Shown here: positions 1 to 64,000 of the stretch, one piece after another
How positions within the stretch are numbered: position 1 is the stretch's first letter
How the letters are laid out: every line of letters begins with the position of its first letter
Made by a program: the position numbers and the translations under genes
Notes under the pieces: model-generated
What the model saw: only the letters and a program-made list of their open reading frames with translations
The model's database searches: none
What the model was told of the DNA's origin: nothing
NCBI RefSeq assembly: GCF_000526375.1
Contig: NZ_JAFY01000002.1
Span: 1,178,001 to 1,242,000, forward strand
Length of the DNA: 64,000 bases
Origin: Aminiphilus circumscriptus DSM 16581
GTDB taxonomy: Bacteria > Synergistota > Synergistia > Synergistales > Aminiphilaceae
Direction of reading: 5' to 3'

Positions 1-396
1 CGTCCGCTCCTCGACGATGGTGAGCGTTCCGTTGTCCGGCGTGACGATGTAACGGCCGTCCTTCGTTTTTGCCACCACGGAGTGGCGTTCCGTCCCCACG
101 CCGGGATCGACCACGGAGACGAACACCGTGCCCGCGGGCCAGTATCCCAGGGTCTGATACAGGCGGTAGGATGCCTCCCAGATGGAGTAGGGGGGAATCT
201 CGTGGGTCAGGTCGAACAGGGGGAGGCCGGTGTCCACGCCGAAGGCGACGCCCTTCATGGCGGACACCGCGCCGTCCTTGAGGCCGAAGTCGGTCTGGAA
301 GACCAGGGCGGTCTTTGTCGTCGCCGCCTCCGTGTGAGAGAGAAAAAAGACGAGGAGGAACACCGCGACGCACACGCGCTTGCGCAGTTTGTTCAT
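1..396 (-). CDS. SAM hydroxide adenosyltransferase (DUF62) family protein, C-terminus off the window
   Basis: Translating back from an ATG at 396 gives 132 residues open to the left edge. A short basic N-terminus and a hydrophobic stretch (about residues 8-20, then SHTEA) look like a signal peptide. The mature start (LVFQTDFGLKDG) and the later VSVVDPGVGTER and TPDNGTL segments match the DUF62 family, which hydrolyses S-adenosylmethionine to adenosine and methionine using a conserved Asp near the N-terminus. An AAGGGAG ribosome site lies about 11 nt upstream. Secreted members are less usual than cytosolic ones. The family is clear from sequence; the physiological role here is unknown. Confidence 0.75.
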   Translation of the reverse strand, partial: MNKLRKRVCVAVFLLVFFLSHTEAATTKTALVFQTDFGLKDGAVSAMKGVAFGVDTGLPLFDLTHEIPPYSIWEASYRLYQTLGYWPAGTVFVSVVDPGVGTERHSVVAKTKDGRYIVTPDNGTLTIVEERT

Positions 397-603
397 GAAA
401 AGAAGGCTCCCTTCTGCGTTGGAGATGGGGCGATCCGGTCGGCGGGGGCTCTCTCTTCCGTCGCTGCGAGAGGGGCTGTCCCCGGTCAAGTCGGCGAATC
501 GCCACTGTTCGGTATTATCTGTCAGAGTGCCGGGAAAGGAAAGGTGCAATGTGTTTCCCACACACTCCACCGCAGGGATGACCGGCGGTTCTTCGCGGCG
601 GGG

Positions 604-632
604 TTGACGTGTTTTGGTCTTCTGGGTACAGT
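604..632 (+). promoter_or_regulatory. Sigma-70-like promoter for the tup leader
   Basis: TTGACG at 604-609 and TACAGT at 627-632 are separated by 17 nt. They sit about 40 nt upstream of the riboswitch that leads the tungstate transporter operon. Confidence 0.6.
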
Positions 633-670
633 ATGTACGGTTTAACTGGAACGAGAACCATTTCATCATA

Positions 671-772
671 TACACCTCCGAGTCCGTGTTCCTGTGGGAG
701 CGATCCTATGGAAGCGGACCGAAGGGCTCCTTCGGAAACGAAGGCGCCTCCCGTGTTCGGAAAGGAGGAGAT
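671..772 (+). ncRNA. Moco-family riboswitch 1 (upstream of tupA)
   Basis: The RNA starts with CCTCCGAG (P1 strand at 675-679) and ends with CGGAAAGGAGG (closing strand 764-768). Between them are the family core elements GAAGGGC, GGAAACG and CGCCTCCCG. A GTCCG/CGGAC arm encloses a TTCC...GGAA sub-arm, so the P3-like domain is present. These elements match the Moco RNA motif, which senses molybdenum (or tungsten) cofactor. It is followed by an intrinsic terminator, which suggests premature termination when cofactor is abundant. Confidence 0.85.
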
Positions 773-792
773 GCAGGCTTTTCGGCCTCTGC

Positions 793-826
793 TGTCCATC
801 CGTCCGTTGGCGGGTGGACATTTTTT
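793..826 (+). terminator. Riboswitch-linked intrinsic terminator
   Basis: TGTCCATCCG (793-802) pairs with CGGGTGGACA (811-820) and is followed by six Ts. It lies 25 nt after riboswitch 1 and 170 nt before tupA, as expected for an expression platform. Confidence 0.75.
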
Positions 827-997
827 GTCCCCGTCGTCGCATGGAAGGGACAGCCCCGGAAGGCGGAAAGGAAAACTGTTGCGTTTTGAGGAACGAGTCC
901 TTTGAAACGATTTCTCGCGCTGCTTCTTTTACAGGATGGTGTTTTCCCCGTGCCGCGGCAGTAGCGGCACCTGCTCGAAAAGAAAGGATGAAACCGC

Positions 998-1855
998 ATG
1001 CATCGGAGAAACGTTGCATTCCGTTTCCCGCGCTTTTCGTTCCTTTTTGTCCTCACCGTTGCTCTCGGCCTCGTGCTGGGCGGCGTCGCCGCGGCGAAGG
1101 CGCCTGTGCTGCGCATGGCCACAACCACCAGCACGGACAACACGGGACTTCTGGACTACCTGGCGCCCCTTTTTCAGCAAGCGACCGGAATCGAGCTTCA
1201 GTGGGTCGCTGTTGGAACCGGAAAGGCCATCGAGTTCGGCAAGAACGGCGACGTGGACATTCTCTTCGTCCACGATCCCGAGTCGGAGAAGGCGTTTCTG
1301 GACGGCGGCTTCGGCGTCAACCGCCGCCAGGTGATGTACAACGATTTCATCTTCATCGGTCCCAAGGAAGATCCGGCGAAGATACAGGGACTTTCCGCCG
1401 CGGAGGCCCTCAAGGTCATCGCTGCGAAGAAGGCGGTCTTCACGAGTCGCGCCGACAAATCGGGCACGCACATGAAGGAACTTGCCCTCTGGCAAGAGGC
1501 CGGAATCGACGTTCCCGACAAGGAACCCTGGTACATCCAGGTTGGACAGGGCATGATCCAGACCATCAACATCGCCGCCGAGCGGAACGGCTACACCCTC
1601 ACCGACCGGGGCACCTTCATCAAGTACGAGGAGAACCACAAGGGCAATCCTCCCCTGGTGATCCTCTCCGAGGGTGACAAGGCCCTGCGGAACCAGTACA
1701 GCGTCATCGCCGTCAATCCCGCGAAGTGGAGCGACGCCCGCTACGACCTGGCGGTGAAGTTCATCGACTGGATCGTCTCTCCCGAGACGCAGAAGGTCAT
1801 CGCGGAGTTCAAACTTTCCGGGAAGCAGCTTTTCTTCCCCAACGCGGGAGAATAG
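998..1855 (+). CDS. tupA: Tungstate ABC transporter substrate-binding protein TupA
   Basis: Periplasmic binding protein of 285 residues with a signal peptide (cleavage probably after VAAAKA, about residue 33). The mature N-terminus has the TTTSTDNTG motif that forms the oxyanion site in TupA, and SGTH, the second anion-contact motif, lies near residue 152. TupA delivers tungstate, and more weakly molybdate, to the TupBC permease. An AAAGGATG ribosome site precedes the ATG. It is the first gene of tupA-tupA2-tupB-tupC and sits behind a Moco riboswitch and terminator, so uptake should fall when Mo/W cofactor is plentiful. Assignment is by motif recognition. Confidence 0.9.
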   Translation: MHRRNVAFRFPRFSFLFVLTVALGLVLGGVAAAKAPVLRMATTTSTDNTGLLDYLAPLFQQATGIELQWVAVGTGKAIEFGKNGDVDILFVHDPESEKAFLDGGFGVNRRQVMYNDFIFIGPKEDPAKIQGLSAAEALKVIAAKKAVFTSRADKSGTHMKELALWQEAGIDVPDKEPWYIQVGQGMIQTINIAAERNGYTLTDRGTFIKYEENHKGNPPLVILSEGDKALRNQYSVIAVNPAKWSDARYDLAVKFIDWIVSPETQKVIAEFKLSGKQLFFPNAGE

Positions 1856-1892
1856 TCCCGGCAGAAGGAAAGCACGAAAGGAGTCCTTGAGA

Positions 1893-2759
1893 ATGATTCG
1901 TCTACAGACGTGGAACAAGCGCCTTGCACTTCTTCTCTTCGTCGTGGCCGTCTCGGTGTTTGTCGCGCTTCCCGCCAGTGCGGCAAAGGAAGTGCGGCTC
2001 TCCAGCACCATCGGCCCCATCGACGCGGGCATCGTGAAGGTTTTCGCAGACACCTTCGAGAAGAAGACGGGGATCAAGGTCGTCTTCGAGGGGGCAGGAA
2101 CGGGAGCGACCCTCGAAAAGGCCAAGACGGGGAACTTCGACATGGTCATGGTCCATGCCCGGAAGCTGGAGGACAAGTTCATCGCGGACGGGTTCGGCAT
2201 CGACCGGCGGGATGTGATGTACAATGATTTCGTCATCCTCGGCCCCAAGGAAGACCCCGCGGGTGTGCGTGGAATGAAAGATGCCGCCGAGGCGTTCAAG
2301 AAGATCGCCGCTGCGGGTGCGCCTTTCGTGACCCGGGGGGACAATTCGGGAACCCACGTGAAGGAAATGGAAATCTGGGAAAAGGCGGGCATGAAGCCCG
2401 AGGGCGACTGGTACATCCTCTACGAGATCGGCAAGGCGGGCAACAAGGCCACCACGGAGTTTGCCAACCGCCGGAACGCCTATGTCCTCATGGACCGTGC
2501 CACGGTACTTACCCTGGGGAAGAGCATTTCCCTCGAGGTGCTCGTGGAGGGAGATCCCTTCCTGTTCAACTACATCGCCGTGATCCGGGTGAATCCCGAC
2601 AAATTCCCCGGCCTGAACGTGGCGGAGGCATTGGCCTTCACGGACTGGCTCTGCGGTGACGAAGCCCAGAGCATCATTAAGGAATTCGGCGTGGACAAGT
2701 ACGGGCAGCCGCTCTTCTTCCCCAATTCCGACGAGTGGAAGGCGAAGCATCCCCAGTAG
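1893..2759 (+). CDS. Second TupA-like substrate-binding protein
   Basis: 288-residue secreted binding protein, homologous to TupA along its length (DRRDVMYNDFVILGPKEDP, SGTHVKEME). It is only 37 nt downstream of tupA. The ATG at 1893 is preferred because AAAGGAG is 9 nt upstream; a TTG at 1887 is too close. The canonical anion motif TTTS is replaced by SSTIGP, and the middle region (GKAGNKATTEFAN) differs from TupA. It is therefore likely to bind a different oxyanion or with different affinity while sharing the single TupBC permease and ATPase encoded next. The ligand itself cannot be read from the sequence. Confidence 0.8.
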   Translation: MIRLQTWNKRLALLLFVVAVSVFVALPASAAKEVRLSSTIGPIDAGIVKVFADTFEKKTGIKVVFEGAGTGATLEKAKTGNFDMVMVHARKLEDKFIADGFGIDRRDVMYNDFVILGPKEDPAGVRGMKDAAEAFKKIAAAGAPFVTRGDNSGTHVKEMEIWEKAGMKPEGDWYILYEIGKAGNKATTEFANRRNAYVLMDRATVLTLGKSISLEVLVEGDPFLFNYIAVIRVNPDKFPGLNVAEALAFTDWLCGDEAQSIIKEFGVDKYGQPLFFPNSDEWKAKHPQ

Positions 2760-2947
2760 ACCTTCCTGGGGGTGGTGGTCCCGGTTTTTCCGAACGTGTC
2801 GGATCGCCGGCGGGGGCCGTTTCCTCTGCCGGCGATCCGTTTTCAGAGGTGAAAAAAACTCTTCTTCATGGCGTCACGTGTACCGAGGGGCGGGAGGATC
2901 GTCTTTCCCGCGAGGTGTTTCCATCATTCCGTCTGGAGGGAGTCTCC

Positions 2948-3643
2948 ATGGACTATATCGCTGAAGGTGTTCTGCAGGCTCTGTCGCTCCTTCTTGCCGG
3001 CGACGAGGAGACCTGGGACGCCATTTTCACCACGATGAAGCTCTCGTCCCTCTCCATCGCAGCCAGTCTCGCCCTGGGCATCCCTCTGGGTTTTCTTCTG
3101 GGGTACGCGGAGTTTCCGGGGAAAAAGATCTGCCGCGCCGTGGTGGACACGCTCCTCGCCCTGCCCACGGTGGTCGTCGGGCTGCTCGTCTACGCCTTCA
3201 TTTCTCGGAGGGGCCCCCTGGGGGAACTGGGACTCCTTTTCACGCTTCCCGGTGTCGCCATCGGACAGGTGATCCTCGCGCTTCCCGTGGTGGTGGCCAT
3301 GACGGCCACCGCGGTGGAGAGTCTGGACCGGCGCCTTTCCCTTACACTGCTCACGCTGGGGGCGGGGCGGAGTCAGCTCGCCCTGGCGAGCCTGCTCGAA
3401 TCCCGCTACGGCGTGCTCCTCGCGGCGGCGAGCGCCTATGGACGCATCATCTCCGAGGTGGGGGTCTCCATGATGATCGGAGGCAACATCAAGTGGCACA
3501 CCCGGACCATCACCACCGCCATCACCCTCGAGACGGGAAAGGGGGAGTTCGCCATGGGGGTGGCCCTCGGGCTGGTTCTCCTCCTGGTGGCCTTTCTGGT
3601 GAACGGGTCCGCGTCGTTGCTGCGAAGGAGGGGGCGCGCATGA
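2948..3643 (+). CDS. tupB: Tungstate ABC transporter permease TupB
   Basis: Integral membrane permease of 231 residues with about five hydrophobic segments and a BPD_transp_1-type EAA region (LTLGAGRSQLALASLLESRYG). This is the usual size of TupB/ModB-type permeases. The ATG at 2948 has GGAGGGAG just upstream; the same frame is open further upstream, but that part looks non-coding. Its stop overlaps the start of tupC (ATGA), giving translational coupling. It forms the channel that accepts tungstate from TupA, and possibly from the second binding protein. Confidence 0.88.
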   Translation: MDYIAEGVLQALSLLLAGDEETWDAIFTTMKLSSLSIAASLALGIPLGFLLGYAEFPGKKICRAVVDTLLALPTVVVGLLVYAFISRRGPLGELGLLFTLPGVAIGQVILALPVVVAMTATAVESLDRRLSLTLLTLGAGRSQLALASLLESRYGVLLAAASAYGRIISEVGVSMMIGGNIKWHTRTITTAITLETGKGEFAMGVALGLVLLLVAFLVNGSASLLRRRGRA

Positions 3644-4719
3644 CCGGAGACGCCCTCTACGAGGTCCGGAATCTCAAACGCGCCTACGGCACGCAAACTG
3701 TGCTCGACGTGGCGCATCTGGTCATTCCCGAGCGGAGCGTCGTGGGCTTCGTCGGTCCCAACGGCAGCGGCAAGAGCACGCTTCTCCGGATCCTCGCCTT
3801 TCTCGATCCGCCGAGCGGCGGTTCCCTGTCGTTCGGAGGGCGGATGTTCTGGAACGGCGGCGACGGCGACGCGGAGGGGCCGAGAAGCGAGATGGCCCTG
3901 GAGAATGCCCGGAGCGAGGTCACGCTGCTCCTGCAGGAACCCTACCTCCTGAAGCGAAGCGTCTTCGAGAACGTGGCCTACGGGCTGCGGGTCCGGGGCG
4001 GCCTCTCCGGGGAGGAGATGCGCGAAAGGGTCTTTGGAGGATTGGAGGCTGTGGGGCTCGACCCCGAGCGATTCGCCTCCCGCGCCTGGTATCAGCTTTC
4101 GGGAGGCGAGGCCCAAAGGGTGGCCCTGGCGTCGCGCCTCGTGCTGCGTCCCCGGGCATTGCTGCTCGACGAGCCCACGGCGAGCGTGGACGTGCAGAGT
4201 GCGGCGCGCATCAAGGAAGCGGCGCTGCGCGCACGGGACGAATGGGGAACCACCCTTGTGGTGGTGAGCCACGACATCCTCTGGCTGAACGAGGTGGCCG
4301 ACGAGGTGGTCCATTTCTACGGAGGTAAGATCGTCGGCGTCGGCCCGGAGAACCTGGTCTCTGGCCCCTGGGAGGAAGAGGCGGGAGGGATGGTGCTCCG
4401 TCGCCTGACGGACGGTCAGATCCTGCGTGCGGCCCGCCCCTCCGGAGGCGTTTCTGCGGACGCGGTGGCCGCGGTGGATCCGGGTTCGCTTCTCCTCGCC
4501 CTCTCCCTTCCCGAGGGTATTTCCGCCCGCAATGCGCTTCGCTGTTCCGTCGCCCAAATGCTCTACGAAAACGGCACCGGACGGGTTCTCGTCAAGGTTG
4601 TCGCGGGTGGGCTCTCCCTCACGGCTCGGCTCACCGCTGAAGCCGTGCGCGAGCTGGGGCTTCATCCCGGCCAGGAGGTCCTGACCATCGTCAAGGCCAC
4701 GGCCTTCCGCTGGCTCTGA
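3640..4719 (+). CDS. tupC: Tungstate ABC transporter ATPase TupC with C-terminal TOBE domain
   Basis: 359 residues. The ABC ATPase domain has Walker A GPNGSGKST (about 37-45), signature LSGGE (about 152), Walker B ALLLDEPTA and switch histidine VVVSHD. The last 70 residues (from ISARNAL) form a TOBE/MOP-type fold, which in ModC and TupC binds oxyanion and regulates transport. The start overlaps the tupB stop by 4 nt. It energises tungstate import. TOBE in the ATPase suggests feedback by intracellular W or Mo, in addition to riboswitch control of the operon. Confidence 0.88.
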   Translation: MTGDALYEVRNLKRAYGTQTVLDVAHLVIPERSVVGFVGPNGSGKSTLLRILAFLDPPSGGSLSFGGRMFWNGGDGDAEGPRSEMALENARSEVTLLLQEPYLLKRSVFENVAYGLRVRGGLSGEEMRERVFGGLEAVGLDPERFASRAWYQLSGGEAQRVALASRLVLRPRALLLDEPTASVDVQSAARIKEAALRARDEWGTTLVVVSHDILWLNEVADEVVHFYGGKIVGVGPENLVSGPWEEEAGGMVLRRLTDGQILRAARPSGGVSADAVAAVDPGSLLLALSLPEGISARNALRCSVAQMLYENGTGRVLVKVVAGGLSLTARLTAEAVRELGLHPGQEVLTIVKATAFRWL

Positions 4720-4832
4720 GCGCACGTGCAGGGGGTGGCGCGGAGGGAACGCGTGCTTGTCCGGGCGGAGCGTTTTCCTGTAAGGAAGGGACGAGCGTCA
4801 CTGCGAGCGTGTGCGCGTGCGCAGCGGCACTT

Positions 4833-5624
4833 CTATTTTCCACTTCGCAGGGGAACGCAGCCCTTGGTTTCTCCCGAGGGATCGGCGACGATGCGAACCG
4901 CTACACCGTAGGTGTCCAGAATTGCCTGTTCGGTGATCACCCTTTCGGGTGATGCGGGAGGCGAGAGGTGTCCCTCTTTCAGGATGGCCGCGGTGGTTCC
5001 CGCAAGGAAGGCCTGCTCCGGTGCGTGAGTGGACATGAGCACCGCCATTCCCTCGCCGGCGAGGCGTCGCAGAATCTCCAGAAACCGGATCTGGTTTCCG
5101 AAATCCAGATGGGTCGTGGGTTCGTCGAGGAGAAGAATCCGCGGTTCCTGAGAAAGCACCGAGGCGAGGAGCACGAGCTGGCGTTCCCCGCCGCTGATTT
5201 CCGTGTAGGGTTTTGCCGCCAGGGAAGAGATGCCGAGGCGCTCCAGCGCGGCCCAGGCGATGCGGCGGTCTCGGAAGCCGGGTTTGCCGAGATAGGAAAG
5301 GTGGGGCGTGCGCCCCATGAGCACCACGTCGAGCACCGCGTAGGGAAAGGACGGAACGTGGTGCTGGGGAACGTAGGCCACGTGTCGTGCGAATTCCCGG
5401 CGGGACAGGTGTGCTGTCGGGGTCTCCCCGAGGTGGACGCTTCCCTCCCGGAGCGGAAGAAAGCCGGCGATGCATTTCAAGAGCGTGGACTTTCCCGTGC
5501 CGTTCGGCCCCAGAAGACAGAACACCGCTCCCGGCTCCAGGGAGAAACTCACGTTCCGGAAGATCCACCGGAACTCGTCGCCGTGCCCGTAGGCGAAGGC
5601 CGCGTTCCGCACCTCCAGGCGCAT
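4833..5624 (-). CDS. FecE/BtuD-type ABC transporter ATPase (Mo/W oxyanion importer candidate)
   Basis: 263-residue ATPase with Walker A GPNGTGKST, signature ISGGERQ, Walker B ILLLDEPT, and the D-loop HLDFGNQ typical of the FecE/BtuD class. The ATG at 5624 shares one base with the permease stop (TGATG), and AAAGGTGGG lies about 7 nt upstream. It is the third gene of a binding protein-permease-ATPase operon led by a Moco riboswitch and terminator. That leader, and the neighbouring molybdate/tungstate genes, argue for Mo or W uptake (MolABC-like) rather than iron siderophore or cobalamin. Substrate is inferred. Confidence 0.85.
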   Translation of the reverse strand: MRLEVRNAAFAYGHGDEFRWIFRNVSFSLEPGAVFCLLGPNGTGKSTLLKCIAGFLPLREGSVHLGETPTAHLSRREFARHVAYVPQHHVPSFPYAVLDVVLMGRTPHLSYLGKPGFRDRRIAWAALERLGISSLAAKPYTEISGGERQLVLLASVLSQEPRILLLDEPTTHLDFGNQIRFLEILRRLAGEGMAVLMSTHAPEQAFLAGTTAAILKEGHLSPPASPERVITEQAILDTYGVAVRIVADPSGETKGCVPLRSGK

Positions 5625-6718
5625 CACCATCCCACCTTTTTCCGTGAGAGCATCCAGGCGAAGAGCGGTGCGCCCACAAGGGCGGTGAGAATTCCGAGGG
5701 GGATCTCCATTGCCGTGGCCGCCCGGGCGCAGTTGTCCACCAGAAGGAGAAAGGTGCTGCCCAGGGCGAGGCAGGCGGGAAGAAGCCTCCGATGGTCCGG
5801 TCCTACGAGGATGCGCCCCACGTGGGGGATGACGAGCCCCACCCAGCCGATGATTCCGGAGAGGCAGACCGACGAGGCCGTGACAAGGGTGCAGATCGTG
5901 AGGATCATTGCCCGCTCCCTTCCGGCGTTCACGCCCATGGCCTTGGCCTCCTCGTCCCCCATGGAGAGAATGTTCAGGCGCCACCCGAGCAGGAGCAGCA
6001 GGAGCGTTCCGCCACCGATGAAGGGGCCCACGGCGCGAAGGTTCTCCGGCGTCACCCGTGCCATGGAGCCCATGAGCCAGAACACGATGGCGGGAAGTTT
6101 CTCGTAGGGATCGGCCACGAACTTGATCAGGGACGTGAGGGATGAGAAGAAGGCCCCCACGATGACTCCTCCGAGGATGAGCACGAGTGTCGGTGCTCCC
6201 CGGTAGAAGCGACCGATGCCGAAGGTGAGCGCCACGGCGAGGATGCCGAAGAGCAGGGCCGAGAACTGGAGCACGAAGAGGCTTTCCGAGAGGAGGATCG
6301 CCAGAGCGGCGCCGAATCCGGCGCCGGAGGCGACGCCCAGGAGGTAGGGTGAGACCAGAGGATTGCGGAACACGCCCTGAAAGGCCGCTCCCGAGAGGGA
6401 AAGCCCCGCTCCGACGAGCATGGCCGCGGCGATGCGGGGAAGGCGCAGCCGGAAGAGTACCGTCTCCATGGAACTCTCCCAGTCCGGGGAGAGGGGAAGC
6501 ACCCGGGAGGCGAAGATCTTCAGCACCGTCGGCAGTGGGATGGGGTAACGGCCGATGGCGAAGGAGACGAAGAAGAGAACCGTGGGCAGGAGAAAGAGGA
6601 ACAGAAGCGTTTTCTTCGGAACGCCTGGAGGTCCGAGGAGTTCGCCGCCGGATGCGTCGGAAAGGCTCCCCGGATCGGAGGAGGCGGAGAGATCCGGGGA
6701 GTTCTTGGGCACGTCCAT
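5624..6718 (-). CDS. FecCD-family ABC transporter permease (Mo/W oxyanion importer candidate)
   Basis: About 364 residues with many hydrophobic helices and FecCD signatures: RLPRIAAAMLVGAGLSLSGAAFQGVFRNPL, with the RNPL loop, and GIIGWVGLVIPHVGR near the C-terminus. The start is taken as the ATG at 6718 just after the upstream gene's stop. No strong ribosome site is visible there, so the exact N-terminus is uncertain, and a soluble stretch of about 40 residues precedes helix 1. It would partner the ATPase downstream and the binding protein upstream in a riboswitch-controlled importer. Confidence 0.85.
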   Translation of the reverse strand: MDVPKNSPDLSASSDPGSLSDASGGELLGPPGVPKKTLLFLFLLPTVLFFVSFAIGRYPIPLPTVLKIFASRVLPLSPDWESSMETVLFRLRLPRIAAAMLVGAGLSLSGAAFQGVFRNPLVSPYLLGVASGAGFGAALAILLSESLFVLQFSALLFGILAVALTFGIGRFYRGAPTLVLILGGVIVGAFFSSLTSLIKFVADPYEKLPAIVFWLMGSMARVTPENLRAVGPFIGGGTLLLLLLGWRLNILSMGDEEAKAMGVNAGRERAMILTICTLVTASSVCLSGIIGWVGLVIPHVGRILVGPDHRRLLPACLALGSTFLLLVDNCARAATAMEIPLGILTALVGAPLFAWMLSRKKVGW

Positions 6719-6741
6719 GGCGTTGCGGGGACGACGGATGC

Positions 6742-7809
6742 TCAGTGTTCCCCCGAATAGGGAACGCCGTAGAAGCGGGTGTAGAAGTCGTTCGCCGCTT
6801 CCTGGAGATCCACGTCGGCGAAGAGGTCCGGATAGAGTTTCTTGGCCATCCACAGCTCACCCAGGGCCATGGACTCCGGGCAGGGGTGTCCCCAGGGTTT
6901 CACGTACTCCGGCGTGAGGTAGACCTTGCCGTCTTTCACGGCGTCGAGCTGTGCCCAGGTTCCTCCCGCGCGGATTTCGTCGAAGACCTTGCGGTACCGG
7001 TCCTGCACGAAGATGACCTGGGGTGCCCAGAGGAGGATCTGTTCCATGGAGACCTGCTGGTAGCCGTCGAGTTCCGCCGCCACGTTTTTGCCGCCCGCCC
7101 GGTCCATGATGACTCCGGTGTATTTGCCGGAGCCGTAGGTGTACAGATCGGGGTTCGCCATGTAGCAGCGGATCTTTTTCTCCTCGGGGACGTCGGCGAG
7201 GCGCGTGCCCACCAGCGCGCGCTTTTCCATGATGTAAGCGGTGAGTTCCGCCGCCTTGTCCTGGGTGCCGAGGACCTCGCCCATGAGGGCGATGCCGTCC
7301 TTCATTCCCTCCGTGTAGGCCTTGTCCGGATCGACAAGCTTTGGGTTCAGCCGGGAGGCTTGTTCGTAGTCCGCCCGGTAGAACGAAAAGGCCACCACGG
7401 GGAGTCCCGCCTTTTCCATTTGTTCGATGAACTCCTTGGGGAAATAGTGGGTGACGATCACCAGGTCTGGCTTGAGGGCGAGCACTTCCTCCACGTTCAC
7501 GGCCCGGAGTCCTCCGGGCATGGGCAGCTCATTGAGTTTGGGCCAGACTTTGAGGATCCCCTCGGAGAGGTCCTTCTTCCACGTGTCGAGAATGCCCACG
7601 AGACGGTCTCCCGCCTGCATCTCGAGCATCAGGTTGAGCGCGTGATGCTGCAGGCAGACCACGCGCTCAACCTTGTCCGGAATTGCCACGGTCCGTCCTA
7701 GCTGATCCGTCACGGTCCGCGCCGCTGCGGGAAGGACCGTGACGAACAGTGCCGCTGCGACGAGAAGCGCCGTGAACCCCTTTTTTCCGATGCTGCCGTG
7801 CCTTGTCAT
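6742..7809 (-). CDS. FecB/BtuF-type periplasmic binding protein of the Moco-riboswitch-controlled importer
   Basis: 355 residues with a signal peptide ending near PAAARTV. The opening TVTDQLGRTVAIPDKVERVV is the classic class III (helical-backbone) binding protein start; later LKPDLVIVTHYF and WAPQVIFVQD fit the same Pfam peripla_BP_2 fold. The ATG at 7809 has GGAGG 5 nt upstream. Such proteins carry siderophores, haem, cobalamin, or, in MolA, molybdate and tungstate. The Moco riboswitch just upstream points to Mo/W as ligand. Confidence 0.85.
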   Translation of the reverse strand: MTRHGSIGKKGFTALLVAAALFVTVLPAAARTVTDQLGRTVAIPDKVERVVCLQHHALNLMLEMQAGDRLVGILDTWKKDLSEGILKVWPKLNELPMPGGLRAVNVEEVLALKPDLVIVTHYFPKEFIEQMEKAGLPVVAFSFYRADYEQASRLNPKLVDPDKAYTEGMKDGIALMGEVLGTQDKAAELTAYIMEKRALVGTRLADVPEEKKIRCYMANPDLYTYGSGKYTGVIMDRAGGKNVAAELDGYQQVSMEQILLWAPQVIFVQDRYRKVFDEIRAGGTWAQLDAVKDGKVYLTPEYVKPWGHPCPESMALGELWMAKKLYPDLFADVDLQEAANDFYTRFYGVPYSGEH

Positions 7810-7833
7810 TGCGTCCTCCACTCCTTTCGGGAA

Positions 7834-7868
7834 ATAAAAAACGCCGCCTCCGGGGCAGGAGGCGGCGT
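7834..7868 (-). terminator. Riboswitch-linked intrinsic terminator
   Basis: An 11-bp perfect stem (7858-7868 with 7841-7851, loop of 6) is followed on the minus strand by a run of Ts. Its CCTCC arm could compete with the GGAGG closing strand of riboswitch 2. Confidence 0.85.
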
Positions 7869-7879
7869 CAGAATGAGCG

Positions 7880-7990
7880 CCGCTTCCTCCTTTCCAAGCG
7901 GGAGGCGCACCTGTTTCCGGGTACGCCCATTGGCCGTTTCCCCTAGGCGGTGGTGGACGCCCTTAGGGAAGACGGCTCGGAGGCCGTTTT
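7880..7990 (-). ncRNA. Moco-family riboswitch 2 (upstream of FecBCD-type importer)
   Basis: On the minus strand CCTCCGAG (P1 strand 7979-7983) opens the element and TTGGAAAGGAGG closes it at 7886-7890. The core contains AATGGGC, GGAAACAGG and GCGCCTCCCGC. The GCCG/CGGC arm encloses a P3-like hairpin with CCCTAAGGG and CCTAGGGG. It is followed by a strong terminator, then the binding-protein gene 25 nt later. Confidence 0.9.
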
Positions 7991-7998
7991 CGCGGGCA

Positions 7999-8028
7999 AC
8001 TGTAACATGCATGCAGGATTGACGTCAA
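7999..8028 (-). promoter_or_regulatory. Promoter for riboswitch 2 operon
   Basis: Minus-strand TTGACG (8023-8028) and TACAGT (7999-8004) with 18 nt between. The -35 box overlaps the last codons of the upstream WtpA-like gene. Confidence 0.6.
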
Positions 8029-8870
8029 GACGCGGTGCCGATTTGGGCGGTGAAGGGAATAAAGCCGCGTCTTTCGAGAATCGCCGTTCCTTCCGGCGAA
8101 AGGAGTAGTTCCAGAAACGCCTCCGCCGCTTCGGGATGTTTCGCGCTTTCGGGAATCGCGGCGCCGTAGACGATGGGTTCCCCCCGCACGGTGATCGTTC
8201 CTCCCAAGGTATGGAGTTCCACCGAGGCCTTTTTGTAGAACGGGGCGTGTCGAGGATCGCCGAGGTTGATCTCCCCGGGAAGCGGGACGGTGCGGAAGCC
8301 CAGATCCACCGAGGAAGAGCGGTAGCGTATCATGTAATCGATCACGCCCGAACGGGCCATGGCGTTGATCTCGTGGGTCGGCGTCTCCGCCGGCAGGACG
8401 AGGCGCCGGGGGTTGTCCAGAATGCGCGCCGCAAGCCCGGGACGTCCGTAGTGGAGTTCGGCGAGCTGCAGCACCATGAGCGTGCGGTAGCCGCCTGGGT
8501 CCGCGTCGGGGGGCGTGGAGGCGAGGCACACCTCCGGGTCGGCGAGAAGCTCGAACCAGTTCGCCTCGTTCACCTGTTCGGCGAACCGGGAGGCGCCGGA
8601 GAAGCTCAAGACCTTTGCGTTGCAGGCGAAGCGCACGGCGCGGATCAGTTTTCCGCTTCCGCGGAGCAGATCCTCGATGTTTCGGTAGTCCGCCGTGAGA
8701 TACAGGTCGCAAGGCGATCCCCGGAGGATTTCCTCCGCCAGAGCGACGCTGCCTCCACCTCTGCCGAGAAGGGAGAGATGCGGAAACCGCTCCGCGAGAC
8801 GGTGGCGCAACTCTTCCATCACTCTGGAAAGGCTCCCCGCGTGCAGGATGTGCAGTGTCGTTTCGTGCAT
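8025..8870 (-). CDS. WtpA/ModA-like molybdate/tungstate-binding protein lacking a signal peptide
   Basis: 281 residues. It starts MHETTLHILHAGSLSRVM, where HAGSL is the characteristic first anion-contact motif of the WtpA/ModA group. ASTPPDADPGGYRTLMVLQ and MIRYRSSSVDLGFR match the second lobe. There is no signal peptide, and an in-frame TGA lies 8 codons upstream of the ATG, so no longer N-terminus is available. GAGGAGG precedes the ATG by 7 nt. It should therefore stay in the cytoplasm. It may be a sensor, buffer or chaperone for molybdate/tungstate rather than a transporter subunit; no permease gene accompanies it. Confidence 0.75.
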   Translation of the reverse strand: MHETTLHILHAGSLSRVMEELRHRLAERFPHLSLLGRGGGSVALAEEILRGSPCDLYLTADYRNIEDLLRGSGKLIRAVRFACNAKVLSFSGASRFAEQVNEANWFELLADPEVCLASTPPDADPGGYRTLMVLQLAELHYGRPGLAARILDNPRRLVLPAETPTHEINAMARSGVIDYMIRYRSSSVDLGFRTVPLPGEINLGDPRHAPFYKKASVELHTLGGTITVRGEPIVYGAAIPESAKHPEAAEAFLELLLSPEGTAILERRGFIPFTAQIGTAS

Positions 8871-9003
8871 GGCCGTGCCTCCTCGTATGCCGTGTCATGG
8901 TTTCCCCCGCTCCGTTTCTTGGCGGAACGGCTGCATTGCCATTCCGTCGGCAGAGTCGCTTCGCCGATTCGAAGACGATCCAGTCCGTAAGGAATCCCGC
9001 GTG

Positions 9004-9033
9004 TTGACAGAGTGGTGTCGCAGTGCCTAGAGT
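9004..9033 (+). promoter_or_regulatory. Promoter for the MOT1-type gene
   Basis: TTGACA (9004-9009) and TAGAGT (9028-9033) separated by 18 nt, 40 nt before the GTG start. Confidence 0.5.
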
Positions 9034-9072
9034 GGATAAAATCACGCTTCTTTCAAGCAAGGGGGAATCCCC

Positions 9073-10197
9073 GTGAAATATGGCTCCTTCGAGTTTTCCC
9101 TGCGTGAACTCGCCGGTTCCATGGGTGATTTCGGCACGCTCTTTCCTCTCGCGGTGGGGTACATGGTGACCTGTGGCCTCGATCCGTCCGGTTTTCTCGT
9201 CGTGATGGGTCTCGCCAACATCGTCACGGGTCTCGTGTACCGTCTGCCGCTTCCCGTGGAACCCATGAAGGTCCTTGCCGTGACTGCCGTGGCGGGACAC
9301 TGGCCCCCCTATCTGGTCTTCGCATCGACCTTCACCATGGGGCTCGTGTGGCTCTTCTTCGCCGCCACGGGTCTCATCGACCGCGTTGCCAAGATCACGC
9401 CTCCCTCGGTGGTGCGGGGAATCCAGGCATCCCTGGGGGTGCTCCTCGCCATGGAGGCGCTGCGCCTCATCGACGGGGACCTGCTGCTCGGCGTCGCCTC
9501 AGTTCTCGTGGTGCTCCTGCTTCGGGACAACGCCCGCGCCCCCGCGGCGCTCGTGCTCATGGGCATGGGGGTGGTCATCCTCGCCGTGCGGGGAGATCTC
9601 GCGTCCCTTCCGGGAATTCGATTCTCATTGCCCCCGTTGACGGGCTTCGCCCTGGGAGACATGTGGCATTCCCTGGTCCAGGGCGGTTTCGCCCAGATCC
9701 CCCTCACGGCCACCAACGCGGTGATCGCCACGTCCGCCCTCATCAGCGAATACTGGCCGGACCGGCGGATAAGCGAACGACGCCTTTCCCTGAACATGGG
9801 CATCATGAACTGCGTCGGGGCCTTTCTCGGCGGTTTTCCCCTCTGTTCCGGCGCGGGAGGGCTCGCGGGGCAGTACTACTTCGGCGCCAGGACGGGCGGG
9901 GCCAACATCATCGAGGGAGTGCTCGAGGTCACGCTCGGGCTCTTTCTCGGCAGTTCGCTGGCACGGCTCTTCGAGCGCTTTCCCGGCGCCATCATCGGCG
10001 CCATGATGCTCCTGGTGGGGCTCCAGCTCACCACGTCACTGGTCCTCGTGAAGCGCGACCGGCATCTGCTTCCCCTCCTCGCCACCCTTTCGGTCTCTCT
10101 GGCGACGAACATGGCCTTCGGCTTTCTCGCGGGGCTCTTCGCACACCACATCCTGCTCCCGCGCATTTCCGGCGATGAGAAAAAACCGGAACTCTGA
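9073..10197 (+). CDS. MOT1-family molybdate permease
   Basis: 374-residue polytopic membrane protein. The N-terminal ELAGSMGDFGTLFPLAVG and central PLTATNAVIATSALISEYW, GGFPLCSGAGGLAGQYYFGARTG segments are the hallmark motifs of the MOT1 (MFS_MOT1, SulP-related) molybdate transporters of plants and bacteria. The start is a GTG preceded by AAGGGGGAA. It is a single-gene unit convergent with the ssu-like operon. It is the fourth apparently independent Mo/W uptake route in 10 kb. No riboswitch precedes it. Substrate is inferred from family knowledge. Confidence 0.8.
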   Translation: MKYGSFEFSLRELAGSMGDFGTLFPLAVGYMVTCGLDPSGFLVVMGLANIVTGLVYRLPLPVEPMKVLAVTAVAGHWPPYLVFASTFTMGLVWLFFAATGLIDRVAKITPPSVVRGIQASLGVLLAMEALRLIDGDLLLGVASVLVVLLLRDNARAPAALVLMGMGVVILAVRGDLASLPGIRFSLPPLTGFALGDMWHSLVQGGFAQIPLTATNAVIATSALISEYWPDRRISERRLSLNMGIMNCVGAFLGGFPLCSGAGGLAGQYYFGARTGGANIIEGVLEVTLGLFLGSSLARLFERFPGAIIGAMMLLVGLQLTTSLVLVKRDRHLLPLLATLSVSLATNMAFGFLAGLFAHHILLPRISGDEKKPEL

Positions 10198-10219
10198 CAC
10201 GATGCCTTCCGTGTGTCAG
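10194..10219. terminator. Shared hairpin between convergent genes
   Basis: CTGACAC (10194-10200) pairs with GTGTCAG (10213-10219). The hairpin spans both stop codons of the convergent MOT1 and ssuA-like genes. No strong T-run. Confidence 0.4.
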
Positions 10220-11163
10220 GGCAGCGCGTACAGATCCTCCAGAGGCAGAGGCGCGGAAAGGATTTCCGTGTCGAGAAGAAAGGTTTGCACATGTTCGAGA
10301 TCCTCTCTGTCGGAAGGACGCAGCGTCGGATCGTAGTCAGAGCGTTCCGCCTGAGACCGGAGGGCTTCAATGGAAAGCCCCGTCTCTTCCGATGCCAGAC
10401 GAAATGCCTCCTCGGGGTGCTCCCGCAGAAACGCCACTGCCTCCGCACGGACCTCGAGAAGACGCCGAATCAGATCGGGGTGTTTTCGAGCGAAGTCTCC
10501 GGTGGTCACGAGATAGGTGATTCCCCCGATCTTTCCCTCTCCGTTCGCGAGAATACGGGCTCCCGCCGCGGCTGCCCGATCCGCTGCCGTGCCTCCCAGA
10601 GCCGCCGCATCCGTTTTGCCGCCGAGAAGGACCGTCAGTACTTCGGGTTGCGCCAGGGAAAGCAGTGTTACCGTGGACGGCTCGATTCCCTCCTGACGAA
10701 GAGCCTCATGCAAGAGCTGATGCGGCAGAGTTCCCTTGGGACATGCCACGGTTTTTCCGGCCAGATCCGCCACGGTGCGGATCTCCGGTGCGGTGGTGAA
10801 CAATGCGAATGTCTTGGGCGAGCGGGCACTGACGCCGACGATCCGGAGATCGAGTCCCGCGGCCGCGGCAGGCAGCAGGAGCGTGCCTCCCAGGGAATTG
10901 GCGAGGTCGATGGATCCGGAGGCCAATGCCTGAATCTGCAGCGGTCCCGCGTCGATCCGCCGGAGTGTCACGGTGACGTCTTCCCGGGCGAAGGCTTTTC
11001 CCAGAAGGCCGAGCCGCACTTCCAGAATGGCCGGAATGTTCAACATCGCTTTCACATAGGGAATGGAGAGCGTGCGTGCCGTTGCGGCTCCACTCGAGAC
11101 GGTGCCCGTGAAAAAGAGGACGAGCAGGGCGGAGAGCAGGGAGCGTGCGCATCGCGTGCGCAT
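10216..11163 (-). CDS. SsuA/NMT1-type ABC transporter substrate-binding protein
   Basis: 315-residue secreted protein (signal peptide to about SSGAATA). Its fold motifs (LGLLGKAFAREDVTVTLRRIDAGPLQIQALASGSIDLANSLGG) identify the aliphatic sulfonate/taurine/nitrate/NMT1 binding-protein group. The ATG at 11163 is chosen because AAGGAGG lies 8 nt upstream; the frame is open for 6 more codons. It is the last gene of an ssuC-ssuB-ssuA operon on the minus strand. The ligand (sulfonate, thiamin precursor, or an oxyanion given the neighbourhood) cannot be decided. Confidence 0.8.
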   Translation of the reverse strand: MRTRCARSLLSALLVLFFTGTVSSGAATARTLSIPYVKAMLNIPAILEVRLGLLGKAFAREDVTVTLRRIDAGPLQIQALASGSIDLANSLGGTLLLPAAAAGLDLRIVGVSARSPKTFALFTTAPEIRTVADLAGKTVACPKGTLPHQLLHEALRQEGIEPSTVTLLSLAQPEVLTVLLGGKTDAAALGGTAADRAAAAGARILANGEGKIGGITYLVTTGDFARKHPDLIRRLLEVRAEAVAFLREHPEEAFRLASEETGLSIEALRSQAERSDYDPTLRPSDREDLEHVQTFLLDTEILSAPLPLEDLYALP

Positions 11164-11177
11164 GGCGAAGACCTCCT

Positions 11178-11936
11178 TCAACGATGTTCGGCGAGAGGTG
11201 CCTTGCCGACGATGGCTTCCAGGACCCGACGACGCAGAGGCAGAAACTCGGGGCAGCCCGTCTCCCTCGGCCGGGGAAGGGCGATGTCCAGGTGGTCCGC
11301 GATGCGGCCGGCATCGAGGACCACGATGGTTTCTCCCAGGGCCAGAGCTTCTTCCACATCGTGCGTGACGAAGAGGAAGGTCTTGCCGGTCCTTTGATGG
11401 AGCGCTGTGATCTCGTCCTGGAGACGACGGCGGGTGAAAGAGTCCAGGGCACCGAACGGCTCGTCCATGAGCACCACCTCCGGATCGAGGGCGAGGGTCC
11501 GCCCCAGGGCGATGCGTTGCGCCATGCCGCCCGAGATCTGGTCCGGGTAGGCGTCGCGGAATGCCTCAAGCCCGAGCAGCGCCAGAATCGACGCCGTTCG
11601 GTCGGCGATGGTCGCTTTGTCGAGGCGTCCCTTCAGGGCGAAAGCCACGTTTTCCCCCGCCGTGAGCCACGGCATGAGGCGGGGTTCCTGAAAGACGAAC
11701 CCCACGGCGGAACGACCCCGGACCGAGATCTCCTCCGGAAGGAGGATACGCCCTTCCGTGGGTTTCTTCAATCCTGCGAGAAGGCGAAGAAGGGTAGTCT
11801 TTCCGGAACCGCTTCTGCCGAGCACGACGGTGAAACTTCCCTTCGGAAGAAAGAGAGAAAGGCCGTCGAGAGCGCTGACGGTTTCCTTCCCGAGGGGATA
11901 TTTTTTTGTGATGCCCTGGAGGCTAATTCCTTCCGT
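11178..11936 (-). CDS. SsuB-type ABC transporter ATPase with no canonical start codon
   Basis: ATPase of the nitrate/sulfonate class: Walker A GRSGSGKTT, signature ISGGMAQR, Walker B VVLMDEPFGALD, and switch VTHDVEEAL. The homologous N-terminus (ISLQGITKKYPLGKETVSALDGLSLFLPKG) extends well upstream of the first GTG at 11825, yet no ATG, GTG or TTG is in frame there. Likely non-standard starts are ACG at 11936 (8 nt after GGAAAGGAGG) or ATT at 11927, which overlaps the permease stop. A sequencing error is also possible. The start given is a best guess. Confidence 0.75.
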   Translation of the reverse strand, partial: TEGISLQGITKKYPLGKETVSALDGLSLFLPKGSFTVVLGRSGSGKTTLLRLLAGLKKPTEGRILLPEEISVRGRSAVGFVFQEPRLMPWLTAGENVAFALKGRLDKATIADRTASILALLGLEAFRDAYPDQISGGMAQRIALGRTLALDPEVVLMDEPFGALDSFTRRRLQDEITALHQRTGKTFLFVTHDVEEALALGETIVVLDAGRIADHLDIALPRPRETGCPEFLPLRRRVLEAIVGKAPLAEHR

Positions 11937-12759
11937 GGCCGTCGCCTCCTTTCCAGGGAACGAGGTGTTTGGCCAGACGGAAGAAAAGGTCGTCCACCAG
12001 AGCTCCGAGAAAACCCATGGTGACGATGGCCACGACGATGATGTCCGACCGGGAGAGCCCCTGGGCGTCGTGAATGAGATAGCCGAGCCCCGACGAGGCG
12101 GCGATGAGCTCGGCGCCGATGAGGGCGCGCCAACTGTACCCGAGCCCCAGCCGAAGTCCCGTCAGGATCGACGGAAGCGCCCAGGGAAGACGGATGCGCC
12201 GGAGACGTTCTCCCTCGGAGAGGCCGAGGCTGATTCCCACTTCGATGAGATTTTCGTCGCAGCGGCGAATGCCGTCCACGGTGTTGAGGAGGACGGGAAA
12301 GAACGCGGCCAGGACGATGATGGCCGTCTTGGACGCTTCTCCGATGCCGAACCAGAGAAGCAGCAGAGGCAGGAGCGCGAGAGGCGGAATGTGACGTAGA
12401 AATTCGAGTGTTCCGTTGACGAACCGTCCGAGGCGCGGCCGGAGCCCCAAAAGAACGCCGAGAGGAAGGGCCGTCAGGCAGGAGAGGGCGAAGCCCCAGG
12501 AAACGCGCAGGCTGCTGGCGCCGATATGACGCGGGAGATCACCGTTCCGGATCAGCGTGACCGCGGTTCTTCCCACGGAGGCGGGAGAGGGGAGGAGAAA
12601 GACGTTCCAAAGTTCCAGGGCACTTCCGATCCACCAAAAACCGAGGATGACGAGAGGAAAAAGCAGCCCTTCAATCGGACGACCGGAAGAGCACGGAGCC
12701 GAATGCGTCCGTTCGACGTCGGCGGAGGCTGATTGCTGTGTTTTCTCCATTTCGGTCAT
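11923..12759 (-). CDS. SsuC-type ABC transporter permease
   Basis: 278-residue permease with about six transmembrane helices, an N-terminal hydrophilic tail, and the EAA loop EVGISLGLSEGERLRRIRLPWALPSILTGLRLGLGYSW typical of SsuC/TauC permeases. ATG at 12759, with AAGGAA about 11 nt upstream. It is the first gene of the three-gene operon and starts downstream of the large hydrogenase-operon hairpin. No clear promoter was found in the 100 nt before it. Confidence 0.8.
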   Translation of the reverse strand: MTEMEKTQQSASADVERTHSAPCSSGRPIEGLLFPLVILGFWWIGSALELWNVFLLPSPASVGRTAVTLIRNGDLPRHIGASSLRVSWGFALSCLTALPLGVLLGLRPRLGRFVNGTLEFLRHIPPLALLPLLLLWFGIGEASKTAIIVLAAFFPVLLNTVDGIRRCDENLIEVGISLGLSEGERLRRIRLPWALPSILTGLRLGLGYSWRALIGAELIAASSGLGYLIHDAQGLSRSDIIVVAIVTMGFLGALVDDLFFRLAKHLVPWKGGDGHGRN

Positions 12760-12863
12760 GACGACTGTTTCCTTACCGCAGAGAACATGCCGTGTCTGAT
12801 AGAGCCTGCATTTGCCTTCGCTCTCATTCTCCCGGGTTTTCTCCGTGTTTTCGATGATGTCTT

Positions 12864-12912
12864 GCCGACCCTCTCCGGTCTCGCCGAAAAGGCGAGACCG
12901 GAGAGGGTCGGC
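12864..12912 (-). terminator. 22-bp perfect hairpin ending the hydrogenase operon
   Basis: Positions 12864-12885 and 12891-12912 are perfect reverse complements, with loop GAAAA. It begins 17 nt after the hydA stop. There is no strong T-run, so it may act as a transcript-stabilising 3' structure as well as a terminator. Confidence 0.65.
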
Positions 12913-12929
12913 ATTCTGCGTTCTGTCGA

Positions 12930-14699
12930 TCAGATTCCGTGACGTTTGAAATAGTGCGTGTGCAGGAGATGGTGAGACTTCTCTCCCAGCGGTTTGCCCA
13001 GAAATTCCTCGTAGAGGCGGATGATGTCCGGGTTCTCGTGGGATTTGCGGCGCGGTTTGCCGAGGTCCTCCCGGTAGAGTGCCTCGGCGCGTTTGCGGAC
13101 GATCTCCATGTGTCCGTGGTGATAGGGCTGTCCGCCGCCGCCCACGCAGCCGCCGGGGCAGGCCATGATCTCGATGGCATGGAAGGGCGCGACACTTCCC
13201 GAGCGGACCGCGTCGAGGAGCTTGCGCGCATTGCCAAGGCCGTGGGCGATGCCGATGTGGAGTGCCAGATCGCCCACCTGGAGCGTCGCCTCCCGGCATC
13301 CGTCAAAGCCACGGAGCTGGGCGAAGTCCACGTTTGCGAGGGCCTTTCCGGTGGCCCATTCCACGGCGCTCCGTACGGCGGCTTCGATGACGCCTCCCGT
13401 CGTGCCGAAGATGACCGCCGCACCGGTGGATTCACCCAGAGGTTTGTCGAAATCCTCGTCGGGAAGTCCCTGGAAATCGATGTTCGCCCTCTGGATCAGG
13501 TGCGCCAGCTCTCGGGTGGAGATGGACATGTCCACGTCGGCGATGCCGCCGGAGGAGAATTCCTCCCGGGAACATTCGTATTTCTTCGCCAGACAGGGCA
13601 TGACGGAGACGACCACCAGTTTCTCCTTGGGAACGCCGATTTTCTCGGCGAAATAGGTCTTGGCGATGGCGCCGAACATCTGCTGGGGTGATTTCGCCGT
13701 GGAGGGAACGTCGAGCAGATCGGGATAGCGGTGCTCGAAGAATTTGACCCAGGCGGGGCAGCAGGAGGTGAGGATCGGCAGGCGGACCGACGTGTCTCCC
13801 TGCAGATGCCGGGTGAGACGATCCAGGAATTCGCTGGCCTCCTCCATGATGGTGAGGTCGGCGGCGAAGTCCGTGTCGAAGACATAGTCGAAGCCCATGG
13901 CCCGCAGCGCAGCCACCATCTTTCCCGTCACGAGCGTTCCGGGAGGCATGCCGAAGGGTTCGCCGAGGGCCGCCCGCACCGCCGGGGCGGTCTGGACCAC
14001 CACGACCTTGTCCGGATCGGCGAGGGCCTCGATGACCTTCCATGAATAGTCCCGCTCCACCAGCGCTCCCGTGGGGCACACGGCGGTGCACTGGCCGCAG
14101 AACGTGCAGACCGATTCCTCCAGAGGCATCTCGAAGGCGGGGGCCACCACGGCCTTAAAGCCTCTGTTCACTCCGGACAGGACTCCCACGGTCTGGACGT
14201 CGTTGCACATGGTCTCACAGCGACGGCAGAGAACGCACTTGTCCATGTCCCGGATCAGCGCGGGAGAGATGTCTCGGGCGTAGTGGCTCTGCTCGCCTCC
14301 GTCGAAACGGTTTTCCCGAAGGCAGAAACGTTCCGCGAGTTCCTGGAGTTCGCAATTGCCGCTCTTGGCGCAGATGAGGCAGTCCTTCGGATGGTCCGAC
14401 AGGAGCAGTTCGAGAACCGTCTTGCGCGCATTGAGGACCCTGATCGTGTTGGTGCGGACCTCCATCCCCTCGTCCGCGGGAGTGGCGCAGGCGGGAGCGA
14501 GGTTGCGCCGTCCCTTGACCTCCACAACGCAGATGCGGCACGAGGCGGATTTGTTCACCATGGGCGTTCCCTCGAGGTTCAAGTGACAGAGGGTCGGCAC
14601 GTCGATGTCGAGCTTGCGGGCCGCGTCCAGGATCGTCGATCCCTTGGGGACCTCCACGTTTTTTCCGTCTATTTTCAGATGCACTATCGATTCCGGCAT
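12930..14699 (-). CDS. hydA: [FeFe]-hydrogenase catalytic subunit HydA (multi-subunit, NAD-linked type)
   Basis: 589 residues. Cluster ligands in order: [2Fe-2S] Cys38, 54, 57, 71; His103-Cys107-110-116; two CxxCxxCxxxC [4Fe-4S] sets at about 155-165 and 198-208; then the H-cluster motifs TSCCPAW (311-317), MPCLAKKYE (367-375) and ACPGGCVGGGGQP (513-525). All canonical H-cluster cysteines are present. It is cytoplasmic (no signal peptide). With HydB and HydC it probably forms an electron-bifurcating or NADH-linked enzyme that disposes of reducing equivalents from amino-acid fermentation as H2. The ATG at 14699 has GGAGGAG upstream. Maturation genes lie 18-23 kb away at 35-40 kb. Confidence 0.92.
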   Translation of the reverse strand: MPESIVHLKIDGKNVEVPKGSTILDAARKLDIDVPTLCHLNLEGTPMVNKSASCRICVVEVKGRRNLAPACATPADEGMEVRTNTIRVLNARKTVLELLLSDHPKDCLICAKSGNCELQELAERFCLRENRFDGGEQSHYARDISPALIRDMDKCVLCRRCETMCNDVQTVGVLSGVNRGFKAVVAPAFEMPLEESVCTFCGQCTAVCPTGALVERDYSWKVIEALADPDKVVVVQTAPAVRAALGEPFGMPPGTLVTGKMVAALRAMGFDYVFDTDFAADLTIMEEASEFLDRLTRHLQGDTSVRLPILTSCCPAWVKFFEHRYPDLLDVPSTAKSPQQMFGAIAKTYFAEKIGVPKEKLVVVSVMPCLAKKYECSREEFSSGGIADVDMSISTRELAHLIQRANIDFQGLPDEDFDKPLGESTGAAVIFGTTGGVIEAAVRSAVEWATGKALANVDFAQLRGFDGCREATLQVGDLALHIGIAHGLGNARKLLDAVRSGSVAPFHAIEIMACPGGCVGGGGQPYHHGHMEIVRKRAEALYREDLGKPRRKSHENPDIIRLYEEFLGKPLGEKSHHLLHTHYFKRHGI

Positions 14700-14718
14700 T
14701 CTACGACTCCTCCGATCT

Positions 14719-16512
14719 TCACTTCTTGACGATGGCATCGAACTTGCAGGTCGATGCGCAGGCGCCGCACTTGATGCACGTTTCCTGATCGATCAGGTGA
14801 GGTTCCCGCACCTTGCCCGTGATGGCTCCCACGGGGCAGACCCGTGTGCAGAGCGTGCAGCCCTTGCATTTTTCGGGATCGATGACGAAGGAGAGCAGCG
14901 CCTTGCATTTCCCCGAAGGGCAGCGTTTCTCCCGGACATGGGCCTCGTATTCGTCCCAGAAGTTGTCCAGCGTGGAGAGCACCGGGTTCGGCGCGGTCTG
15001 TCCGAGGCCGCAGAGGGACGTGTCCTTGATGGTCTGCGCAAGAGAGCGGAGAAGGGTGAGGTCCTCTTCAGTGCCGTGTCCCTGGGTGATCTTCTCGAGA
15101 ATTTCATGGAGACGCTTGTTGCCCACGCGGCAGGGGGTGCACTTGCCGCAGGACTCGTCCACCGTGAACTCCAGGTAGAACTTGGCTACCGAGACCATGC
15201 AGTTGTCCTCGTCCAGGACGATCATGCCGCCGGAGCCCATCATGGAGCCCGCCGCGATAAGGTTGTCGAAGTCGATGGGCGTGTCCAGGTGCTTGCTCGT
15301 GAGACATCCTCCCGAGGGACCTCCGGTCTGGACCGCCTTGAATTTTTTGCCGTCCCGGATGCCTCCGCCGATGTCGAAGATGACCTCCCGAAGCGTGGTG
15401 CCCATGGGCACTTCCACGAGCCCCACGTTGTTCACCTTTCCCGCCAGAGCGAAGACCTTGGTCCCCTTGGATTTCTCGGTTCCGATGGAAGCGAACCAGT
15501 CGGCTCCCTTGGTGAGGATCACCGGTACATTGGCGAAGGTCTCCACGTTGTTCACGTTCGAGGGTTTGCCCCAGAATCCCTTTTCGGCGGGGAAGGGCGG
15601 CTTGCTCGTCGGCTCGCCCCGTTCGCCCTCCAAAGAACGGATCAGGGCCGTCTCTTCGCCGCAGACGAAGGCTCCCGCACCGTAGCGGAGTTCGATGTCG
15701 AAGGAAAATCCTGTTCCGAGAATGTCCTCTCCGAGAAGGCCCGTCGCGCGGGCGTCGTCGATGGCTTTGCGGAGGCGTTTCACCGCGAGGGGATATTCCG
15801 CACGGATGTAGACCATGCCTTTTTGTGCGCCGATGGCGTAGCCGCAGATGGCCATGGCCTCCACCACCGAGTGGGGGTCTCCTTCGAGAATGGAGCGGTC
15901 CATGAATGCACCGGGGTCGCCCTCGTCGGCATTGCAGATGACGTACTTCGTTCCCCCCCGCTGTTTCGCCGCGAAATCCCACTTGAGTCCCGTGGGAAAA
16001 CCGCCGCCGCCCCGACCGCGGAGGCCGGATTTTTTCATCTCTTCCACGACGTCCTTGGGCGTCATCTCCGAGAGTGCCTTGCCGAGGGCCTGGTAGCCTC
16101 CCTGGGCGATGTACTCGTTGATGTTCTCCGGGTCGATGAAGCCGCAGTTCCGCAGGGCGATGCGCATCTGTTTCTTGTAGAAGCCCATGTGCTTGGAATC
16201 GGCGATATGCTCTTCCGTCTTGGGATCCACGTAGAGCAGGCGATGCACCTTGCGTCCCTTGAGAACGTGCTCGTCCACGATTTCCTGGGCGTCCTCGGGG
16301 CGGACCTGGACGTAGAAGGTATTGTCCGGCGCCACCTTGACGATGGGACCTTTTTCACAAAAGCCGAAGCATCCCGACAGGACCACCTTCACCTCGTCCT
16401 GCAGATTGCGGTTTTTCAGCGCGGTTTTCAGGCTCTCCACGATCCGGTCGCTCTGGGAGGAGATGCAGCCGGTACCGCAGCAGACCAGGAGGTGCATTTT
16501 GATTTCCGGCAT
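14719..16512 (-). CDS. hydB: Hydrogenase diaphorase subunit HydB (NuoF-like)
   Basis: 597 residues. An N-terminal thioredoxin-like [2Fe-2S] domain (CCGTGC, GCFGFC) is followed by the NuoF FMN/NADH core (GRGGGGFPTGLKW, NADEGDPGAF), the NuoF [4Fe-4S] motif (CGKCTPCRVG), and a C-terminal pair of ferredoxin clusters (CKGCTLCTRVCP, CIKCGACASTC). It oxidises or reduces NAD(H) and passes electrons to HydA. Two starts are possible: ATG 16512 (AGGAG upstream, chosen) or ATG 16548, which overlaps the previous stop as ATGA. hydA follows after 19 nt. Confidence 0.9.
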   Translation of the reverse strand: MPEIKMHLLVCCGTGCISSQSDRIVESLKTALKNRNLQDEVKVVLSGCFGFCEKGPIVKVAPDNTFYVQVRPEDAQEIVDEHVLKGRKVHRLLYVDPKTEEHIADSKHMGFYKKQMRIALRNCGFIDPENINEYIAQGGYQALGKALSEMTPKDVVEEMKKSGLRGRGGGGFPTGLKWDFAAKQRGGTKYVICNADEGDPGAFMDRSILEGDPHSVVEAMAICGYAIGAQKGMVYIRAEYPLAVKRLRKAIDDARATGLLGEDILGTGFSFDIELRYGAGAFVCGEETALIRSLEGERGEPTSKPPFPAEKGFWGKPSNVNNVETFANVPVILTKGADWFASIGTEKSKGTKVFALAGKVNNVGLVEVPMGTTLREVIFDIGGGIRDGKKFKAVQTGGPSGGCLTSKHLDTPIDFDNLIAAGSMMGSGGMIVLDEDNCMVSVAKFYLEFTVDESCGKCTPCRVGNKRLHEILEKITQGHGTEEDLTLLRSLAQTIKDTSLCGLGQTAPNPVLSTLDNFWDEYEAHVREKRCPSGKCKALLSFVIDPEKCKGCTLCTRVCPVGAITGKVREPHLIDQETCIKCGACASTCKFDAIVKK

Positions 16513-16544
16513 GGGTTGTGGTTCTCCTTTCGCGTCCGTCCGAC

Positions 16545-16943
16545 TCATTCGTGGATGGTCCGGTAGGCCGTGGGAATGATCCCGTCCACCATTTCGCCGC
16601 GGAGAATGTAGCTGTCAAGGATTTCCCGGATGCGGTCGCCCTTGACATTGCCATAGACGACGGGCTCTTCTCCCGGGCGCGTGATCTCCACGGTGGGTTC
16701 CGAGTGACAGTAGCCCATGCATCCCGTCTGGGTGAAGACGATCTCCGTCAGTCCCCGCTCTTTCGCAAGGCGCATGAACTCCGCAAGCGTCTCCCGTGCC
16801 CCGGAGGCGATGCCGCAGGTGGACATGCTGACCTTCACCTGCACGAGCCGTTCGATGTTCTGCCCTTTTTCGCGAAGATCCGTGGCGCTGGTGAGTTCTT
16901 TCTGAAGCTTTCTGAGAGCATCGAGGGATTGGATTTTTGACAT
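16545..16943 (-). CDS. Thioredoxin-like [2Fe-2S] ferredoxin of the hydrogenase operon
   Basis: 132 residues with the thioredoxin-like ferredoxin pattern: VKVSMSTCGIASGA (first Cys), then TQTGCMGYCHSEP (last two Cys) and EPVVYGNV near the C-terminus. Similar small subunits sit between hydC and hydB in many clostridial and Thermotoga-like bifurcating hydrogenase operons, and duplicate the N-terminal domain of HydB. The ATG at 16943 has GGAGG 8 nt upstream. It probably relays electrons within the complex. Confidence 0.85.
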   Translation of the reverse strand: MSKIQSLDALRKLQKELTSATDLREKGQNIERLVQVKVSMSTCGIASGARETLAEFMRLAKERGLTEIVFTQTGCMGYCHSEPTVEITRPGEEPVVYGNVKGDRIREILDSYILRGEMVDGIIPTAYRTIHE

Positions 16944-16959
16944 GATGTTCACCTCCGGA

Positions 16960-17445
16960 TCAGGCTTGGGCGTACTCGGCGAGTATGCCCTCGATGTCCT
17001 TGGGCACGACTCGTCCGTACACCTTTTCCCCCACGATGACCACCGGAGCCAGACCACAGGCCCCCACGCAGCGGAGTGTGTCCAGGGAGAACTTTCCATC
17101 CTCCGTCACTCCTCCGACGGAAATGTTCAACTGTTTGGACAGTTCCGCCACGATATCTTCGGCGCCTCGGACATAGCAGGCGGTTCCCATGCAGACCGAA
17201 ATGGGGAAACGTCCCTTGGGTGTCATGGTGAAGAAGGAGTAGAACTTGACGACACCGTAGACCTTGGCGAGGGAGAGTTCCATGTGTTCCGCCACGAATT
17301 CCTGAACCTCCCGGGGAAGATAGCCGAAAATCCCCTGGGCTTTGTGGAGGACGGTGATGAGTTCTCCCTTCCGATCCGGAAGCGAGGCGATGAAATCCGC
17401 AAGTTCAGTGAAGCGCGGATCCTCTTTGACAGAGCATGTGCACAT
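16960..17445 (-). CDS. hydC: Hydrogenase subunit HydC (NuoE-like)
   Basis: 161 residues with the NuoE fold. The [2Fe-2S] ligands are in CMGTACYVRGA and CVGACGLAPVV; the helical N-terminus (HKAQGIFGYLPREVQEFVAEHMELSLAKVYGVVKFYSFF) is typical. It is the first gene of hydC-fdx-hydB-hydA. AAAGGAGG lies 7 nt before the ATG. It couples to the NuoF-like HydB for NADH-ferredoxin bifurcation or simple NADH oxidation. Confidence 0.9.
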   Translation of the reverse strand: MCTCSVKEDPRFTELADFIASLPDRKGELITVLHKAQGIFGYLPREVQEFVAEHMELSLAKVYGVVKFYSFFTMTPKGRFPISVCMGTACYVRGAEDIVAELSKQLNISVGGVTEDGKFSLDTLRCVGACGLAPVVIVGEKVYGRVVPKDIEGILAEYAQA

Positions 17446-17575
17446 TGCATGGCCTCCTTTTTCTTCAATAGGGGGTGGATGATTTCCGCCCGGGTGCCTT
17501 GCGACGACACGCACCCGCTGTTTCGGCACTTTCGAAGGAAAGATGTCGAAACCGGCCCTGCAATCCCCTGCATAC

Positions 17576-17604
17576 ACCATATCGTGAAAAAAATCTCTAG
17601 TCAA
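17576..17604 (-). promoter_or_regulatory. Promoter of the hydrogenase operon
   Basis: Minus-strand TTGACT (17599-17604), 17 nt spacer, TATGGT (17576-17581), about 130 nt upstream of hydC. Confidence 0.65.
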
Positions 17605-17739
17605 GGCAAAAAAACACGCCTCTCCTCCTTTCCGCAAGGTGAATTCCCACATTCGCCTTGCAAGAAGGACGCTCGGGCGATTTTTTTACGTGTATTCGGG
17701 CTTCGAAGGCGGGAGAAAGCGAAATGTGTTACGGAGTCG

Positions 17740-17838
17740 GATGTCGCACGTACGGACCCGAATCAAACATACAGCCCTCCTCCTTCCTCATGGAGAGAAA
17801 CAGGTTTACATAATATGTATTACAGCGAAGAATGCAAC
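17740..17838 (-). promoter_or_regulatory. Upstream promoter with palindrome and 13-codon leader ORF
   Basis: Minus-strand TTGCAT, 16 nt, TATTAT (17811-17816). The -10 box sits in the 13-nt palindrome TACATAATATGTA (17807-17819). Downstream, GGAAGGAGGAGG precedes an ATG whose frame reads MFDSGPYVRHPTP then stop. It lies between xdhC's end and the hyd promoter and may be a second, regulated start for the hyd operon. The leader peptide is speculative. Confidence 0.35.
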
Positions 17839-17913
17839 GCCGCTTTTCTTCGAAAAGGAACAGGTGTTTCCGACGGTCTTCGTCGATTCCACGGGGTGTT
17901 CCGTGTTCTCGGT

Positions 17914-18750
17914 TCATTCCCGCGTTGCGGGTGTGTTGCCTCCGTTGAGTCCCTTCCTGAGGGAGGACAGATCCCCCTTGCGGAGTACCGCAATGAGTTC
18001 CGCCACCACGGAGATGGCGATCTCCTCGGGTGTCTCCGCCCGGATGGGAAGGCCGACGGGCTGGTAGATACGGTTCAGATGGGCTTCCGAGACTCCTTCG
18101 TCGAGGAGGCGTTTCCGAACGAAGGCGATCTTGCGCATGGATCCGATCATGCCCACGTAGGCGGCGTCGCAGTGTTCGATGGTCTTTACCACCTCTGAAT
18201 CGAGGGCGTGTCCTCTGGTGGCGATGACGACGAAACTTCGTCCGTGCAGCTTCAGCCCTCTGTCGAAAATTTCCTCCAGGGGGCAGGCGATGGTGGTGCC
18301 CCAGGGGATGTTTTCGGCGTTGGCGAATTCCTCCCGCTCGTCCCAGACGAAGACGCGAAATCCAGCGAACTGTCCTGCCTGGGCAAGGGCTTTGCCCACG
18401 TGTCCCGCGCCGAAGATCACGAGTTCCCGTTCCCGACCGACGACTTCCAGAAAGACGGAGATGTCGCCGCCACAGGCGGCGCTGTTCGGATCCGATCCGT
18501 CGCAGTGAAGTCCTTCCTTGTAAAGGGCGTGATCTCTTTCTGAATTCAGCAATGCCAATGCTTCTCGAATGGTGTGGTGTTCGAAGACGCCTCCGCCCAC
18601 GGTGCCGGAGATGCTTCCGTCGGGGCTCACCCACATGGAGGCGCCCACATTTCGCGGTGTGGAGCCCTCCACGTCGACCACGGTGCACAGAACTCCCGGA
18701 ACGCCCTTGGCGAGGTCTTTCATGATCTGTTCGAGAATGGCCTGATTCAT
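17914..18750 (-). CDS. xdhC: XdhC/CoxI-family molybdenum-cofactor maturation protein
   Basis: 278 residues. The N-terminal XdhC_CoxI domain has VDVEGSTPRNVGASM and a SAACGGD motif (CGGD is conserved). The C-terminal Rossmann domain has VIFGAGHVGKALAQAG and VIATRGHALD. XdhC binds Moco, promotes its sulfuration and inserts it into xanthine-oxidase-family enzymes, which fits the aldehyde oxidoreductase encoded 3 kb away. It starts 122 nt after the response-regulator stop and probably shares its riboswitch-led transcript. The ATG at 18750 has GGAG upstream. Confidence 0.88.
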   Translation of the reverse strand: MNQAILEQIMKDLAKGVPGVLCTVVDVEGSTPRNVGASMWVSPDGSISGTVGGGVFEHHTIREALALLNSERDHALYKEGLHCDGSDPNSAACGGDISVFLEVVGRERELVIFGAGHVGKALAQAGQFAGFRVFVWDEREEFANAENIPWGTTIACPLEEIFDRGLKLHGRSFVVIATRGHALDSEVVKTIEHCDAAYVGMIGSMRKIAFVRKRLLDEGVSEAHLNRIYQPVGLPIRAETPEEIAISVVAELIAVLRKGDLSSLRKGLNGGNTPATRE

Positions 18751-18872
18751 CGGTACTCTCCGCTCCCTTCGAATCGCATGAACAACTCTGCATCGCCCTT
18801 TGTCGCGTGTGTCGTCCCAAAGGAACGGTGTGTTTGTTTCTCCGGTGTTTCGGATGGCGTCGTGATAGTGTT

Positions 18873-19601
18873 TCAACAGTGTCGCTGTGGTGTTCCCGAG
18901 AGGGCCACGTACCGTTTCGAAGGCCTGCCCACGGGTGCTACATCAAAATCGATGGTCACCTGGGATGTCTCGGCGAGATACTCGAGGTAGCGCCGGGTCG
19001 TGGAGCGCCCCATGCCGAGATGTTCCGCCGCTTCGGAGGCGGAGAGCCCCCCTGGGGCATCCCGGAGGAGTCGTTTGACCTTCTCGAGGATGCGATTTTG
19101 AATTCCCTTGGGAAACACGCTCGAATCGGGGGGAATGGCGCCTCGTTTCAGCCCTACCAGGTGATCCAGTTCGTCCTGCCGCCAGGGAGTACGGCGGGTC
19201 ACCAGTTCTCGATGGAATGTGCGGTATGCCGAGAGCGCTGCCCGGAGACGGGAGGAAAGAAAGGGGCGGATGAGGCAGTCGAAAGCGCCCAGACAGATCG
19301 CGCCGCGAATCACATCGGGCTCTTCCGGACGGACAAGGACCACCCAATCCAGCCGGGGATAGTCGCTGCGGGCCTTGCGGAAGCCCTCGAGTCCTCCCAG
19401 GCCGGGAAGGGCGAAGTCGAGCACCACTAACTGGGGAGGTTCGTCGGCGAGAAAGGAGAGGAGCGTTTCACCGGAACCGACTTCTCCGACAAGGCGGTAG
19501 CCGGGTTGCTCTCGCACCAGATCGGCATAGAGGCTTCTCTGGGAGGAATCCTGTTCGGCGACGATCGCGTCGAGAGAATGGGGTACGAACGGACCTCTCA
19601 T
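18873..19601 (-). CDS. Orphan CitB/DcuR-like response regulator behind a Moco riboswitch
   Basis: 242 residues. A receiver domain (phospho-acceptor Asp62 in VVLDFALPGLGG) is followed by a C-terminal DNA-binding domain (GLSASEAAEHLGMGRSTTRRYLEYLAETSQVTIDFD) of the CitB/DcuR type. Both receiver switch positions look altered: Arg91 where Ser/Thr is usual and Arg112 where the invariant Lys is expected (DCLIRPF). No sensor kinase gene is nearby. It may therefore act without phosphorylation. The leader carries a Moco riboswitch, so its level probably follows cofactor status. Targets are unknown; the neighbouring Mo-enzyme genes are candidates. Confidence 0.85.
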   Translation of the reverse strand: MRGPFVPHSLDAIVAEQDSSQRSLYADLVREQPGYRLVGEVGSGETLLSFLADEPPQLVVLDFALPGLGGLEGFRKARSDYPRLDWVVLVRPEEPDVIRGAICLGAFDCLIRPFLSSRLRAALSAYRTFHRELVTRRTPWRQDELDHLVGLKRGAIPPDSSVFPKGIQNRILEKVKRLLRDAPGGLSASEAAEHLGMGRSTTRRYLEYLAETSQVTIDFDVAPVGRPSKRYVALSGTPQRHC

Positions 19602-19707
19602 GACCGAATCTCCCGGGTGAGGTCGCTTGACCCGACGATACGCTCGAGTGCAGGAAAAACGGCTTCGAAACACGAAAAAAAATTGCACGGGAAACCGGGC
19701 ACCATAG

Positions 19708-19814
19708 GAGGCTTCCTCCTTTCCGCACGGGAGGCGGTCGCGTTTCCACGACAACCCTATCGGTCGACATCCGTGGGCCTGGGCCGTTAGGAACGTCGAC
19801 TCGGAGGCTCTATC
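19708..19814 (-). ncRNA. Moco-family riboswitch 3 (upstream of response regulator-xdhC)
   Basis: Minus strand: CCTCCGAG (19803-19807 P1), GTCGAC/GTCGAC arm with TTCCTAACGG inside, CCGATAGGG, GGAAACG, CCGCCTCCCG, and closing GGAAAGGAGG (19715-19719). Directly after it, GGAGG-AAG-CCTCC can refold the closing strand, and a run of eight Ts lies 30 nt further down. A classical terminator stem is weak here. Confidence 0.88.
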
Positions 19815-19827
19815 ATTTTGAACATAC

Positions 19828-19856
19828 ATTATACGTGATCCTCCGAATTCGTGCAA
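19828..19856 (-). promoter_or_regulatory. Promoter of riboswitch 3
   Basis: TTGCAC (19851-19856), 17-nt spacer, perfect TATAAT (19828-19833), about 20 nt before the riboswitch. Confidence 0.75.
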
Positions 19857-20104
19857 TTTCCCCGCATGAGTGGGAAAAGGGCCTCTCTCTTGTGTCCCTG
19901 CCTTTTCACAGTGGGGCAAAGCAGCAATTTCTCCGGAGCGATGTTTTCGTGGCGCGTAGAACGGGCGGGACTCCATGCGACGAGGCTGTCCGCGTCGCAT
20001 GGAGGACATCGCTGGCCGCAATTCTCCCGAGGAGACGTGGCGGGGTTTTTCTCGTTCGGTGCACGGCGGAAGAAGGGGACGCAGCCGGCTCTCCGGCGCG
20101 TCGA

Positions 20105-21265
20105 TCAGGAGCGGAGAACCGCTGCCATGCGCGAGAAGGCTTCCTCCAGTTTTTTCTCGTCCACAGTGCAGGCGATGCGGATGAAGTCACCGCATGTCTC
20201 GCCGAAGGCGATGCCCGGGATGAGGGCGACACCGGCTTCCTCCAGCATACGGAGCGCGAAGGCGTCTCCGTTCATTCCCGTTCCGGAAATGTCGGCGAAA
20301 AGATAGAAGGCTCCCTTGGGAAGTGCGGCATTGACGCCGGGCAGTTCTCTCGCCAGGGACGCGGCGTGCCGGGTCCGTCGCCTGTAGGTGTCAACGATGG
20401 CACGTTCCGCATCCTGAGCCTCGCTCAGTGCGAATTCGGCGGCGCGCTGCACCATGCTGTTCACCGAAAGGGTCTGCACGATGGCGAGGATGTCCATGGG
20501 TTTGAGGAGTTCTTCCGGCCCCATGGCATAGCCGATCCGCCAGCCGCACATGGCGTAGGATTTGGAGAATCCCCCGATGGTGAGAGTCCGCTCCCGCATG
20601 CCCGGCAGGGTGGCGAAGGGGATGTGACTTCCCTGAAAGACGTAGGACTCGTACAGTTCGTCGGAGAGAACGCACAGGTCCTGTTCCAGGGCGACGCGGG
20701 CGATGCCCTCCAGTGTCGCCCTGTCGAAGACGGCCCCCGAAGGATTACAGGGAGAGTTGACGACGAGCGCCTTTGTTCGGCGGGTGACGGCCCGGCGCAG
20801 GTCTTCCTCGAGGGGGAGAAAATGGTTTTCCTTCCGGCAGGGGACTGCCACGGGGACGCCCTGATTGTAGCGGACCTGCTGGGCGTAGAAGGTGAAGTAG
20901 GGTTCGAGCAGAAGGACTTCGTCGCCCGGTTCGAGCAAGGTCTGGAAGGCGAGCCAGCACGCCTGGGAGCCGCCGGTGGTGACGAGGATCTCCTCCGGAT
21001 CCTGGACGAAGCCGTATTTATCTGCCCAACGGCGGCTGACGGCCTCTCGGAGGCTGAGATTTCCCCGGCTCTGGGCGTAATGTGTCTCACCGGCCAGCCC
21101 GGCCTGGCGGGCCGCTTCCACAATGCGTGGGTCGGTGGGGATGTCCGGTTCGCCGAGGGTGAGGTTGATGAGTCCCGTCCGTTTCGCTGCGGCCTTGAAC
21201 ATTTGCATCATCGCCGAGGGTTCGAGTCGGGAGAACCTCACGGCAACGTGTCGTTCCAGGCTCAC
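20105..21265 (-). CDS. Class I/II pyridoxal-phosphate aminotransferase
   Basis: 386 residues of the AspC/PatA-type fold I family. Visible motifs are INLTLGEPDIPT, the substrate-domain NSPCNPSGAVF, the PLP-lysine region GGFSKSYAMCGWRIGYA, and the C-terminal Arg in GDFIRIAC. It would convert an amino acid to its 2-oxo acid. The GTG start at 21265 overlaps the upstream cupin stop (GTGA), with AAGGAGGGG further upstream, so the two are translationally coupled. Context (aldehyde oxidoreductase, cupin) suggests a fermentative pathway from amino acid through aldehyde to acid. Substrate is unknown. Confidence 0.85.
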   Translation of the reverse strand: MSLERHVAVRFSRLEPSAMMQMFKAAAKRTGLINLTLGEPDIPTDPRIVEAARQAGLAGETHYAQSRGNLSLREAVSRRWADKYGFVQDPEEILVTTGGSQACWLAFQTLLEPGDEVLLLEPYFTFYAQQVRYNQGVPVAVPCRKENHFLPLEEDLRRAVTRRTKALVVNSPCNPSGAVFDRATLEGIARVALEQDLCVLSDELYESYVFQGSHIPFATLPGMRERTLTIGGFSKSYAMCGWRIGYAMGPEELLKPMDILAIVQTLSVNSMVQRAAEFALSEAQDAERAIVDTYRRRTRHAASLARELPGVNAALPKGAFYLFADISGTGMNGDAFALRMLEEAGVALIPGIAFGETCGDFIRIACTVDEKKLEEAFSRMAAVLRS

Positions 21266-21711
21266 GGTGTCCCCGCCCCCTCCTTGGCGTCGTTTTTCGC
21301 CGTCTTTCGGGCGGCCCGCTCGGCCCGCATGGCGGTCTTCTTCGCGTGGGGGTCTCCGTGGGCGGGTACGATGCAGACGAACACGAAATCCTCGTCCCCC
21401 GGGTTCTCGAAGACGTGCTCCACGTCGGGGGGGACACGTCCCCACCGTCCTGCCGCGAGATCGATCGATTCACCCTGGACCACCACACGGCCATGCCCTT
21501 TGAGGGAGAGCACGAAATGATCCCAGGCGTGTCTGTGCGGAGGAATTTTCTCCCCCGGGGGCAGGGTGAAATGGCGCATCACGTAGTCGTCCCAGAACTG
21601 CCCGGGGCCGAAGATGATTCGTTTCCGCACGTTCGGAGCCAGTGCGGACGCATCCCAGAGGGGCAGATCCTCGACGAGCCCCCCCTGTCCGACCTTCGTC
21701 TCTTCCGACAT
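21262..21711 (-). CDS. Cupin-domain protein (paralogue of the 25.1-kb cupin)
   Basis: 149 residues with a single cupin barrel: WDDYVMRHFTLPPGEKIPPHRHAWDHFVLSLKGHGRV carries the first metal-binding set (HxH, Asp/Glu positions), and PPDVEHVFENPGDEDFVFVCI the last His. It closely resembles the cupin at 25080-25526 (shared GPGQFWDDYV, FTLPPG, EHVFEN, DPHA). It lies between the aldehyde oxidoreductase and the aminotransferase, so it probably belongs to that pathway. It could be a small isomerase, decarboxylase or ligand-binding protein. C-terminus is basic. Confidence 0.8.
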   Translation of the reverse strand: MSEETKVGQGGLVEDLPLWDASALAPNVRKRIIFGPGQFWDDYVMRHFTLPPGEKIPPHRHAWDHFVLSLKGHGRVVVQGESIDLAAGRWGRVPPDVEHVFENPGDEDFVFVCIVPAHGDPHAKKTAMRAERAARKTAKNDAKEGAGTP

Positions 21712-21818
21712 GTTTGTCGCCTCCCTTTCGCGGAGTGGTACGACCGGGAGATGCGGCCCCGTCGTCACACGGTTCCGCATTTCCCGGAGAAGGATCCAAA
21801 CGGATCGTTGATGGAACC

Positions 21819-21851
21819 CTGGGCGCCCCGTCTCGGAGACGGAGCGCCCAG
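21819..21851 (-). terminator. Hairpin after the aldehyde oxidoreductase gene
   Basis: Arms CTGGGCGC-CCGTCTC and GACGG-GCGCCCAG with loop GGA begin 5 nt after the gene's stop. There is no T-run, so partial read-through into the cupin gene is possible. Confidence 0.5.
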
Positions 21852-21855
21852 CAGG

Positions 21856-24645
21856 TTATTTCTTCATCGCTGCGAGAATTTTCTCGGGGGTGATGGGCAG
21901 GTCCTTCACCCGGGCGCCCACGGCGTTGTAGATCGCGTTCCCCACCGCCGCGTGTGGCGCGGAGAGGGGCATCTCGCCCGTCCCGGCGGCGCCGAAGGGG
22001 CCGAATTCCCGGGGGGTTTCCATGTGGATCAATTGGATGTCGTCGGGGATGTCCTTGATGTAGGGCAATCCGCAGGCGAGAAGATTGTTGTGGGTCTTCA
22101 CGTCCACGAAGTCCTCCTTGATGGCGAGGCCGATGCCCTGGGCGATGCCGCCCATCTGCTGGCCGTCCACGACGAGGAAATTGTTGATCTTGCCCACGTC
22201 GCCGCAGAGGGTGAACTTCTCCACGGTGGTTTTGCCGGTCTTGGTCTCCACGGCTACTTCGGCGAGGAAGATGCCGAACATGTGGTTGGCGAAGGGATAT
22301 CCCTGCCCCGTCGCGCCGTCCATGTCGGTGCAATGCTGTACCTCTCCCTCGTTGTTGCGGAGCGTAGCCTTCCAGTAGCCTTCGTAAAAGGTGGGAATGC
22401 CCTCCGCGATCATTTCATCGTAGGTTCGGTAGGTCCCGTCATCCCGCCGCATGGCGTCGAGCAATTTCCGGCAGGATTCGACGATGGCCATCCCCACCAT
22501 GACCTGGCAGCGGCTCGCCGCGGCGGCGCCGCTGTTGGGAGCCTTGGCGGTGTCGCTCAGCACCAGCTTGATCTGCTCCGGTCTGATGCCGATGGGCTTG
22601 AGCGCCTCGTGGGCGGTCCCCACGCAGCCGATGTCCGCGCCCTGGCCATGATCCTCCCAGGTGTTGTAGAGGATCACGCCGTCCCTGGTGAGTTCGATGT
22701 TGCTGGTCGCGTCGTCCGGGCCGTCATCGTTGGAGTTGTAGATGCCGATGGCGATGCCCACGCCCCGTTTGACCTCGGCGGTGGAGAGAGCGGCGGCGCG
22801 CTTTTTGGCGATGTTGTAGTAGGGGCGGATGCGGGTGATCATGGCCTGAAGCGGATAGACCTCGGATTTCTGTCCGCTCGGGAAGGTGTCTCCCGGGCGG
22901 ATCAGATTCTTTTCCCGGAAGTCCAGGGGATCCATGCCGCACTTCTCGGCGAGCATGTCGATGGCGGTTTCGCAGCCCCAGTAGGTCTGGGGTGCGCCGT
23001 AGGCGCGGAAGGCGCCGCACCAGCGGTGGTTGGTGAAAAAGGTGTAGCCGCACCCCCGGAGGTCATCGACATGATAAGGAGCCAGGAAGAACTGGCCGCC
23101 CTTGTTGGTGAGGTCTTGGCTGGACTCGGAGTAGGGGCCGTGGTCCACGTACCAGGTGTGTTCGGCGCCGACGATCTTGCCGTTCTCGTTCGCGCCGATG
23201 CGGATCTTCATGAGGAAGGGGGAGCGTTTGGGCGTCCGCACGATGTGCTCCTTCATGTTGAGGCGCATGTAGACGGGGCGTCCCGTGGCGAGCACGCACG
23301 CGGCGATGAGGTGTTCGTTCGTGGGGGCCACCTTGTAGCCGAAGGAGGCGCCCATGTTGTTCTGGATCACCCGGAGCTTGGAGGGCGCGAGGCCGAGACC
23401 GCGGGAGATCATGAGGAGGTGGCGGTAGACGCAGATGCTCTTGGTCTGGACCGTGAGCCGTCCTTCCTCGTCGTAGTAGCCGAAGCCGCAGTCGGTTTCG
23501 AGGGTCAAATGAGGCTGGCGGCTGCTGTAGAATTCCTCCTCGAGGATGTGCGCGGCCTTGTCGATGGCCGCTTTTGGATCGTTGCCCTTGATGAGGGGGC
23601 GCTTGTTGAAGCAGTTCCGGATGCCGTCGATCTCCTCGATTTCGTCGTAAACCTTGGGGGCGTCGGGCTTCATGGCGTCCTTCACGTGGAGAAGGACGGG
23701 CAGTTCCTCCAGCTCGACCTTGACGGCCGCGGCGGCCTCCCGGGCCTGTTTCTCCGTGGCGGCGCAGACGATGGCCACGCACTCGCCCCACTGGCGGATC
23801 TTGTCACCCTCTTCGACGATCATCCGTCGCTCCCATCCGTCCGTGGTGGCCGTGGGAGATCCCACCTGGCCGCGGATTCGGTTGGTGCCCTTGTTGGCGA
23901 GAATGTCCCCGGCGGTGACGATCTTGGCGACGCCGGGCATCTTTTCCGCGGCGGCGATGTCGATCTTCTTCACTTTCGCATGATGCGTCTCGGGGCAGAC
24001 CGGCACGGCGAAGAGAACTTCCTCGGGAAGTTTGGTGGCGGCGTCGTCACCGAAGTCCCACGTGCCGGTGACTTTGTAGACGGCGTTCGGGCGGGGATAG
24101 CGGCTGCCCCAGACGGAATCGCCGGGCTTGAGCATCTTCGCCAGGTCTTCCATCTCCTTCTCGCCCCGGAGCACCGCGGCGGCGTCCATGACGGAATCCA
24201 CGATCTGCTTGTAGCCGGTGCAGCGGCAGGCCGTCCAGTGCTTCTGCAGCCAGTCCCGCACGTCCTCCCTCGTGGGGGAGGGGTTTTCGTCCAGGAGCGC
24301 CTTGGAGGCCATGATGAATCCGGGTGTGCAGAAGCCACACTGGAGACCTCCATGAACGATGAAGGCCCACTGGAGCGCGTGGAGTTTCGTGGGGGTGCCG
24401 ATGCCCTCGATGGTGAGGATTTCCGCGTCTTCCGCGACACTCTTCCACGGAACGATGCAGGAGCGGACCACCTTGCCGTCCACAATGACGTTGCACACTC
24501 CGCACTGGCCGCAGTCGCACCCGATCTTTGTTCCCGTGAGTTTGAGCTGGTTTCGGATGATCTTGGCGAGCTTCTCCTCCGGATCCGCGATGACGCGATT
24601 TGGAATTCCGTTGACCCGAACCGTCTTGACGTGATATTTCTGCAT
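21856..24645 (-). CDS. mop: Molybdenum aldehyde oxidoreductase, Desulfovibrio Mop type
   Basis: 929 residues, the size of D. gigas aldehyde oxidoreductase (907). The N-terminal plant-type [2Fe-2S] has Cys43, 48, 51 and 63. The second [2Fe-2S] domain has CGFC (103-106) and ACRC (140-142). The large Moco domain has the expected WGSRYPRP linker, FRAYGAPQ, EDHGQGADIGCVGTAHEAL, and the catalytic Glu at about 891 in GPFGAAGTGEMPL. There is no FAD domain, as in Mop. It oxidises aldehydes to acids with ferredoxin- or flavodoxin-linked electrons and needs sulfurated Moco, matching xdhC nearby. ATG 24645 has GGAGAG upstream. Confidence 0.92.
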   Translation of the reverse strand: MQKYHVKTVRVNGIPNRVIADPEEKLAKIIRNQLKLTGTKIGCDCGQCGVCNVIVDGKVVRSCIVPWKSVAEDAEILTIEGIGTPTKLHALQWAFIVHGGLQCGFCTPGFIMASKALLDENPSPTREDVRDWLQKHWTACRCTGYKQIVDSVMDAAAVLRGEKEMEDLAKMLKPGDSVWGSRYPRPNAVYKVTGTWDFGDDAATKLPEEVLFAVPVCPETHHAKVKKIDIAAAEKMPGVAKIVTAGDILANKGTNRIRGQVGSPTATTDGWERRMIVEEGDKIRQWGECVAIVCAATEKQAREAAAAVKVELEELPVLLHVKDAMKPDAPKVYDEIEEIDGIRNCFNKRPLIKGNDPKAAIDKAAHILEEEFYSSRQPHLTLETDCGFGYYDEEGRLTVQTKSICVYRHLLMISRGLGLAPSKLRVIQNNMGASFGYKVAPTNEHLIAACVLATGRPVYMRLNMKEHIVRTPKRSPFLMKIRIGANENGKIVGAEHTWYVDHGPYSESSQDLTNKGGQFFLAPYHVDDLRGCGYTFFTNHRWCGAFRAYGAPQTYWGCETAIDMLAEKCGMDPLDFREKNLIRPGDTFPSGQKSEVYPLQAMITRIRPYYNIAKKRAAALSTAEVKRGVGIAIGIYNSNDDGPDDATSNIELTRDGVILYNTWEDHGQGADIGCVGTAHEALKPIGIRPEQIKLVLSDTAKAPNSGAAAASRCQVMVGMAIVESCRKLLDAMRRDDGTYRTYDEMIAEGIPTFYEGYWKATLRNNEGEVQHCTDMDGATGQGYPFANHMFGIFLAEVAVETKTGKTTVEKFTLCGDVGKINNFLVVDGQQMGGIAQGIGLAIKEDFVDVKTHNNLLACGLPYIKDIPDDIQLIHMETPREFGPFGAAGTGEMPLSAPHAAVGNAIYNAVGARVKDLPITPEKILAAMKK

Positions 24646-24821
24646 GGCTCTCCGTGCCTCCTCGCAAATGGTGTTGGCCTCTTTCTGCTTCCTGCCGCAG
24701 GGCATTATGTCGAATCCAGTATGCGGAGTATGTGTTGGAGGGACAAGATTTTGTGCGAATTGTGCTCCATTTTGGCCTGTTTTGGCCGGAAGGCATTGCG
24801 GGAAACCTTTCACCGCAGGGG

Positions 24822-24850
24822 TTGACAACGAAGGAGTTGTTGGGTAATGT
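24822..24850 (+). promoter_or_regulatory. Promoter of riboswitch 4
   Basis: TTGACA (24822-24827), 17-nt spacer, TAATGT (24845-24850), 35 nt before the riboswitch. Confidence 0.7.
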
Positions 24851-24879
24851 AATGAATAAGACAAAAAAGTATTCAGTAT

Positions 24880-24992
24880 ACAAAACCTCCGAGCCGGATC
24901 TTCCTAAGGGTGCGTTGGCGCCTAGGGAAACCGGACGACAGGGTGCATCCGGAAACGGATGTGCCTCCCGCTTTCGGAAAGGAGGATGCGTC
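24880..24992 (+). ncRNA. Moco-family riboswitch 4 (upstream of the second cupin)
   Basis: CCTCCGAGCC (P1 24886-24890), GCCGG/CCGG arm enclosing a P3-like hairpin (TTCCTAAGGG...CCTAGGGAA), ACAGGGT, GGAAACGG, GTGCCTCCCGC and closing GGAAAGGAGG (24981-24985). This is the copy closest to the family pattern. A long imperfect hairpin (about 25013-25058, GGTCCCG...GGGAAGA with TCTTCCC...CGGGACC) follows and ends near the ribosome site of the cupin gene, without a T-run. Control of translation rather than termination is possible. Confidence 0.9.
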
Positions 24993-25079
24993 GGCACTTT
25001 TCCTTCTCCGTGGTCCCGGGGAAGAAATGTCGTGTGCATCTTCCCGGCGGGACCCCGCAACGGAAAGAGGCACGCATTC

Positions 25080-25526
25080 ATGACGACCCGATCTCTCCTT
25101 CGCTCGGAACTCCTGACGGGCAATCTCGACGACCTGCCCGCCCATATCCTTTCCTCTCTTGCGCCGGAGGCCACGAAACGAATGGTCTTTGCCCCGGGGC
25201 GCCATTGGGACGACTATGTGCTGCGCTATTTCACCCTGCCTCCCGGCTGTGCAACGCCCTCCCACCGGCACGAGTGGGAACATCTGGTGGTCGTTCTCCG
25301 CGGGCGAGGCAGGATGACGGTGGAGGACGTGCGGATATCGCTGGACCAGGGAGCCTGGGGCTATGTCCCCTCCGGGGCGGAGCATGTCTTCGAGAATTCC
25401 GGCGAGGAAGAAGAATTTGCCTATCTCTGCATCGCCCCCGTCGAGGCGGATCCTCACGCCATCAAGACGCTGCGCAGAACTCCTTCCAAGGAACGGCGGG
25501 ATTTCGGAGGCGGAGGGTTCTTCTGA
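25080..25526 (+). CDS. Cupin-domain protein controlled by a Moco riboswitch
   Basis: 148 residues, single cupin. HWDDYVLRYFTLPPGCATPSHRHEWEHLVVVLRGRGR holds the HxH and Glu ligands, and PSGAEHVFENSGEEEEFAYLC the distal His. It is a paralogue of the cupin at 21262-21711 and transcribed divergently from the aldehyde oxidoreductase. ATG at 25080 with GAAAGAGG upstream. The leader carries Moco riboswitch 4. A cupin under direct cofactor control may bind or handle a Mo/W species or serve the Mo enzyme; function is not known. Confidence 0.8.
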   Translation: MTTRSLLRSELLTGNLDDLPAHILSSLAPEATKRMVFAPGRHWDDYVLRYFTLPPGCATPSHRHEWEHLVVVLRGRGRMTVEDVRISLDQGAWGYVPSGAEHVFENSGEEEEFAYLCIAPVEADPHAIKTLRRTPSKERRDFGGGGFF

Positions 25527-25722
25527 GTGGTTGCGTTGCCCGTGTGTCGTTCCGGCTCCTCCTGTTTTCGCCCTCTCCGACGAAACAGGGTTTCTCGGGT
25601 CGTTCTCCCGATACGTTCCGAATCCGTGCCGCCCGAGCCCTTTCTTTTTCGGTTGTTTCCGGGAAGTTCTCTGTCCCCGAAAAGGCCCCTTCTTCCGGAA
25701 GGACTGGTTCCTCTTCTCTCCG
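25527..25722. other. Intergenic stretch between convergent ORFs
   Basis: No gene, repeat or strong hairpin was seen. Confidence 0.4.
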
Positions 25723-25950
25723 TCACGTAAACGGATGAAGTGACCGGAGACGCAGGAGAACCTGTACCTGCACTCCGGGGAGGAAATATTCGTCCATCGC
25801 CTGTTCCCGACCGATTTCCCCGTACAGGAGCGTACCGTTCACATCCAGAGCGACCGAGACCATGTCGTCCCTTTCCACGATGCTGCGCACGGAAGCGGAA
25901 AACCGGTTCAGCTCCGGTCCCGGCGGGGCCGTTCTTCCCACTCCCACCAT
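25723..25950 (-). CDS. TOBE/molbindin-like small ORF or remnant of a ModC C-terminus
   Basis: 75 codons. From PELNRFSASVRSIV to VLLRLRSLHPF the sequence follows the pattern of a TOBE (Mo/W oxyanion-binding) domain and can be aligned by eye with the C-terminus of TupC in this window (ARNALRCSV...ATAFRWL). An in-frame stop lies 13 codons upstream of the ATG at 25950, and no good ribosome site is visible. It is either a stand-alone molbindin (about 65-70 residues is usual) or the tail of a decayed molybdate ATPase gene. No ATPase motifs were found upstream. Confidence 0.4.
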   Translation of the reverse strand: MVGVGRTAPPGPELNRFSASVRSIVERDDMVSVALDVNGTLLYGEIGREQAMDEYFLPGVQVQVLLRLRSLHPFT

Positions 25951-26198
25951 CTCGCGAGGCGTGGTTGGAGGCGGACCATGGCCTCAACGCGGGCCTGGTG
26001 TCGAATACGAAAGAAGATAAAGAACTTCTGCAAAAGTACGAATGATCTGTGCCGTCGGATGTCGAATGCCATGGCAATTTTTTGCGCAATATGTGCACAT
26101 GGCTCTGCCTCGGTAAGTGAGGAATGGCGATGAGGCATGGAGAGGCTGGAGAATATGCTTTTTCGTCGCGGCGAGAGTACCGGCGAAGGAAAGGAGAA
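25951..26198. other. Intergenic stretch
   Basis: No supported gene in any frame; possible decayed upstream part of the TOBE ORF, but no ATPase motif remains. Confidence 0.35.
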
Positions 26199-26231
26199 AC
26201 GGGCCACCCGTTCGTGCGGTGGGTGGCCCGT
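26199..26231 (-). terminator. Hairpin terminator after pruA
   Basis: ACGGGCCACCC (26199-26209) pairs with GGGTGGCCCGT (26221-26231), 55 nt downstream of the pruA stop; weak T-run on the minus strand. Confidence 0.6.
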
Positions 26232-26286
26232 TCCTGTGCATGGAGCGGCGGAACGGAGTGGGCTCCAGGTTTGGCTGCGGTGATGT

Positions 26287-27915
26287 TTACTCGCTCTGAA
26301 GAAAAGGATAGGTGAAATCCCTGGGCGGAAGAAGCAGTTCCTTGATGGTGCGCAGGGATGTCCAGCGAAGCAGGTTGTAGGATGCCCCGACCTTGTCGTT
26401 GGTCCCCGAGGCGCGTGCGCCGCCGAAGGGCTGGTCTCCCACCATGGCGCCGGTGGTCTTGTCGTTGATGTAGAAATTGCCTGCCGCATGGCGCAGAAGA
26501 TCCTCCGCGGCAAGGATGGCCTGTCGGTCCGTGGCGAAGATGCTTCCCGTCAATCCGTAGGGAGATGTGGCGTCGCAGAGGCGGAGCGTTTCCTCGTATT
26601 TTTCGTCGTCGTAGAGATAGACAGTCAGCACGGGGCCGAAGAGTTCCTCCTCCATGAGGCGGAATTTCGGGTCCGTCGTGAGGATCACCGTGGGTTCCAC
26701 GAAGAATCCTCTGCTGTCGTCACAGGTACCCCCGTGGACGATTGTCGCGTCCTGGTGGTTTTTCGCGTAGGCGATGCTCGAGCGAAGCGTCTCATAGGAT
26801 GTTTTGTCGATCACCGCGCCCATGAAATTTCCGAAATCCTCGATATCGCCCACCTTGACGCGGGAGAGCTGGGAGTGCAGCTCCTCCTCGACGCTTCCCC
26901 AGAGGGATTTCGGGATGTAGGCCCGGGACGTGGCGGAACATTTCTGCCCCTGGTATTCGAAGGCGCCCCGGACGAGTGCGGTTGCCACGACCTGCGGGTC
27001 CGCCGACGCGTGCACCATGGCGAAATCCTTTCCTCCGGTTTCGCCCACGAGGCGAGGGTAGTTTTTGTAGGTTTCGATGTTCGCCGCCACGGTTTTCCAG
27101 ATCCGCCGGAAAGCCCCGGTGGAGCCGGTGAAGTGGACTCCCGCGAGATCGGGATGGGTCAGCAGCAGCTCCATGTCCTTGGAGTCGCCGGGGAGGAAGT
27201 TGATGACTCCGTCCGGAAGCCCCGCTTCAAGGAAGACCCGCATGACGAAGTGGGAGGAAAAAACGCCCGTGGAAGCGGGTTTCCAGAGGATCGTGTTGCC
27301 CATGAGAGCCGGCGATGCGGAGAGATTGCCGCCGATGGCGGTGAAATTGAAGGGGCTGATGGCGAAGACGAATCCCTCGAGAGGGCGGTAGTCGAGCCTG
27401 TTCCAGGCGCCTTCTCCCTGATGGCCGGGCTGGACCGAATAGATCTGACGCATGTTGTGCACGCCGAAGCGAAGAAAATCCGAGAGTTCGCACGCGGCTT
27501 CGATTTCCGCCTGGTGGGCGGTCTTGCTCTGTCCGAGCATCGTCGCCGCGTTCAGTGTCATGCGGTAGGGTCCGGAGATCAGCTCCGCGGCGCGGAGGAA
27601 TACGGAGGCCCTGTGGTGCCAGGGAGTTCTGGACCATGTTTCCCATGCCGCCCGGGAAGCCTCCACGGCCTGCCGGAGTTCCTCCGGGCCCGCCTTGTGA
27701 TAAGTGGCGAGCACTGTGCCATGTTCGTGGGGAATTCGAATTTCCCCCAGTCTTCCGGTGCGGATTTCTTTTCCGCCGATCACGAGAGGAATTTCAAGAT
27801 GCAGAGAGCGCAGCTCCTTCAGTGAACGACGCAGGGCTTCCCGCTCCAGGGAGCCGGGCGCGTAGGAAAGGACCGGTTCGTTTTTCGGCGGCGGAACGAC
27901 AACAACTCCGTTCAT
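26287..27915 (-). CDS. pruA: 1-pyrroline-5-carboxylate dehydrogenase
   Basis: 542 residues of the aldehyde dehydrogenase superfamily, matching the stand-alone P5CDH group by length and motifs: AISPFNFTAIGGNLSASPALMGNTILWKP, VHFTGSTGAFRRIW, VGETGGKDFAMVH (catalytic Glu), GQKCSATSRAYIP (catalytic Cys), and GDQPFGGARASGTNDKVG. It oxidises P5C/glutamate semialdehyde to glutamate with NAD+, the last step of proline or ornithine breakdown. No proline dehydrogenase gene is adjacent. ATG 27915, GGGAGG upstream. A promoter with an overlapping palindrome precedes it. Confidence 0.9.
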   Translation of the reverse strand: MNGVVVVPPPKNEPVLSYAPGSLEREALRRSLKELRSLHLEIPLVIGGKEIRTGRLGEIRIPHEHGTVLATYHKAGPEELRQAVEASRAAWETWSRTPWHHRASVFLRAAELISGPYRMTLNAATMLGQSKTAHQAEIEAACELSDFLRFGVHNMRQIYSVQPGHQGEGAWNRLDYRPLEGFVFAISPFNFTAIGGNLSASPALMGNTILWKPASTGVFSSHFVMRVFLEAGLPDGVINFLPGDSKDMELLLTHPDLAGVHFTGSTGAFRRIWKTVAANIETYKNYPRLVGETGGKDFAMVHASADPQVVATALVRGAFEYQGQKCSATSRAYIPKSLWGSVEEELHSQLSRVKVGDIEDFGNFMGAVIDKTSYETLRSSIAYAKNHQDATIVHGGTCDDSRGFFVEPTVILTTDPKFRLMEEELFGPVLTVYLYDDEKYEETLRLCDATSPYGLTGSIFATDRQAILAAEDLLRHAAGNFYINDKTTGAMVGDQPFGGARASGTNDKVGASYNLLRWTSLRTIKELLLPPRDFTYPFLQSE

Positions 27916-27997
27916 GAGATTTCCGACCTCCCAATTTTGTCGTATCGGCACACTCTCTCCGAAAGAGTGCAATGTGGGCAACCGTGTACCGGGAAGG

Positions 27998-28037
27998 ATG
28001 ATACATTGGGCCTGGAAAAAATGCAAGTTAGTTGCAT
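27998..28037 (-). promoter_or_regulatory. pruA promoter with palindromic operator
   Basis: Minus-strand TTGCAT (28021-28026), 17 nt, TATCAT (27998-28003). The -35 box is one arm of the inverted repeat ATGCAA-GTTAG-TTGCAT (28021-28037), a likely regulator site. Confidence 0.6.
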
Positions 28038-28070
28038 TGCATCCAAAATATCTGAAAAACGAGGGGGAAG

Positions 28071-28161
28071 CTCTGAACAAAGATTTTTCGCTTTTCCTTG
28101 ACTCGGGTCGCGTCAGGCTCTGCGAGACGCCCTGCGGGGGCTGACGCAGCCTTATTCAGAG
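28071..28161 (+). repeat. MITE-like 90-bp element, copy A
   Basis: Imperfect 10-bp terminal inverted repeats CTCTGAACAA and TTATTCAGAG. The inner part CCTTGACTCGGGTCGC and the end GACGCAGCCTTATTCAGAG are shared with the three other copies. No ORF. It lies 45 nt upstream of the pruA promoter. Confidence 0.8.
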
Positions 28162-28379
28162 ACTCCGAAGGAATTTATCCGGATCATGACTTGGGAAACC
28201 CCAGCCCGGGAAGAGTGACACGATGCCGATCGGCTCCATATGTGGTTGGAGAATTTTTCGGAAGAAGCGTGCCTCTCGGAGTGCGCGGTGTGTCGGGAAT
28301 GGAGGCGCCGGTGGAGGACGTCATGGAGAGGGTGCTCTGTTCGTGCGGAAGGCCGTTCTCTTTCTGTATGTGTTCTGTA
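28162..28379. other. Spacer between two MITE-like copies
   Basis: No gene or strong structure was found. Confidence 0.4.
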
Positions 28380-28469
28380 TTCTGAATAAAGGCCTTTCGC
28401 TTTCCCTTGACTCGGGTCGCGTCAGGCTCTGCGAGGCGCCCTGCGGGGCTGACGCAGCCTTATTCAGAG
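28380..28469 (+). repeat. MITE-like 90-bp element, copy B
   Basis: Same orientation and about 90% identical by eye to copy A, 218 bp away. Ends TTCTGAATAA and TTATTCAGAG. The right flank ATTCCTTTGG extends the inverted repeat seen in copy D. Confidence 0.8.
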
Positions 28470-28652
28470 ATTCCTTTGGTCTGTCGCCGGAAAAGGACCC
28501 ATCACATTCGACGGGGATCTGACGGTAGCACCGATGCCCCGGAGAGATCTCGGGCCTTGTGGGGAGCGTAGAATGCTTTCAAACGCCCCACGTGCGTTCG
28601 AGGGGGAGTCCTCAGGTCAGGATGGCGTTGTCATGGTTACGGCGAAAGGGGG

Positions 28653-28683
28653 GGAGGCTGCGGTTGCGGATGCCGCAGCCTCC
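28653..28683. terminator. 11-bp hairpin of unknown role
   Basis: GGAGGCTGCGG (28653-28663) pairs perfectly with CCGCAGCCTCC (28673-28683). It lies downstream of the orphan riboswitch terminator; no T-run. Confidence 0.4.
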
Positions 28684-28703
28684 AGTGGCATAAGGGCACC
28701 AAA

Positions 28704-28746
28704 CAAAAAAAGCCCACTTCCCCGCGCAGGAAGTGGGCATGCCCAC
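28704..28746 (-). terminator. Terminator/antiterminator of the orphan riboswitch
   Basis: On the minus strand GCCCACTTCC (28738-28729 side) pairs with GGAAGTGGGC and is followed by seven Ts. Just before it GTGGGC-AT-GCCCAC (28733-28746) forms an alternative hairpin that uses the same GCCCAC arm, so the two folds exclude each other. Confidence 0.8.
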
Positions 28747-28747
28747 A

Positions 28748-28855
28748 TCGTGTCCTCCTTTCCAGCGGGAGGCATACCCGTTTCCGGATATACCCTATCG
28801 GCTCGCTTTCCATGGGCGTCACCTTTAGGAAATGCGAACTCGGAGGTCTTCCGAA
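28748..28855 (-). ncRNA. Moco-family riboswitch 5, orphan
   Basis: Minus strand: CCTCCGAG (P1 28842-28846), GTTCGC/GCGAGC arm with TTTCCTAAAGG...GGAAA inside, CCGATAGGG, GGAAACGG, ATGCCTCCCGC and closing GGAAAGGAGG (28754-28758). Promoter and terminator are intact, yet the next minus-strand gene (pruA) starts over 800 nt later, behind its own promoter and two MITE-like copies. Confidence 0.9.
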
Positions 28856-28875
28856 TATTGTTTTTTTCACGGCGT

Positions 28876-28905
28876 ACCTTACCGGAAACGACAGGACTTT
28901 GTCAA
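28876..28905 (-). promoter_or_regulatory. Promoter of the orphan riboswitch
   Basis: TTGACA (28900-28905), 18-nt spacer, TAAGGT (28876-28881). Confidence 0.65.
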
Positions 28906-29275
28906 GCCTTGTGTTCTCAACGGAATGTCAGAGTCTCTTGTTTTTTTCTCCGCTTTTGCGGAGTGCCTCCGACAGGAAGAGGCGGACGACCGAGTGGAGC
29001 GTTCCGAAAACGAGTGAAGCCATACCTGCGATTCGGTTCGACCACGAAGGTGCTCTTTTCCGCAGGGTGAGACACTCTTCGTAGTGCTTAGGTTTTTGGA
29101 GGTTTTCTGTATTTGCAGGGGTTGGGAGAGTTTTTGCGCGAAAGTCTGGAATCGCTTCCTTTGCCCTCGATTGTTGCGGGGGAGAGACGTATCTTTCTCG
29201 TAACGGTTTTTTTGCACAGGGTAACACACAGGGCCTCCGCGTTGTGGAATGCCCTCTCGTGGCGTGACCGGAAAA
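28906..29275. other. Intergenic stretch
   Basis: Only short, low-quality ORFs; no convincing gene or structure. Confidence 0.4.
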
Positions 29276-29310
29276 GCGGGAGATCGTTGCACGATCTCCC
29301 GCTTTTCTTC
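29276..29310. terminator. Terminator after the Mo-storage gene
   Basis: GCGGGAGATCG (29276-29286) pairs with CGATCTCCCGC (29292-29302). T-runs occur on both sides, so it can work in both directions. Confidence 0.75.
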
Positions 29311-29371
29311 ACTCGTCTTCGCTCGGTGTCGCGGATTTCCGGAGCCGGATCGGCGAACCTCGCCCGGGAAA

Positions 29372-30202
29372 TCACTCCCGGAAGATTCGAGTGCCCACGT
29401 GCTCTCCTGCGAGGGCTCTGGTGATGTTTCCCTCCTCCATGCCGTTCACGATCTGGATGTGCTCCAGCACCTCGCTGCGCTGAAGGATTTCCAGGCAGGG
29501 GCGTTCCACCACCAGATCGTCCTGGTCCTTGTCGAGGAGTGTTTTCGCGCCGATTTCAGGAATGAACGTCGCCTTGGGGTCTTTTTTGGGATCGTCCGTA
29601 AAGAGCCCCTTTTCGTCCTTGATGAAGATGCAGGAGCGCGCCCCAATGAGATCCGCCAGGAGAATCGTTCCCACGTCCGTGCGATAGACGGGGATGCGTC
29701 CCGTCTCCGGAGGGATGGCGAAGTAGTCGTAGGGGGGCATGCCGTGCATGACGGGAATGCACCCTTGGCTGAAATAGGTGGAGAGCTTCACGATCTCGTC
29801 GTGGCCGATCTTGATGCCTCCCCAGGGAGAGAGGAGCATGGCCACGAGGAGGGCGTTCTGCTCCGAGACGGAGCTGCCGAATTTCGCGATGATCCCCGTG
29901 GGCATGCCCAGCTCGAGGCCGATGGCGTAGATATGTCGGCTCCTGGTTCCTCCGCCGGTGGTGAGAAGCATCTTGTGTTCCGTCTTATTGGCCGTGATTT
30001 CCCGGATGATGCCCGGCAGGGCTTTCACCCCACGGTCGCAGATGGACTGCCCGCCGACCTTGAGAACGTGCACGTCGGGAAAGAGGCGTACCTGAGGTGC
30101 CAGGGGGAGAGATTCCACGAAGCGTTTGCTCACGAGGCTTTCCCCCATGAGTTTGCTCTTCACGTGAAGACGTTTGCCGTCTCGGTCCCGCTGCAAAGCC
30201 AT
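29372..30202 (-). CDS. Molybdenum-storage-protein-like amino acid kinase family protein (MosB-like)
   Basis: 276 residues. It matches MosB/MosA of Azotobacter Mo storage protein rather than UMP kinase: FPDVHVLKVGGQSICDRG, TTGGGTRSRHIYAIGLELGMPTGI, LGSSVSEQNA-like FGSSVSEQNALLVAMLL, GMPPYDYF, RTDVGTILLADLIGA, FIKDEKGLFTDDPKKD, and the ending VNGMEEGNITRALAGEHVGT. Mo storage protein uses ATP to store polyoxomolybdate or tungstate clusters inside a hexamer. Only one such gene is visible, so it may form a homo-oligomer. ATG 30202. It lies 79 nt after a 74-residue small ORF. Function by homology; storage itself is inferred. Confidence 0.8.
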   Translation of the reverse strand: MALQRDRDGKRLHVKSKLMGESLVSKRFVESLPLAPQVRLFPDVHVLKVGGQSICDRGVKALPGIIREITANKTEHKMLLTTGGGTRSRHIYAIGLELGMPTGIIAKFGSSVSEQNALLVAMLLSPWGGIKIGHDEIVKLSTYFSQGCIPVMHGMPPYDYFAIPPETGRIPVYRTDVGTILLADLIGARSCIFIKDEKGLFTDDPKKDPKATFIPEIGAKTLLDKDQDDLVVERPCLEILQRSEVLEHIQIVNGMEEGNITRALAGEHVGTRIFRE

Positions 30203-30281
30203 CGTCGATCTCCTTTCGCGACAGAAGCGGCGGGCGGAGCGCTTCCGCCCGCCGCCCGCGATGTGTGTCAATGCGGTGGTG

Positions 30282-30506
30282 TTATTCCACGTCCTTGGGG
30301 CCGCCGCCGCACCCTTCGCCGGAACCACCCTCGAGTTTCACGAGTTCGGCGCCGGCCTCCCGGGCGATCTGCTCCAGCTCCTGTCTGCGCAGATGTTGTG
30401 CGAAGAACGCCACATCCGCCCCCAGGGCCGCGACGACGCGAAAGCGGGGGCGTCGCTCCTTTTCCTCGATTTTCCGCCGTTCCCTGTAGAAAATTTTCCC
30501 TGCCAC
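30282..30506 (-). CDS. Small conserved-looking protein upstream of the MosB-like gene
   Basis: 74 codons from a GTG at 30506 preceded by GGGGGGAT. Basic N-terminus (GKIFYRERRKIEEKERRPRFR), a predicted helical middle (DVAFFAQHLRRQELEQIAREAGAEL) and a Gly-rich C-terminal tail with one Cys (GGSGEGCGGG). No family recognised. It lies between the TiaS-like and MosB-like genes in the same direction (gaps of 28 and 79 nt), so probably co-transcribed and possibly a partner or regulator of the storage protein. Confidence 0.55.
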   Translation of the reverse strand: MAGKIFYRERRKIEEKERRPRFRVVAALGADVAFFAQHLRRQELEQIAREAGAELVKLEGGSGEGCGGGPKDVE

Positions 30507-30534
30507 GGTAATCCCCCCTTGGTTCTCTCGTCCT

Positions 30535-31302
30535 TCAATCCGGAACGTGTTTGTCCGGTGTGTCGCCGGGCTTCGCCGCCGTTGTCCGCCTTTCCCGGCG
30601 AAGGGCGGGACGGTGGATGCCGTCGTCCTCAAGGATGTGCAGGACCGCGCAGCCGCCGAGAAGCATGGGGCGCAGCCATCCCCCGGTGACGACAGGAGTT
30701 TTCGGGGCTGGTGTCGCGGCATCCCGGTCGAGAAGACACACGTGAATGCCCGAGGCTTCCAGTTCCTCCACGGAGGTTGTCTCGGGAAGCGACCGGAGGC
30801 GGCCGAATTCGATGAAACGTCCGTTCCATCCCCGGGCGGTGAGCCCAACTGCCGCCGCAGCGCCGATGACGCCCCCGTTCGTGCCACCGTGTCCGGAGAG
30901 GTGCGCCTCTCCCGCAGCCCGATAGGCTTCCGCCTGGGTCACGACGGAGCGGGTTGCCAGGGCTCCGAAAGCCGCCAGGGTGGCGAGGGCGGGGTCGTCT
31001 TCACAGGCGACACAGAGCCCAGGGTCGCTTCCGGGAAGGGCGAGGTGTTCCAGATGTGCCACGGCGAGCCGGATGAGTTCGGGGAGGATGCGTCGCTCCG
31101 GGGCGTCCACGACGGCGCAGGCGGAACTGTTGTGGGACGTGTAGGGGATCTCCGGTGCCACCAGAAGTTGCTGGCGAACCACCCCCCATAGGGTGCATCC
31201 TTCCGGAAGCGCATCGCCAAACCAGCGGACGAGCTTTCCCGTACCCCGATCCGCGTCGGGCATGTCCGTGTCGTCAAAACCCAGATAGACTCGTACCGCC
31301 AT
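30535..31302 (-). CDS. TiaS N-terminal-like (GFDDTD motif) protein
   Basis: 255 residues. MAVRVYLGFDDTDMPDADRGTGKLVRWF and TSHNSSACAVV resemble the N-terminal ATP-binding region of TiaS, the archaeal tRNA-Ile2 agmatidine synthetase (DUF1743-type). The protein is much shorter than TiaS (about 420 residues) and lacks its C-terminal zinc and OB parts, so tRNA modification is unlikely. GHGGTNGGVIGAAAAVGL is a second conserved-looking segment. It is the first gene of the MosB-like operon, so an ATP-dependent role linked to Mo/W is possible. Function unknown. Confidence 0.6.
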   Translation of the reverse strand: MAVRVYLGFDDTDMPDADRGTGKLVRWFGDALPEGCTLWGVVRQQLLVAPEIPYTSHNSSACAVVDAPERRILPELIRLAVAHLEHLALPGSDPGLCVACEDDPALATLAAFGALATRSVVTQAEAYRAAGEAHLSGHGGTNGGVIGAAAAVGLTARGWNGRFIEFGRLRSLPETTSVEELEASGIHVCLLDRDAATPAPKTPVVTGGWLRPMLLGGCAVLHILEDDGIHRPALRRERRTTAAKPGDTPDKHVPD

Positions 31303-31592
31303 ACGGTTCCTCCTCGCCGGCAGTTCCGGCGTGTTGTGTCGAATTTTGATCGCTTTTAAAAAAAGTGTAGCATACCGGCTTGTTTTTCGGAATGGCGATG
31401 CCCGTTGATCGCGCCGCGAAAGGAAGAGGAACGTACACGCTCTCCGAATCGGGCGAATCCGTTCCCGCGTTCCGCGTCGGCGGATTGAGCCGCGGGAGCC
31501 GCGGGTTTCTTCCTCGGGCGGTGCGGGGAACTCCCGCGTGTTTGCGGATCCGATGTGGTTTTCGGGAGACAAAATTCGGGAGACAAAAGGTG
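31303..31592. other. Upstream region of the TiaS-like/MosB operon
   Basis: Contains an AT-rich patch (31340-31375) that could hold the promoter, but no clear -35/-10 pair; otherwise nothing seen. Confidence 0.35.
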
Positions 31593-31641
31593 AAAGATGA
31601 AAGAGGGGGTCCCCATTCAAGGGACCCCCTCTTTCATCTTT
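31593..31641. terminator. 21-bp perfect hairpin terminator
   Basis: Positions 31593-31613 and 31621-31641 are perfect reverse complements with a 7-nt loop. It lies 104 nt after the stop of the cyclase gene (minus strand). No long uninterrupted T-run follows. Confidence 0.7.
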
Positions 31642-31744
31642 GTCGTGTCTTCGTAGGATCTTCCCCTGCGCTCCGTTTTCCTGGAGAACGGGCTCCGCTG
31701 TTTGGGGCCCGGCCTGGGTTTTTCTCCGGGTTGTCTCTCCGCCT

Positions 31745-32614
31745 CTAGGGCAGAATGGCGAAAACCCTGGCGGGGAATCCCGAGCCGAAGAAGGGCTTGG
31801 GGAATGTGACCACCACGAGGGCGCCTGTCTCGGGGACCTTGTCCAGGTTGGCGAGCAGTTCGATCTGGTATTTGTCCTGGCCGAGGATGTAGGCCTCGCA
31901 GGAGTAGTCTCCCTTGGAGGTGGAGACGCCCGGATCGGTGTCGGTGGTCTCGTGGCCGGAGGCGGTGATCTTCCGCTCCTCGTAGAGGTACTTCAGTGCG
32001 TCGAGACTCCAGCCCGGATAGTGGGCGGTTCCGTCTTCTCCGGCATTGCGCATGGCCGCCGGGTCGGGCCAGCGCTTGGACCAGTCGGTGCGCAGTGCCG
32101 CGAAGGCTCCCTCGGGAACCGGGCCGTGTTTCTTTTCCCAGGCTTTCACGTCCTCAAGGGTGAGCACGTAGTCGGGATTGGCCGCGACCTGTTCGTGCAC
32201 GTCGAACACCACGAGGGGAAGCAGCATCTCCTTCACGTCGATCTGGTCGATGGTACGCAGTCCCTTGATGAAATGCGCGGGAGGATCGCAGTGCGTTCCC
32301 CACTGTCCCACGTGGCAGAAGACCTGGGCGAAAAAGCCGTGCCCCACGGAGCCGACGCCCTTGTCGTACCAGTAGATGGTCTCGCGTTTCTCCGCGGGAA
32401 AGCCCGGCCAGTGGGGGATGTCCGGATCGAAGGCGTGGGTGAGATCGACGAACTCCTTTGTCTTGAGGATCCGGTAGATCTCCGAGAGGGAAGGCTCCGC
32501 CGCGGTGGCGTTTCCCGCGAGGACAAGCAGAAGGGCAAAAGCCGCCAGCAGAGCGAGAAGCCGCAAGAGCGCGCTGTTTGCCCCGCGAGGATGCGTGGCT
32601 TGGAAGAGGAACAT
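31745..32614 (-). CDS. Secreted cyclase-family (kynurenine formamidase-like) metal hydrolase
   Basis: 289 residues with an N-terminal signal peptide (hydrophobic 19-38, cleavage near NATAAEP). The cyclase family motif HxGTHxDxPxH is seen as GQWGTHCDPPAHF, with FVDLTHAFDPDIPHWPG before it and ASGHETTDTDPG near the end. Family members (PF04199) hydrolyse formylkynurenine, isatin or cyclic amides with bound metal; the substrate here is unknown. GGAGG precedes the ATG. Monocistronic, with a long 5' leader. Confidence 0.85.
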   Translation of the reverse strand: MFLFQATHPRGANSALLRLLALLAAFALLLVLAGNATAAEPSLSEIYRILKTKEFVDLTHAFDPDIPHWPGFPAEKRETIYWYDKGVGSVGHGFFAQVFCHVGQWGTHCDPPAHFIKGLRTIDQIDVKEMLLPLVVFDVHEQVAANPDYVLTLEDVKAWEKKHGPVPEGAFAALRTDWSKRWPDPAAMRNAGEDGTAHYPGWSLDALKYLYEERKITASGHETTDTDPGVSTSKGDYSCEAYILGQDKYQIELLANLDKVPETGALVVVTFPKPFFGSGFPARVFAILP

Positions 32615-32970
32615 GGTTCTTCATCACCTCCATGAAGGCGAGTCTCTTCTTTCCGAATCTCCGGCAGAGTCTCCGAAGGAGTCCTCCGTGCCCTTTTTCG
32701 TGTGCGGGCGTCCCCTCGCGGGGAGAAAACGTCCCTCGGCAAGGGATTGTTCCCGGAGCCGCCGAGAGCGGCGATGTCCGCGGAACCGGAATCTTGCGCC
32801 GGAATGGCCCCGTAGAAGCCGCCGGGGCAGCGTTCTCAATGTTTTCCGAGGTGACGCGCATCGTCCTCCTCTCCCGTCGTTGGTGTTCCTTTCTTCGTGT
32901 TCTTTTCAGGAGAACCAACAGGCGCGGTGTCAGAAAATCATAGCAGAACAATGCTGCAACATGCAAGAAG
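32615..32970 (-). promoter_or_regulatory. Promoter and ~310-nt leader of the cyclase gene
   Basis: Minus-strand TTGCAT (32961-32966), 18 nt, TATGAT (32937-32942). The transcript would have a leader of about 310 nt. A GAGGAGG ribosome site precedes an ATG at 32861, whose frame runs on across the cyclase gene in another phase. No known riboswitch recognised. Confidence 0.45.
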
Positions 32971-33161
32971 ACGGAGTGTCGTGGCAGTTGGAAGAGACGC
33001 TCTCGCGGACAGGTCGTGTCCGTACCCTTTCGTTCTCCGGAAAAACCGTGAGAAGGAAGCGTGATCCGGACACGAGCATGACGAAAAAAGCACGAGCGGG
33101 GCTCCTTTCGGATGTCCCGCTCCGGCGTCGAACGGATCCGGACCGATCCGAACCGGTTGGC

Positions 33162-34901
33162 CTACTTTCCCTTCGGTTGCTCGTACGTTGTGGGACCCGA
33201 AGGCCACGATGTGGTCTCCAGCCATTCCCGGGGATAGCCCAGGGGCTGGCCGATCCTGCCGCCCTCCGTGAGCAGCCCGTCGTTGTACTTCACGATGAGT
33301 TCCTCCGCGAGGTCCCACCATTTCGCCAGCGTCTCCGCGGTGTTGCGTTCCCCGAAGTCCGTGAGGAACTTTCGAGCTTTCGCGGGGTCTGTCCGGTGGA
33401 GGTCGAGAGCCTTTCGTTCGACGATTTCCAGGTTCGCGAGGAAGGCTGTTTCGAGCTGTTCCTGCAGGGCGGCGATCTCCTTGTGCATATAGCTGTACTT
33501 GAGTCCCGCGTAGTTCGCCAGGAAATTGATGGTCCACCAGGCGCTCTCCCGGGAGAATTTCGTCGTGTCGCAGACCTCCACGGAGCGGGGCAGTCCGTTC
33601 ACTCCCACGTGAAAGGGGAGGAACACCGTGTCCGACGGTTTGTCCAGGCCGAGCCACATGCGGCCCCCGATGGGAGCGGGCAGCCATCCCCGGGCCTGGT
33701 TGACGAAAACATAGCCGCAATAGGTGACGGAGAGGGGACGCTCCCACGCGCCGTCGAGCTTCCGCGAGGGGTCTCCCACGTCGCCCGCACCGTCGTAGGG
33801 ACCGTAGAAACGGTCGGGGTAGCCGAAGGGGCCGGCGGCGACGCCCTGGGTGAGGTCGAACTCCGTCCCTTCGTAATGGTCGCGGTGCAGGCGCATCACG
33901 TCACGGACGGAGAGTTTTCTGTCGGGCTTGACCGAGAAGGGATACTCCCGGGTGTATCCGTCCTCCACCCAGGGAGAGAAGTTTTTCGACGGGGCAACCA
34001 GAGAGAACACCCGCCACACTCTCCGGAGGGAGTAATAGGGGTGGTTGTATTCGCCGAGGCTCACCGTTTTCAGCCAGTCGAGCTTCCCCTCCTCGGGTTT
34101 CCACCAGCCGTGTTTCTGCGCCACCTCGTGGAGGTTTTTCGAGTACATCATGTCCGGATCGTCCGGATCGACCTCCCGGATGCGGAACTGGTTCGCCGCA
34201 ACGAAGATCTCTCCGTCGGGAACTTTCTTCGCCACCCACAGCCCGCCCGTTCCTTCGGGAGACGGGGCCATTTCGATGACCCATCCCTCCTCCGTGTCCG
34301 CCACGGGGAGCGTCTCTCCGGTGCCGTACAGGCCGTAGGTCTCGATGAGTTCGCCGATGAGGCGGATGGCCTCCCGGGCGGTGCGGCAGCGCTCCAGGGC
34401 GATGCGGGAGAGTTCGGCGGAGTAGAGGATCCGCTTGCCCGGCTCGGGCTCCGGGGAGACCTTCGCGCCGTCGGTGCACTCCCCGAACATGAGCTGGTGT
34501 TCGTTCATGATGCCGTAGCTGCCGTCGAAGTAAGCGTAGGTCTCGGCCACCTGGGGAATCCGGCCGAGGGGGACGGACAAGGGGCCTCCCGTATCGTAAC
34601 CGGGGCCTCTTTCTGCAGTGACCATGCGGGGATAAACGAACGCATTGTACTGGGGAAACTCGCCCATGGCCGCGGCGGTGCAGTAGACGCTCCGCATGGC
34701 ACCGGGGGCGAATTTCCGGGCCGGGATGTAGAGAATGCGCTGGTCCATGAGATCGTTGTCGTCCGAGTGGGAGACCATGACCGATCCGTCGGTGGTGGCC
34801 CCCTTCGTGACGAGAATGGTGGTGCATCCCTCTCCGGCCGTGGCAAGAAAGAGCAACAGCAACGGCAGGAGCAGCGCGGTGGAAGGTCTTCTTTTGTTCA
34901 T
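33162..34901 (-). CDS. Secreted C69-family dipeptidase (1)
   Basis: 579 residues with a signal peptide ending just before Cys26 (EGCTTILV). In C69 (PepD) enzymes this Cys becomes the N-terminal nucleophile after processing. Further family features are TDGSVMVSHSDDND and IPQVAETYAYFDGSYGIMNEHQL. It hydrolyses dipeptides outside the membrane and supplies amino acids for fermentation. It is longer than PepD (about 470) because of insertions. ATG at 34901. Divergent from the hyd maturation operon. One of three paralogues in the window. Confidence 0.88.
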   Translation of the reverse strand: MNKRRPSTALLLPLLLLFLATAGEGCTTILVTKGATTDGSVMVSHSDDNDLMDQRILYIPARKFAPGAMRSVYCTAAAMGEFPQYNAFVYPRMVTAERGPGYDTGGPLSVPLGRIPQVAETYAYFDGSYGIMNEHQLMFGECTDGAKVSPEPEPGKRILYSAELSRIALERCRTAREAIRLIGELIETYGLYGTGETLPVADTEEGWVIEMAPSPEGTGGLWVAKKVPDGEIFVAANQFRIREVDPDDPDMMYSKNLHEVAQKHGWWKPEEGKLDWLKTVSLGEYNHPYYSLRRVWRVFSLVAPSKNFSPWVEDGYTREYPFSVKPDRKLSVRDVMRLHRDHYEGTEFDLTQGVAAGPFGYPDRFYGPYDGAGDVGDPSRKLDGAWERPLSVTYCGYVFVNQARGWLPAPIGGRMWLGLDKPSDTVFLPFHVGVNGLPRSVEVCDTTKFSRESAWWTINFLANYAGLKYSYMHKEIAALQEQLETAFLANLEIVERKALDLHRTDPAKARKFLTDFGERNTAETLAKWWDLAEELIVKYNDGLLTEGGRIGQPLGYPREWLETTSWPSGPTTYEQPKGK

Positions 34902-34937
34902 TGAAACTCCTCCTCGTCAGTAGGAAACCTGTTTCCA

Positions 34938-34965
34938 AGTATATTCGACCGACGGAGTTTTTCAA
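34938..34965 (-). promoter_or_regulatory. Promoter of dipeptidase 1
   Basis: TTGAAA (34960-34965), 16 nt, TATACT (34938-34943) on the minus strand. Confidence 0.55.
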
Positions 34966-35040
34966 GGCCGGAGGTTTCGCGATTGCCCTGCGGAGAAACG
35001 CTGCAGGTGCGGAATGGACAAGCAGGTGAAAAAAAGCACT

Positions 35041-35069
35041 TTGCTTTTTTCCCTGTCTGGAGGTAGAGT
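35041..35069 (+). promoter_or_regulatory. Promoter of the hydrogenase maturation operon
   Basis: TTGCTT (35041-35046), 17 nt, TAGAGT (35064-35069), 77 nt before the first gene. Confidence 0.5.
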
Positions 35070-35145
35070 AGCGGATGTCTGCGAAACGGGATCAGTTCCG
35101 GTTTCAAGGATCTCCCCAAAACCTATCCGATCCGGAGGACGTCCG

Positions 35146-35433
35146 ATGGAGAAGAGACTGGCGGTCATCGTCATCCTCGTGACAAAGAAGGACAACATCC
35201 GACAACTGAACCTCATCCTCTCCGATTATGCCCATCTCATCCTCGGTCGCATGGGGTTGCCCATGCGTGAGCGCTCGTTGAGCATCATCTCTCTCATCGT
35301 GGAGGGAACCACCGACGAACTCGGAGCGCTTGCGGGAAAAATCGGACGGCTCGGGGGGATCTCCGTGAAATCGGTTCTGACCAAGACGAAGGAGGCCGAT
35401 CATGGTGGATCCCCTGAAGAAATCCTTTCTTGA
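35146..35433 (+). CDS. TM1266-type iron-only hydrogenase system regulator
   Basis: 95 residues of the small ferredoxin-like/ACT-like TM1266 family (MEKRLAVIVILVTKKDNIRQLNLILSDYAHLILGRMGLP, then ISLIVEGTTDELGALAGKIGRLGGISVKSV). The family is typically encoded with hydE, hydF and hydG and is thought to regulate the system; the exact role is unknown. GGAGG lies before the ATG. Its 3' end overlaps hydG by 32 nt. Confidence 0.85.
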   Translation: MEKRLAVIVILVTKKDNIRQLNLILSDYAHLILGRMGLPMRERSLSIISLIVEGTTDELGALAGKIGRLGGISVKSVLTKTKEADHGGSPEEILS

Positions 35434-36796
35434 CGTACCCCGTCTGCGAAAACTCAGCAGGCGCACTGCACCGACGCAGCGGGAAGTGCTTTGTATCCTC
35501 GAGAAGGCAAGGGAACTCAAGGGGTTGTCGGTGGAAGAGACCGCAGCGCTCCTGTGCGTAGACTCTCCCGAGATGATCCGTGCGTTGCTCGACGTGGCGG
35601 GATATGCCAAGGAAACCATTTACGGGAGGCGCATGGTGCTTTTCGCACCGCTCTATATCGGGAACACCTGTTCGAATTCCTGTCTGTACTGCGCGTTTCG
35701 CAAGGAAAACACCCGTCTCCGGCGCGCCGTGCTCACCGCGGATCAGATCCGCACGGAAGCCGAGATGCTTCTCCGGGAAGGACACAAGCGGATCGTGATG
35801 CTCTGCGGCGAGTCGAGCGACAATGATCTCGACCATTTTCTCTCGGCCATCCGGACGGTATACGAGACTCGCGTCGGGAAAAATTCCATCCGCCGCATCA
35901 ATGTGGAAATCGCCCCCCTCGATGTGGAGGGATTCCGTCGCCTGAAAGAGGCGAAAATCGGCACCTATATCTGCTTTCAGGAAACCTATGATCCGGATTT
36001 GTACGCGGCGTATCACCCGTCGGGGCCGAAAGCGGACTATCTCAACCGCCTCATGGTAATGGACCGGGCCATGGAGGGTGGCATCGATGACGTGGGTCTG
36101 GGGGTTCTCTTCGGATTGGGGGACTACCGCTTCGAAGTCCTGGCTCTGATGGAACATGCCCTTCACCTCGAAGAAACCTTCGGCTGCGGCCCGCACACGG
36201 TGAGCGTGCCGCGCATCGAGCCCGCGGAGGGAACTCCCTTCACGGAGCACATTCCCTATGCCGTGTCGGACGACGATTTCCGGAAGATCATCGCGGTGAT
36301 CCGCCTCGCCATGCCCTACACGGGCATCATTCTTTCCACACGGGAATCGGAGGGGCTGCGCAACGAGCTTTTCAGGTACGGCGTCAGCCAGATCTCCGCC
36401 GGTTCGCGCACGAATCCAGGCGCCTATGCCGACGCGGCGTCGGAGTGTTCGGGAAGCCAATTCTCCCTCGGGGATCACCGCTCTCTCGACGAGGTGATCG
36501 AAACATTGATCGACCAGGAATTCATTCCTTCCTTCTGCACGGGGTGCTATCGAAAAGGGCGCGTCGGCCGGGATTTCATGGATCTCGCCAAACCGGGACT
36601 CATACAGCGATTCTGCATGCCGAACGGCCTGTTCACCTTTCAGGAATACCTGGAGGATTTTGCTTCTCCCACCGTTCGCACAAAGGGGAAAAAGCTCATC
36701 GGAAGGCTTGTGGAGGCCGCCCATGAGGAGCAGCGACCGAAGATCGTCGATAACCTGCGCCTGATCGAATCGGGTGCAAGGGATGTGTATTTCTGA
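35402..36796 (+). CDS. hydG: [FeFe]-hydrogenase H-cluster radical SAM maturase HydG
   Basis: 464 residues. The radical SAM cluster CxxxCxxC is at Cys90, 94, 97 (TCSNSCLYC). The C-terminal auxiliary cluster motif CTGCYRKGRVGRDFMDLAKPG (Cys379, 382) binds the dangler iron. HydG cleaves tyrosine to give CO and CN- as an Fe(CO)2(CN)cysteine synthon. AAGGAGG precedes the ATG. Translationally linked to the regulator before it and to hydE after it (TGATG). Confidence 0.93.
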   Translation: MVDPLKKSFLDVPRLRKLSRRTAPTQREVLCILEKARELKGLSVEETAALLCVDSPEMIRALLDVAGYAKETIYGRRMVLFAPLYIGNTCSNSCLYCAFRKENTRLRRAVLTADQIRTEAEMLLREGHKRIVMLCGESSDNDLDHFLSAIRTVYETRVGKNSIRRINVEIAPLDVEGFRRLKEAKIGTYICFQETYDPDLYAAYHPSGPKADYLNRLMVMDRAMEGGIDDVGLGVLFGLGDYRFEVLALMEHALHLEETFGCGPHTVSVPRIEPAEGTPFTEHIPYAVSDDDFRKIIAVIRLAMPYTGIILSTRESEGLRNELFRYGVSQISAGSRTNPGAYADAASECSGSQFSLGDHRSLDEVIETLIDQEFIPSFCTGCYRKGRVGRDFMDLAKPGLIQRFCMPNGLFTFQEYLEDFASPTVRTKGKKLIGRLVEAAHEEQRPKIVDNLRLIESGARDVYF

Positions 36797-37821
36797 TGTG
36801 GGGGGCGCCTATGAACAGCGCCGATCTGCGGGCGTTCGCCGAGGGCCGGACTCTCGACGCGCTCCGCGGCGAAGCGAACGCTCTCTGCGAATCGGTCTGG
36901 GGCAAGAGGGTCTTTGTGAGAGGACTCATCGAGTTCTCCAATCATTGCGCGAGGAACTGCCTCTACTGCGGCATCCGCGGCGCCAACACCAGGGTGTCCC
37001 GCTATCGCCTTTCCTCCGATGAAATCGTCGAAATCGTCCGGGAGGGTTTCCGCCTCGGCATTCGCACCTTCGTCCTGCAGGGAGGCGAGGATCCGTTCCT
37101 CTCGGTGCTCGATCATTGCCGCACGGTGGAGCGCATCAAGGATGCGACGGAAGGAACGGCTGCGATCACCCTGAGCCTGGGCATCCGCTCCCGGAGCGAG
37201 TACGCGGCGTTGAAAGCGGCGGGCGCCGACCGCTATCTTCTCCGTTTCGAGACGAGCGACGAGACCCTGCACACCCGCCTGCGCGACGGCGTGCCCTTCG
37301 CGGCGCGCAGGCGGGCTCTGGATGATCTGAAGGAGCTGGACTACGAAGTGGGGTCCGGTTTCATGACCGGACTGCCCGGAGAAACCGAGGAGACGTTCTA
37401 CGAGAACGTTCGCCTCTGCAAGACCCTCGAACTGGACATGGTGGGCATAGGTCCCTTCATCCCCCATCCGGACACGCCGCTCTGGAGCGACGCACCTCCC
37501 TCCCTCGAAAGAACGCTCCGGGCGGTGGCGCTGGTGCGCCTGCTGCTGCCCATGGCGAACATGCCCGCCACGACCGCGGCGGGGTCCATCGATCCTCTCG
37601 GGCGAGAAAAGATGCTGCTCTCCGGCGCCAATGTGCTCATGCCCAACCTGTCCCCCTCGGAGGCGAAGCGGCACTATCTTCTCTATCCCGGCAAGGTGTG
37701 TCTGGACGAGGACGGTTCTTCCTGCCTGAAGTGCCTGAGGGCGCGCGTTCTTCGGCTGGGAAAGGAACTGGTCTTCGACCGGGGAGACTCCAGGAGTGCG
37801 GCGTTGCGCCATGTGGGATGA
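36796..37821 (+). CDS. hydE: [FeFe]-hydrogenase H-cluster radical SAM maturase HydE
   Basis: 341 residues. Radical SAM CxxxCxxC is at Cys51, 55, 58 (HCARNCLYCGI), followed by LQGGEDPF, GFMTGLPGETEETFYENV and PFIPHPDTPL, all typical of HydE/biotin synthase-like enzymes. HydE processes the HydG product to make the dinuclear iron precursor. The start at 36796 overlaps the hydG stop; an alternative ATG is at 36811. The end overlaps the aspartase gene by 11 nt. Confidence 0.92.
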   Translation: MWGAPMNSADLRAFAEGRTLDALRGEANALCESVWGKRVFVRGLIEFSNHCARNCLYCGIRGANTRVSRYRLSSDEIVEIVREGFRLGIRTFVLQGGEDPFLSVLDHCRTVERIKDATEGTAAITLSLGIRSRSEYAALKAAGADRYLLRFETSDETLHTRLRDGVPFAARRRALDDLKELDYEVGSGFMTGLPGETEETFYENVRLCKTLELDMVGIGPFIPHPDTPLWSDAPPSLERTLRAVALVRLLLPMANMPATTAAGSIDPLGREKMLLSGANVLMPNLSPSEAKRHYLLYPGKVCLDEDGSSCLKCLRARVLRLGKELVFDRGDSRSAALRHVG

Positions 37822-39160
37822 CGTGACGTTTGGTCCCGAAACCGCCGCCGCGCTGCGTAATTTCGGCGAAGGAAGAACGCCGCCGCCGCTCGTGAGAGCG
37901 CTGGCGGAGGTGAAGCTCGCCTGTCTCCGGGCGGTGCAGGAGACGGAGCGGCGATGGTCTCCTGAAGCCTTCGCCGCGCTCGAAGCCGCCTGCGGTGACG
38001 TGGCCTCGGGACGGAGGAACGACCTCTTTCGTCTGCCGCTCTTCCAGGGAGGGGCGGGAACGAGTCTCAACATGAACATGAACGAGGTGCTGGCCTCCCT
38101 GGCATGCGCCTTCTGTGCCGGGCAAGGCCTGGAGACGCGCTTCGATCCTATCGAGGACATCAACCGCCATCAATCGACCAACGACGTGGTGCCCACCGCC
38201 GTTACCGTCGCGCTCTACCGGCTGCTCTGTCTCGCGGAGCACCAGGTCATCGCGCTGCAGGAAGCGCTGGTGGAGCGGGAGCGGCGGTTCGAAAATCTTC
38301 TGATGGAAGGGCGCACGGAGATGCAGTCCGCGCTCCCCATCACGCTGGGGCAGGTGTTCGGTGCCTGGGCTGGGGCGGTGGAGCGCGACCGCTGGCGGAT
38401 GAACAAACTGAAGGAGCGCATCCGCACCGTTCCTCTCGGCGGCACGGCCATCGGCACGTGTTTTGCCGCTCCGCGGCCGTACATCCACGCGGCGGAGCGG
38501 GCGCTCCGGTCCGTCACGCAACTGCCCCTCTGTCGAAGCCAGAACCTTCCGGACGAGACAGCGCATCTCGACAAGTGGGGGGAGCTCGCGAACGGCTTCT
38601 CCCTCTGTGCGATCAACCTGTTCAAGATGTGCGGCGATTTTCTGCTCTACACGTCGTCCATGTCCGGCGAGATGGAGCACCCCAAGGTACAGGCGGGATC
38701 GTCGATCATGGCGGCGAAGACGAACCCGGTGCTCCTCGAGCACGTGCGCGGCCTCGCGGTGCACATTCAGGGCGAGGCGTGGAAGGTAGGGCAGTACGTC
38801 GCCCTGGGGACGCTGCAGTTGAATTCCTATCTGCCCCATCTGTGCGCCTCTCTGCTGGAGGCCGGGGATTCCCTCGTTCGGGCCGTTTCTTCCTTCCGCC
38901 TCGATTTCCTCGGGGGGCTCCGGGTGAATGCGACGCGGATGGATCGCACTCTCGCGGGATCCCTCGCGATGATGAACGCCCTCGGGCCGAAGCTTGGCTA
39001 CCATTGCGTCAAAAGACTGTACGAGAACGGCGAGGCTCTTCCCGCTTCCCTGGAGGAGCTTGTCGCTCTGGCGGCGGAGGCCACAGGGAAAGCCCCCGAA
39101 GAGATTCGGGAACTGCTTTCTCCCGGATCCCTCGCGGGAATGAACGGAGGCGACGCATGA
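37811..39160 (+). CDS. Aspartase/fumarase-superfamily lyase in the hyd maturation operon
   Basis: 449 residues of the aspartate ammonia-lyase class. Motifs: QGGAGTSLNMNMNEVLA, NRHQSTNDVVPTA, GTAIGTCF, and the signature loop GSSIMAAKTNPV, which fits GSxxMxxKxN although PG is replaced by AA. It would release ammonia from aspartate to give fumarate. It sits between hydE and hydF with overlaps at both ends (11 nt and ATGA), so it is part of the maturation operon. It may supply ammonia for the azadithiolate bridge of the H-cluster; that link is inference. Confidence 0.88.
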   Translation: MWDDVTFGPETAAALRNFGEGRTPPPLVRALAEVKLACLRAVQETERRWSPEAFAALEAACGDVASGRRNDLFRLPLFQGGAGTSLNMNMNEVLASLACAFCAGQGLETRFDPIEDINRHQSTNDVVPTAVTVALYRLLCLAEHQVIALQEALVERERRFENLLMEGRTEMQSALPITLGQVFGAWAGAVERDRWRMNKLKERIRTVPLGGTAIGTCFAAPRPYIHAAERALRSVTQLPLCRSQNLPDETAHLDKWGELANGFSLCAINLFKMCGDFLLYTSSMSGEMEHPKVQAGSSIMAAKTNPVLLEHVRGLAVHIQGEAWKVGQYVALGTLQLNSYLPHLCASLLEAGDSLVRAVSSFRLDFLGGLRVNATRMDRTLAGSLAMMNALGPKLGYHCVKRLYENGEALPASLEELVALAAEATGKAPEEIRELLSPGSLAGMNGGDA

Positions 39161-40440
39161 AAGGAACACCCCTCGCGGAACAGATGCGCATCGTTCTGGC
39201 AGGCGACCGCAACAGCGGCAAATCGTCGTTGATGAACAACATTTTCGGTCGGGAGATCTCCATCGTCGCGGAGCGCCCCGGCACGACCACCGATCCTGTG
39301 ACGAAGAGTTTCGAACTCGGCGCTCTCGGCGCCGTGGCGTTTTCCGACACCGCCGGACTCGACGACGACGAGTGCGGCATCGGAGAGCTTCGCCGGCGGC
39401 GCACGGAGGAGGTGCTTCAGGAAGGACACGTGCTTCTTTTCGTCACGCCGGGGGATCGGCCGCTCTCGGCGTCGGAGAAGGCGCTGCTCGAAAAGGCCCG
39501 CGTCCGTGACCGCCCCCTCGTCGTGGTTTACACGTTCGCCGACAGGCCCCCGGACCTCTCCAAGGCGGACGCGCTGCGGGGCATGCCGTCGGTGGCGGTG
39601 GACAACCTTTCCGGCAGCGGCGTGAACGATCTGCGCAAACTGCTCCTCTCCGTCGCCGAGGAGATCGAGCCGGAGATCTCTCCTGTGGAGGGACTGGTTC
39701 ACGAGGGGGATCTCGTCCTTCTGGTGACGCCCATCGATCTGGCGGCTCCCAGGGGAAGGCTGATCCTGCCCCAGGTGGAGACCATCCGCGACCTGCTGGA
39801 CCGGGACTGCGGCGCGCTGGTGGTGAAGGAGCGGGAGCTGTTTTCCTTCTACCGCGCCCTTTCGGTGCGTCCCAAAGTGGTGATCTGCGACAGCCAGGTC
39901 TTCAGCAAGGTTGCCGCCGACATTCCCGAGGATCAGCCGCTGACGAGTTTCTCGATTCTCTTCGGGCGCAAGAAAGGGGACCTCGTCACGTACATACGGG
40001 GCTTGCGGGCGCTCTCAGACGTGCCGCCCGGTGCCCGCATTCTCGTGCTGGAATCGTGCAGTCATCATCGGCAGGCGGACGACATCGGCACGGTGAAGAT
40101 TCCGAGGCTTTTCAAGCAGCTCGTGCGGATGGATGCGGAATTTTCCTTTGCCCGCGACCTTCCGCCCGAGGAGGAACTCGGAAAGTACTTCATGGTGATC
40201 ACCTGCGCGGGATGCATGGCGACACGCCTGAAGATCGTCCATCGGTTGAACGTTCTGCGGCGGCTGGGTGTGCACGCGATCAACTACGGACTTTTCCTCG
40301 CATGGGCCAACGGGCTCCTGCCGAGAGCGCTCGAACCGTTTCCCTACGAGCACTCCGTCTTCCTGGAGCCGACGGAGGACTTTCGCCCATCCCTCTCGCA
40401 ACGGAATGGCATGCAGAGCGTCTTGACGGATGGTGCTTGA
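39157..40440 (+). CDS. hydF: [FeFe]-hydrogenase maturation GTPase/scaffold HydF
   Basis: 427 residues. GTPase domain: G1 GDRNSGKSS (16-24), DTAG (64-67), then a dimerisation domain and a C-terminal cluster domain with Cys301-x-His303 and Cys350-x-x-Cys353. The canonical HydF pattern has His before the last CxxC (HCxxC); here it is Thr349 (ITCAGC). HydF assembles and hands the diiron subcluster to HydA. It is the last gene of the operon. The start overlaps the aspartase stop (ATGA). Confidence 0.9.
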   Translation: MKGTPLAEQMRIVLAGDRNSGKSSLMNNIFGREISIVAERPGTTTDPVTKSFELGALGAVAFSDTAGLDDDECGIGELRRRRTEEVLQEGHVLLFVTPGDRPLSASEKALLEKARVRDRPLVVVYTFADRPPDLSKADALRGMPSVAVDNLSGSGVNDLRKLLLSVAEEIEPEISPVEGLVHEGDLVLLVTPIDLAAPRGRLILPQVETIRDLLDRDCGALVVKERELFSFYRALSVRPKVVICDSQVFSKVAADIPEDQPLTSFSILFGRKKGDLVTYIRGLRALSDVPPGARILVLESCSHHRQADDIGTVKIPRLFKQLVRMDAEFSFARDLPPEEELGKYFMVITCAGCMATRLKIVHRLNVLRRLGVHAINYGLFLAWANGLLPRALEPFPYEHSVFLEPTEDFRPSLSQRNGMQSVLTDGA

Positions 40441-40482
40441 CGCATATCGCTCGTCGCCGAGAATAGATAGAAGAAAGGAAAT

Positions 40483-40572
40483 CTCTGAATAAGGCTACGT
40501 CAGCCCAGCAGGGCGCCTCGCAAAGCTTGGTGCGACCCGAGTCAAGGAAAAGCCAAAGGTTTTTATTCAGAG
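40483..40572 (-). repeat. MITE-like 90-bp element, copy C
   Basis: Perfect 10-bp terminal inverted repeats CTCTGAATAA/TTATTCAGAG. Opposite orientation to copies A and B. It lies 43 nt after hydF and before the CocE-like gene. Confidence 0.8.
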
Positions 40573-40714
40573 CTTCCAAAGGGTAGAATGCTGCGTGAAG
40601 CGAGTCACGAAGTGCGATCAAAAAGGAACCAGGCGGATTCCCTCATTTCGCACTCGCGGAAACACGGTGGAACCCGAAGGAGAAACGAACCGGGCAGGAT
40701 GGAGAGCGGGTACG

Positions 40715-42457
40715 ATGGAGAGCTTGCGGAGAGAAAGGAAAGAAACGCAGGCCTCAGCGGAGACGCGAGGGCGTTTTCGATACCTCCGTTTCCTGGGGAT
40801 GTTGCTTGCGGTTTTCCTGGTGCTCTGTCTTGTCGTCGCTGTGCCCGACGGCGTCTTCGCTGTTCTTCGGGAAGAAACGGTGCGCATTCCCCTTCGGGAC
40901 GGAACGTCCCTTTCGGGAACGCTCTTCCTTCCCGAGGGGTGCGGTCCCTGGCCCGTCGTCGCAAGCTGCGGCCCCGACATCCGGCGGAGTCGTCCGCACG
41001 AGTCCAGTCTCCCCGTGCCGGGGGCATCTCTCTCCGAAGACGTTCTTCCCGGTTTCCTCGCCTGCGGTGCCGACCCCGAACCGTGGACATCCTTCGGCTA
41101 TGCGGTGCTCCTGGCGGATTCCCGAGGGACCGGGGACTCCCCCGGGCGCTGGGCTTTTCCCGGACCCCGCAGCGGCGAGGATGTGGCGGACCTTGTGACA
41201 TGGGCGGCGGGACAACCCTGGTGCGACGGCGCGGTGGGGCTTTGGGGCGTCGGGCTCGCCGCACAGGAGCAGTGGTGGGGTGCGGCGCTCGCGCCTCCCT
41301 CGCTGCGGGCGGTGATCGCCCTGGAGGGCGGCATTGACCTCTATCGGGACCTGCTCTTTCCGGGAGGCATTCCCGCGAAGACGTTTTGGCGCGCACTCTC
41401 CCGCCTCTTTCGGGACGAGAGCGGTTCGTCCTCCCCGGACGTTCTCCTTTTCCGGGAGCTTGCCATCTCCGAGAATCCAACCCACGCATCCCTTTACAGC
41501 CCGGCCTACGAGAGCTCTTCCCTTTCTCCCTCGGCGGTGACGCTGCCGTTCCTCGTGGGAGGGCGCGCCGTTCCGGGAATTCCCACCCTTCGGGGAAGTC
41601 TGGAGATGTATCGGAATGCCCCCTCGCCTGAGAAACGCCTGCTCCTCACCTCCTCGGCGACGCTGGAACCCTTCTTTGTCGGTGCCTTTCTGGAGGAACA
41701 GCGGCGGTTCTTCGATGCTTCTCTGAAGCGGCTGCCTTTTCGGGAGAATCGCGCCGATCCCGTCCTGCTGCGGTGCGGCGAATTCTCTCCGGAGGCGCGC
41801 CGCGAGACCCTGTGGCCCGGCGAGCGGACACTCTGGACGCGGTTCTACCTGAACGCCGCCGCGGGAACCCTTGAAACCTATGCCACCTCGCCCGCGGAAA
41901 CGCCCTTCTCCGGCGGGCCGGAAAAAAGAGTGCTCTTCGAGAGCGCTCCCTTCGAGGAAGACACCCTGTTCTCGGGACCCGTCACGGCGTTCCTCTCCCT
42001 GTCGTCGAGCAGGACGGAGCTGGATGTGTTCGTCGCGGTGGAGGTGGTGGGCGGGACCACATGTTCCTCCGGGGCAATGTCCGGAGAAAACCCACCGGAG
42101 GGGCGCCCTCTCTCCGGAGGCTGGCTCCGGGGGAGCCTTCGCCGCCTTGATCCGCGGAAGAGCGAGCGGTATTTTCCCCTTCACGGCTTTTCCCGGACGG
42201 AGCCCCTGACGCCGGGGCACCCCACGGAGATGACCGTCTCCCTTTCGCCACTGGAAGCGCTGGTGCGCAGGGGAGAGCGCCTTCGGGTGAGTCTCTCCGC
42301 ACGGCCCGACGCATCCCTCGCGTTCCTCGACCTGGAGACCTCCCCGGAAAACGGTGACGGAACGATCCACACGGGAGGAACTCCCGCACGCTCCTACCTC
42401 GTGCTGCCTCTGGTGGTCCCTCCGGAGAAGTTCGTTCCTCCCCTTCGGGAGACATGA
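40715..42457 (+). CDS. CocE/NonD-like S15-family protein without the catalytic triad
   Basis: 580 residues with an N-terminal membrane anchor or signal (residues about 24-45). The fold markers of CocE hydrolases are visible: IPLRDGTSLSGTLFLPEG, GYAVLLADSRGTGDSPG, SGEDVADLVTWAAGQPWCDGAVGLWGVG, and the C-terminal jelly-roll (SSSRTELDVFVAVEVV). The nucleophile elbow GxSxxG reads GVGLAA, so Ser is replaced by Gly; the usual GGWxD and GPWxHG segments carrying Asp and His are also not conserved. It is probably a binding pseudo-enzyme or has a changed mechanism. ATG 40715 has GGAGAG upstream. Confidence 0.75.
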   Translation: MESLRRERKETQASAETRGRFRYLRFLGMLLAVFLVLCLVVAVPDGVFAVLREETVRIPLRDGTSLSGTLFLPEGCGPWPVVASCGPDIRRSRPHESSLPVPGASLSEDVLPGFLACGADPEPWTSFGYAVLLADSRGTGDSPGRWAFPGPRSGEDVADLVTWAAGQPWCDGAVGLWGVGLAAQEQWWGAALAPPSLRAVIALEGGIDLYRDLLFPGGIPAKTFWRALSRLFRDESGSSSPDVLLFRELAISENPTHASLYSPAYESSSLSPSAVTLPFLVGGRAVPGIPTLRGSLEMYRNAPSPEKRLLLTSSATLEPFFVGAFLEEQRRFFDASLKRLPFRENRADPVLLRCGEFSPEARRETLWPGERTLWTRFYLNAAAGTLETYATSPAETPFSGGPEKRVLFESAPFEEDTLFSGPVTAFLSLSSSRTELDVFVAVEVVGGTTCSSGAMSGENPPEGRPLSGGWLRGSLRRLDPRKSERYFPLHGFSRTEPLTPGHPTEMTVSLSPLEALVRRGERLRVSLSARPDASLAFLDLETSPENGDGTIHTGGTPARSYLVLPLVVPPEKFVPPLRET

Positions 42458-42914
42458 CGCATCCCCCGCCTTCCGGAGGAAGGCGATGACGGGAACAACT
42501 TCCTCGATTCCGACGAGATCCGTGCCCGAAGCCCAAAGCGGCGAGACGGCGCGTCCCATGTGCGGGTTCCGGAGAAGACCGGCGCGGAAACGGCCTTCCT
42601 CTTGCATTGTGTCGAAAAAACGTGAGCCGTCCTTCGAAAGGTGTGCCGCCCGGCGTCTTGTTTTCGTGGCGCGGAGAGCGGGCGTTTTGTGAAAGAGGCT
42701 GTGCACAGGGGATCTGTAGGAATGCGCGCTTTCGGGATGAGGCGGGGAAGATATGTTGTGTTCTTTCAATCCGGGGGTCGCGACTGAAGGGGGGTGAGGA
42801 AGAAAGGCGCGTTCCGTGTTTCCTTCCTGTCAGACGCCGTGACGGGAGCGTAGGAACTTCGCTTCGGACACGGCGGATTGGATTTTTCGAGTAAAGGAAA
42901 AGGAGCGATGTCTC
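42458..42914. other. Intergenic stretch before dipeptidase 2
   Basis: One short hairpin (CGCCTTCC-GGA-GGAAGGCG, 42467-42485) just after the CocE-like gene; no T-run. No gene, riboswitch or clear promoter seen in the rest. Confidence 0.4.
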
Positions 42915-44531
42915 ATGCGAGGATTTCGTAAACAGCTCACGGGAAGCCTGTTCGCCGCGTTGCTCGTGCTTGTCGCGGCGACGGCCTTCGGATGCACCGA
43001 CGTCGTGGCGGGCAAGGACGCCACCGTGGACGGTTCGGTCATCACCTCCCACACCGCCGACGGTGCCTTCTACGACGCCCAGGTTCGGACCATCCCCGGC
43101 GCGACCTTCCCCAAGGGGGCCATGGCGGATGTCTACTGGAACATCACCGCCGAGGAAGAGGGCGGTCCCGTCAAGATCGGCGAAATTCCCCAGGTGGAGA
43201 CCACCTACACCTACTTCCACGTGGGCTATCCCTTCATGAACGAGCACGGCGTGGCCATCGGCGAGACCACCATCGGCCAGAAGGAAGAGCTGAAGACCTT
43301 CCGGCCCGCCGCCAAGGCGATCATGACCGTGGAGCAGCTCGAGGTCTTCGCCCTCCAGCGCGCGAAGACAGCCCGGGAAGCCATCAAGGTCATGGGCGAA
43401 CTCGCCGAGACCTACGGCTTCCTGCCTTCCTGCGGTTCCGAGGGGGAGTGTCTCACCGTCACCGACGCGAGCGAGGCGTGGATCTTCGAGCTGCGCAGCG
43501 TGGGCATGATGTGGACTCCCGAGAGCAAGACTCCCGGTGCGATCTGGGTTGCCCAGAGAGTTCCCGACGACATGGTCGTGGTCGTGCCCAACATGAGCCG
43601 CATCCGGGAGGTGCACCCCGAGGATGCGGACAACTTCATGGCCTCCGGGAACTACCAGCAGTTCGCCATCGACCAGGGATGGTACGACCCCGCGAGCGGC
43701 AAACCCTTCATCTGGCAGGAGGCCTATTCGCCGCTGACGGGGAACGACGACTGGTCGCTCTCCTCCATGTGGATCCGGAACCGCCTCTACACGATCCACA
43801 GAATCCTCGCACCCTCCCGGGAGTGGGATCCCTACGCGGAGACCATGTCCTACCCCTTCGCCATCAAGCCCGAGAAGAAGATCTCCGTGCAGGACGTGAT
43901 GGAAATGCTCCGCTCCCACATGGCGGACACGCCCTTCGACATGTACGAGGATCCCGCCTGGTTCATTCGGGACGGCGACACGTCCGTGAAGAGCCCCCTT
44001 GCGACTCCCTTCGTCACGAAGGACATGCGCAAGCTCCTGCGGATCCCCTACAACCGGCCCGTGTCCAAATGGGACTGCGCCTACAGCTTCGTCTCCCAGG
44101 CCAGGGCGAACGTGCCCGATCCCCTGCGGACCATCCTCTGGTTCGGCTATGACAATCCCCACACCACCTGCTACGTTCCCATCTACAACGGCGTGACCGA
44201 CACGCCCGAGACGTGGCGCACCTTCGACAGGAACGCCTTCGACCTCAAGTCCACCCAGTGGGCCTTCATACTGGGGGATGAACTCGTGAACCGCCGCTAC
44301 CAGGAAGCCATGGCGGACCTCACGGCGGTCCGGGCGCCTCTGGAGAAGAGCTTCTTCGACCGGATCCCCGAGATCGACAAGAAAGCGGCGGAGCTGGCCG
44401 CGGCGGATCCCGCGAAGGCAAAGGCGTTTCTCACGGACTTCACCAGGGAGTGCATGGAGAAGACCGAACAGACCTGGTGGAAGCTGAACTGGCAGCTCAT
44501 CTCGACGTACAACAACAACAAGGGAAAATAG
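42915..44531 (+). CDS. Secreted C69-family dipeptidase (2)
   Basis: 538 residues. The signal peptide ends before Cys27 (FGCTDVVAGKDATVDGSVITSHT), the predicted autocatalytic nucleophile. Family motifs IPQVETTYTYFHVGYPFMNEHGVAIGETT follow. AAGGAG is 9 nt before the ATG. It probably releases amino acids from dipeptides in the periplasm. It is followed after 83 nt by the DUF6305-like gene and the transporter operon, suggesting linked peptide use and uptake. Confidence 0.9.
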   Translation: MRGFRKQLTGSLFAALLVLVAATAFGCTDVVAGKDATVDGSVITSHTADGAFYDAQVRTIPGATFPKGAMADVYWNITAEEEGGPVKIGEIPQVETTYTYFHVGYPFMNEHGVAIGETTIGQKEELKTFRPAAKAIMTVEQLEVFALQRAKTAREAIKVMGELAETYGFLPSCGSEGECLTVTDASEAWIFELRSVGMMWTPESKTPGAIWVAQRVPDDMVVVVPNMSRIREVHPEDADNFMASGNYQQFAIDQGWYDPASGKPFIWQEAYSPLTGNDDWSLSSMWIRNRLYTIHRILAPSREWDPYAETMSYPFAIKPEKKISVQDVMEMLRSHMADTPFDMYEDPAWFIRDGDTSVKSPLATPFVTKDMRKLLRIPYNRPVSKWDCAYSFVSQARANVPDPLRTILWFGYDNPHTTCYVPIYNGVTDTPETWRTFDRNAFDLKSTQWAFILGDELVNRRYQEAMADLTAVRAPLEKSFFDRIPEIDKKAAELAAADPAKAKAFLTDFTRECMEKTEQTWWKLNWQLISTYNNNKGK

Positions 44532-44614
44532 AAATCCTGACAGAAGGTCTCCGTCGGAAGGCACACGAAAGGCGCCTTCCGACGGAGGTCGCGACAGTGA
44601 AGGAGGCGTTTTTC

Positions 44615-45181
44615 GTGAGACGAAAGAACGGAAGGATTTTTGCGGGCCTGGTGCTTGCGGCGGTGTTCCTCTTTGCCGCCGTCGCGGTTCAGGCGGCGCC
44701 CATCGAGCCCCCCATCGCCGTCACCACCTGCGGACAGAGCCCCGGAGCGGTGATGGTGAAGATGTCCTGCGCCCAGGCGAAGCTCATGCCCACGGACAGC
44801 GACAACAAGCTCACCGCCGACGGGCTTCGGGGCAAGGGGTACAAGACACTCATCATCACCACGGGAACGAGCATGAAGGGAATGGGTGCGGCGGGTACGG
44901 ACGTGAACAAGGAGATCGCCCGCATCGAGGAACTGGTCAAGGCCGCCCGCGAGGAGGGCATGCTGGTCGTCGGCGCCCACGTGGAGGGCATGGCCCGCAG
45001 GACCGATGCCTCCGACGAGGCCTCCATCAAGGCCGTCATGCCCCTGTCGGATCTGATCCTCATCATCGAGGACAGCGACAAGGACGGATTCTTCACCGCC
45101 TACGCCAAAGAGCTGAACAAACCCCTCGTGGTCGTCAAGGATGCCCTGGGCATCGGGGCGGCCTTGGCGGAGCTGAAATAA
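44615..45181 (+). CDS. Small secreted protein, DUF6305-like
   Basis: 188 residues from a GTG 8 nt after AGGAGG. Signal peptide RIFAGLVLAAVFLFAAVAVQA. The mature part (TTCGQSPGAVMVKMSCAQAKL, TLIITTGTSMKGMGAAG, VVGAHVEGMARRTD, LIIEDSDKDGFFTAYA) resembles a small secreted family common in Synergistota next to transporter genes. Possibly an extracytoplasmic ligand-binding component for the permease that follows. The family name is recalled from pattern, not searched. Confidence 0.65.
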   Translation: MRRKNGRIFAGLVLAAVFLFAAVAVQAAPIEPPIAVTTCGQSPGAVMVKMSCAQAKLMPTDSDNKLTADGLRGKGYKTLIITTGTSMKGMGAAGTDVNKEIARIEELVKAAREEGMLVVGAHVEGMARRTDASDEASIKAVMPLSDLILIIEDSDKDGFFTAYAKELNKPLVVVKDALGIGAALAELK

Positions 45182-45280
45182 GCGCCCCCCGGGGAGGCCC
45201 CTCCGCGGGATGCCTCCCCGGAAGAGGGGAAGGTGCTGTGCGGGCGGAAACGTCCGAGATGCCCGGAAAGGAAGTCGGTC

Positions 45281-46573
45281 ATGTTCGCGCATGCGTCCCT
45301 GGTGCTCGCCGTCATTGTGGGGGCCTTTCTCGTGGCCAAACTCTGCCGGATAAGCACGGAACTCTCCATGTTTCTCGCCGCCGTGGCGGGTGGCCTCGCT
45401 CATGGCGCTGGTCTGTCCCTCATCCGCCACCTCGTGGAGGGCACGTTCACCTATTTCGACGTGTGCCTCATCTTTCTCACCGCCACGTTCTTCATGACCC
45501 TCGTGAAGGAGTCCGGAGGCGTGGCCTTCATCGTCCGCAAAATCGTCGCCACCTTCGCGACGAGGAAGGTCATGTGTCTGCTCTTGCTCACCCTGGTCAT
45601 GCTCATTCCCGGGGCGCTCACCGGCTCGGGAGCGGCGAGCGTGCTCACCGTGGGTGCTCTCGTGGGGGCGGTGCTCGCCGCCATGGGCGTGGAGGAGACC
45701 CGGCGGGTGGCCATCGTCTTTCTCTGCGCCGCCATGAGCGCCGCCGCACCGCCCATCAATCTCTGGGCCATGATGGCCGCTGCGGGGGCGAACATGCCCT
45801 ACACGGGGTTCGGCCTTCCCCTGGGCATTCTCTCCGTGACGGGAGCGCTCTTCGCCATGTTCTTCCTCGCCGGAGGAAGCAAGCCCGTGGAGGTGGAGAA
45901 GGTGCTCCGGGCGCTTCCCGAAGCTCCCCAGGGCATGGGGTGGGGACGGGTGCTCGCACCCTTTTTCCTGCTGGCGCTCCTCGTGGTCGCGGGACGTCTC
46001 GCTCCCTTTTCCATGCCCGTTCTCGGCCTTCCCCTCATCTTCCTGCTCTGCGCGGGGATGACGATCCTCCTCTCGCCCAGGAAACTTCCCCTGTGGAAGA
46101 TCCTCGGCGACACCGTGGAAGCACTGCTCCCCCTGGTGGGCATCATGGTGGTGGTGGGAGCGCTCATCCAGGTGATGGCCCTCTCGGGCGCGCGGGGACT
46201 CATCTCCCTGTCGGTGGTGACCCTTCCCCTGTCGGCGCTCTACGCCACCCTGTTCCTCATCCTCCCCGTCTCGGAGGGCATGCTCCAGTACGCGGTGGCG
46301 CCCCTTTTGGGAGTGCCCCTCATCATGCTCTTCAACATGAAGGGGCTCGATCCGGTCGTCGCCCTGTCGGCCATGGCGGTTCTGTGGCCCCTGGGGGACT
46401 GCCTGCCTCCCACGGCGGTGGTGGGGCGGGCGGCGGTGCTGGAACTCGGCTACAAGGGGAACTACTGGAGTGGATTCGTGAAGACCTGTCTGGTGCCGCT
46501 GGCCTTCATCGCCGCGCTGGCCACGCTCTTTCTCGTCTACAGCGCGCGCATCGGCGCCGTGTTGGGAGGATAA
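45281..46573 (+). CDS. TRAP/DctM-like large membrane permease
   Basis: 430 residues with about eleven hydrophobic segments. GALTGSGAASVLTVGALVGAVLAAMGV and the long re-entrant-like stretches fit the ion-transporter superfamily that includes DctM (TRAP) and dicarboxylate carriers. It follows the secreted DUF6305-like protein and precedes a 54-residue membrane peptide and an M14 metallo-deacylase. Together these suggest import of a modified amino acid or short peptide. ATG 45281 with GGAAG upstream. Confidence 0.75.
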   Translation: MFAHASLVLAVIVGAFLVAKLCRISTELSMFLAAVAGGLAHGAGLSLIRHLVEGTFTYFDVCLIFLTATFFMTLVKESGGVAFIVRKIVATFATRKVMCLLLLTLVMLIPGALTGSGAASVLTVGALVGAVLAAMGVEETRRVAIVFLCAAMSAAAPPINLWAMMAAAGANMPYTGFGLPLGILSVTGALFAMFFLAGGSKPVEVEKVLRALPEAPQGMGWGRVLAPFFLLALLVVAGRLAPFSMPVLGLPLIFLLCAGMTILLSPRKLPLWKILGDTVEALLPLVGIMVVVGALIQVMALSGARGLISLSVVTLPLSALYATLFLILPVSEGMLQYAVAPLLGVPLIMLFNMKGLDPVVALSAMAVLWPLGDCLPPTAVVGRAAVLELGYKGNYWSGFVKTCLVPLAFIAALATLFLVYSARIGAVLGG

Positions 46574-46576
46574 GCC

Positions 46577-46741
46577 ATGATCATGCTCAATGGATTGGTC
46601 ACCGCCGCCTACTATGCCATGACGGCCCTTTTCGGCGTCGTGCTGTGCCGCAATTTCTTCCGGACTCGGAACGCCCAGGACGCGGTGCTCTACTGCATCA
46701 TCCTCGTTCCCTTCGTGCTGCGCCTGCTGCGCGTGAAATAG
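46577..46741 (+). CDS. 54-residue membrane peptide of the transporter operon
   Basis: ATG at 46577, TAG at 46739-46741. Two hydrophobic segments flank a short basic loop: LVTAAYYAMTALFGVVLC and AVLYCIILVPFVLRLL. TTGGGAGGA is just upstream and the start is 3 nt after the permease stop. The next gene begins 10 nt later. Possibly a small accessory subunit, like TRAP small components though much shorter. Confidence 0.65.
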   Translation: MIMLNGLVTAAYYAMTALFGVVLCRNFFRTRNAQDAVLYCIILVPFVLRLLRVK

Positions 46742-46751
46742 GAGGCCCGCC

Positions 46752-47924
46752 GTGGAACGGAGAACCTTGCTCGTGAAGGTCCTGAGCCTTCTGATAACGG
46801 TGCTCTTCATGGTCGTGGCGGGGCGGGAGTTCCGCGCCCACCGCACCTTTCGGGAGCCCGTCGTGGCCGGAGAAGGAGTCACGGCGGTGCGCACCCTCGG
46901 CGACTATCATCCAGGCGTCAAAGGGACGGTGAACGACTGCAACATCTATTTTCTGGACAGCGGCAAACCCGGCGCCACGGTGCTCGTCTTCGGCGGCACC
47001 CATCCGGAGGAGCCCGCGGCGAACCTCACGGCGGAACTCTTCGTGGAGAACGCCCGGGTGGAGCAGGGGCGTCTTCTCGTGGTGATCCGGGGCAACCGGA
47101 GTGCCAGTACCTACACCCGGAACGGCGAGGCCTATCCGACGTTCTACCGGATTCCGACTCCCTGGGGAGAAAAGACCTACCGCATGGGAGATCGCTGTTC
47201 CAGCCCCCTCGATTCCTGGCCCGACCCCGAGGTCTATCTGCACTACCCGACGAAGCAGATGCTCGCCTACATGGACATCCGCAACCTGAACAGAGCCTGG
47301 CCCGGCCGCCCCGACGGACTCCTCACGGAACGGACCACCTTCGCCTTCATGGAACTCATCCGCCGCGAGAAGGTGGACGTGTTCATCGATCTCCACGAGG
47401 CGGAGCTGGAATATCCCGTGGAGAACACCATCGTCGCCCACGAGAAGGCCCATGGCGTGGCTGCCATGACCTCCATGGTGCTCACCGCCCAGGAATTTCC
47501 CGTTCCCATCGGCATGGAGTTCTCCCCCGTGGCGCTTCGGGGGCTGTCCCACCGCGAGGTGGGAGACAACTCCGACGCCATGTCCATGATCTTCGAAGTG
47601 GCGGAACCCTTTCTGGACCGCATCCGGGGCATCACCGACGAGACGTTGCTCCTGGAGGGCAAGGACGAATTCGTGAAGAAGGCGGGGGAGCACGGTCTGC
47701 TCTACGCCCCCATGGACGACAGCGGCTGGCCCATCGCGGTGCGGGTGGGGCGCCATGCCTCGACGGTGCTCCAGACCCTGGAGACCTTCAACACCATGGA
47801 GACACCGGAGCGGCAGATTCTCGTCTCCGGCGTGCCCCGATACGCGGAACTCGTCGACAAGGGGCTGGGCGCCTTTTTCCGTGACCCCTCGGGCGTTCCC
47901 CAGGACCGTGTCTTCTACGAGTGA
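46752..47924 (+). CDS. M14/AstE-like zinc deacylase or carboxypeptidase, membrane-anchored
   Basis: 390 residues. N-terminal hydrophobic segment (residues 6-23) without an obvious cleavage site. Zinc ligands are expected in FGGTHPEEPAAN (HxxE) and FIDLHEAELEYP (His). These belong to the succinylglutamate desuccinylase/M14 group, which removes acyl groups or C-terminal residues. The start is GTG at 46752 after AGGAGG. Last gene of the transporter operon; it may trim the imported or to-be-imported substrate. Confidence 0.8.
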   Translation: MERRTLLVKVLSLLITVLFMVVAGREFRAHRTFREPVVAGEGVTAVRTLGDYHPGVKGTVNDCNIYFLDSGKPGATVLVFGGTHPEEPAANLTAELFVENARVEQGRLLVVIRGNRSASTYTRNGEAYPTFYRIPTPWGEKTYRMGDRCSSPLDSWPDPEVYLHYPTKQMLAYMDIRNLNRAWPGRPDGLLTERTTFAFMELIRREKVDVFIDLHEAELEYPVENTIVAHEKAHGVAAMTSMVLTAQEFPVPIGMEFSPVALRGLSHREVGDNSDAMSMIFEVAEPFLDRIRGITDETLLLEGKDEFVKKAGEHGLLYAPMDDSGWPIAVRVGRHASTVLQTLETFNTMETPERQILVSGVPRYAELVDKGLGAFFRDPSGVPQDRVFYE

Positions 47925-48134
47925 CGTTTTCGGCAAGGCTGGCGGAGGACATCTCCTGTATCGGGGGTGATGAAGAAAAAGAGGGGAGAGGACGGCGCGG
48001 GGATGGCATGAGATTCTTCGGAAGAACGCGGAACGTCCCGGAGAGGCGAACGGCCTTTCTGGGCGGCGTTCAGAAGGAAGCCGGTTCGGACGTGCCGGAT
48101 CGGAATCACGGAGGAAAAAGGGAGGAATGCTTTC

Positions 48135-49784
48135 ATGCGCAACGGGACATGGCTTCGCAGAACCCTGCTGACGGTACTACTGGTGTTCGTCGCTTCGAGC
48201 GCTTTTGCGTGCACGGTCATGATGGTGGGCAAGAACGCCACCGTGGACGGATCGGTCATGACCACCCACACCTGTGACGGGTGGTACGATCACCGCATCC
48301 AGATCATCCCCGGAGGAACCCACAAACCCGGCGAAATGGTCCCCATCTACAAGAACATCTGCTACATGACCCGTCCCAACAAGGAACTCGTCCAGGTGGG
48401 TGAGATTCCCCAGGTGGAGAAGACCTACACCTATTTCCATACGGGTTATCCCTTCATGAACGAGAAATCGCTCATCATGGGCGAGTACACCTGGAGCGGT
48501 CGTGACGAGAACCTGAACGAGGACAAGGCATGGATGATGATCGAGCAGCTCCAGGTCCTGGCGCTGCAGCGGACCGCCACGGCCCGGGATGCCATCAGGG
48601 TCATGGGCGAACTCGCCGAGAAGTACGGTTACGCCGACGGCGGTGAAGCGCTCTCCATCGCGGACACCAAGGGCGAGATCTGGCTCTTCGAGATCTGCGG
48701 CCCCGGTCCTCTCTGGACCCCCGAGAGCGGAAAGCCCGGAGCCATCTGGGTTGCCCAGCGCATTCCCGACGATGGCTTTGCCATGGGCTCCAACCGTGCC
48801 CGCATCGCCGAGATCGACTGGAACGACAAGGAAAACTTCATGTACTCCTCGAACATCAAGAGTTTCGCCGAGGAGATGGGATGGTGGAAAGAGGGCGAAC
48901 CCTTCGTCTTCCACAAGATCTACAATCCCCAACCCTATGGATCGCCCTACTACCAGCAGCGTCGGGAATGGCGCGTCTACAGCCTCGTCGATCCAGAGCT
49001 GAACCTTGACCCCGCTGCGGCGGAGCAGTATCCGCTGGTCATCAAGCCTCCCAAGAAGCTCTCCGTGCAGGACCTCATGGCGATCAACCGGGACTACCTG
49101 GAAGGCACCCGCTTCGATCTCACCAAGGGACTTGCCGCAGGCCCCTTCGGCAATCCCAACCGCTACCAGACCCCCAAGGACGTGCGCCCCGAGAATCGTA
49201 AGGGCAACGACTGGGATCGGGCCATCTCGATCTTCCGCTGCTCCTACAGTTTCGTGGGACAGGTCCGCCCCAACATGCCCGACCCGCTTGCGGCTGTGGT
49301 CTGGTTCGGTGAGGATGCACCGCATTCCACTCTCTACATGCCCATCTATGCGGGCACCACGGAAGTGCCCAAGCCCTACACCCTGGGCAAGCGCCACGTC
49401 TTCGACAAGGAATCCGCATGGTGGGCCTGGAACTTCGTCTCCAACTGGGCGGACCTCAAGTTCAGCTACATGATCGAGGACATCCGCGAGGCCCAGCGGC
49501 TCCACGAGAACAAGTATTTCCTGGAACTCCCCCAGGTGGACAAAAAGGCCATGGAACTCTACGGCAAAGACCCCAAACAGGCCGTGGCCTACGTGACTCG
49601 TTATGTCAACGAGACCCTCACGAAGGGGTTGGAGGACTGGTGGGAATTGGGCTGGACCCTCGTGGGCAAGTACTACGACGGAATGATCATTCAGCCCGAC
49701 GGCACCTTTAAGAACGTGGGCTATCCCACGGAGTGGCTTGAGGCGGTGGGCTTCGGCGACACCGACGCAGAGCCCAAGAAATAG
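48135..49784 (+). CDS. Secreted C69-family dipeptidase (3)
   Basis: 549 residues. Signal peptide to SSAFA, then Cys26 (ACTVMMVGKNATVDGSVMTTHTC), the predicted nucleophile. IPQVEKTYTYFHTGYPFMNEKSLIMGEYT corresponds to the same segment in the other two paralogues. The N-terminal third is most similar to dipeptidase 2, the C-terminal half (YEGT/YLEGTRFDLTKGLAAGPFGNPNR) to dipeptidase 1. Single gene with a strong terminator about 110 nt downstream. Confidence 0.9.
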   Translation: MRNGTWLRRTLLTVLLVFVASSAFACTVMMVGKNATVDGSVMTTHTCDGWYDHRIQIIPGGTHKPGEMVPIYKNICYMTRPNKELVQVGEIPQVEKTYTYFHTGYPFMNEKSLIMGEYTWSGRDENLNEDKAWMMIEQLQVLALQRTATARDAIRVMGELAEKYGYADGGEALSIADTKGEIWLFEICGPGPLWTPESGKPGAIWVAQRIPDDGFAMGSNRARIAEIDWNDKENFMYSSNIKSFAEEMGWWKEGEPFVFHKIYNPQPYGSPYYQQRREWRVYSLVDPELNLDPAAAEQYPLVIKPPKKLSVQDLMAINRDYLEGTRFDLTKGLAAGPFGNPNRYQTPKDVRPENRKGNDWDRAISIFRCSYSFVGQVRPNMPDPLAAVVWFGEDAPHSTLYMPIYAGTTEVPKPYTLGKRHVFDKESAWWAWNFVSNWADLKFSYMIEDIREAQRLHENKYFLELPQVDKKAMELYGKDPKQAVAYVTRYVNETLTKGLEDWWELGWTLVGKYYDGMIIQPDGTFKNVGYPTEWLEAVGFGDTDAEPKK

Positions 49785-49893
49785 CGAGGTACAGAAGAGC
49801 GGTGGCGCGATTGTGCGCGTCACCGCAAAACAGGCGGGGCAACGGTCGTCCTTCGAGAGGAGCCCCGTCTTTCCCCGGACTTCCCCCGGGGTT

Positions 49894-49939
49894 GCCGTGG
49901 CGTTTTCCGTGCATGCACGCAAAACGCCACGGCTTTTTT
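49894..49939 (+). terminator. Intrinsic terminator after dipeptidase 3
   Basis: GCCGTGGCGTTTT (49894-49906) pairs with AAAACGCCACGGC (49921-49933), then six Ts. Confidence 0.9.
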
Positions 49940-50063
49940 GTAGCCTATGGCTGCGTGTGCAGTGCCGCGTGTCTTTGCGCAAAACGTCAATGCGGCAGAG
50001 TTGTTTTCGACTCCGGGCTTGCGTTTCCTCAAGGAAGGCGTGACGCGGCGAAGGGTGGAACAT

Positions 50064-50094
50064 CTCCCGGAAAACGCAATGCCCGGGAGTTTTT
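50064..50094 (+). terminator. Second terminator-like hairpin
   Basis: CTCCCGG (50064-50070) and CCGGGAG (50083-50089) followed by five Ts. No gene lies between it and the terminator 130 nt upstream, so a short unannotated transcript may end here. Confidence 0.5.
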
Positions 50095-50516
50095 GTGCTC
50101 TCCATCTTCTCCTTTGGAGCAACGACCTCCGAAGGTGGTGAGATTGCGGGGGCTTTTTGCATTTCGATGTCGATTCTCACGGGCTTTTTTGCCATAATAG
50201 GCGCGCCCTTTGGTGAAGATTTGTGTCCTCTTAAACACGGCCTTGCCACTGTTCTCCGAACATCTCCTGTCTGCGGAGTGGAATTTGTTTCTCAATGGGC
50301 ACTTTGGTGGCATAGGGGTTACAATTCCGACGGAGCGCCGCGCAGGACGGCCGGAGGGGATTTTCGACCGGACAAGGTTCTTCCGCCCTGGAGAGTCCGG
50401 AAGACAACCGCACACGGTGCACCCAGGTGATTCTTGTCGGCATCCAGGCGCCTTATCGCGGGAGGCTGCGCTCAGGTTGAGCCTCGACAAAGAACCAAAA
50501 ATGCGGGGGGTTGCAC
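50095..50516. other. Leader region of the restriction-modification operon
   Basis: No gene supported. Somewhat lower GC than its surroundings around 50110-50330, as at the edge of a transferred segment. No confident promoter. Confidence 0.35.
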
Positions 50517-53498
50517 ATGACCGAGAATCAGATCGAACACCTTCTGATAGAAAAGCTGATCGACCTCAAATACACCTACCGCCCGGACATACGCGACCGT
50601 GCGGCGCTGGAACGAAACTTCCGCCAACACTTCGAGGCTTTGAACCGTGTGAAACTCACGGACAACGAATTCGGCAGACTGTTGGAGGACATCGTCACCC
50701 CGGACGTCTTCGCCGCCGCCCGCCGTCTGCGCGAACGCAACACCTTCGAGCGCGACGACGGCACGCCTCTCCATTACACGCTGGTCAACATCAGGGACTG
50801 GTGCAAGAACACCTTCGAGGTCGTCAACCAGTTGCGCATCAGCACCGACTACAGCTATCACCGCTACGACGTGATCCTGCTGATCAACGGCGTCCCCGTG
50901 GTGCAGATCGAGCTGAAGACGCTGGCGATCAGCCCGCGCCGGGCGATGCAGCAGATCGTCGAGTACAAGAACGATCCAGGAAACGGCTACGGAAAAACGT
51001 TGCTCTGCTTCATGCAGCTCTTCATCGTCAGCAACCGCAGCGATACTTGGTACTTCGCCAACAACAACAACCGACATTTCAGCTTCGACGCCGACGAACG
51101 CTTCTTGCCATTCTATCAGTACGCGGACCAAAGCAACAGGAAGATCACCCACCTGGACAGCTTCGCCGATGCCTTTCTGGCCAAGTGCACCCTGGGCGAG
51201 ATGATCAGCCGCTACATGGTGCTCGTGGCGTGCGAACAGAAGCTCCTGATGATGCGTCCCTACCAGATCTACGCCGTCAAGGCGATAGTGGAGTGCATTC
51301 ATCAACACTGCGGCAACGGCTACATCTGGCACACCACCGGCAGCGGGAAGACCCTCACGTCCTTCAAGGCATCGACCCTGCTCAAGGACAACCCCGACAT
51401 CGACAAATGCCTCTTCGTGGTGGACCGAAAGGACCTCGACAGGCAGACCCGGGATGAGTTCAACAAATTTCAGGAAGGCTGCGTCGAAGAGAACACCAAC
51501 ACCGAAACCCTGGTGCGGCGCCTGCTCTCCGAGGACTATGCCGATAAAGTGATCGTCACCACCATCCAGAAGCTCGGCCTCGCGCTCGACGGCAACAACA
51601 GCAGGCGCAACTACGCGGAGCGGCTGGAGCCCTTGCGCCGCCAGCGCATGGTGTTCATCTTCGACGAGTGCCACCGGTCGCAGTTCGGCGAGAACCACAA
51701 GGCCATCAAGGAATTTTTCCCCAACGCCCAGTTGTTCGGGTTCACCGGCACACCCATCTTCGAGCAAAACGCTTCCTGCCAGCAGATCGAAGGACAGCAG
51801 GCCAGCTATCGAACCACGGCGGACATCTTCCAGCAGCAACTGCACGCCTACACCATCACGCACGCCATCGAGGACCGGAACGTCCTTCGCTTCCATGTGG
51901 ACTACTTCAAACCGGAAGGAAAGATTCCGCCCAAGACCGGCGAGCCTCTCGAAAAGAAAGCCATCGTCGACGCGATTCTCGCCAAGCACGACGCCGCCAC
52001 CAACGGGCGCAAGTTCAACGCCCTGTTCGCCACCTCGTCGATCAACGACGCCATCGAGTATCATGAACTCTTCAAAACGGTGCAGGCCGAAAAAGCGGCG
52101 GCGGACGAAAACTTCCGGCCGCTGAATGTGGCCTGCATCTTCTCGCCCCCCGCCGATGGCAACAAGGATGTGCAGCAGATACAGGAAGATCTGCCGCAGG
52201 AAAAGGCCGACAACGAGCAGGAGCCCGAAAAGAAGAAAGAGGCCCTCAGGGGCATCATTGCCGACTACAATGCGCGGTATGGCACGAACCACAGCGTGGG
52301 CGAATTCGACCTCTACTCTCAGGATGTGCAGACGCGCATTAAAAACCAGCAGTACCCGAACAGCGATTTGCCGCACAACGAAAAGATTGACATTGTCATC
52401 GTGGTGGACATGCTGCTCACCGGCTTCGACTCCAAGTTTCTGAACACCCTGTACGTGGACAAGAACTTGAAGTATCACGGGCTGATTCAGGCTTTTTCCC
52501 GCACCAACCGCGTGCTCAACGACACCAAGCCCTACGGCAACATTCTCGACTTCCGCAGTCAGCAGGACGCCGTGGACACCGCCATTGCCCTCTTTTCCGG
52601 CGAGGCGAGCAAACCCGCCAAGGAGATATGGCTTGTGGAGAAAGCGCCGGTGGTTATCGAAAAGCTGGAAAATGCCGTGCAGCATTTGGGGCAGTTCATG
52701 CACTCGCAGGGGCTGGAAAACAAACCCGAAGCGGTGCCCAACCTCAAAGGGGACGAGGCTCGTGCAACGTTCATCAACCTCTTTAAAGAGGTGCAACGCC
52801 TCAAAACCCAGTTGGACCAGTACACCGACCTGACGGACGGGGACAGGGAGAAAATCGAGCAGGTGCTGCCCAAGGAGGAATTGCATGCCTTCAGAGGTGT
52901 CTATCTGGACACCGCGCTGCGTCTGAAGGCAAAACAGGGCAAGGGCGATAAAGACGCGGGGTCGGAGGGGGGGGAAATGGTCGATCAGCTTGATTTCGAA
53001 TTCGTCCTTTTCGCCTCCGCGGTGATCGACTACGACTACATTATGGCGCTGATCGCGACGTATTCGCAGCAGAAGCCCGACAAGCAGAAAATGAACCGCG
53101 AACAGCTTATTGGTCTCATCCAGGCCGACGCCAAGTTCATCGACGAGCGCGACGACATCGCCGAGTACATCGAAACCCTGGAAGTGGGCAAAGGGTTGGA
53201 CGAGAAGGCCGTCCGCGCCGGTTACGCACTCTTCAAGGAGCAAAAGAACGCCCGCGAGCTTGCCGCCGTTGCAGAAAAACACGGCATCGAGTCCGCCGCC
53301 CTGCAGACCTTCGTGGAGACCGTCCTGCGCCGCATGGTCTTCGACGCTGATCTCTTGGGCGACCTGCTCGCCCCGCAAGGGCTTGGCTGGAAGGCGCGCA
53401 CGCAGAAGGAGCTGGCGCTGATGGAGGACATGATTCCGCTGTTCAAGAAACTCGCCCAGGGACGGGAGATATCGGGGTTGAGCGCGTATGAGCAATAA
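50517..53498 (+). CDS. hsdR: Type I restriction enzyme R subunit
   Basis: 993 residues. The N-terminal nuclease region has YDVILLINGVPVVQIELKT (ELK of the PD-ExK site). The translocase has Walker A WHTTGSGKTLTS, Walker B FDECHRSQFG and motif III FTGTPIF, later FSRTNRVLND. A C-terminal helical region binds the methylase. ATG at 50517 with GGGGGG 6 nt upstream. It cuts unmethylated DNA after ATP-driven translocation together with HsdM and HsdS. First gene of the R-S-rhuM-M operon. Confidence 0.93.
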   Translation: MTENQIEHLLIEKLIDLKYTYRPDIRDRAALERNFRQHFEALNRVKLTDNEFGRLLEDIVTPDVFAAARRLRERNTFERDDGTPLHYTLVNIRDWCKNTFEVVNQLRISTDYSYHRYDVILLINGVPVVQIELKTLAISPRRAMQQIVEYKNDPGNGYGKTLLCFMQLFIVSNRSDTWYFANNNNRHFSFDADERFLPFYQYADQSNRKITHLDSFADAFLAKCTLGEMISRYMVLVACEQKLLMMRPYQIYAVKAIVECIHQHCGNGYIWHTTGSGKTLTSFKASTLLKDNPDIDKCLFVVDRKDLDRQTRDEFNKFQEGCVEENTNTETLVRRLLSEDYADKVIVTTIQKLGLALDGNNSRRNYAERLEPLRRQRMVFIFDECHRSQFGENHKAIKEFFPNAQLFGFTGTPIFEQNASCQQIEGQQASYRTTADIFQQQLHAYTITHAIEDRNVLRFHVDYFKPEGKIPPKTGEPLEKKAIVDAILAKHDAATNGRKFNALFATSSINDAIEYHELFKTVQAEKAAADENFRPLNVACIFSPPADGNKDVQQIQEDLPQEKADNEQEPEKKKEALRGIIADYNARYGTNHSVGEFDLYSQDVQTRIKNQQYPNSDLPHNEKIDIVIVVDMLLTGFDSKFLNTLYVDKNLKYHGLIQAFSRTNRVLNDTKPYGNILDFRSQQDAVDTAIALFSGEASKPAKEIWLVEKAPVVIEKLENAVQHLGQFMHSQGLENKPEAVPNLKGDEARATFINLFKEVQRLKTQLDQYTDLTDGDREKIEQVLPKEELHAFRGVYLDTALRLKAKQGKGDKDAGSEGGEMVDQLDFEFVLFASAVIDYDYIMALIATYSQQKPDKQKMNREQLIGLIQADAKFIDERDDIAEYIETLEVGKGLDEKAVRAGYALFKEQKNARELAAVAEKHGIESAALQTFVETVLRRMVFDADLLGDLLAPQGLGWKARTQKELALMEDMIPLFKKLAQGREISGLSAYEQ

Positions 53499-54753
53499 TA
53501 TGGAAGAAGCGGACATGACGGCGAAAACAAAGCGCGCATTGGTGCCTAAACTGCGCTTCCCCGAGTTCCGGGATGCGGGGGAGTGGGACCTTGATTTACT
53601 TGGTAATAAAACAATCTCTAAATTCATAGATGAGAGAGTATCGATAGATAAACTGAACCTTGAATCATATGTAAGCACTGAAAATTTACTACACGATTAT
53701 GCTGGAGTAACGAGGGCTACTAAACTTCCAATTTCAGGTTCTTTCACATGTTACAAGAAAGATGATGTCCTAATATCAAATATTCGACCATATTTAAAAA
53801 AAGTATGGTCCGCAGATAAAGAAGGAACTTCTTCCAATGATGTTATCGTTATTCGTGCGGGGGAAAGGATCGCGAGTAACTTTTTAGTCTTTGTCCTCAA
53901 GAATGATCAGTTTATACACTATGTCATGACAGGTGCTAAAGGCGTAAAAATGCCCAGAGGAGATATTTCTTCGATGAAGGAGTATCCTGTAGCATTTCCA
54001 AAAGACGACGAACAAAAAAAAATCGCCGACTGCCTCACCTCCGTCGACGAGCTGATAACCTTGGAGGCCCGGAAGATCGACGCGCTCAAGGCCCATAAAA
54101 AAGGACTGATGCAGCAGCTTTTCCCCGCCGAAGGCGAAACCCTCCCCAAACTCCGCTTCCCCGAGTTCCGAGATGCGGGGGAGTGGGAGGAGAAGAAACT
54201 TGGGGAAATAGGCAATGTCTTAATGTGCAAAAGAATATTTGCTGAAGAAACGAATGATCGAGAAGGAGTACCATTCTTTAAGATTGGAACATTGGGTGGA
54301 ATTGCGGATTCATTTATCAGCAGACAGTTGTTTGATGAGTATAGATCAAAATATAACTACCCAAAAAAAGGTGAAGTATTATTGACATGTAGCGGTACAG
54401 TAGGGAAGTGCATTCCATACAATGGAGCGGATGCGTATTACCAGGATTCGAATATAGTTTGGATAGCTAATCCCACTCGCGTTATTAGCAATGAGTTTTT
54501 ATTTTATATATTATCAAGTGTTGACTGGAGCCGACTGAACTCCACCACAATAACTCGGATATATGGAGATGACTTAAGAGCCATCTCTCTTGTTTTTCCG
54601 GCAGATCCTGTGGAACAACAAAAAATCGCCGACTGCCTCTCCTCCCTCGACGACCTTATCGCCTTGCAGTCCCAAAAACTCGACGCGCTCAAGGCCCATA
54701 AAAAAGGGCTGTTGCAGCAGCTTTTCCCGTCTCCGGGCGAGGTGGGGGAATGA
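53488..54753 (+). CDS. hsdS: Type I restriction-modification specificity subunit
   Basis: 421 residues with two target-recognition domains (about 35-165 and 235-370), each preceded by PKLRFPEFRDAGEWE and followed by a conserved helix (QKKIADCLTSVDELI...KAHKKGLMQQLFP and QQKIADCLSSLDDLI...KAHKKGLLQQLFP). The TRD coding parts (about 53590-54010 and 54200-54600) are strikingly AT-rich, while the flanking repeats match the GC-rich genome, a sign of TRD exchange. It starts within the end of hsdR and its stop overlaps the next start (ATGA). Confidence 0.92.
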   Translation: MSNNMEEADMTAKTKRALVPKLRFPEFRDAGEWDLDLLGNKTISKFIDERVSIDKLNLESYVSTENLLHDYAGVTRATKLPISGSFTCYKKDDVLISNIRPYLKKVWSADKEGTSSNDVIVIRAGERIASNFLVFVLKNDQFIHYVMTGAKGVKMPRGDISSMKEYPVAFPKDDEQKKIADCLTSVDELITLEARKIDALKAHKKGLMQQLFPAEGETLPKLRFPEFRDAGEWEEKKLGEIGNVLMCKRIFAEETNDREGVPFFKIGTLGGIADSFISRQLFDEYRSKYNYPKKGEVLLTCSGTVGKCIPYNGADAYYQDSNIVWIANPTRVISNEFLFYILSSVDWSRLNSTTITRIYGDDLRAISLVFPADPVEQQKIADCLSSLDDLIALQSQKLDALKAHKKGLLQQLFPSPGEVGE

Positions 54754-55765
54754 CGCAGCTCATTCTCTACACCAGCGAAGACGGGCAAAGCCGGGTGCAA
54801 CTGCGGGCCGACCGGGGCACGGTGTGGCTCGGCCAGCGGCAGATGGCCGAACTTTTCGATGTCTCGCCGGACAATATCGGCCTGCATCTGAAAAACATCT
54901 ACGCCGACGGCGAGCTGCGCCGCGAAGCAACTGCCGAGGAATCCTCGGTAGTTCAAACCGAGGGCGGGCGCGAGGTGCGCCGCATGGTCACGCTCTACAA
55001 CCTCGACGCCATTCTCGCCGTGGGGTATCGCGTGCGCTCGCCGCGCGGCGCGCAGTTCCGGCGGTGGGCCAGCACCGTGCTGGCGGAGTATCTGCGCAAG
55101 GGCTTCGTCATGGACGACGAGCGGCTGAAGAACCCAGACGGCCGCCCGGACTATTTCGACGAGATGCTGGCGCGCATCCGCGACATATGCGCCTCGGAGA
55201 AGCGCTTCTATCAAAAAGTGCGCGATCTCTTCGCGCTGGCTGCCGATTACAACAAGACCGATGAGGCCACACAGAGTTTTTCGCCGCCGTGCAGAACATG
55301 CTGCTGTACGCCGTCACGCGGCGGACCGCCGCCGAAATCATTCTCGACTGCGCCGACGCGGAGGATGCGCATTTCGGCCTGCTGTCCTGGACGGGCGATC
55401 GGGTACGCAGGCACGACATTCTGGTGGCCAAGAACTACCTGACCGAAGAGGAAATCGACACGCTCAACCGTCTGGTGGTGATCTTTCTCGAAACCGCCGA
55501 ACTGCGGGCCAAGCGGCAGACGGTCACCACCATGGCCTTCTGGCGCGGGAACGTTGTGCGGATCATAGCCGACAACGGCTTCCCCCTGTTGGAGGGGGCG
55601 GGATCGGTCAGCCATGATCGCATGAAGCAGCGCATCGCTCCGCTGTTTTTGGACTACGAGCACCGCCGAAAAGCCGAAGAAGCCCGCGCTGCGGACGCAC
55701 AGGACGAGGCCGAGCTGCAAGCGCTGGAACACAGGATAAAGGATCGCAAGGAGGCAGCACGATGA
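54750..55765 (+). pseudogene. rhuM: RhuM-family protein with a frameshift
   Basis: Reading frame 1 (from ATG 54750) encodes the N-terminal two thirds of RhuM (VWLGQRQMAELFDVSPDNIGLHLKNIY, GYRVRSPRGAQFRRWAS, LAADYNKTDEATQ). Around 55275 the homology jumps to the next frame, which continues FFAAVQNMLLYAVTRRTAAE, KNYLTEEEIDTLNRLVVIFLETAELRAKR and GAGSVSHDRM to 55765. A single missing base in ACACAG-AGTTTTT explains it. It is a true mutation or a sequencing error at a T-run. RhuM genes are often embedded in type I RM operons; their role is poorly known. Confidence 0.85.
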
Positions 55766-57369
55766 CCGAACACGACAAGAGAAGACTTGGCGCAACCCTC
55801 TGGGCAATCGCCGATCAACTGCGCGGGGCGATGAACGCGGACGACTTCCGCGACTATATGCTCTCCTTCCTCTTCCTGCGCTACCTTTCGGACAACTACG
55901 AGGCCGCGGCGCAGAAGGAGCTGGGGTTGGATTACCCAAAGCTGCTTCCCGGCGACCGCCGCCCTCCGTTGGCCGTGTGGTACGGGCAAAACCCCGGCGA
56001 TACCGACGAGTTCGAAAAACAGATGCGCCGCAAGACGCACTATGTGATCAAGCCGGAGTACCTCTGGAGCAGCATCGCCGAGATGGCGCGCACCCAGAAC
56101 GGCGAGCTGCTGCACACTCTCGAAAAGGGCTTCAACTACATCGAGAACGAATCCTTCGCCAGCACCTTCGCCGGACTGTTCTCCGAGATCAATCTCAATT
56201 CGGAGAAGCTGGGGAAGGACTACGCGGCGCGCAACGCCAAGCTCTGCACCGTCGTCAAAGAGATCGCCGAGGGGCTGGCGCAGTTCTCCACCGACAGCGA
56301 CACTCTGGGCGACGCCTACGAGTTTCTTATCGGCCAGTTCGCCGCCGGTTCGGGAAAGAAGGCGGGGGAGTTCTACACGCCGCAGCAGATATCAAGCGTC
56401 CTCTCCGGCATCGTCACGCTGGACAGCCAGGAACCGGCCACCGGAAGGAGGAAGACCCTTGAAAGCGTCTTCGACTTCGCGTGCGGTTCCGGCTCCCTGC
56501 TGCTCAACGTGCGCCGCCGCATGGGGGCGAACGGCATCGGCAAGATTTACGGCCAGGAGAAGAACATCACCACGTACAACCTGGCGCGCATGAACATGCT
56601 GCTGCACGGAGTGAAGGATTCGGAGTTCCATATCTACCACGGCGACAGCCTCACAAATGACTGGGACTGGCTGCGCGAGATGAACCCGGCGAAGATGCCG
56701 AAGTTCGACGCGGTGGTGGCAAATCCGCCGTTCAGTTACCGATGGGATCCGAACGAGGCGATGGGCGATGACATGCGCTTCAAGAACTACGGTCTCGCGC
56801 CTAAGTCCGCCGCGGACTTCGCCTTTCTGCTGCACGGCTTCCACTATTTGAAGCCGGAGGGCGTCATGGCGATCATCCTGCCGCACGGCGTTCTTTTCCG
56901 GGGCGGCGCGGAAGAGCGCATCCGCACGAAGCTGCTCAAGGACGGCAACATCGACACGATCATCGGCCTGCCGGCGAATCTCTTCTACTCGACGGGGATT
57001 CCGGTCTGCATTCTCGTGCTGAAGAAGTGCAAGAAACCGGACGACGTGCTCTTCATCAACGCCGCCGAGCATTTCGAGAAGGGAAAGCGTCAGAATGTCC
57101 TGACGCCGGAGCATATCGACAAGATTCTCGACACCTACCAGCGCCGCAGGGAAGAGGACCGTTACGCCCGCCGCGTGTCGATGAAGGAGATCGAAAAGAA
57201 CGGCTACAACTTGAACATCACGCGCTACATCAGCACGCAGCAGGAGGAGGAGCCGATCGATCTGCACGCTGTCAACGCCGATCTGGTCGAGTTGACGCAA
57301 AGCATCGAGGCGGCGCGGAACAAGCACAACGCGTTTCTCAAAGAGCTGGGCCTGCCACCCTTGCCGTGA
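55762..57369 (+). CDS. hsdM: Type I restriction-modification N6-adenine methyltransferase subunit
   Basis: 535 residues. The N-terminal helical HsdM_N domain (LWAIADQLRGAMNADDFRDYMLSFLFLRYLS) is followed by the methyltransferase domain with GEFYTPQQISSVL, motif I FDFACGSGSLLLN and catalytic motif IV NPPF (VVANPPFSYRW). It methylates the recognition site chosen by HsdS and is required for restriction. The start overlaps the rhuM stop (ATGA), so all four genes are coupled. Confidence 0.93.
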   Translation: MTEHDKRRLGATLWAIADQLRGAMNADDFRDYMLSFLFLRYLSDNYEAAAQKELGLDYPKLLPGDRRPPLAVWYGQNPGDTDEFEKQMRRKTHYVIKPEYLWSSIAEMARTQNGELLHTLEKGFNYIENESFASTFAGLFSEINLNSEKLGKDYAARNAKLCTVVKEIAEGLAQFSTDSDTLGDAYEFLIGQFAAGSGKKAGEFYTPQQISSVLSGIVTLDSQEPATGRRKTLESVFDFACGSGSLLLNVRRRMGANGIGKIYGQEKNITTYNLARMNMLLHGVKDSEFHIYHGDSLTNDWDWLREMNPAKMPKFDAVVANPPFSYRWDPNEAMGDDMRFKNYGLAPKSAADFAFLLHGFHYLKPEGVMAIILPHGVLFRGGAEERIRTKLLKDGNIDTIIGLPANLFYSTGIPVCILVLKKCKKPDDVLFINAAEHFEKGKRQNVLTPEHIDKILDTYQRRREEDRYARRVSMKEIEKNGYNLNITRYISTQQEEEPIDLHAVNADLVELTQSIEAARNKHNAFLKELGLPPLP

Positions 57370-57603
57370 TCTGAAATCGCTGGTGCTTCCCCGGAAAAGG
57401 CACCGCTTCGAACGTTCAAAGCTGTCCTGCCCGTGTGGAGAGGAACGGTTTTTGTTGGGGACATCCGGATTCCGGCACCAGGGGGACATCCACTTTTCCG
57501 AAGGTGTACGCATTCCATTGTGACGGAACAGAAATGATTCCTGACTCCGTCGGTCTTTTTCGGTGTCGTCATCCTGCTTTTCCGTGCGGCGTGCCGGACG
57601 CCC

Positions 57604-57632
57604 CTGACACGGGAAGAACGCTGGGCTATACT
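57604..57632 (+). promoter_or_regulatory. Promoter of chrA
   Basis: CTGACA (57604-57609), 17 nt, TATACT (57627-57632). The rest of 57370-57743 holds nothing else recognisable. Confidence 0.6.
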
Positions 57633-57743
57633 TGTACAGCCACACGACGGAGGAAAAAAACGTCGCTTCCAGAGAAAGAGAAGGAAAGGAAAAAAGACGA
57701 GGAAAATCCCAATTCGGAGGGCGATCCGTGAAGGAGGTGGCGC

Positions 57744-58976
57744 ATGCGGAGCGGAAGAACCGATCCCCCTTCGCCGGGGAAGGATGTGCCTGCTGGGCAG
57801 GGAAATCGGCCTGTCCGCAGGGCGGTCTTTCTGAAGGATGTGTTTCTCTGTGCGCTCGGTGCCTATGGTGGCCCGGAGGCGCACATGAGCGTCTTTCTGG
57901 ACCAGATGGTGGTCAGGCGGGCCTATCTCGGCGAGGCCGATCTGATCGAACTGATCGCCCTCTGCAGCATTCTTCCCGGTCCGACCAGCACCCAGACCCT
58001 TGTCGCCATCGGCCACAAGGTGGGGGGGCCGTGGCTGGCCGCGCTGGCCATGCTCGTCTGGGCGCTTCCGGCGCTCGCGGTGATGACGATCCTCTCGTTC
58101 CTCTACCAGTTTCTCGCCGCGTGGAACATCTCCTTCGGGGTGCTGCGCTATCTCGGTCCCATGGCGGTCGGGTTCATCCTCGTCGCCGCATACCGCATCG
58201 GACGAAAGGTGGTCACCGATGCGCTGACGATGCTGCTGTTCCTCTTCGGGGCGGTCACCACCTACTTCATCCGCGCTCCCTGGATCTTTCCCGCGGTGCT
58301 GCTTTTTGGGGGTGCCGCGAGCGTTCTCCTCGCCCGCGAACCAGACATGTGGAATCGGGTCCGTCTTTCGCCTCCGTGGATCTATCTGGTGCTCTTCGCC
58401 CTGTTCGCGCTGGGCGGACTCTTCGTGGAGCATCTCACCGACAGCCGCTCGGTCCTCCTCTTCGAGAGCTTCTATCGCTACGGTTACCTGGTCTTCGGCG
58501 GAGGGCAAGTGGTGGTGCCCGTCATGCACAGCGATCTTGTCCAGCACTGGAAGTTCATGACCGACCAGGAGTTTCTCACCGGCTACGGCTTGGTGCAGGG
58601 GCTTCCCGGGCCGATGTTCAGCTTTGCCGCCTATGCAGGGGGAATGGCGGCGCGGGGAGGTTCGGCGCTGCAACAGGTGTTCGGGGCGGTCGCTGGGGGC
58701 GTGGGGATCTTCCTGCCGGGCCTTCTGCTCATCTACTTTGTCTATCCCGTGTGGGAGGGGCTCAGACAGATTCGGGCGGTGCGCATCTCCCTCCGGGGCA
58801 TCAACGCCGTCGCTGGAGGCCTGATTGCCGTATCCGCGGTGATCCTCATGCGGGCGAGCGGTTTTCAGCCCGACGGTCTGGCCGCAACGGCCCTTTCCGT
58901 GGGGCTGCTGGCCTGGGGAAAGATCCCCGCTCCGCTGATCGTACTCTTCGCGCTGTGTGCGGGGATCGTTCTCTGA
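57744..58976 (+). CDS. chrA: Chromate transporter ChrA family protein (two-domain)
   Basis: 410 residues with two homologous CHR domains. The N-terminal signature GAYGGPEAHMSVFLDQMVVRRAYLGEADLIELIALCSILPGPTSTQ and the repeat FGGGQVVVPVMHSDLV...FLTGYGLVQGLPGPMFSFAAYAG identify long-chain ChrA. It is a chromate/sulfate exporter in studied cases; another oxyanion is possible. ATG 57744 with AAGGAGGTGG upstream. Confidence 0.9.
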   Translation: MRSGRTDPPSPGKDVPAGQGNRPVRRAVFLKDVFLCALGAYGGPEAHMSVFLDQMVVRRAYLGEADLIELIALCSILPGPTSTQTLVAIGHKVGGPWLAALAMLVWALPALAVMTILSFLYQFLAAWNISFGVLRYLGPMAVGFILVAAYRIGRKVVTDALTMLLFLFGAVTTYFIRAPWIFPAVLLFGGAASVLLAREPDMWNRVRLSPPWIYLVLFALFALGGLFVEHLTDSRSVLLFESFYRYGYLVFGGGQVVVPVMHSDLVQHWKFMTDQEFLTGYGLVQGLPGPMFSFAAYAGGMAARGGSALQQVFGAVAGGVGIFLPGLLLIYFVYPVWEGLRQIRAVRISLRGINAVAGGLIAVSAVILMRASGFQPDGLAATALSVGLLAWGKIPAPLIVLFALCAGIVL

Positions 58977-59100
58977 GTGGCGCACGGTGCGGCAGAGAAG
59001 TAGCGTTGTAAAAGGCTTTTGTCATGGCGATGCCGTCCGGTCTCTTCCGCAGTGATTTTCGATCAGAGTCAGGCTGAAGTGGAGAAAGGAGAGTGAGGCC

Positions 59101-59853
59101 GTGAAGAAAAAAGCGCTGTTCGTCACGGACCCGCAGGTGGATTTCTGCAGTCCTTCGGGGTCTCTTTACGTTCCGGGGGCCGAGGAGGACTGCGCACGCA
59201 TCGCCGAGCACATCGACCGGCGCGGGGAGGAGTACGCGAGGATTTTCGTGAGCCTTGACGTGCACACCCGGGGCTCCATCTTCTTCCCCGAGTTCTGGGA
59301 GGGCGTGGACGACGCCGCGAGGCGCCCCGAGCCCTTCACCGGCATCGACCTCGAGATGTACCTGAAGGGCGAATGTGCATGGGTCCCGAGAGATGCCGTC
59401 GTCAGGGAGCACGTGGTGTCCTACTTCCGGGAGCTCGCCGCGAAGGGAGAACGGGAGTTCACCATCTGGCCCATTCACTGCATTGCGGGCACGGAGGGCG
59501 CGAACATCCATCCCTCCGTCGCCCTGGCCCTGGAGCGGCATACCGTGAGGACCGGAAGGCCCCTCGATCTCGTCTTCAAGGGCTACCGTCCCTATGTCGA
59601 GCAGTACTCCGCCTACATGCCCGAGGTCGAAGCCGTCCTCGTCGACGGGGACATCCGGGAGATCGTTCTCTGCGGCGAGGCGCTGTCTCACTGCGTCCTC
59701 CACACCGCCGGGGACATGCGGGAAGCGCTCGCAAGGCGAGGGTATTCCGTCGCCATCGACATTTTGGACGGGTGTTCCTCGATCATTCCCGGATTCGAGA
59801 CGGCGACGAGAAAGGCGCTTGCGAGCCTCCGCATCGGCACCGCTCCGTTCTGA
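59101..59853 (+). CDS. Isochorismatase/nicotinamidase-like cysteine hydrolase
   Basis: 250 residues. Asp10 in FVTDPQVDFC, HCIAGTEG and the Cys in ILCGEALSHCVLHTA correspond to the Asp-Lys-Cys triad frame of isochorismatase-like hydrolases; the SLDVHTRGSIFFPEFW segment fits the nicotinamidase metal site region (D-x-H). GTG start at 59101 with AAGGAG upstream. Probably an amidase of nicotinamide or a similar small amide; substrate not certain. Confidence 0.8.
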   Translation: MKKKALFVTDPQVDFCSPSGSLYVPGAEEDCARIAEHIDRRGEEYARIFVSLDVHTRGSIFFPEFWEGVDDAARRPEPFTGIDLEMYLKGECAWVPRDAVVREHVVSYFRELAAKGEREFTIWPIHCIAGTEGANIHPSVALALERHTVRTGRPLDLVFKGYRPYVEQYSAYMPEVEAVLVDGDIREIVLCGEALSHCVLHTAGDMREALARRGYSVAIDILDGCSSIIPGFETATRKALASLRIGTAPF

Positions 59854-59971
59854 TTTGCGATTGCTCCTTGGAAGGTTGGAAGGGTGCGTGGAAGAATCTG
59901 TCACAAGGTGTCCTGAAGGGCATCCTCAATGCGTTCCGTCTTCGCGACGGGGCTGAAGAGTTTCTTGGAAT

Positions 59972-60061
59972 CTCTCAATAAGGCTACGTAAGCTCCGCGG
60001 AGCGCCTCGCAAAACTCGATGCGACCCAAGTCAAGGGAAAGCGAAAAGCCTTTCTTCAGAG
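59972..60061 (-). repeat. MITE-like 90-bp element, copy D
   Basis: Most diverged copy: ends CTCTCAATAA and TTCTTCAGAG, inner GCGCCTCGCAAAACTCGATGCGACC. Same orientation as copy C. The outer flank TTTCCTTTGG repeats that of copy B. Confidence 0.75.
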
Positions 60062-60137
60062 TTTCCTTTGGTTTTTGAACAGGCTCGTCGTTTTCCGCCG
60101 TCAAACGAAAAAACGGACGGCGGAGTCGCAGCTTTTC

Positions 60138-60176
60138 CGAGGGGGATGCAGAACGAGAGCCTCCGCATCCCCCTCG
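60138..60176 (-). terminator. Hairpin after the acyl-CoA ligase gene
   Basis: CGAGGGGGATGC (60138-60149) pairs with GCATCCCCCTCG (60165-60176), 25 nt after the gene's stop; only a short downstream T-poor run. Confidence 0.6.
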
Positions 60177-60200
60177 CTCGTTTCCGAAGAAGCGGACCGA

Positions 60201-61760
60201 TCAGGCGCCGATGACTCCTGCCATCTTCCGCAGTTCCCGGCGGAGAACCTTGCCCGTGGCGGAGAGGGGGAGGGACTCCACGAACTCCAGCTTGCGGGGG
60301 ACCTTGTAGTGGGCGAGGCGCTCCTTGCAATGGCGGATGAGTTCCTGCTGGGAGGGAGGATTGTCGGGCTCGGGGACGACGAAGGCCGCCACGACCTCGC
60401 CGGTGAGGCGGTGCTTGGCGCCCACGGCGCCGGCCATGCGCACGCCCCGGTGTTCCTGGATGACCGTCTCCACTTCCTGGGGGTAGACGTTGAAGCCTCC
60501 CACGATGATGAGATCGCTCGCCCGGTCGAGAATGGAGATATAGCCGTCCTCGTCGATGCGCACGATATCTCCGGTATTGAACCAGCCGTCCTGGAAGCGC
60601 TCCGCCGTCATGTCCGGCGCACGGAAGTATCCCTCCGCCACGGAGGGGCTCTTTACCCAGAGGACGCCCTCGTCGGCGAGGGTGAGCAGTTTTCCTTCGA
60701 CGCTTCGGATCTGCAGCTCGTAGCCGGGAAGGGCGGGGCCCACCGTGCCGAGCTTCCGGGCGGCGAGGCTGGGATTGCAGGAGACCACGGGGGAGCATTC
60801 GGTGAGGCCATATCCCTCGACGATGGCGAGCCCGAGATGCTCCCGGAGACGCCGGTCCAGTTCGGGATCGAGTTTGCCGCCGCCGGTGAGGATGTGCTTC
60901 AGGCTCGGCGGAACGGCTTCTCCCTTGGCGATGGCGCCGAGAAGGAAGGAGAGCATGGTGGGCACCGCCACGAGAAAGGTGGTTCCGGTCGCCTCCATGG
61001 CCTCGAGGGTGGTCTTGATGGGCATGAAGGAGGGAAGCAGTACCTGGGGAATGTCGAAGAGCAGGGACAGCACGCCGCACACGGAATAGCCCAGAGTGTG
61101 AAAATTGGGGAGCACGTTCATCAGGATGTTTCCCGGGGCGAAGCACTCCACGTTCTCCGCGGTATGCCGCGTGTTGTCAAGGAGATTGCCGTGGCTGATG
61201 GGAACGGCCTTGGGGTTGCCTGTGGTCCCCGACGTGGCGAAGATCACCGCCACGGAGGGATCGGTCGGAGCCGGAGGCGTTCTCTCGGAAACGGTCTTGC
61301 CCTCGAGTCTTCGCAGCGGAGGAAGGGGACCCTCCGGGGACGCGATGGCCACGGGAAAGCCCGCGTTCGCCACGGCGTTGTGGAGTTCTTCCAGGTCTTC
61401 CGTGAACACCACGCCCTCGGGATCGACGAGGTCCAGAATCCGCAGGGATGCCTCGTGCCCCGCCCGGGTGTTCAGGGGGACCACCGTGCCGCGCAATCGC
61501 CAGGCTGCCACGGAAAGGACGAGCACAAGCGGCGACGTGGGCAGGAAGAAGGCGATGCGGCTTCCTTCCCGGAATCCCGATGCCCGAAGGCTTTCTGCGC
61601 AGCGCGCCACCTCTTCCTCGAAACGGCGCCGTGTCCACCATGTTCCCTTCCACCAAAGACAGTTTTCCTCGGGGTTTGCCGCCATGCGTTCTCCGATCCG
61701 CTCTTCAAGCCGCGCACCGAGATCATCGGGATCAGTGGCGACTCGTTCACGCTTCCTCAT
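60201..61760 (-). CDS. AMP-dependent acyl-CoA synthetase/ligase
   Basis: 519 residues of the ANL superfamily. The P-loop FATSGTTGNPKAVPISHGN, EGYGLTECSP (motif A5), DGWFNTGDIVRIDEDGYISILDRASDLI (A7-A8 hinge) and the catalytic Lys in LPLSATGKVLRREL (A10) are all present. It activates a carboxylic acid to its CoA thioester through an acyl-adenylate. Substrate (fatty or aryl acid) is unknown. ATG 61760, with GGAGG 6 nt upstream; a GTG at 61763 is too close to it. Confidence 0.88.
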   Translation of the reverse strand: MRKRERVATDPDDLGARLEERIGERMAANPEENCLWWKGTWWTRRRFEEEVARCAESLRASGFREGSRIAFFLPTSPLVLVLSVAAWRLRGTVVPLNTRAGHEASLRILDLVDPEGVVFTEDLEELHNAVANAGFPVAIASPEGPLPPLRRLEGKTVSERTPPAPTDPSVAVIFATSGTTGNPKAVPISHGNLLDNTRHTAENVECFAPGNILMNVLPNFHTLGYSVCGVLSLLFDIPQVLLPSFMPIKTTLEAMEATGTTFLVAVPTMLSFLLGAIAKGEAVPPSLKHILTGGGKLDPELDRRLREHLGLAIVEGYGLTECSPVVSCNPSLAARKLGTVGPALPGYELQIRSVEGKLLTLADEGVLWVKSPSVAEGYFRAPDMTAERFQDGWFNTGDIVRIDEDGYISILDRASDLIIVGGFNVYPQEVETVIQEHRGVRMAGAVGAKHRLTGEVVAAFVVPEPDNPPSQQELIRHCKERLAHYKVPRKLEFVESLPLSATGKVLRRELRKMAGVIGA

Positions 61761-61925
61761 CACGCACCTCCAAAATCGTCAGGGATAAGGGTTATTGTAC
61801 AACCTTGCGCGCGGCCTGTCGCAGGGCAAAATAAAACAGGGCTCCGGGAGCTTTCGACCTTTGAGACGGTCTGGTTCCGGGCCCTGTTCGGGAGGGTGGT
61901 ACGTGCGGCTGAATCCTTTTAGGTG

Positions 61926-62885
61926 TCAGACCGGGGGAAGACCTTCCTTTTCGCGGATTCGGGCGAGCATGTCCGCGGTCATGCGGTCCAGGTCGTATTC
62001 CGGGGCGAAGCCCCATTCCTCCCGGGCGGCGGTGCAGTCCAGCGAATCGGGCCACGATTCGGCAATGCTCTGCCGCAGGGGGTCCACGTCGTAGTCGAGG
62101 ATAAACCCCGGGAGGAACTTCCGGATGGACCCGGCGATCTCCTCGGGATCAAAGCTCATGGCGGAGATGTTGAAGGCGTTGCGGTGCACCAGTTTCGACG
62201 GGTCCGCCTCCATGAGCTGCACCACCGCGGCGAGGGCGTCGGGCATGTACATCATGTCCATGTAGGTACCCCCGGCGATGAAGCTGGTGTAATGCCCCTT
62301 TCGCACCGCGTCGTAATAGATGTGCACGGCGTAGTCCGTGGTGCCTCCGCCGGGGAGCGCCTCGTAGCTGATGAGGCCGGGGAAGCGCAGACCCCGCGTG
62401 TCGAGGCCGAACTTGCGGTGGTAGTAGTCGCAGAGCAGTTCCAAGGTTACCTTGGCCACACCGTAGATGGTGGTGGGGCGCTGGATGGTGTCCTGGGGCG
62501 TGTTTTTCGACGGCGTGGAAGGACCGAAGGCGGCGATGGAGCTGGGAAAGAAGAACGCCGCGCCGCATTCCCGGGCCACCTCGAGGGCTGTGGTGGAGCC
62601 TCCAACGTTGATGTCCCAGGAGGCGAGAGGGTCACTTTCGCCCTTGGCGGAGAGCACTCCCGCGAGGTGGAGAATGCTGTCCGCGCCGAAGGATTTCGCC
62701 AGTGCGGCGAAGGCCTTGCCGTCCCGCACGTCGAGCAGGGCGAAGGGGCCGCCCTCGCCCACGGGGCCGGAAAGGGGTTTTCGGGCCGTGGCGAGGACGT
62801 TTTCCGCGCCGTAACGGCTTCGCAGGTAGGGGACGAGTTCCACGCCGATCTGGCCGCCCGCCCCGGTGACGAGGATGCGCTTCAT
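61926..62885 (-). CDS. tdh: SDR-type L-threonine 3-dehydrogenase (NAD-dependent epimerase/dehydratase family)
   Basis: 319 residues, extended SDR. N-terminal [17 protein letters not shown] (NAD site), the catalytic YGVAK motif (Tyr-x-x-x-Lys), and [14 protein letters not shown]. The size and sequence pattern match the SDR-type threonine dehydrogenase found in bacteria beside kbl. It oxidises threonine to 2-amino-3-ketobutyrate. The start overlaps the kbl stop (ATGA), so the two-step pathway is translationally coupled. Confidence 0.85.
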
Positions 62886-64000
62886 GGGATGAGCCCCATT
62901 TCCCGGCCTACTGCGGCGAAACGCTCCACGGCAAAGCGGAGGTCGTCTTCGGAGTGCGCCGCCGAGACCATGGCCCGAATTCGGGCGGTCCCTTTGGGGA
63001 CGGTGGGGTAGACGATGGCTGTGGCGAACACGCCGGCCTCGAAGAGTTTGGCGCTGAACGCCTTGGCGTCCGCCGCCTCGCCGATGATCACCGGCGTGAT
63101 GGGCGTCTCGCTGGAGGCGGTGTCGAAGCCGAGGGCCTTGAGTTCTCTCTTGAGGAAATCGCCGTTGTGCCAGAGTTTCTTCACCAGATCCTCGCTTTCC
63201 TGAAGGATTTCCACGGCGGCGAGGTTCGCCGCCACATCGGGAACGGTGAGGGCGCTGCTGAAGAGGTTCGGGCGGGCCTTCTGGCGGAGGTAGTCCACAA
63301 GCTCGGCGCTTCCCGCCGCGACGCCGCCCATGACTCCGAAGGCCTTGGAGAGGGTCCCCACCTCCACGTCCACCCGGCCGTGGAGGCCGAAATGGTCCAC
63401 GATGCCTCGTCCGCCCCTGCCGAGAACTCCTTCACCGTGGGCGTCGTCCACCACGACGAGCACGCCCCGGCGCTCGCAGAGGTCCACGATCTCCGGCAGG
63501 CGCGCCACATCTCCGTCCATGGAGAAGACGCCGTCCGTGACCAGAAGGGAACGCCCCTTGACGTCCCGATTCTCGTCGAGCTTGCGCTCCAGGTCCGCCA
63601 GGTCGGAGTGGGCGTAACGCACCACCTTCGCTTTGGACAGGCGGCAGGCGTCGATGATGGAGGCGTGGTTGAGGGCATCGCTGAAGATCACGTCCTCCGC
63701 GCTCGGAGCGAGGGTGGGGATGACCGCCAGATTGGCGCAGAAGCCAGACTGGACCACGATGGCGGCCTCCGCCCCCTTGAAGGCGGCGAGTTTGCGCTCC
63801 AGCTCGATGTGCGGGCTCATGGTTCCCGCGATGGTGCGCACCGCGCCGGGGCCCACGCCGTAGGTGTCCACGTACTCCTTCACCTTCGCGATCAGCCTCG
63901 GGTCGTTGCAAAGGCCGAGATAGTTGTTGGAGCAGAGGTTGAGATACCTTCTTCCCTCGATGGTGACCCAGGCTCCCTGGGGGCTTTCGATGGTGCGGAT
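62882..64000 (-). CDS. kbl: 2-amino-3-ketobutyrate CoA ligase (glycine C-acetyltransferase), N-terminus off the window
   Basis: About 372 residues are visible; the frame is open to the right edge ([31 protein letters not shown]), so roughly 20-25 residues are missing. The alpha-oxoamine synthase signatures are [27 protein letters not shown], and the PLP lysine in [12 protein letters not shown]. It cleaves the Tdh product with CoA into glycine and acetyl-CoA, allowing energy conservation from threonine. Confidence 0.92.

Follow-up and report, generated by a model that had tools for sequence, protein, structure and literature searches.

Riboswitches that seem to lack a gene are commonly dismissed as relics. 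EutX/Rli55, a small RNA controlled by a cobalamin riboswitch and directed at an ANTAR target, is a described system of another kind, and the switch presented here resembles it in its order of elements: a riboswitch, a terminator and then a conserved hairpin RNA. It differs in having one hairpin with a C-rich tail rather than paired ANTAR hairpins, and in having no known protein partner. For orphan matches in general, Barrick and Breaker (2007; PMC2258182) already proposed either a trans-acting RNA or orphaning by rearrangement. In the parts of Regulski et al. (2008; PMC2408646) considered here, Moco-family switches (RF01055) without a P3 stem are tied to the tungsten cofactor (Tuco), whereas those bearing P3 are of the Moco type. 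The Moco family is also significantly over-represented among antisense-acting riboswitches (24 antisense versus 834 sense; PMC9943018).

Here we describe an orphan Moco/Tuco switch in a 64,000-nucleotide stretch of the Aminiphilus circumscriptus DSM 16581 genome, which we call the window. Like the orphan matches of PMC2258182, it has a functional-looking aptamer that is not upstream of a gene for its cognate metabolite; it differs from them in that its constraint and origin can be tested with a sister species, with sibling switches and with gene order in outgroups. It shares with the class described in PMC2408646 the full-length match, the GAAA tetraloop of P4, a terminator platform and the P3-less form. 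It departs from that class in that 0.8 kb of non-coding DNA, and no Mo/W gene, lies directly downstream, and in a hairpin and C-run past the terminator that are absent from the parts of that description considered here. An antisense-acting switch lies antisense to its target gene, at that gene's 3' end (PMC9943018), whereas both neighbours of the orphan are on its own strand. Our preferred reading, put forward tentatively, is that the orphan is an intact leader, displaced from between a molybdenum-storage (MoSto) gene and tupA, whose Tuco-type attenuator now drives pruA through an untranslated leader of 0.7-0.8 kb. The elements of the locus are as follows.

28876-28905, minus strand: promoter-like site TTGACA-18-TAAGGT (-35 TTGACA at 28905-28900, -10 TAAGGT at 28881-28876, spacer 18)
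28739-28857, minus strand: Moco/Tuco riboswitch aptamer, RF01055 (cmscan, 67.6 bits, E 3.8e-14)
28733-28746, minus strand: weak proximal antiterminator GUGGGC-AU-GCCCAC, overlapping the terminator
28705-28738, minus strand: intrinsic terminator, 11-bp stem and U7 (stem 28738-28712 plus U-run; terminator scan, fold)
28648-28683, minus strand: distal hairpin GGAGGCTGCGG-CATCCGCAA-CCGCAGCCTCC (28683-28653), then a C-run (pattern search, fold)
27916-28647, minus strand: non-coding stretch to pruA, with no convincing terminator
about 28387-28470 and about 28085-28163, in this spacer: two insertions of an 84-bp MITE-like element
26287-27915, minus strand: pruA, L-glutamate gamma-semialdehyde (P5C) dehydrogenase (NCBIfam TIGR01236, 776 bits)

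An earlier note, made from the letters alone, had described a promoter, a complete riboswitch, a terminator with a mutually exclusive antiterminator, and an 11-bp hairpin, followed by no gene. Much of this stands. The TTGACA-18-TAAGGT site is present and 42/43 identical in the sister species G001 (over 28910-28868); its -35 is perfect and its -10 poor (3/6), which is why the promoter scan did not list it. The aptamer is indeed complete, aligning over RF01055 model positions 1-135 with a score far above the gathering threshold of 36 bits, and no other Rfam family reaches its gathering threshold within the window. P4 carries a GNRA tetraloop (GAAA, within CCGGAAACGG), and by eye the P2 receptor reads CCUAA...CAUGG, a variant of CCUAAG...UAUGG. 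The P3 columns are empty in the model alignment, as they are in 5/5 switches of the window, so the orphan is probably a Tuco-sensing member of the Moco family, judging by sequence. The terminator at 28738-28705 supplies the expression platform expected of RF01055. The next codirectional gene, pruA, lies 823 nt away and is not a Mo/W gene directly downstream, which lowers the case for an ordinary member in an ordinary context, not the case for aptamer membership.

The mutually exclusive pair fared less evenly. GUGGGC, directly 3' of P1, can pair with GCCCAC, which makes up the terminator's first half, a layout shared by the sibling switch at 7872 on the minus strand (GCGGCG/CGCCGC ahead of a GC-rich terminator). 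The terminator was found as claimed and folds at -20.5 kcal/mol, whereas the antiterminator GUGGGCAUGCCCAC reaches only -6.4 kcal/mol and so could win only kinetically.

The region before pruA does lack a convincing open reading frame over its 823 nt, save a possible 44-aa one, and the MITE-like copies are real. The element has at least 44 matches in this genome, 7 in G001 and 0 in two other genomes of the family; both insertions are missing from the G001 spacer, which fits the shorter switch-to-pruA distance there (about 700 nt). However, "no gene" was overstated, because pruA is next and codirectional, with no strong minus-strand terminator between switch and gene in the window or in G001. 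Nor did the promoter that had been assigned to pruA itself appear: the promoter scan found none at 9/12 or better.

Gene order around the switch

The displacement model draws on further features of the window.

29372-30202, minus strand: molybdenum-storage-protein (MosB)-like gene, upstream of the switch (PDB match MoSto beta, E 6e-63)
18873-19818, minus strand: Moco switch (19700-19818) and DcuR/DpiA-like response-regulator gene (18873-19601) (cmscan, profile search)
664-783, plus strand: Moco switch before tupA, inverted relative to the orphan (cmscan, 76.9 bits)
998-1855, plus strand: tupA (NCBIfam NF041772, 364.8 bits, under its cut-off of 400)

The genome holds seven RF01055 switches, of which five are in the window: the orphan and four gene-linked siblings (664+, 7872-, 19700- and 24875+), behind which lie tupA, a MolA-like binding protein gene, the DcuR/DpiA-like response-regulator gene and a cupin gene. 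We collected Moco switches from 183 Synergistales genomes and examined the genes downstream of 191 of them. The usual ones are tupA, XDH-family genes, the response regulator, wtpB, moeA, the MoSto operon, MolA and tungsten aldehyde oxidoreductase genes.

Four relatives (G053, G033, G032 and G017) have the order MoSto, Moco switch, tupA. In the window the orphan comes after MoSto, and tupA (69-70% to TupA of G032/G033 by tblastn) is found 28 kb off on the opposite strand with the 664+ switch in front of it; flipping back the stretch bounded by these two switches would give the relatives' order. The suggestion that a regulated gene had been lost thus finds its candidate in tupA, which follows the MoSto-linked switch in those four genomes, but the corollary that nothing is left to regulate fails on codirectional pruA.

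The pruA side of the locus also has counterparts. A Moco switch precedes pruA in four further families of the order. In G034 the two are adjacent, separated by 286 nt that hold a terminator and no open reading frame; in G012 and G053 the response regulator lies between them; and in G004/G013 pruA comes later in the run, after the regulator plus another aldehyde dehydrogenase. On the minus strand, the window and G053 share the order pruA-XDH-cupin-aminotransferase-XdhC, but the response regulator and its switch stand before XdhC in the window and before pruA in G053. The orphan occupies both the tupA-switch place and the pruA-switch place of its relatives.

We propose that the orphan was originally the leader of the tungstate transporter genes (tupA and those after it), with the MoSto gene on its other side. 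The tup genes would then have been carried to 998, under another switch, by a rearrangement that was probably an inversion involving two switches in opposite orientation, and the same event would have brought pruA downstream of the orphan. With two genomes of the genus in the collections, the model draws on gene order in outgroups rather than on breakpoints, none of which was seen. G002, of the same family, has MoSto leading to tupA with no intervening switch, and the rearrangement path is compatible either way. In the aptamer tree the orphan groups with the 24875+ switch (support 0.93, with one G010 wtpB switch inside), from an RNA that is too short to establish descent.

Several other arrangements came to light. 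Two genes at 30282-31272 (74 aa, conserved, and about 245 aa) precede the MoSto-like gene and accompany MoSto in every Synergistales MoSto locus checked; neither has a Pfam or NCBIfam match, and their products are possible MoSto accessory proteins. At L048 (G000:C2 569607-569727) and L040, another Moco switch, driving a second XDH-family gene, has a second pruA paralogue on its upstream side. In family f5 (G031:C37, G044:C1, G049:C2 and others), two tandem Moco switches precede tupA and each seems to have a terminator of its own, an arrangement found in none of the other families surveyed. Two Moco switches about 150 nt apart stand back to back and drive divergent transporter operons at L263 (G078:C188) and L280 (G077:C73).

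Constraint in the sister species

Close relatives had been proposed as a check on the orphan, and the comparison could be made with G001 (Synergistaceae bacterium UBA5560), the only same-genus genome in the collections, so that two genomes of the genus are compared. G001 is syntenic: the switch is intact at the same place, between the MoSto-like gene (98% identical) and pruA, which is again the next gene. As a neutral yardstick we used four-fold degenerate sites in eight shared genes, which are 90.2% identical (1356/1504).

Against this yardstick, 28776-28654 has 0 substitutions in 122 nt where 12 are expected (P=3.2e-6), and the stretch from the aptamer core to the C-run has 4 in 196 nt (P=1.6e-5). 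The orphan's core differs at 4/92 positions and its platform at 0/49; the four gene-linked switches of the window differ at 3/93, 5/97, 1/92 and 4/99 in the core and at 2/58, 5/50, 2/37 and 4/60 in the platform. Core and platform being as conserved as those of its siblings, the orphan is under selection about as strong as that on working switches. The terminator stem is identical between the two species, and by eye the changes in P2 and P4 preserve pairing (U.G to C-G and U.G to U-A). Identity falls off on both sides, to about 60% with many gaps in the spacer upstream and to 82% right past the C-run, and parts of the pruA-proximal spacer are again 93-96% identical.

The alternative that deserves the most weight, though we consider it unlikely, is that the orphan is a relic: a rearrangement cost it its gene, and it persists by chance or because its terminator separates MoSto from pruA as an insulator. 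The outgroup order MoSto-switch-tupA does suggest that a gene has moved away; orphaning by rearrangement is a named explanation for such matches (PMC2258182); and the comparison involves two species whose neutral divergence is just 10%. Chance retention sits poorly with a core and platform as conserved as those of four gene-linked switches and with 4/196 changes from core to C-run. An insulator would need the terminator alone, leaving the conservation of promoter and aptamer unneeded, and the MoSto-like gene already has its own terminator-like hairpin near 29300. The claim that preserved pairing speaks against long decay therefore holds up, and within these two genomes the evidence argues that selection retains the orphan and that it is not a decayed fossil.

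The spacer itself was searched for gene remains. A stretch at 28170-28370 is 93% identical in G001, with no open reading frame common to both species. A tblastn search with 11 regulators found nothing convincing in either spacer (best E about 0.06, on the wrong strand), so a decayed response-regulator gene was rejected. An antisense 142-aa frame in the G001 spacer was rejected as well: the window does not keep it open, and the substitutions are spread evenly across the three codon positions (25/26/33).

The distal hairpin and C-run

The 11-bp hairpin noted earlier is present at 28683-28653, a single hairpin with a 9-nt loop that begins 20 nt past the terminator U-run. With its C-run it is identical in G001 save one C of the run. 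This element is not an orphan-only mark, an idea we discarded on finding it in gene-linked leaders, where it lies 55-135 nt past the aptamer, immediately ahead of the ribosome-binding site: those of tupA (G004, G013, G009, G026 and G033, the last a MoSto-tupA leader), of the MoSto operon (G017, G025, G032 and G053) and of wtpB (G010). It also follows the gene-less switch of G058 and the switches of G156 and G065/G066, with a compensatory change in the stem between the last two. It is missing from the pruA leaders of G034, G053 and G012. The orphan therefore looks like a leader of the gene-linked type, complete but deprived of its gene, and the hairpin and C-run point to tupA- or MoSto-type descent.

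A strict pattern for the element occurs once in the window's 128 kb of strand. Counted over all loci, the 200 nt following each switch (about 38 kb in total) contain 9 unique instances. The rest of the Synergistales sequence, 1.9 Mb of strand, contains 13, some being the same hairpins in mirror image, and 2.4 Mb of sequence from other bacteria contains 1. The density after switches is about 30 times that elsewhere in Synergistales loci. The hairpin matches no known Rfam family at E<=1 in the relatives' leaders, and its stems vary too much in length to align across leaders. In the G004 leader, the predicted fold allows the C-rich tail to pair with the ribosome-binding site, and such tails may do so in gene-linked leaders more generally. 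We regard the hairpin and C-run as a candidate for a new leader element, shared by Moco switches of several Synergistales families.

Such an element could also act away from its own transcript. On this account, which we hold to be rather improbable, the switch would make a cofactor-responsive RNA that acts in trans, either the short product of termination or a longer one from readthrough that includes the hairpin and C-rich tail, for example with the CCUCCCCC stretch pairing with ribosome-binding sites. Its best argument is the absence of any substitution in 122 nt over the terminator and distal hairpin, with identity falling to 82% right past the C-run. It draws further on two Moco switches with terminators and no codirectional gene, in G058 and G156, each beside a convergent gene; these and the G065/G066 switches carry the hairpin and C-run as well. 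However, the element is ordinary in gene-linked leaders and so no mark of a free RNA, no target has been identified, and G058 and G156 are draft metagenome bins. That a gene-free Moco/Tuco switch yields a cofactor-responsive RNA acting in trans, its conserved hairpin and anti-Shine-Dalgarno-like C-rich tail serving to regulate other mRNAs and G058 and G156 offering parallels in other Synergistales families, seems quite improbable to us. A regulated short reading frame is very improbable: AGGAGG in P1 is perfectly spaced from an ATG at 28748-28746 that opens a 44-aa frame (MWACPLPARGSGLFLFGALMPLEAAASATAAS...) through the terminator, with its first 31 residues identical in G001, but AGGAG belongs to the aptamer consensus, no synonymous change is available as coding evidence, and the 1-nt C-run difference shifts the frame in G001 (35 aa versus 44).

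The further cases merit description in their own right. The second gene-less Moco switch (L302/L066; G058:C114:9962-10084, minus strand; draft bin) has an 80.2-bit aptamer, a promoter-like site and a strong terminator, and a convergent treZ-like gene ends 146 nt past the aptamer. The third (L301; G156:C189:220-338, plus strand; draft bin) has a convergent DUF711-like gene at 298 nt and a leader resembling the tupA leaders of G121/G171. Both, beside convergent genes, would fit the antisense-acting class (PMC9943018). In two species of one genus (L254 and L281; G065:C2:394055 and G066:C1:1731007), a switch, a terminator and the covarying hairpin with C-run stand 270-305 nt ahead of an HD-domain (perhaps HD-GYP) gene.

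A possible route from cofactor to pruA

If the orphan is a displaced leader now reading into pruA, selection would have kept it since before the split of the genus's two known species, and it would probably work as an OFF switch. The antiterminator would form first and be disfavoured once bound ligand extends P1 (CGAUGU with AUAUCG in G001). With cofactor bound, P1 would form, the terminator would fold and an RNA of about 160 nt would be released; with cofactor scarce, the proximal antiterminator would let polymerase read on through the non-coding leader, where pruA is the only gene that readthrough could reach.

Such an output would be sensible. P5C dehydrogenase is NAD(P)-linked and requires neither Mo nor W, and an NAD-linked aldehyde dehydrogenase could be of use when W/Mo aldehyde oxidoreductases are without cofactor. 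Inducing pruA under cofactor shortage would be analogous to the control of cofactor-independent isozymes by cofactor switches.

Several points weigh against this route to pruA. A leader of 823 nt (about 700 in G001) is far above the usual length, and the -10 of the switch promoter is poor. A weak pruA-proximal promoter is possible, because that region is 96% conserved. A passive leader would not call for conservation as high as that of the hairpin and C-run, and there is a second conserved stretch at 28370-28170 (93%).

Gene-less switches are already a known category; what this locus adds is a measured constraint, an origin, a linkage to pruA, a hairpin element and further gene-less cases. With a sister species, four gene-linked siblings and outgroup gene order as controls, the orphan is a testable case. 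We know of no Moco-responsive small RNA, and the orphan would be the first if it acts as a free RNA. If the switch instead drives pruA, the cofactor regulon would extend to an ordinary NAD-linked aldehyde dehydrogenase operon, a reach that the repeated linkage of switch and pruA in five families of the order suggests.
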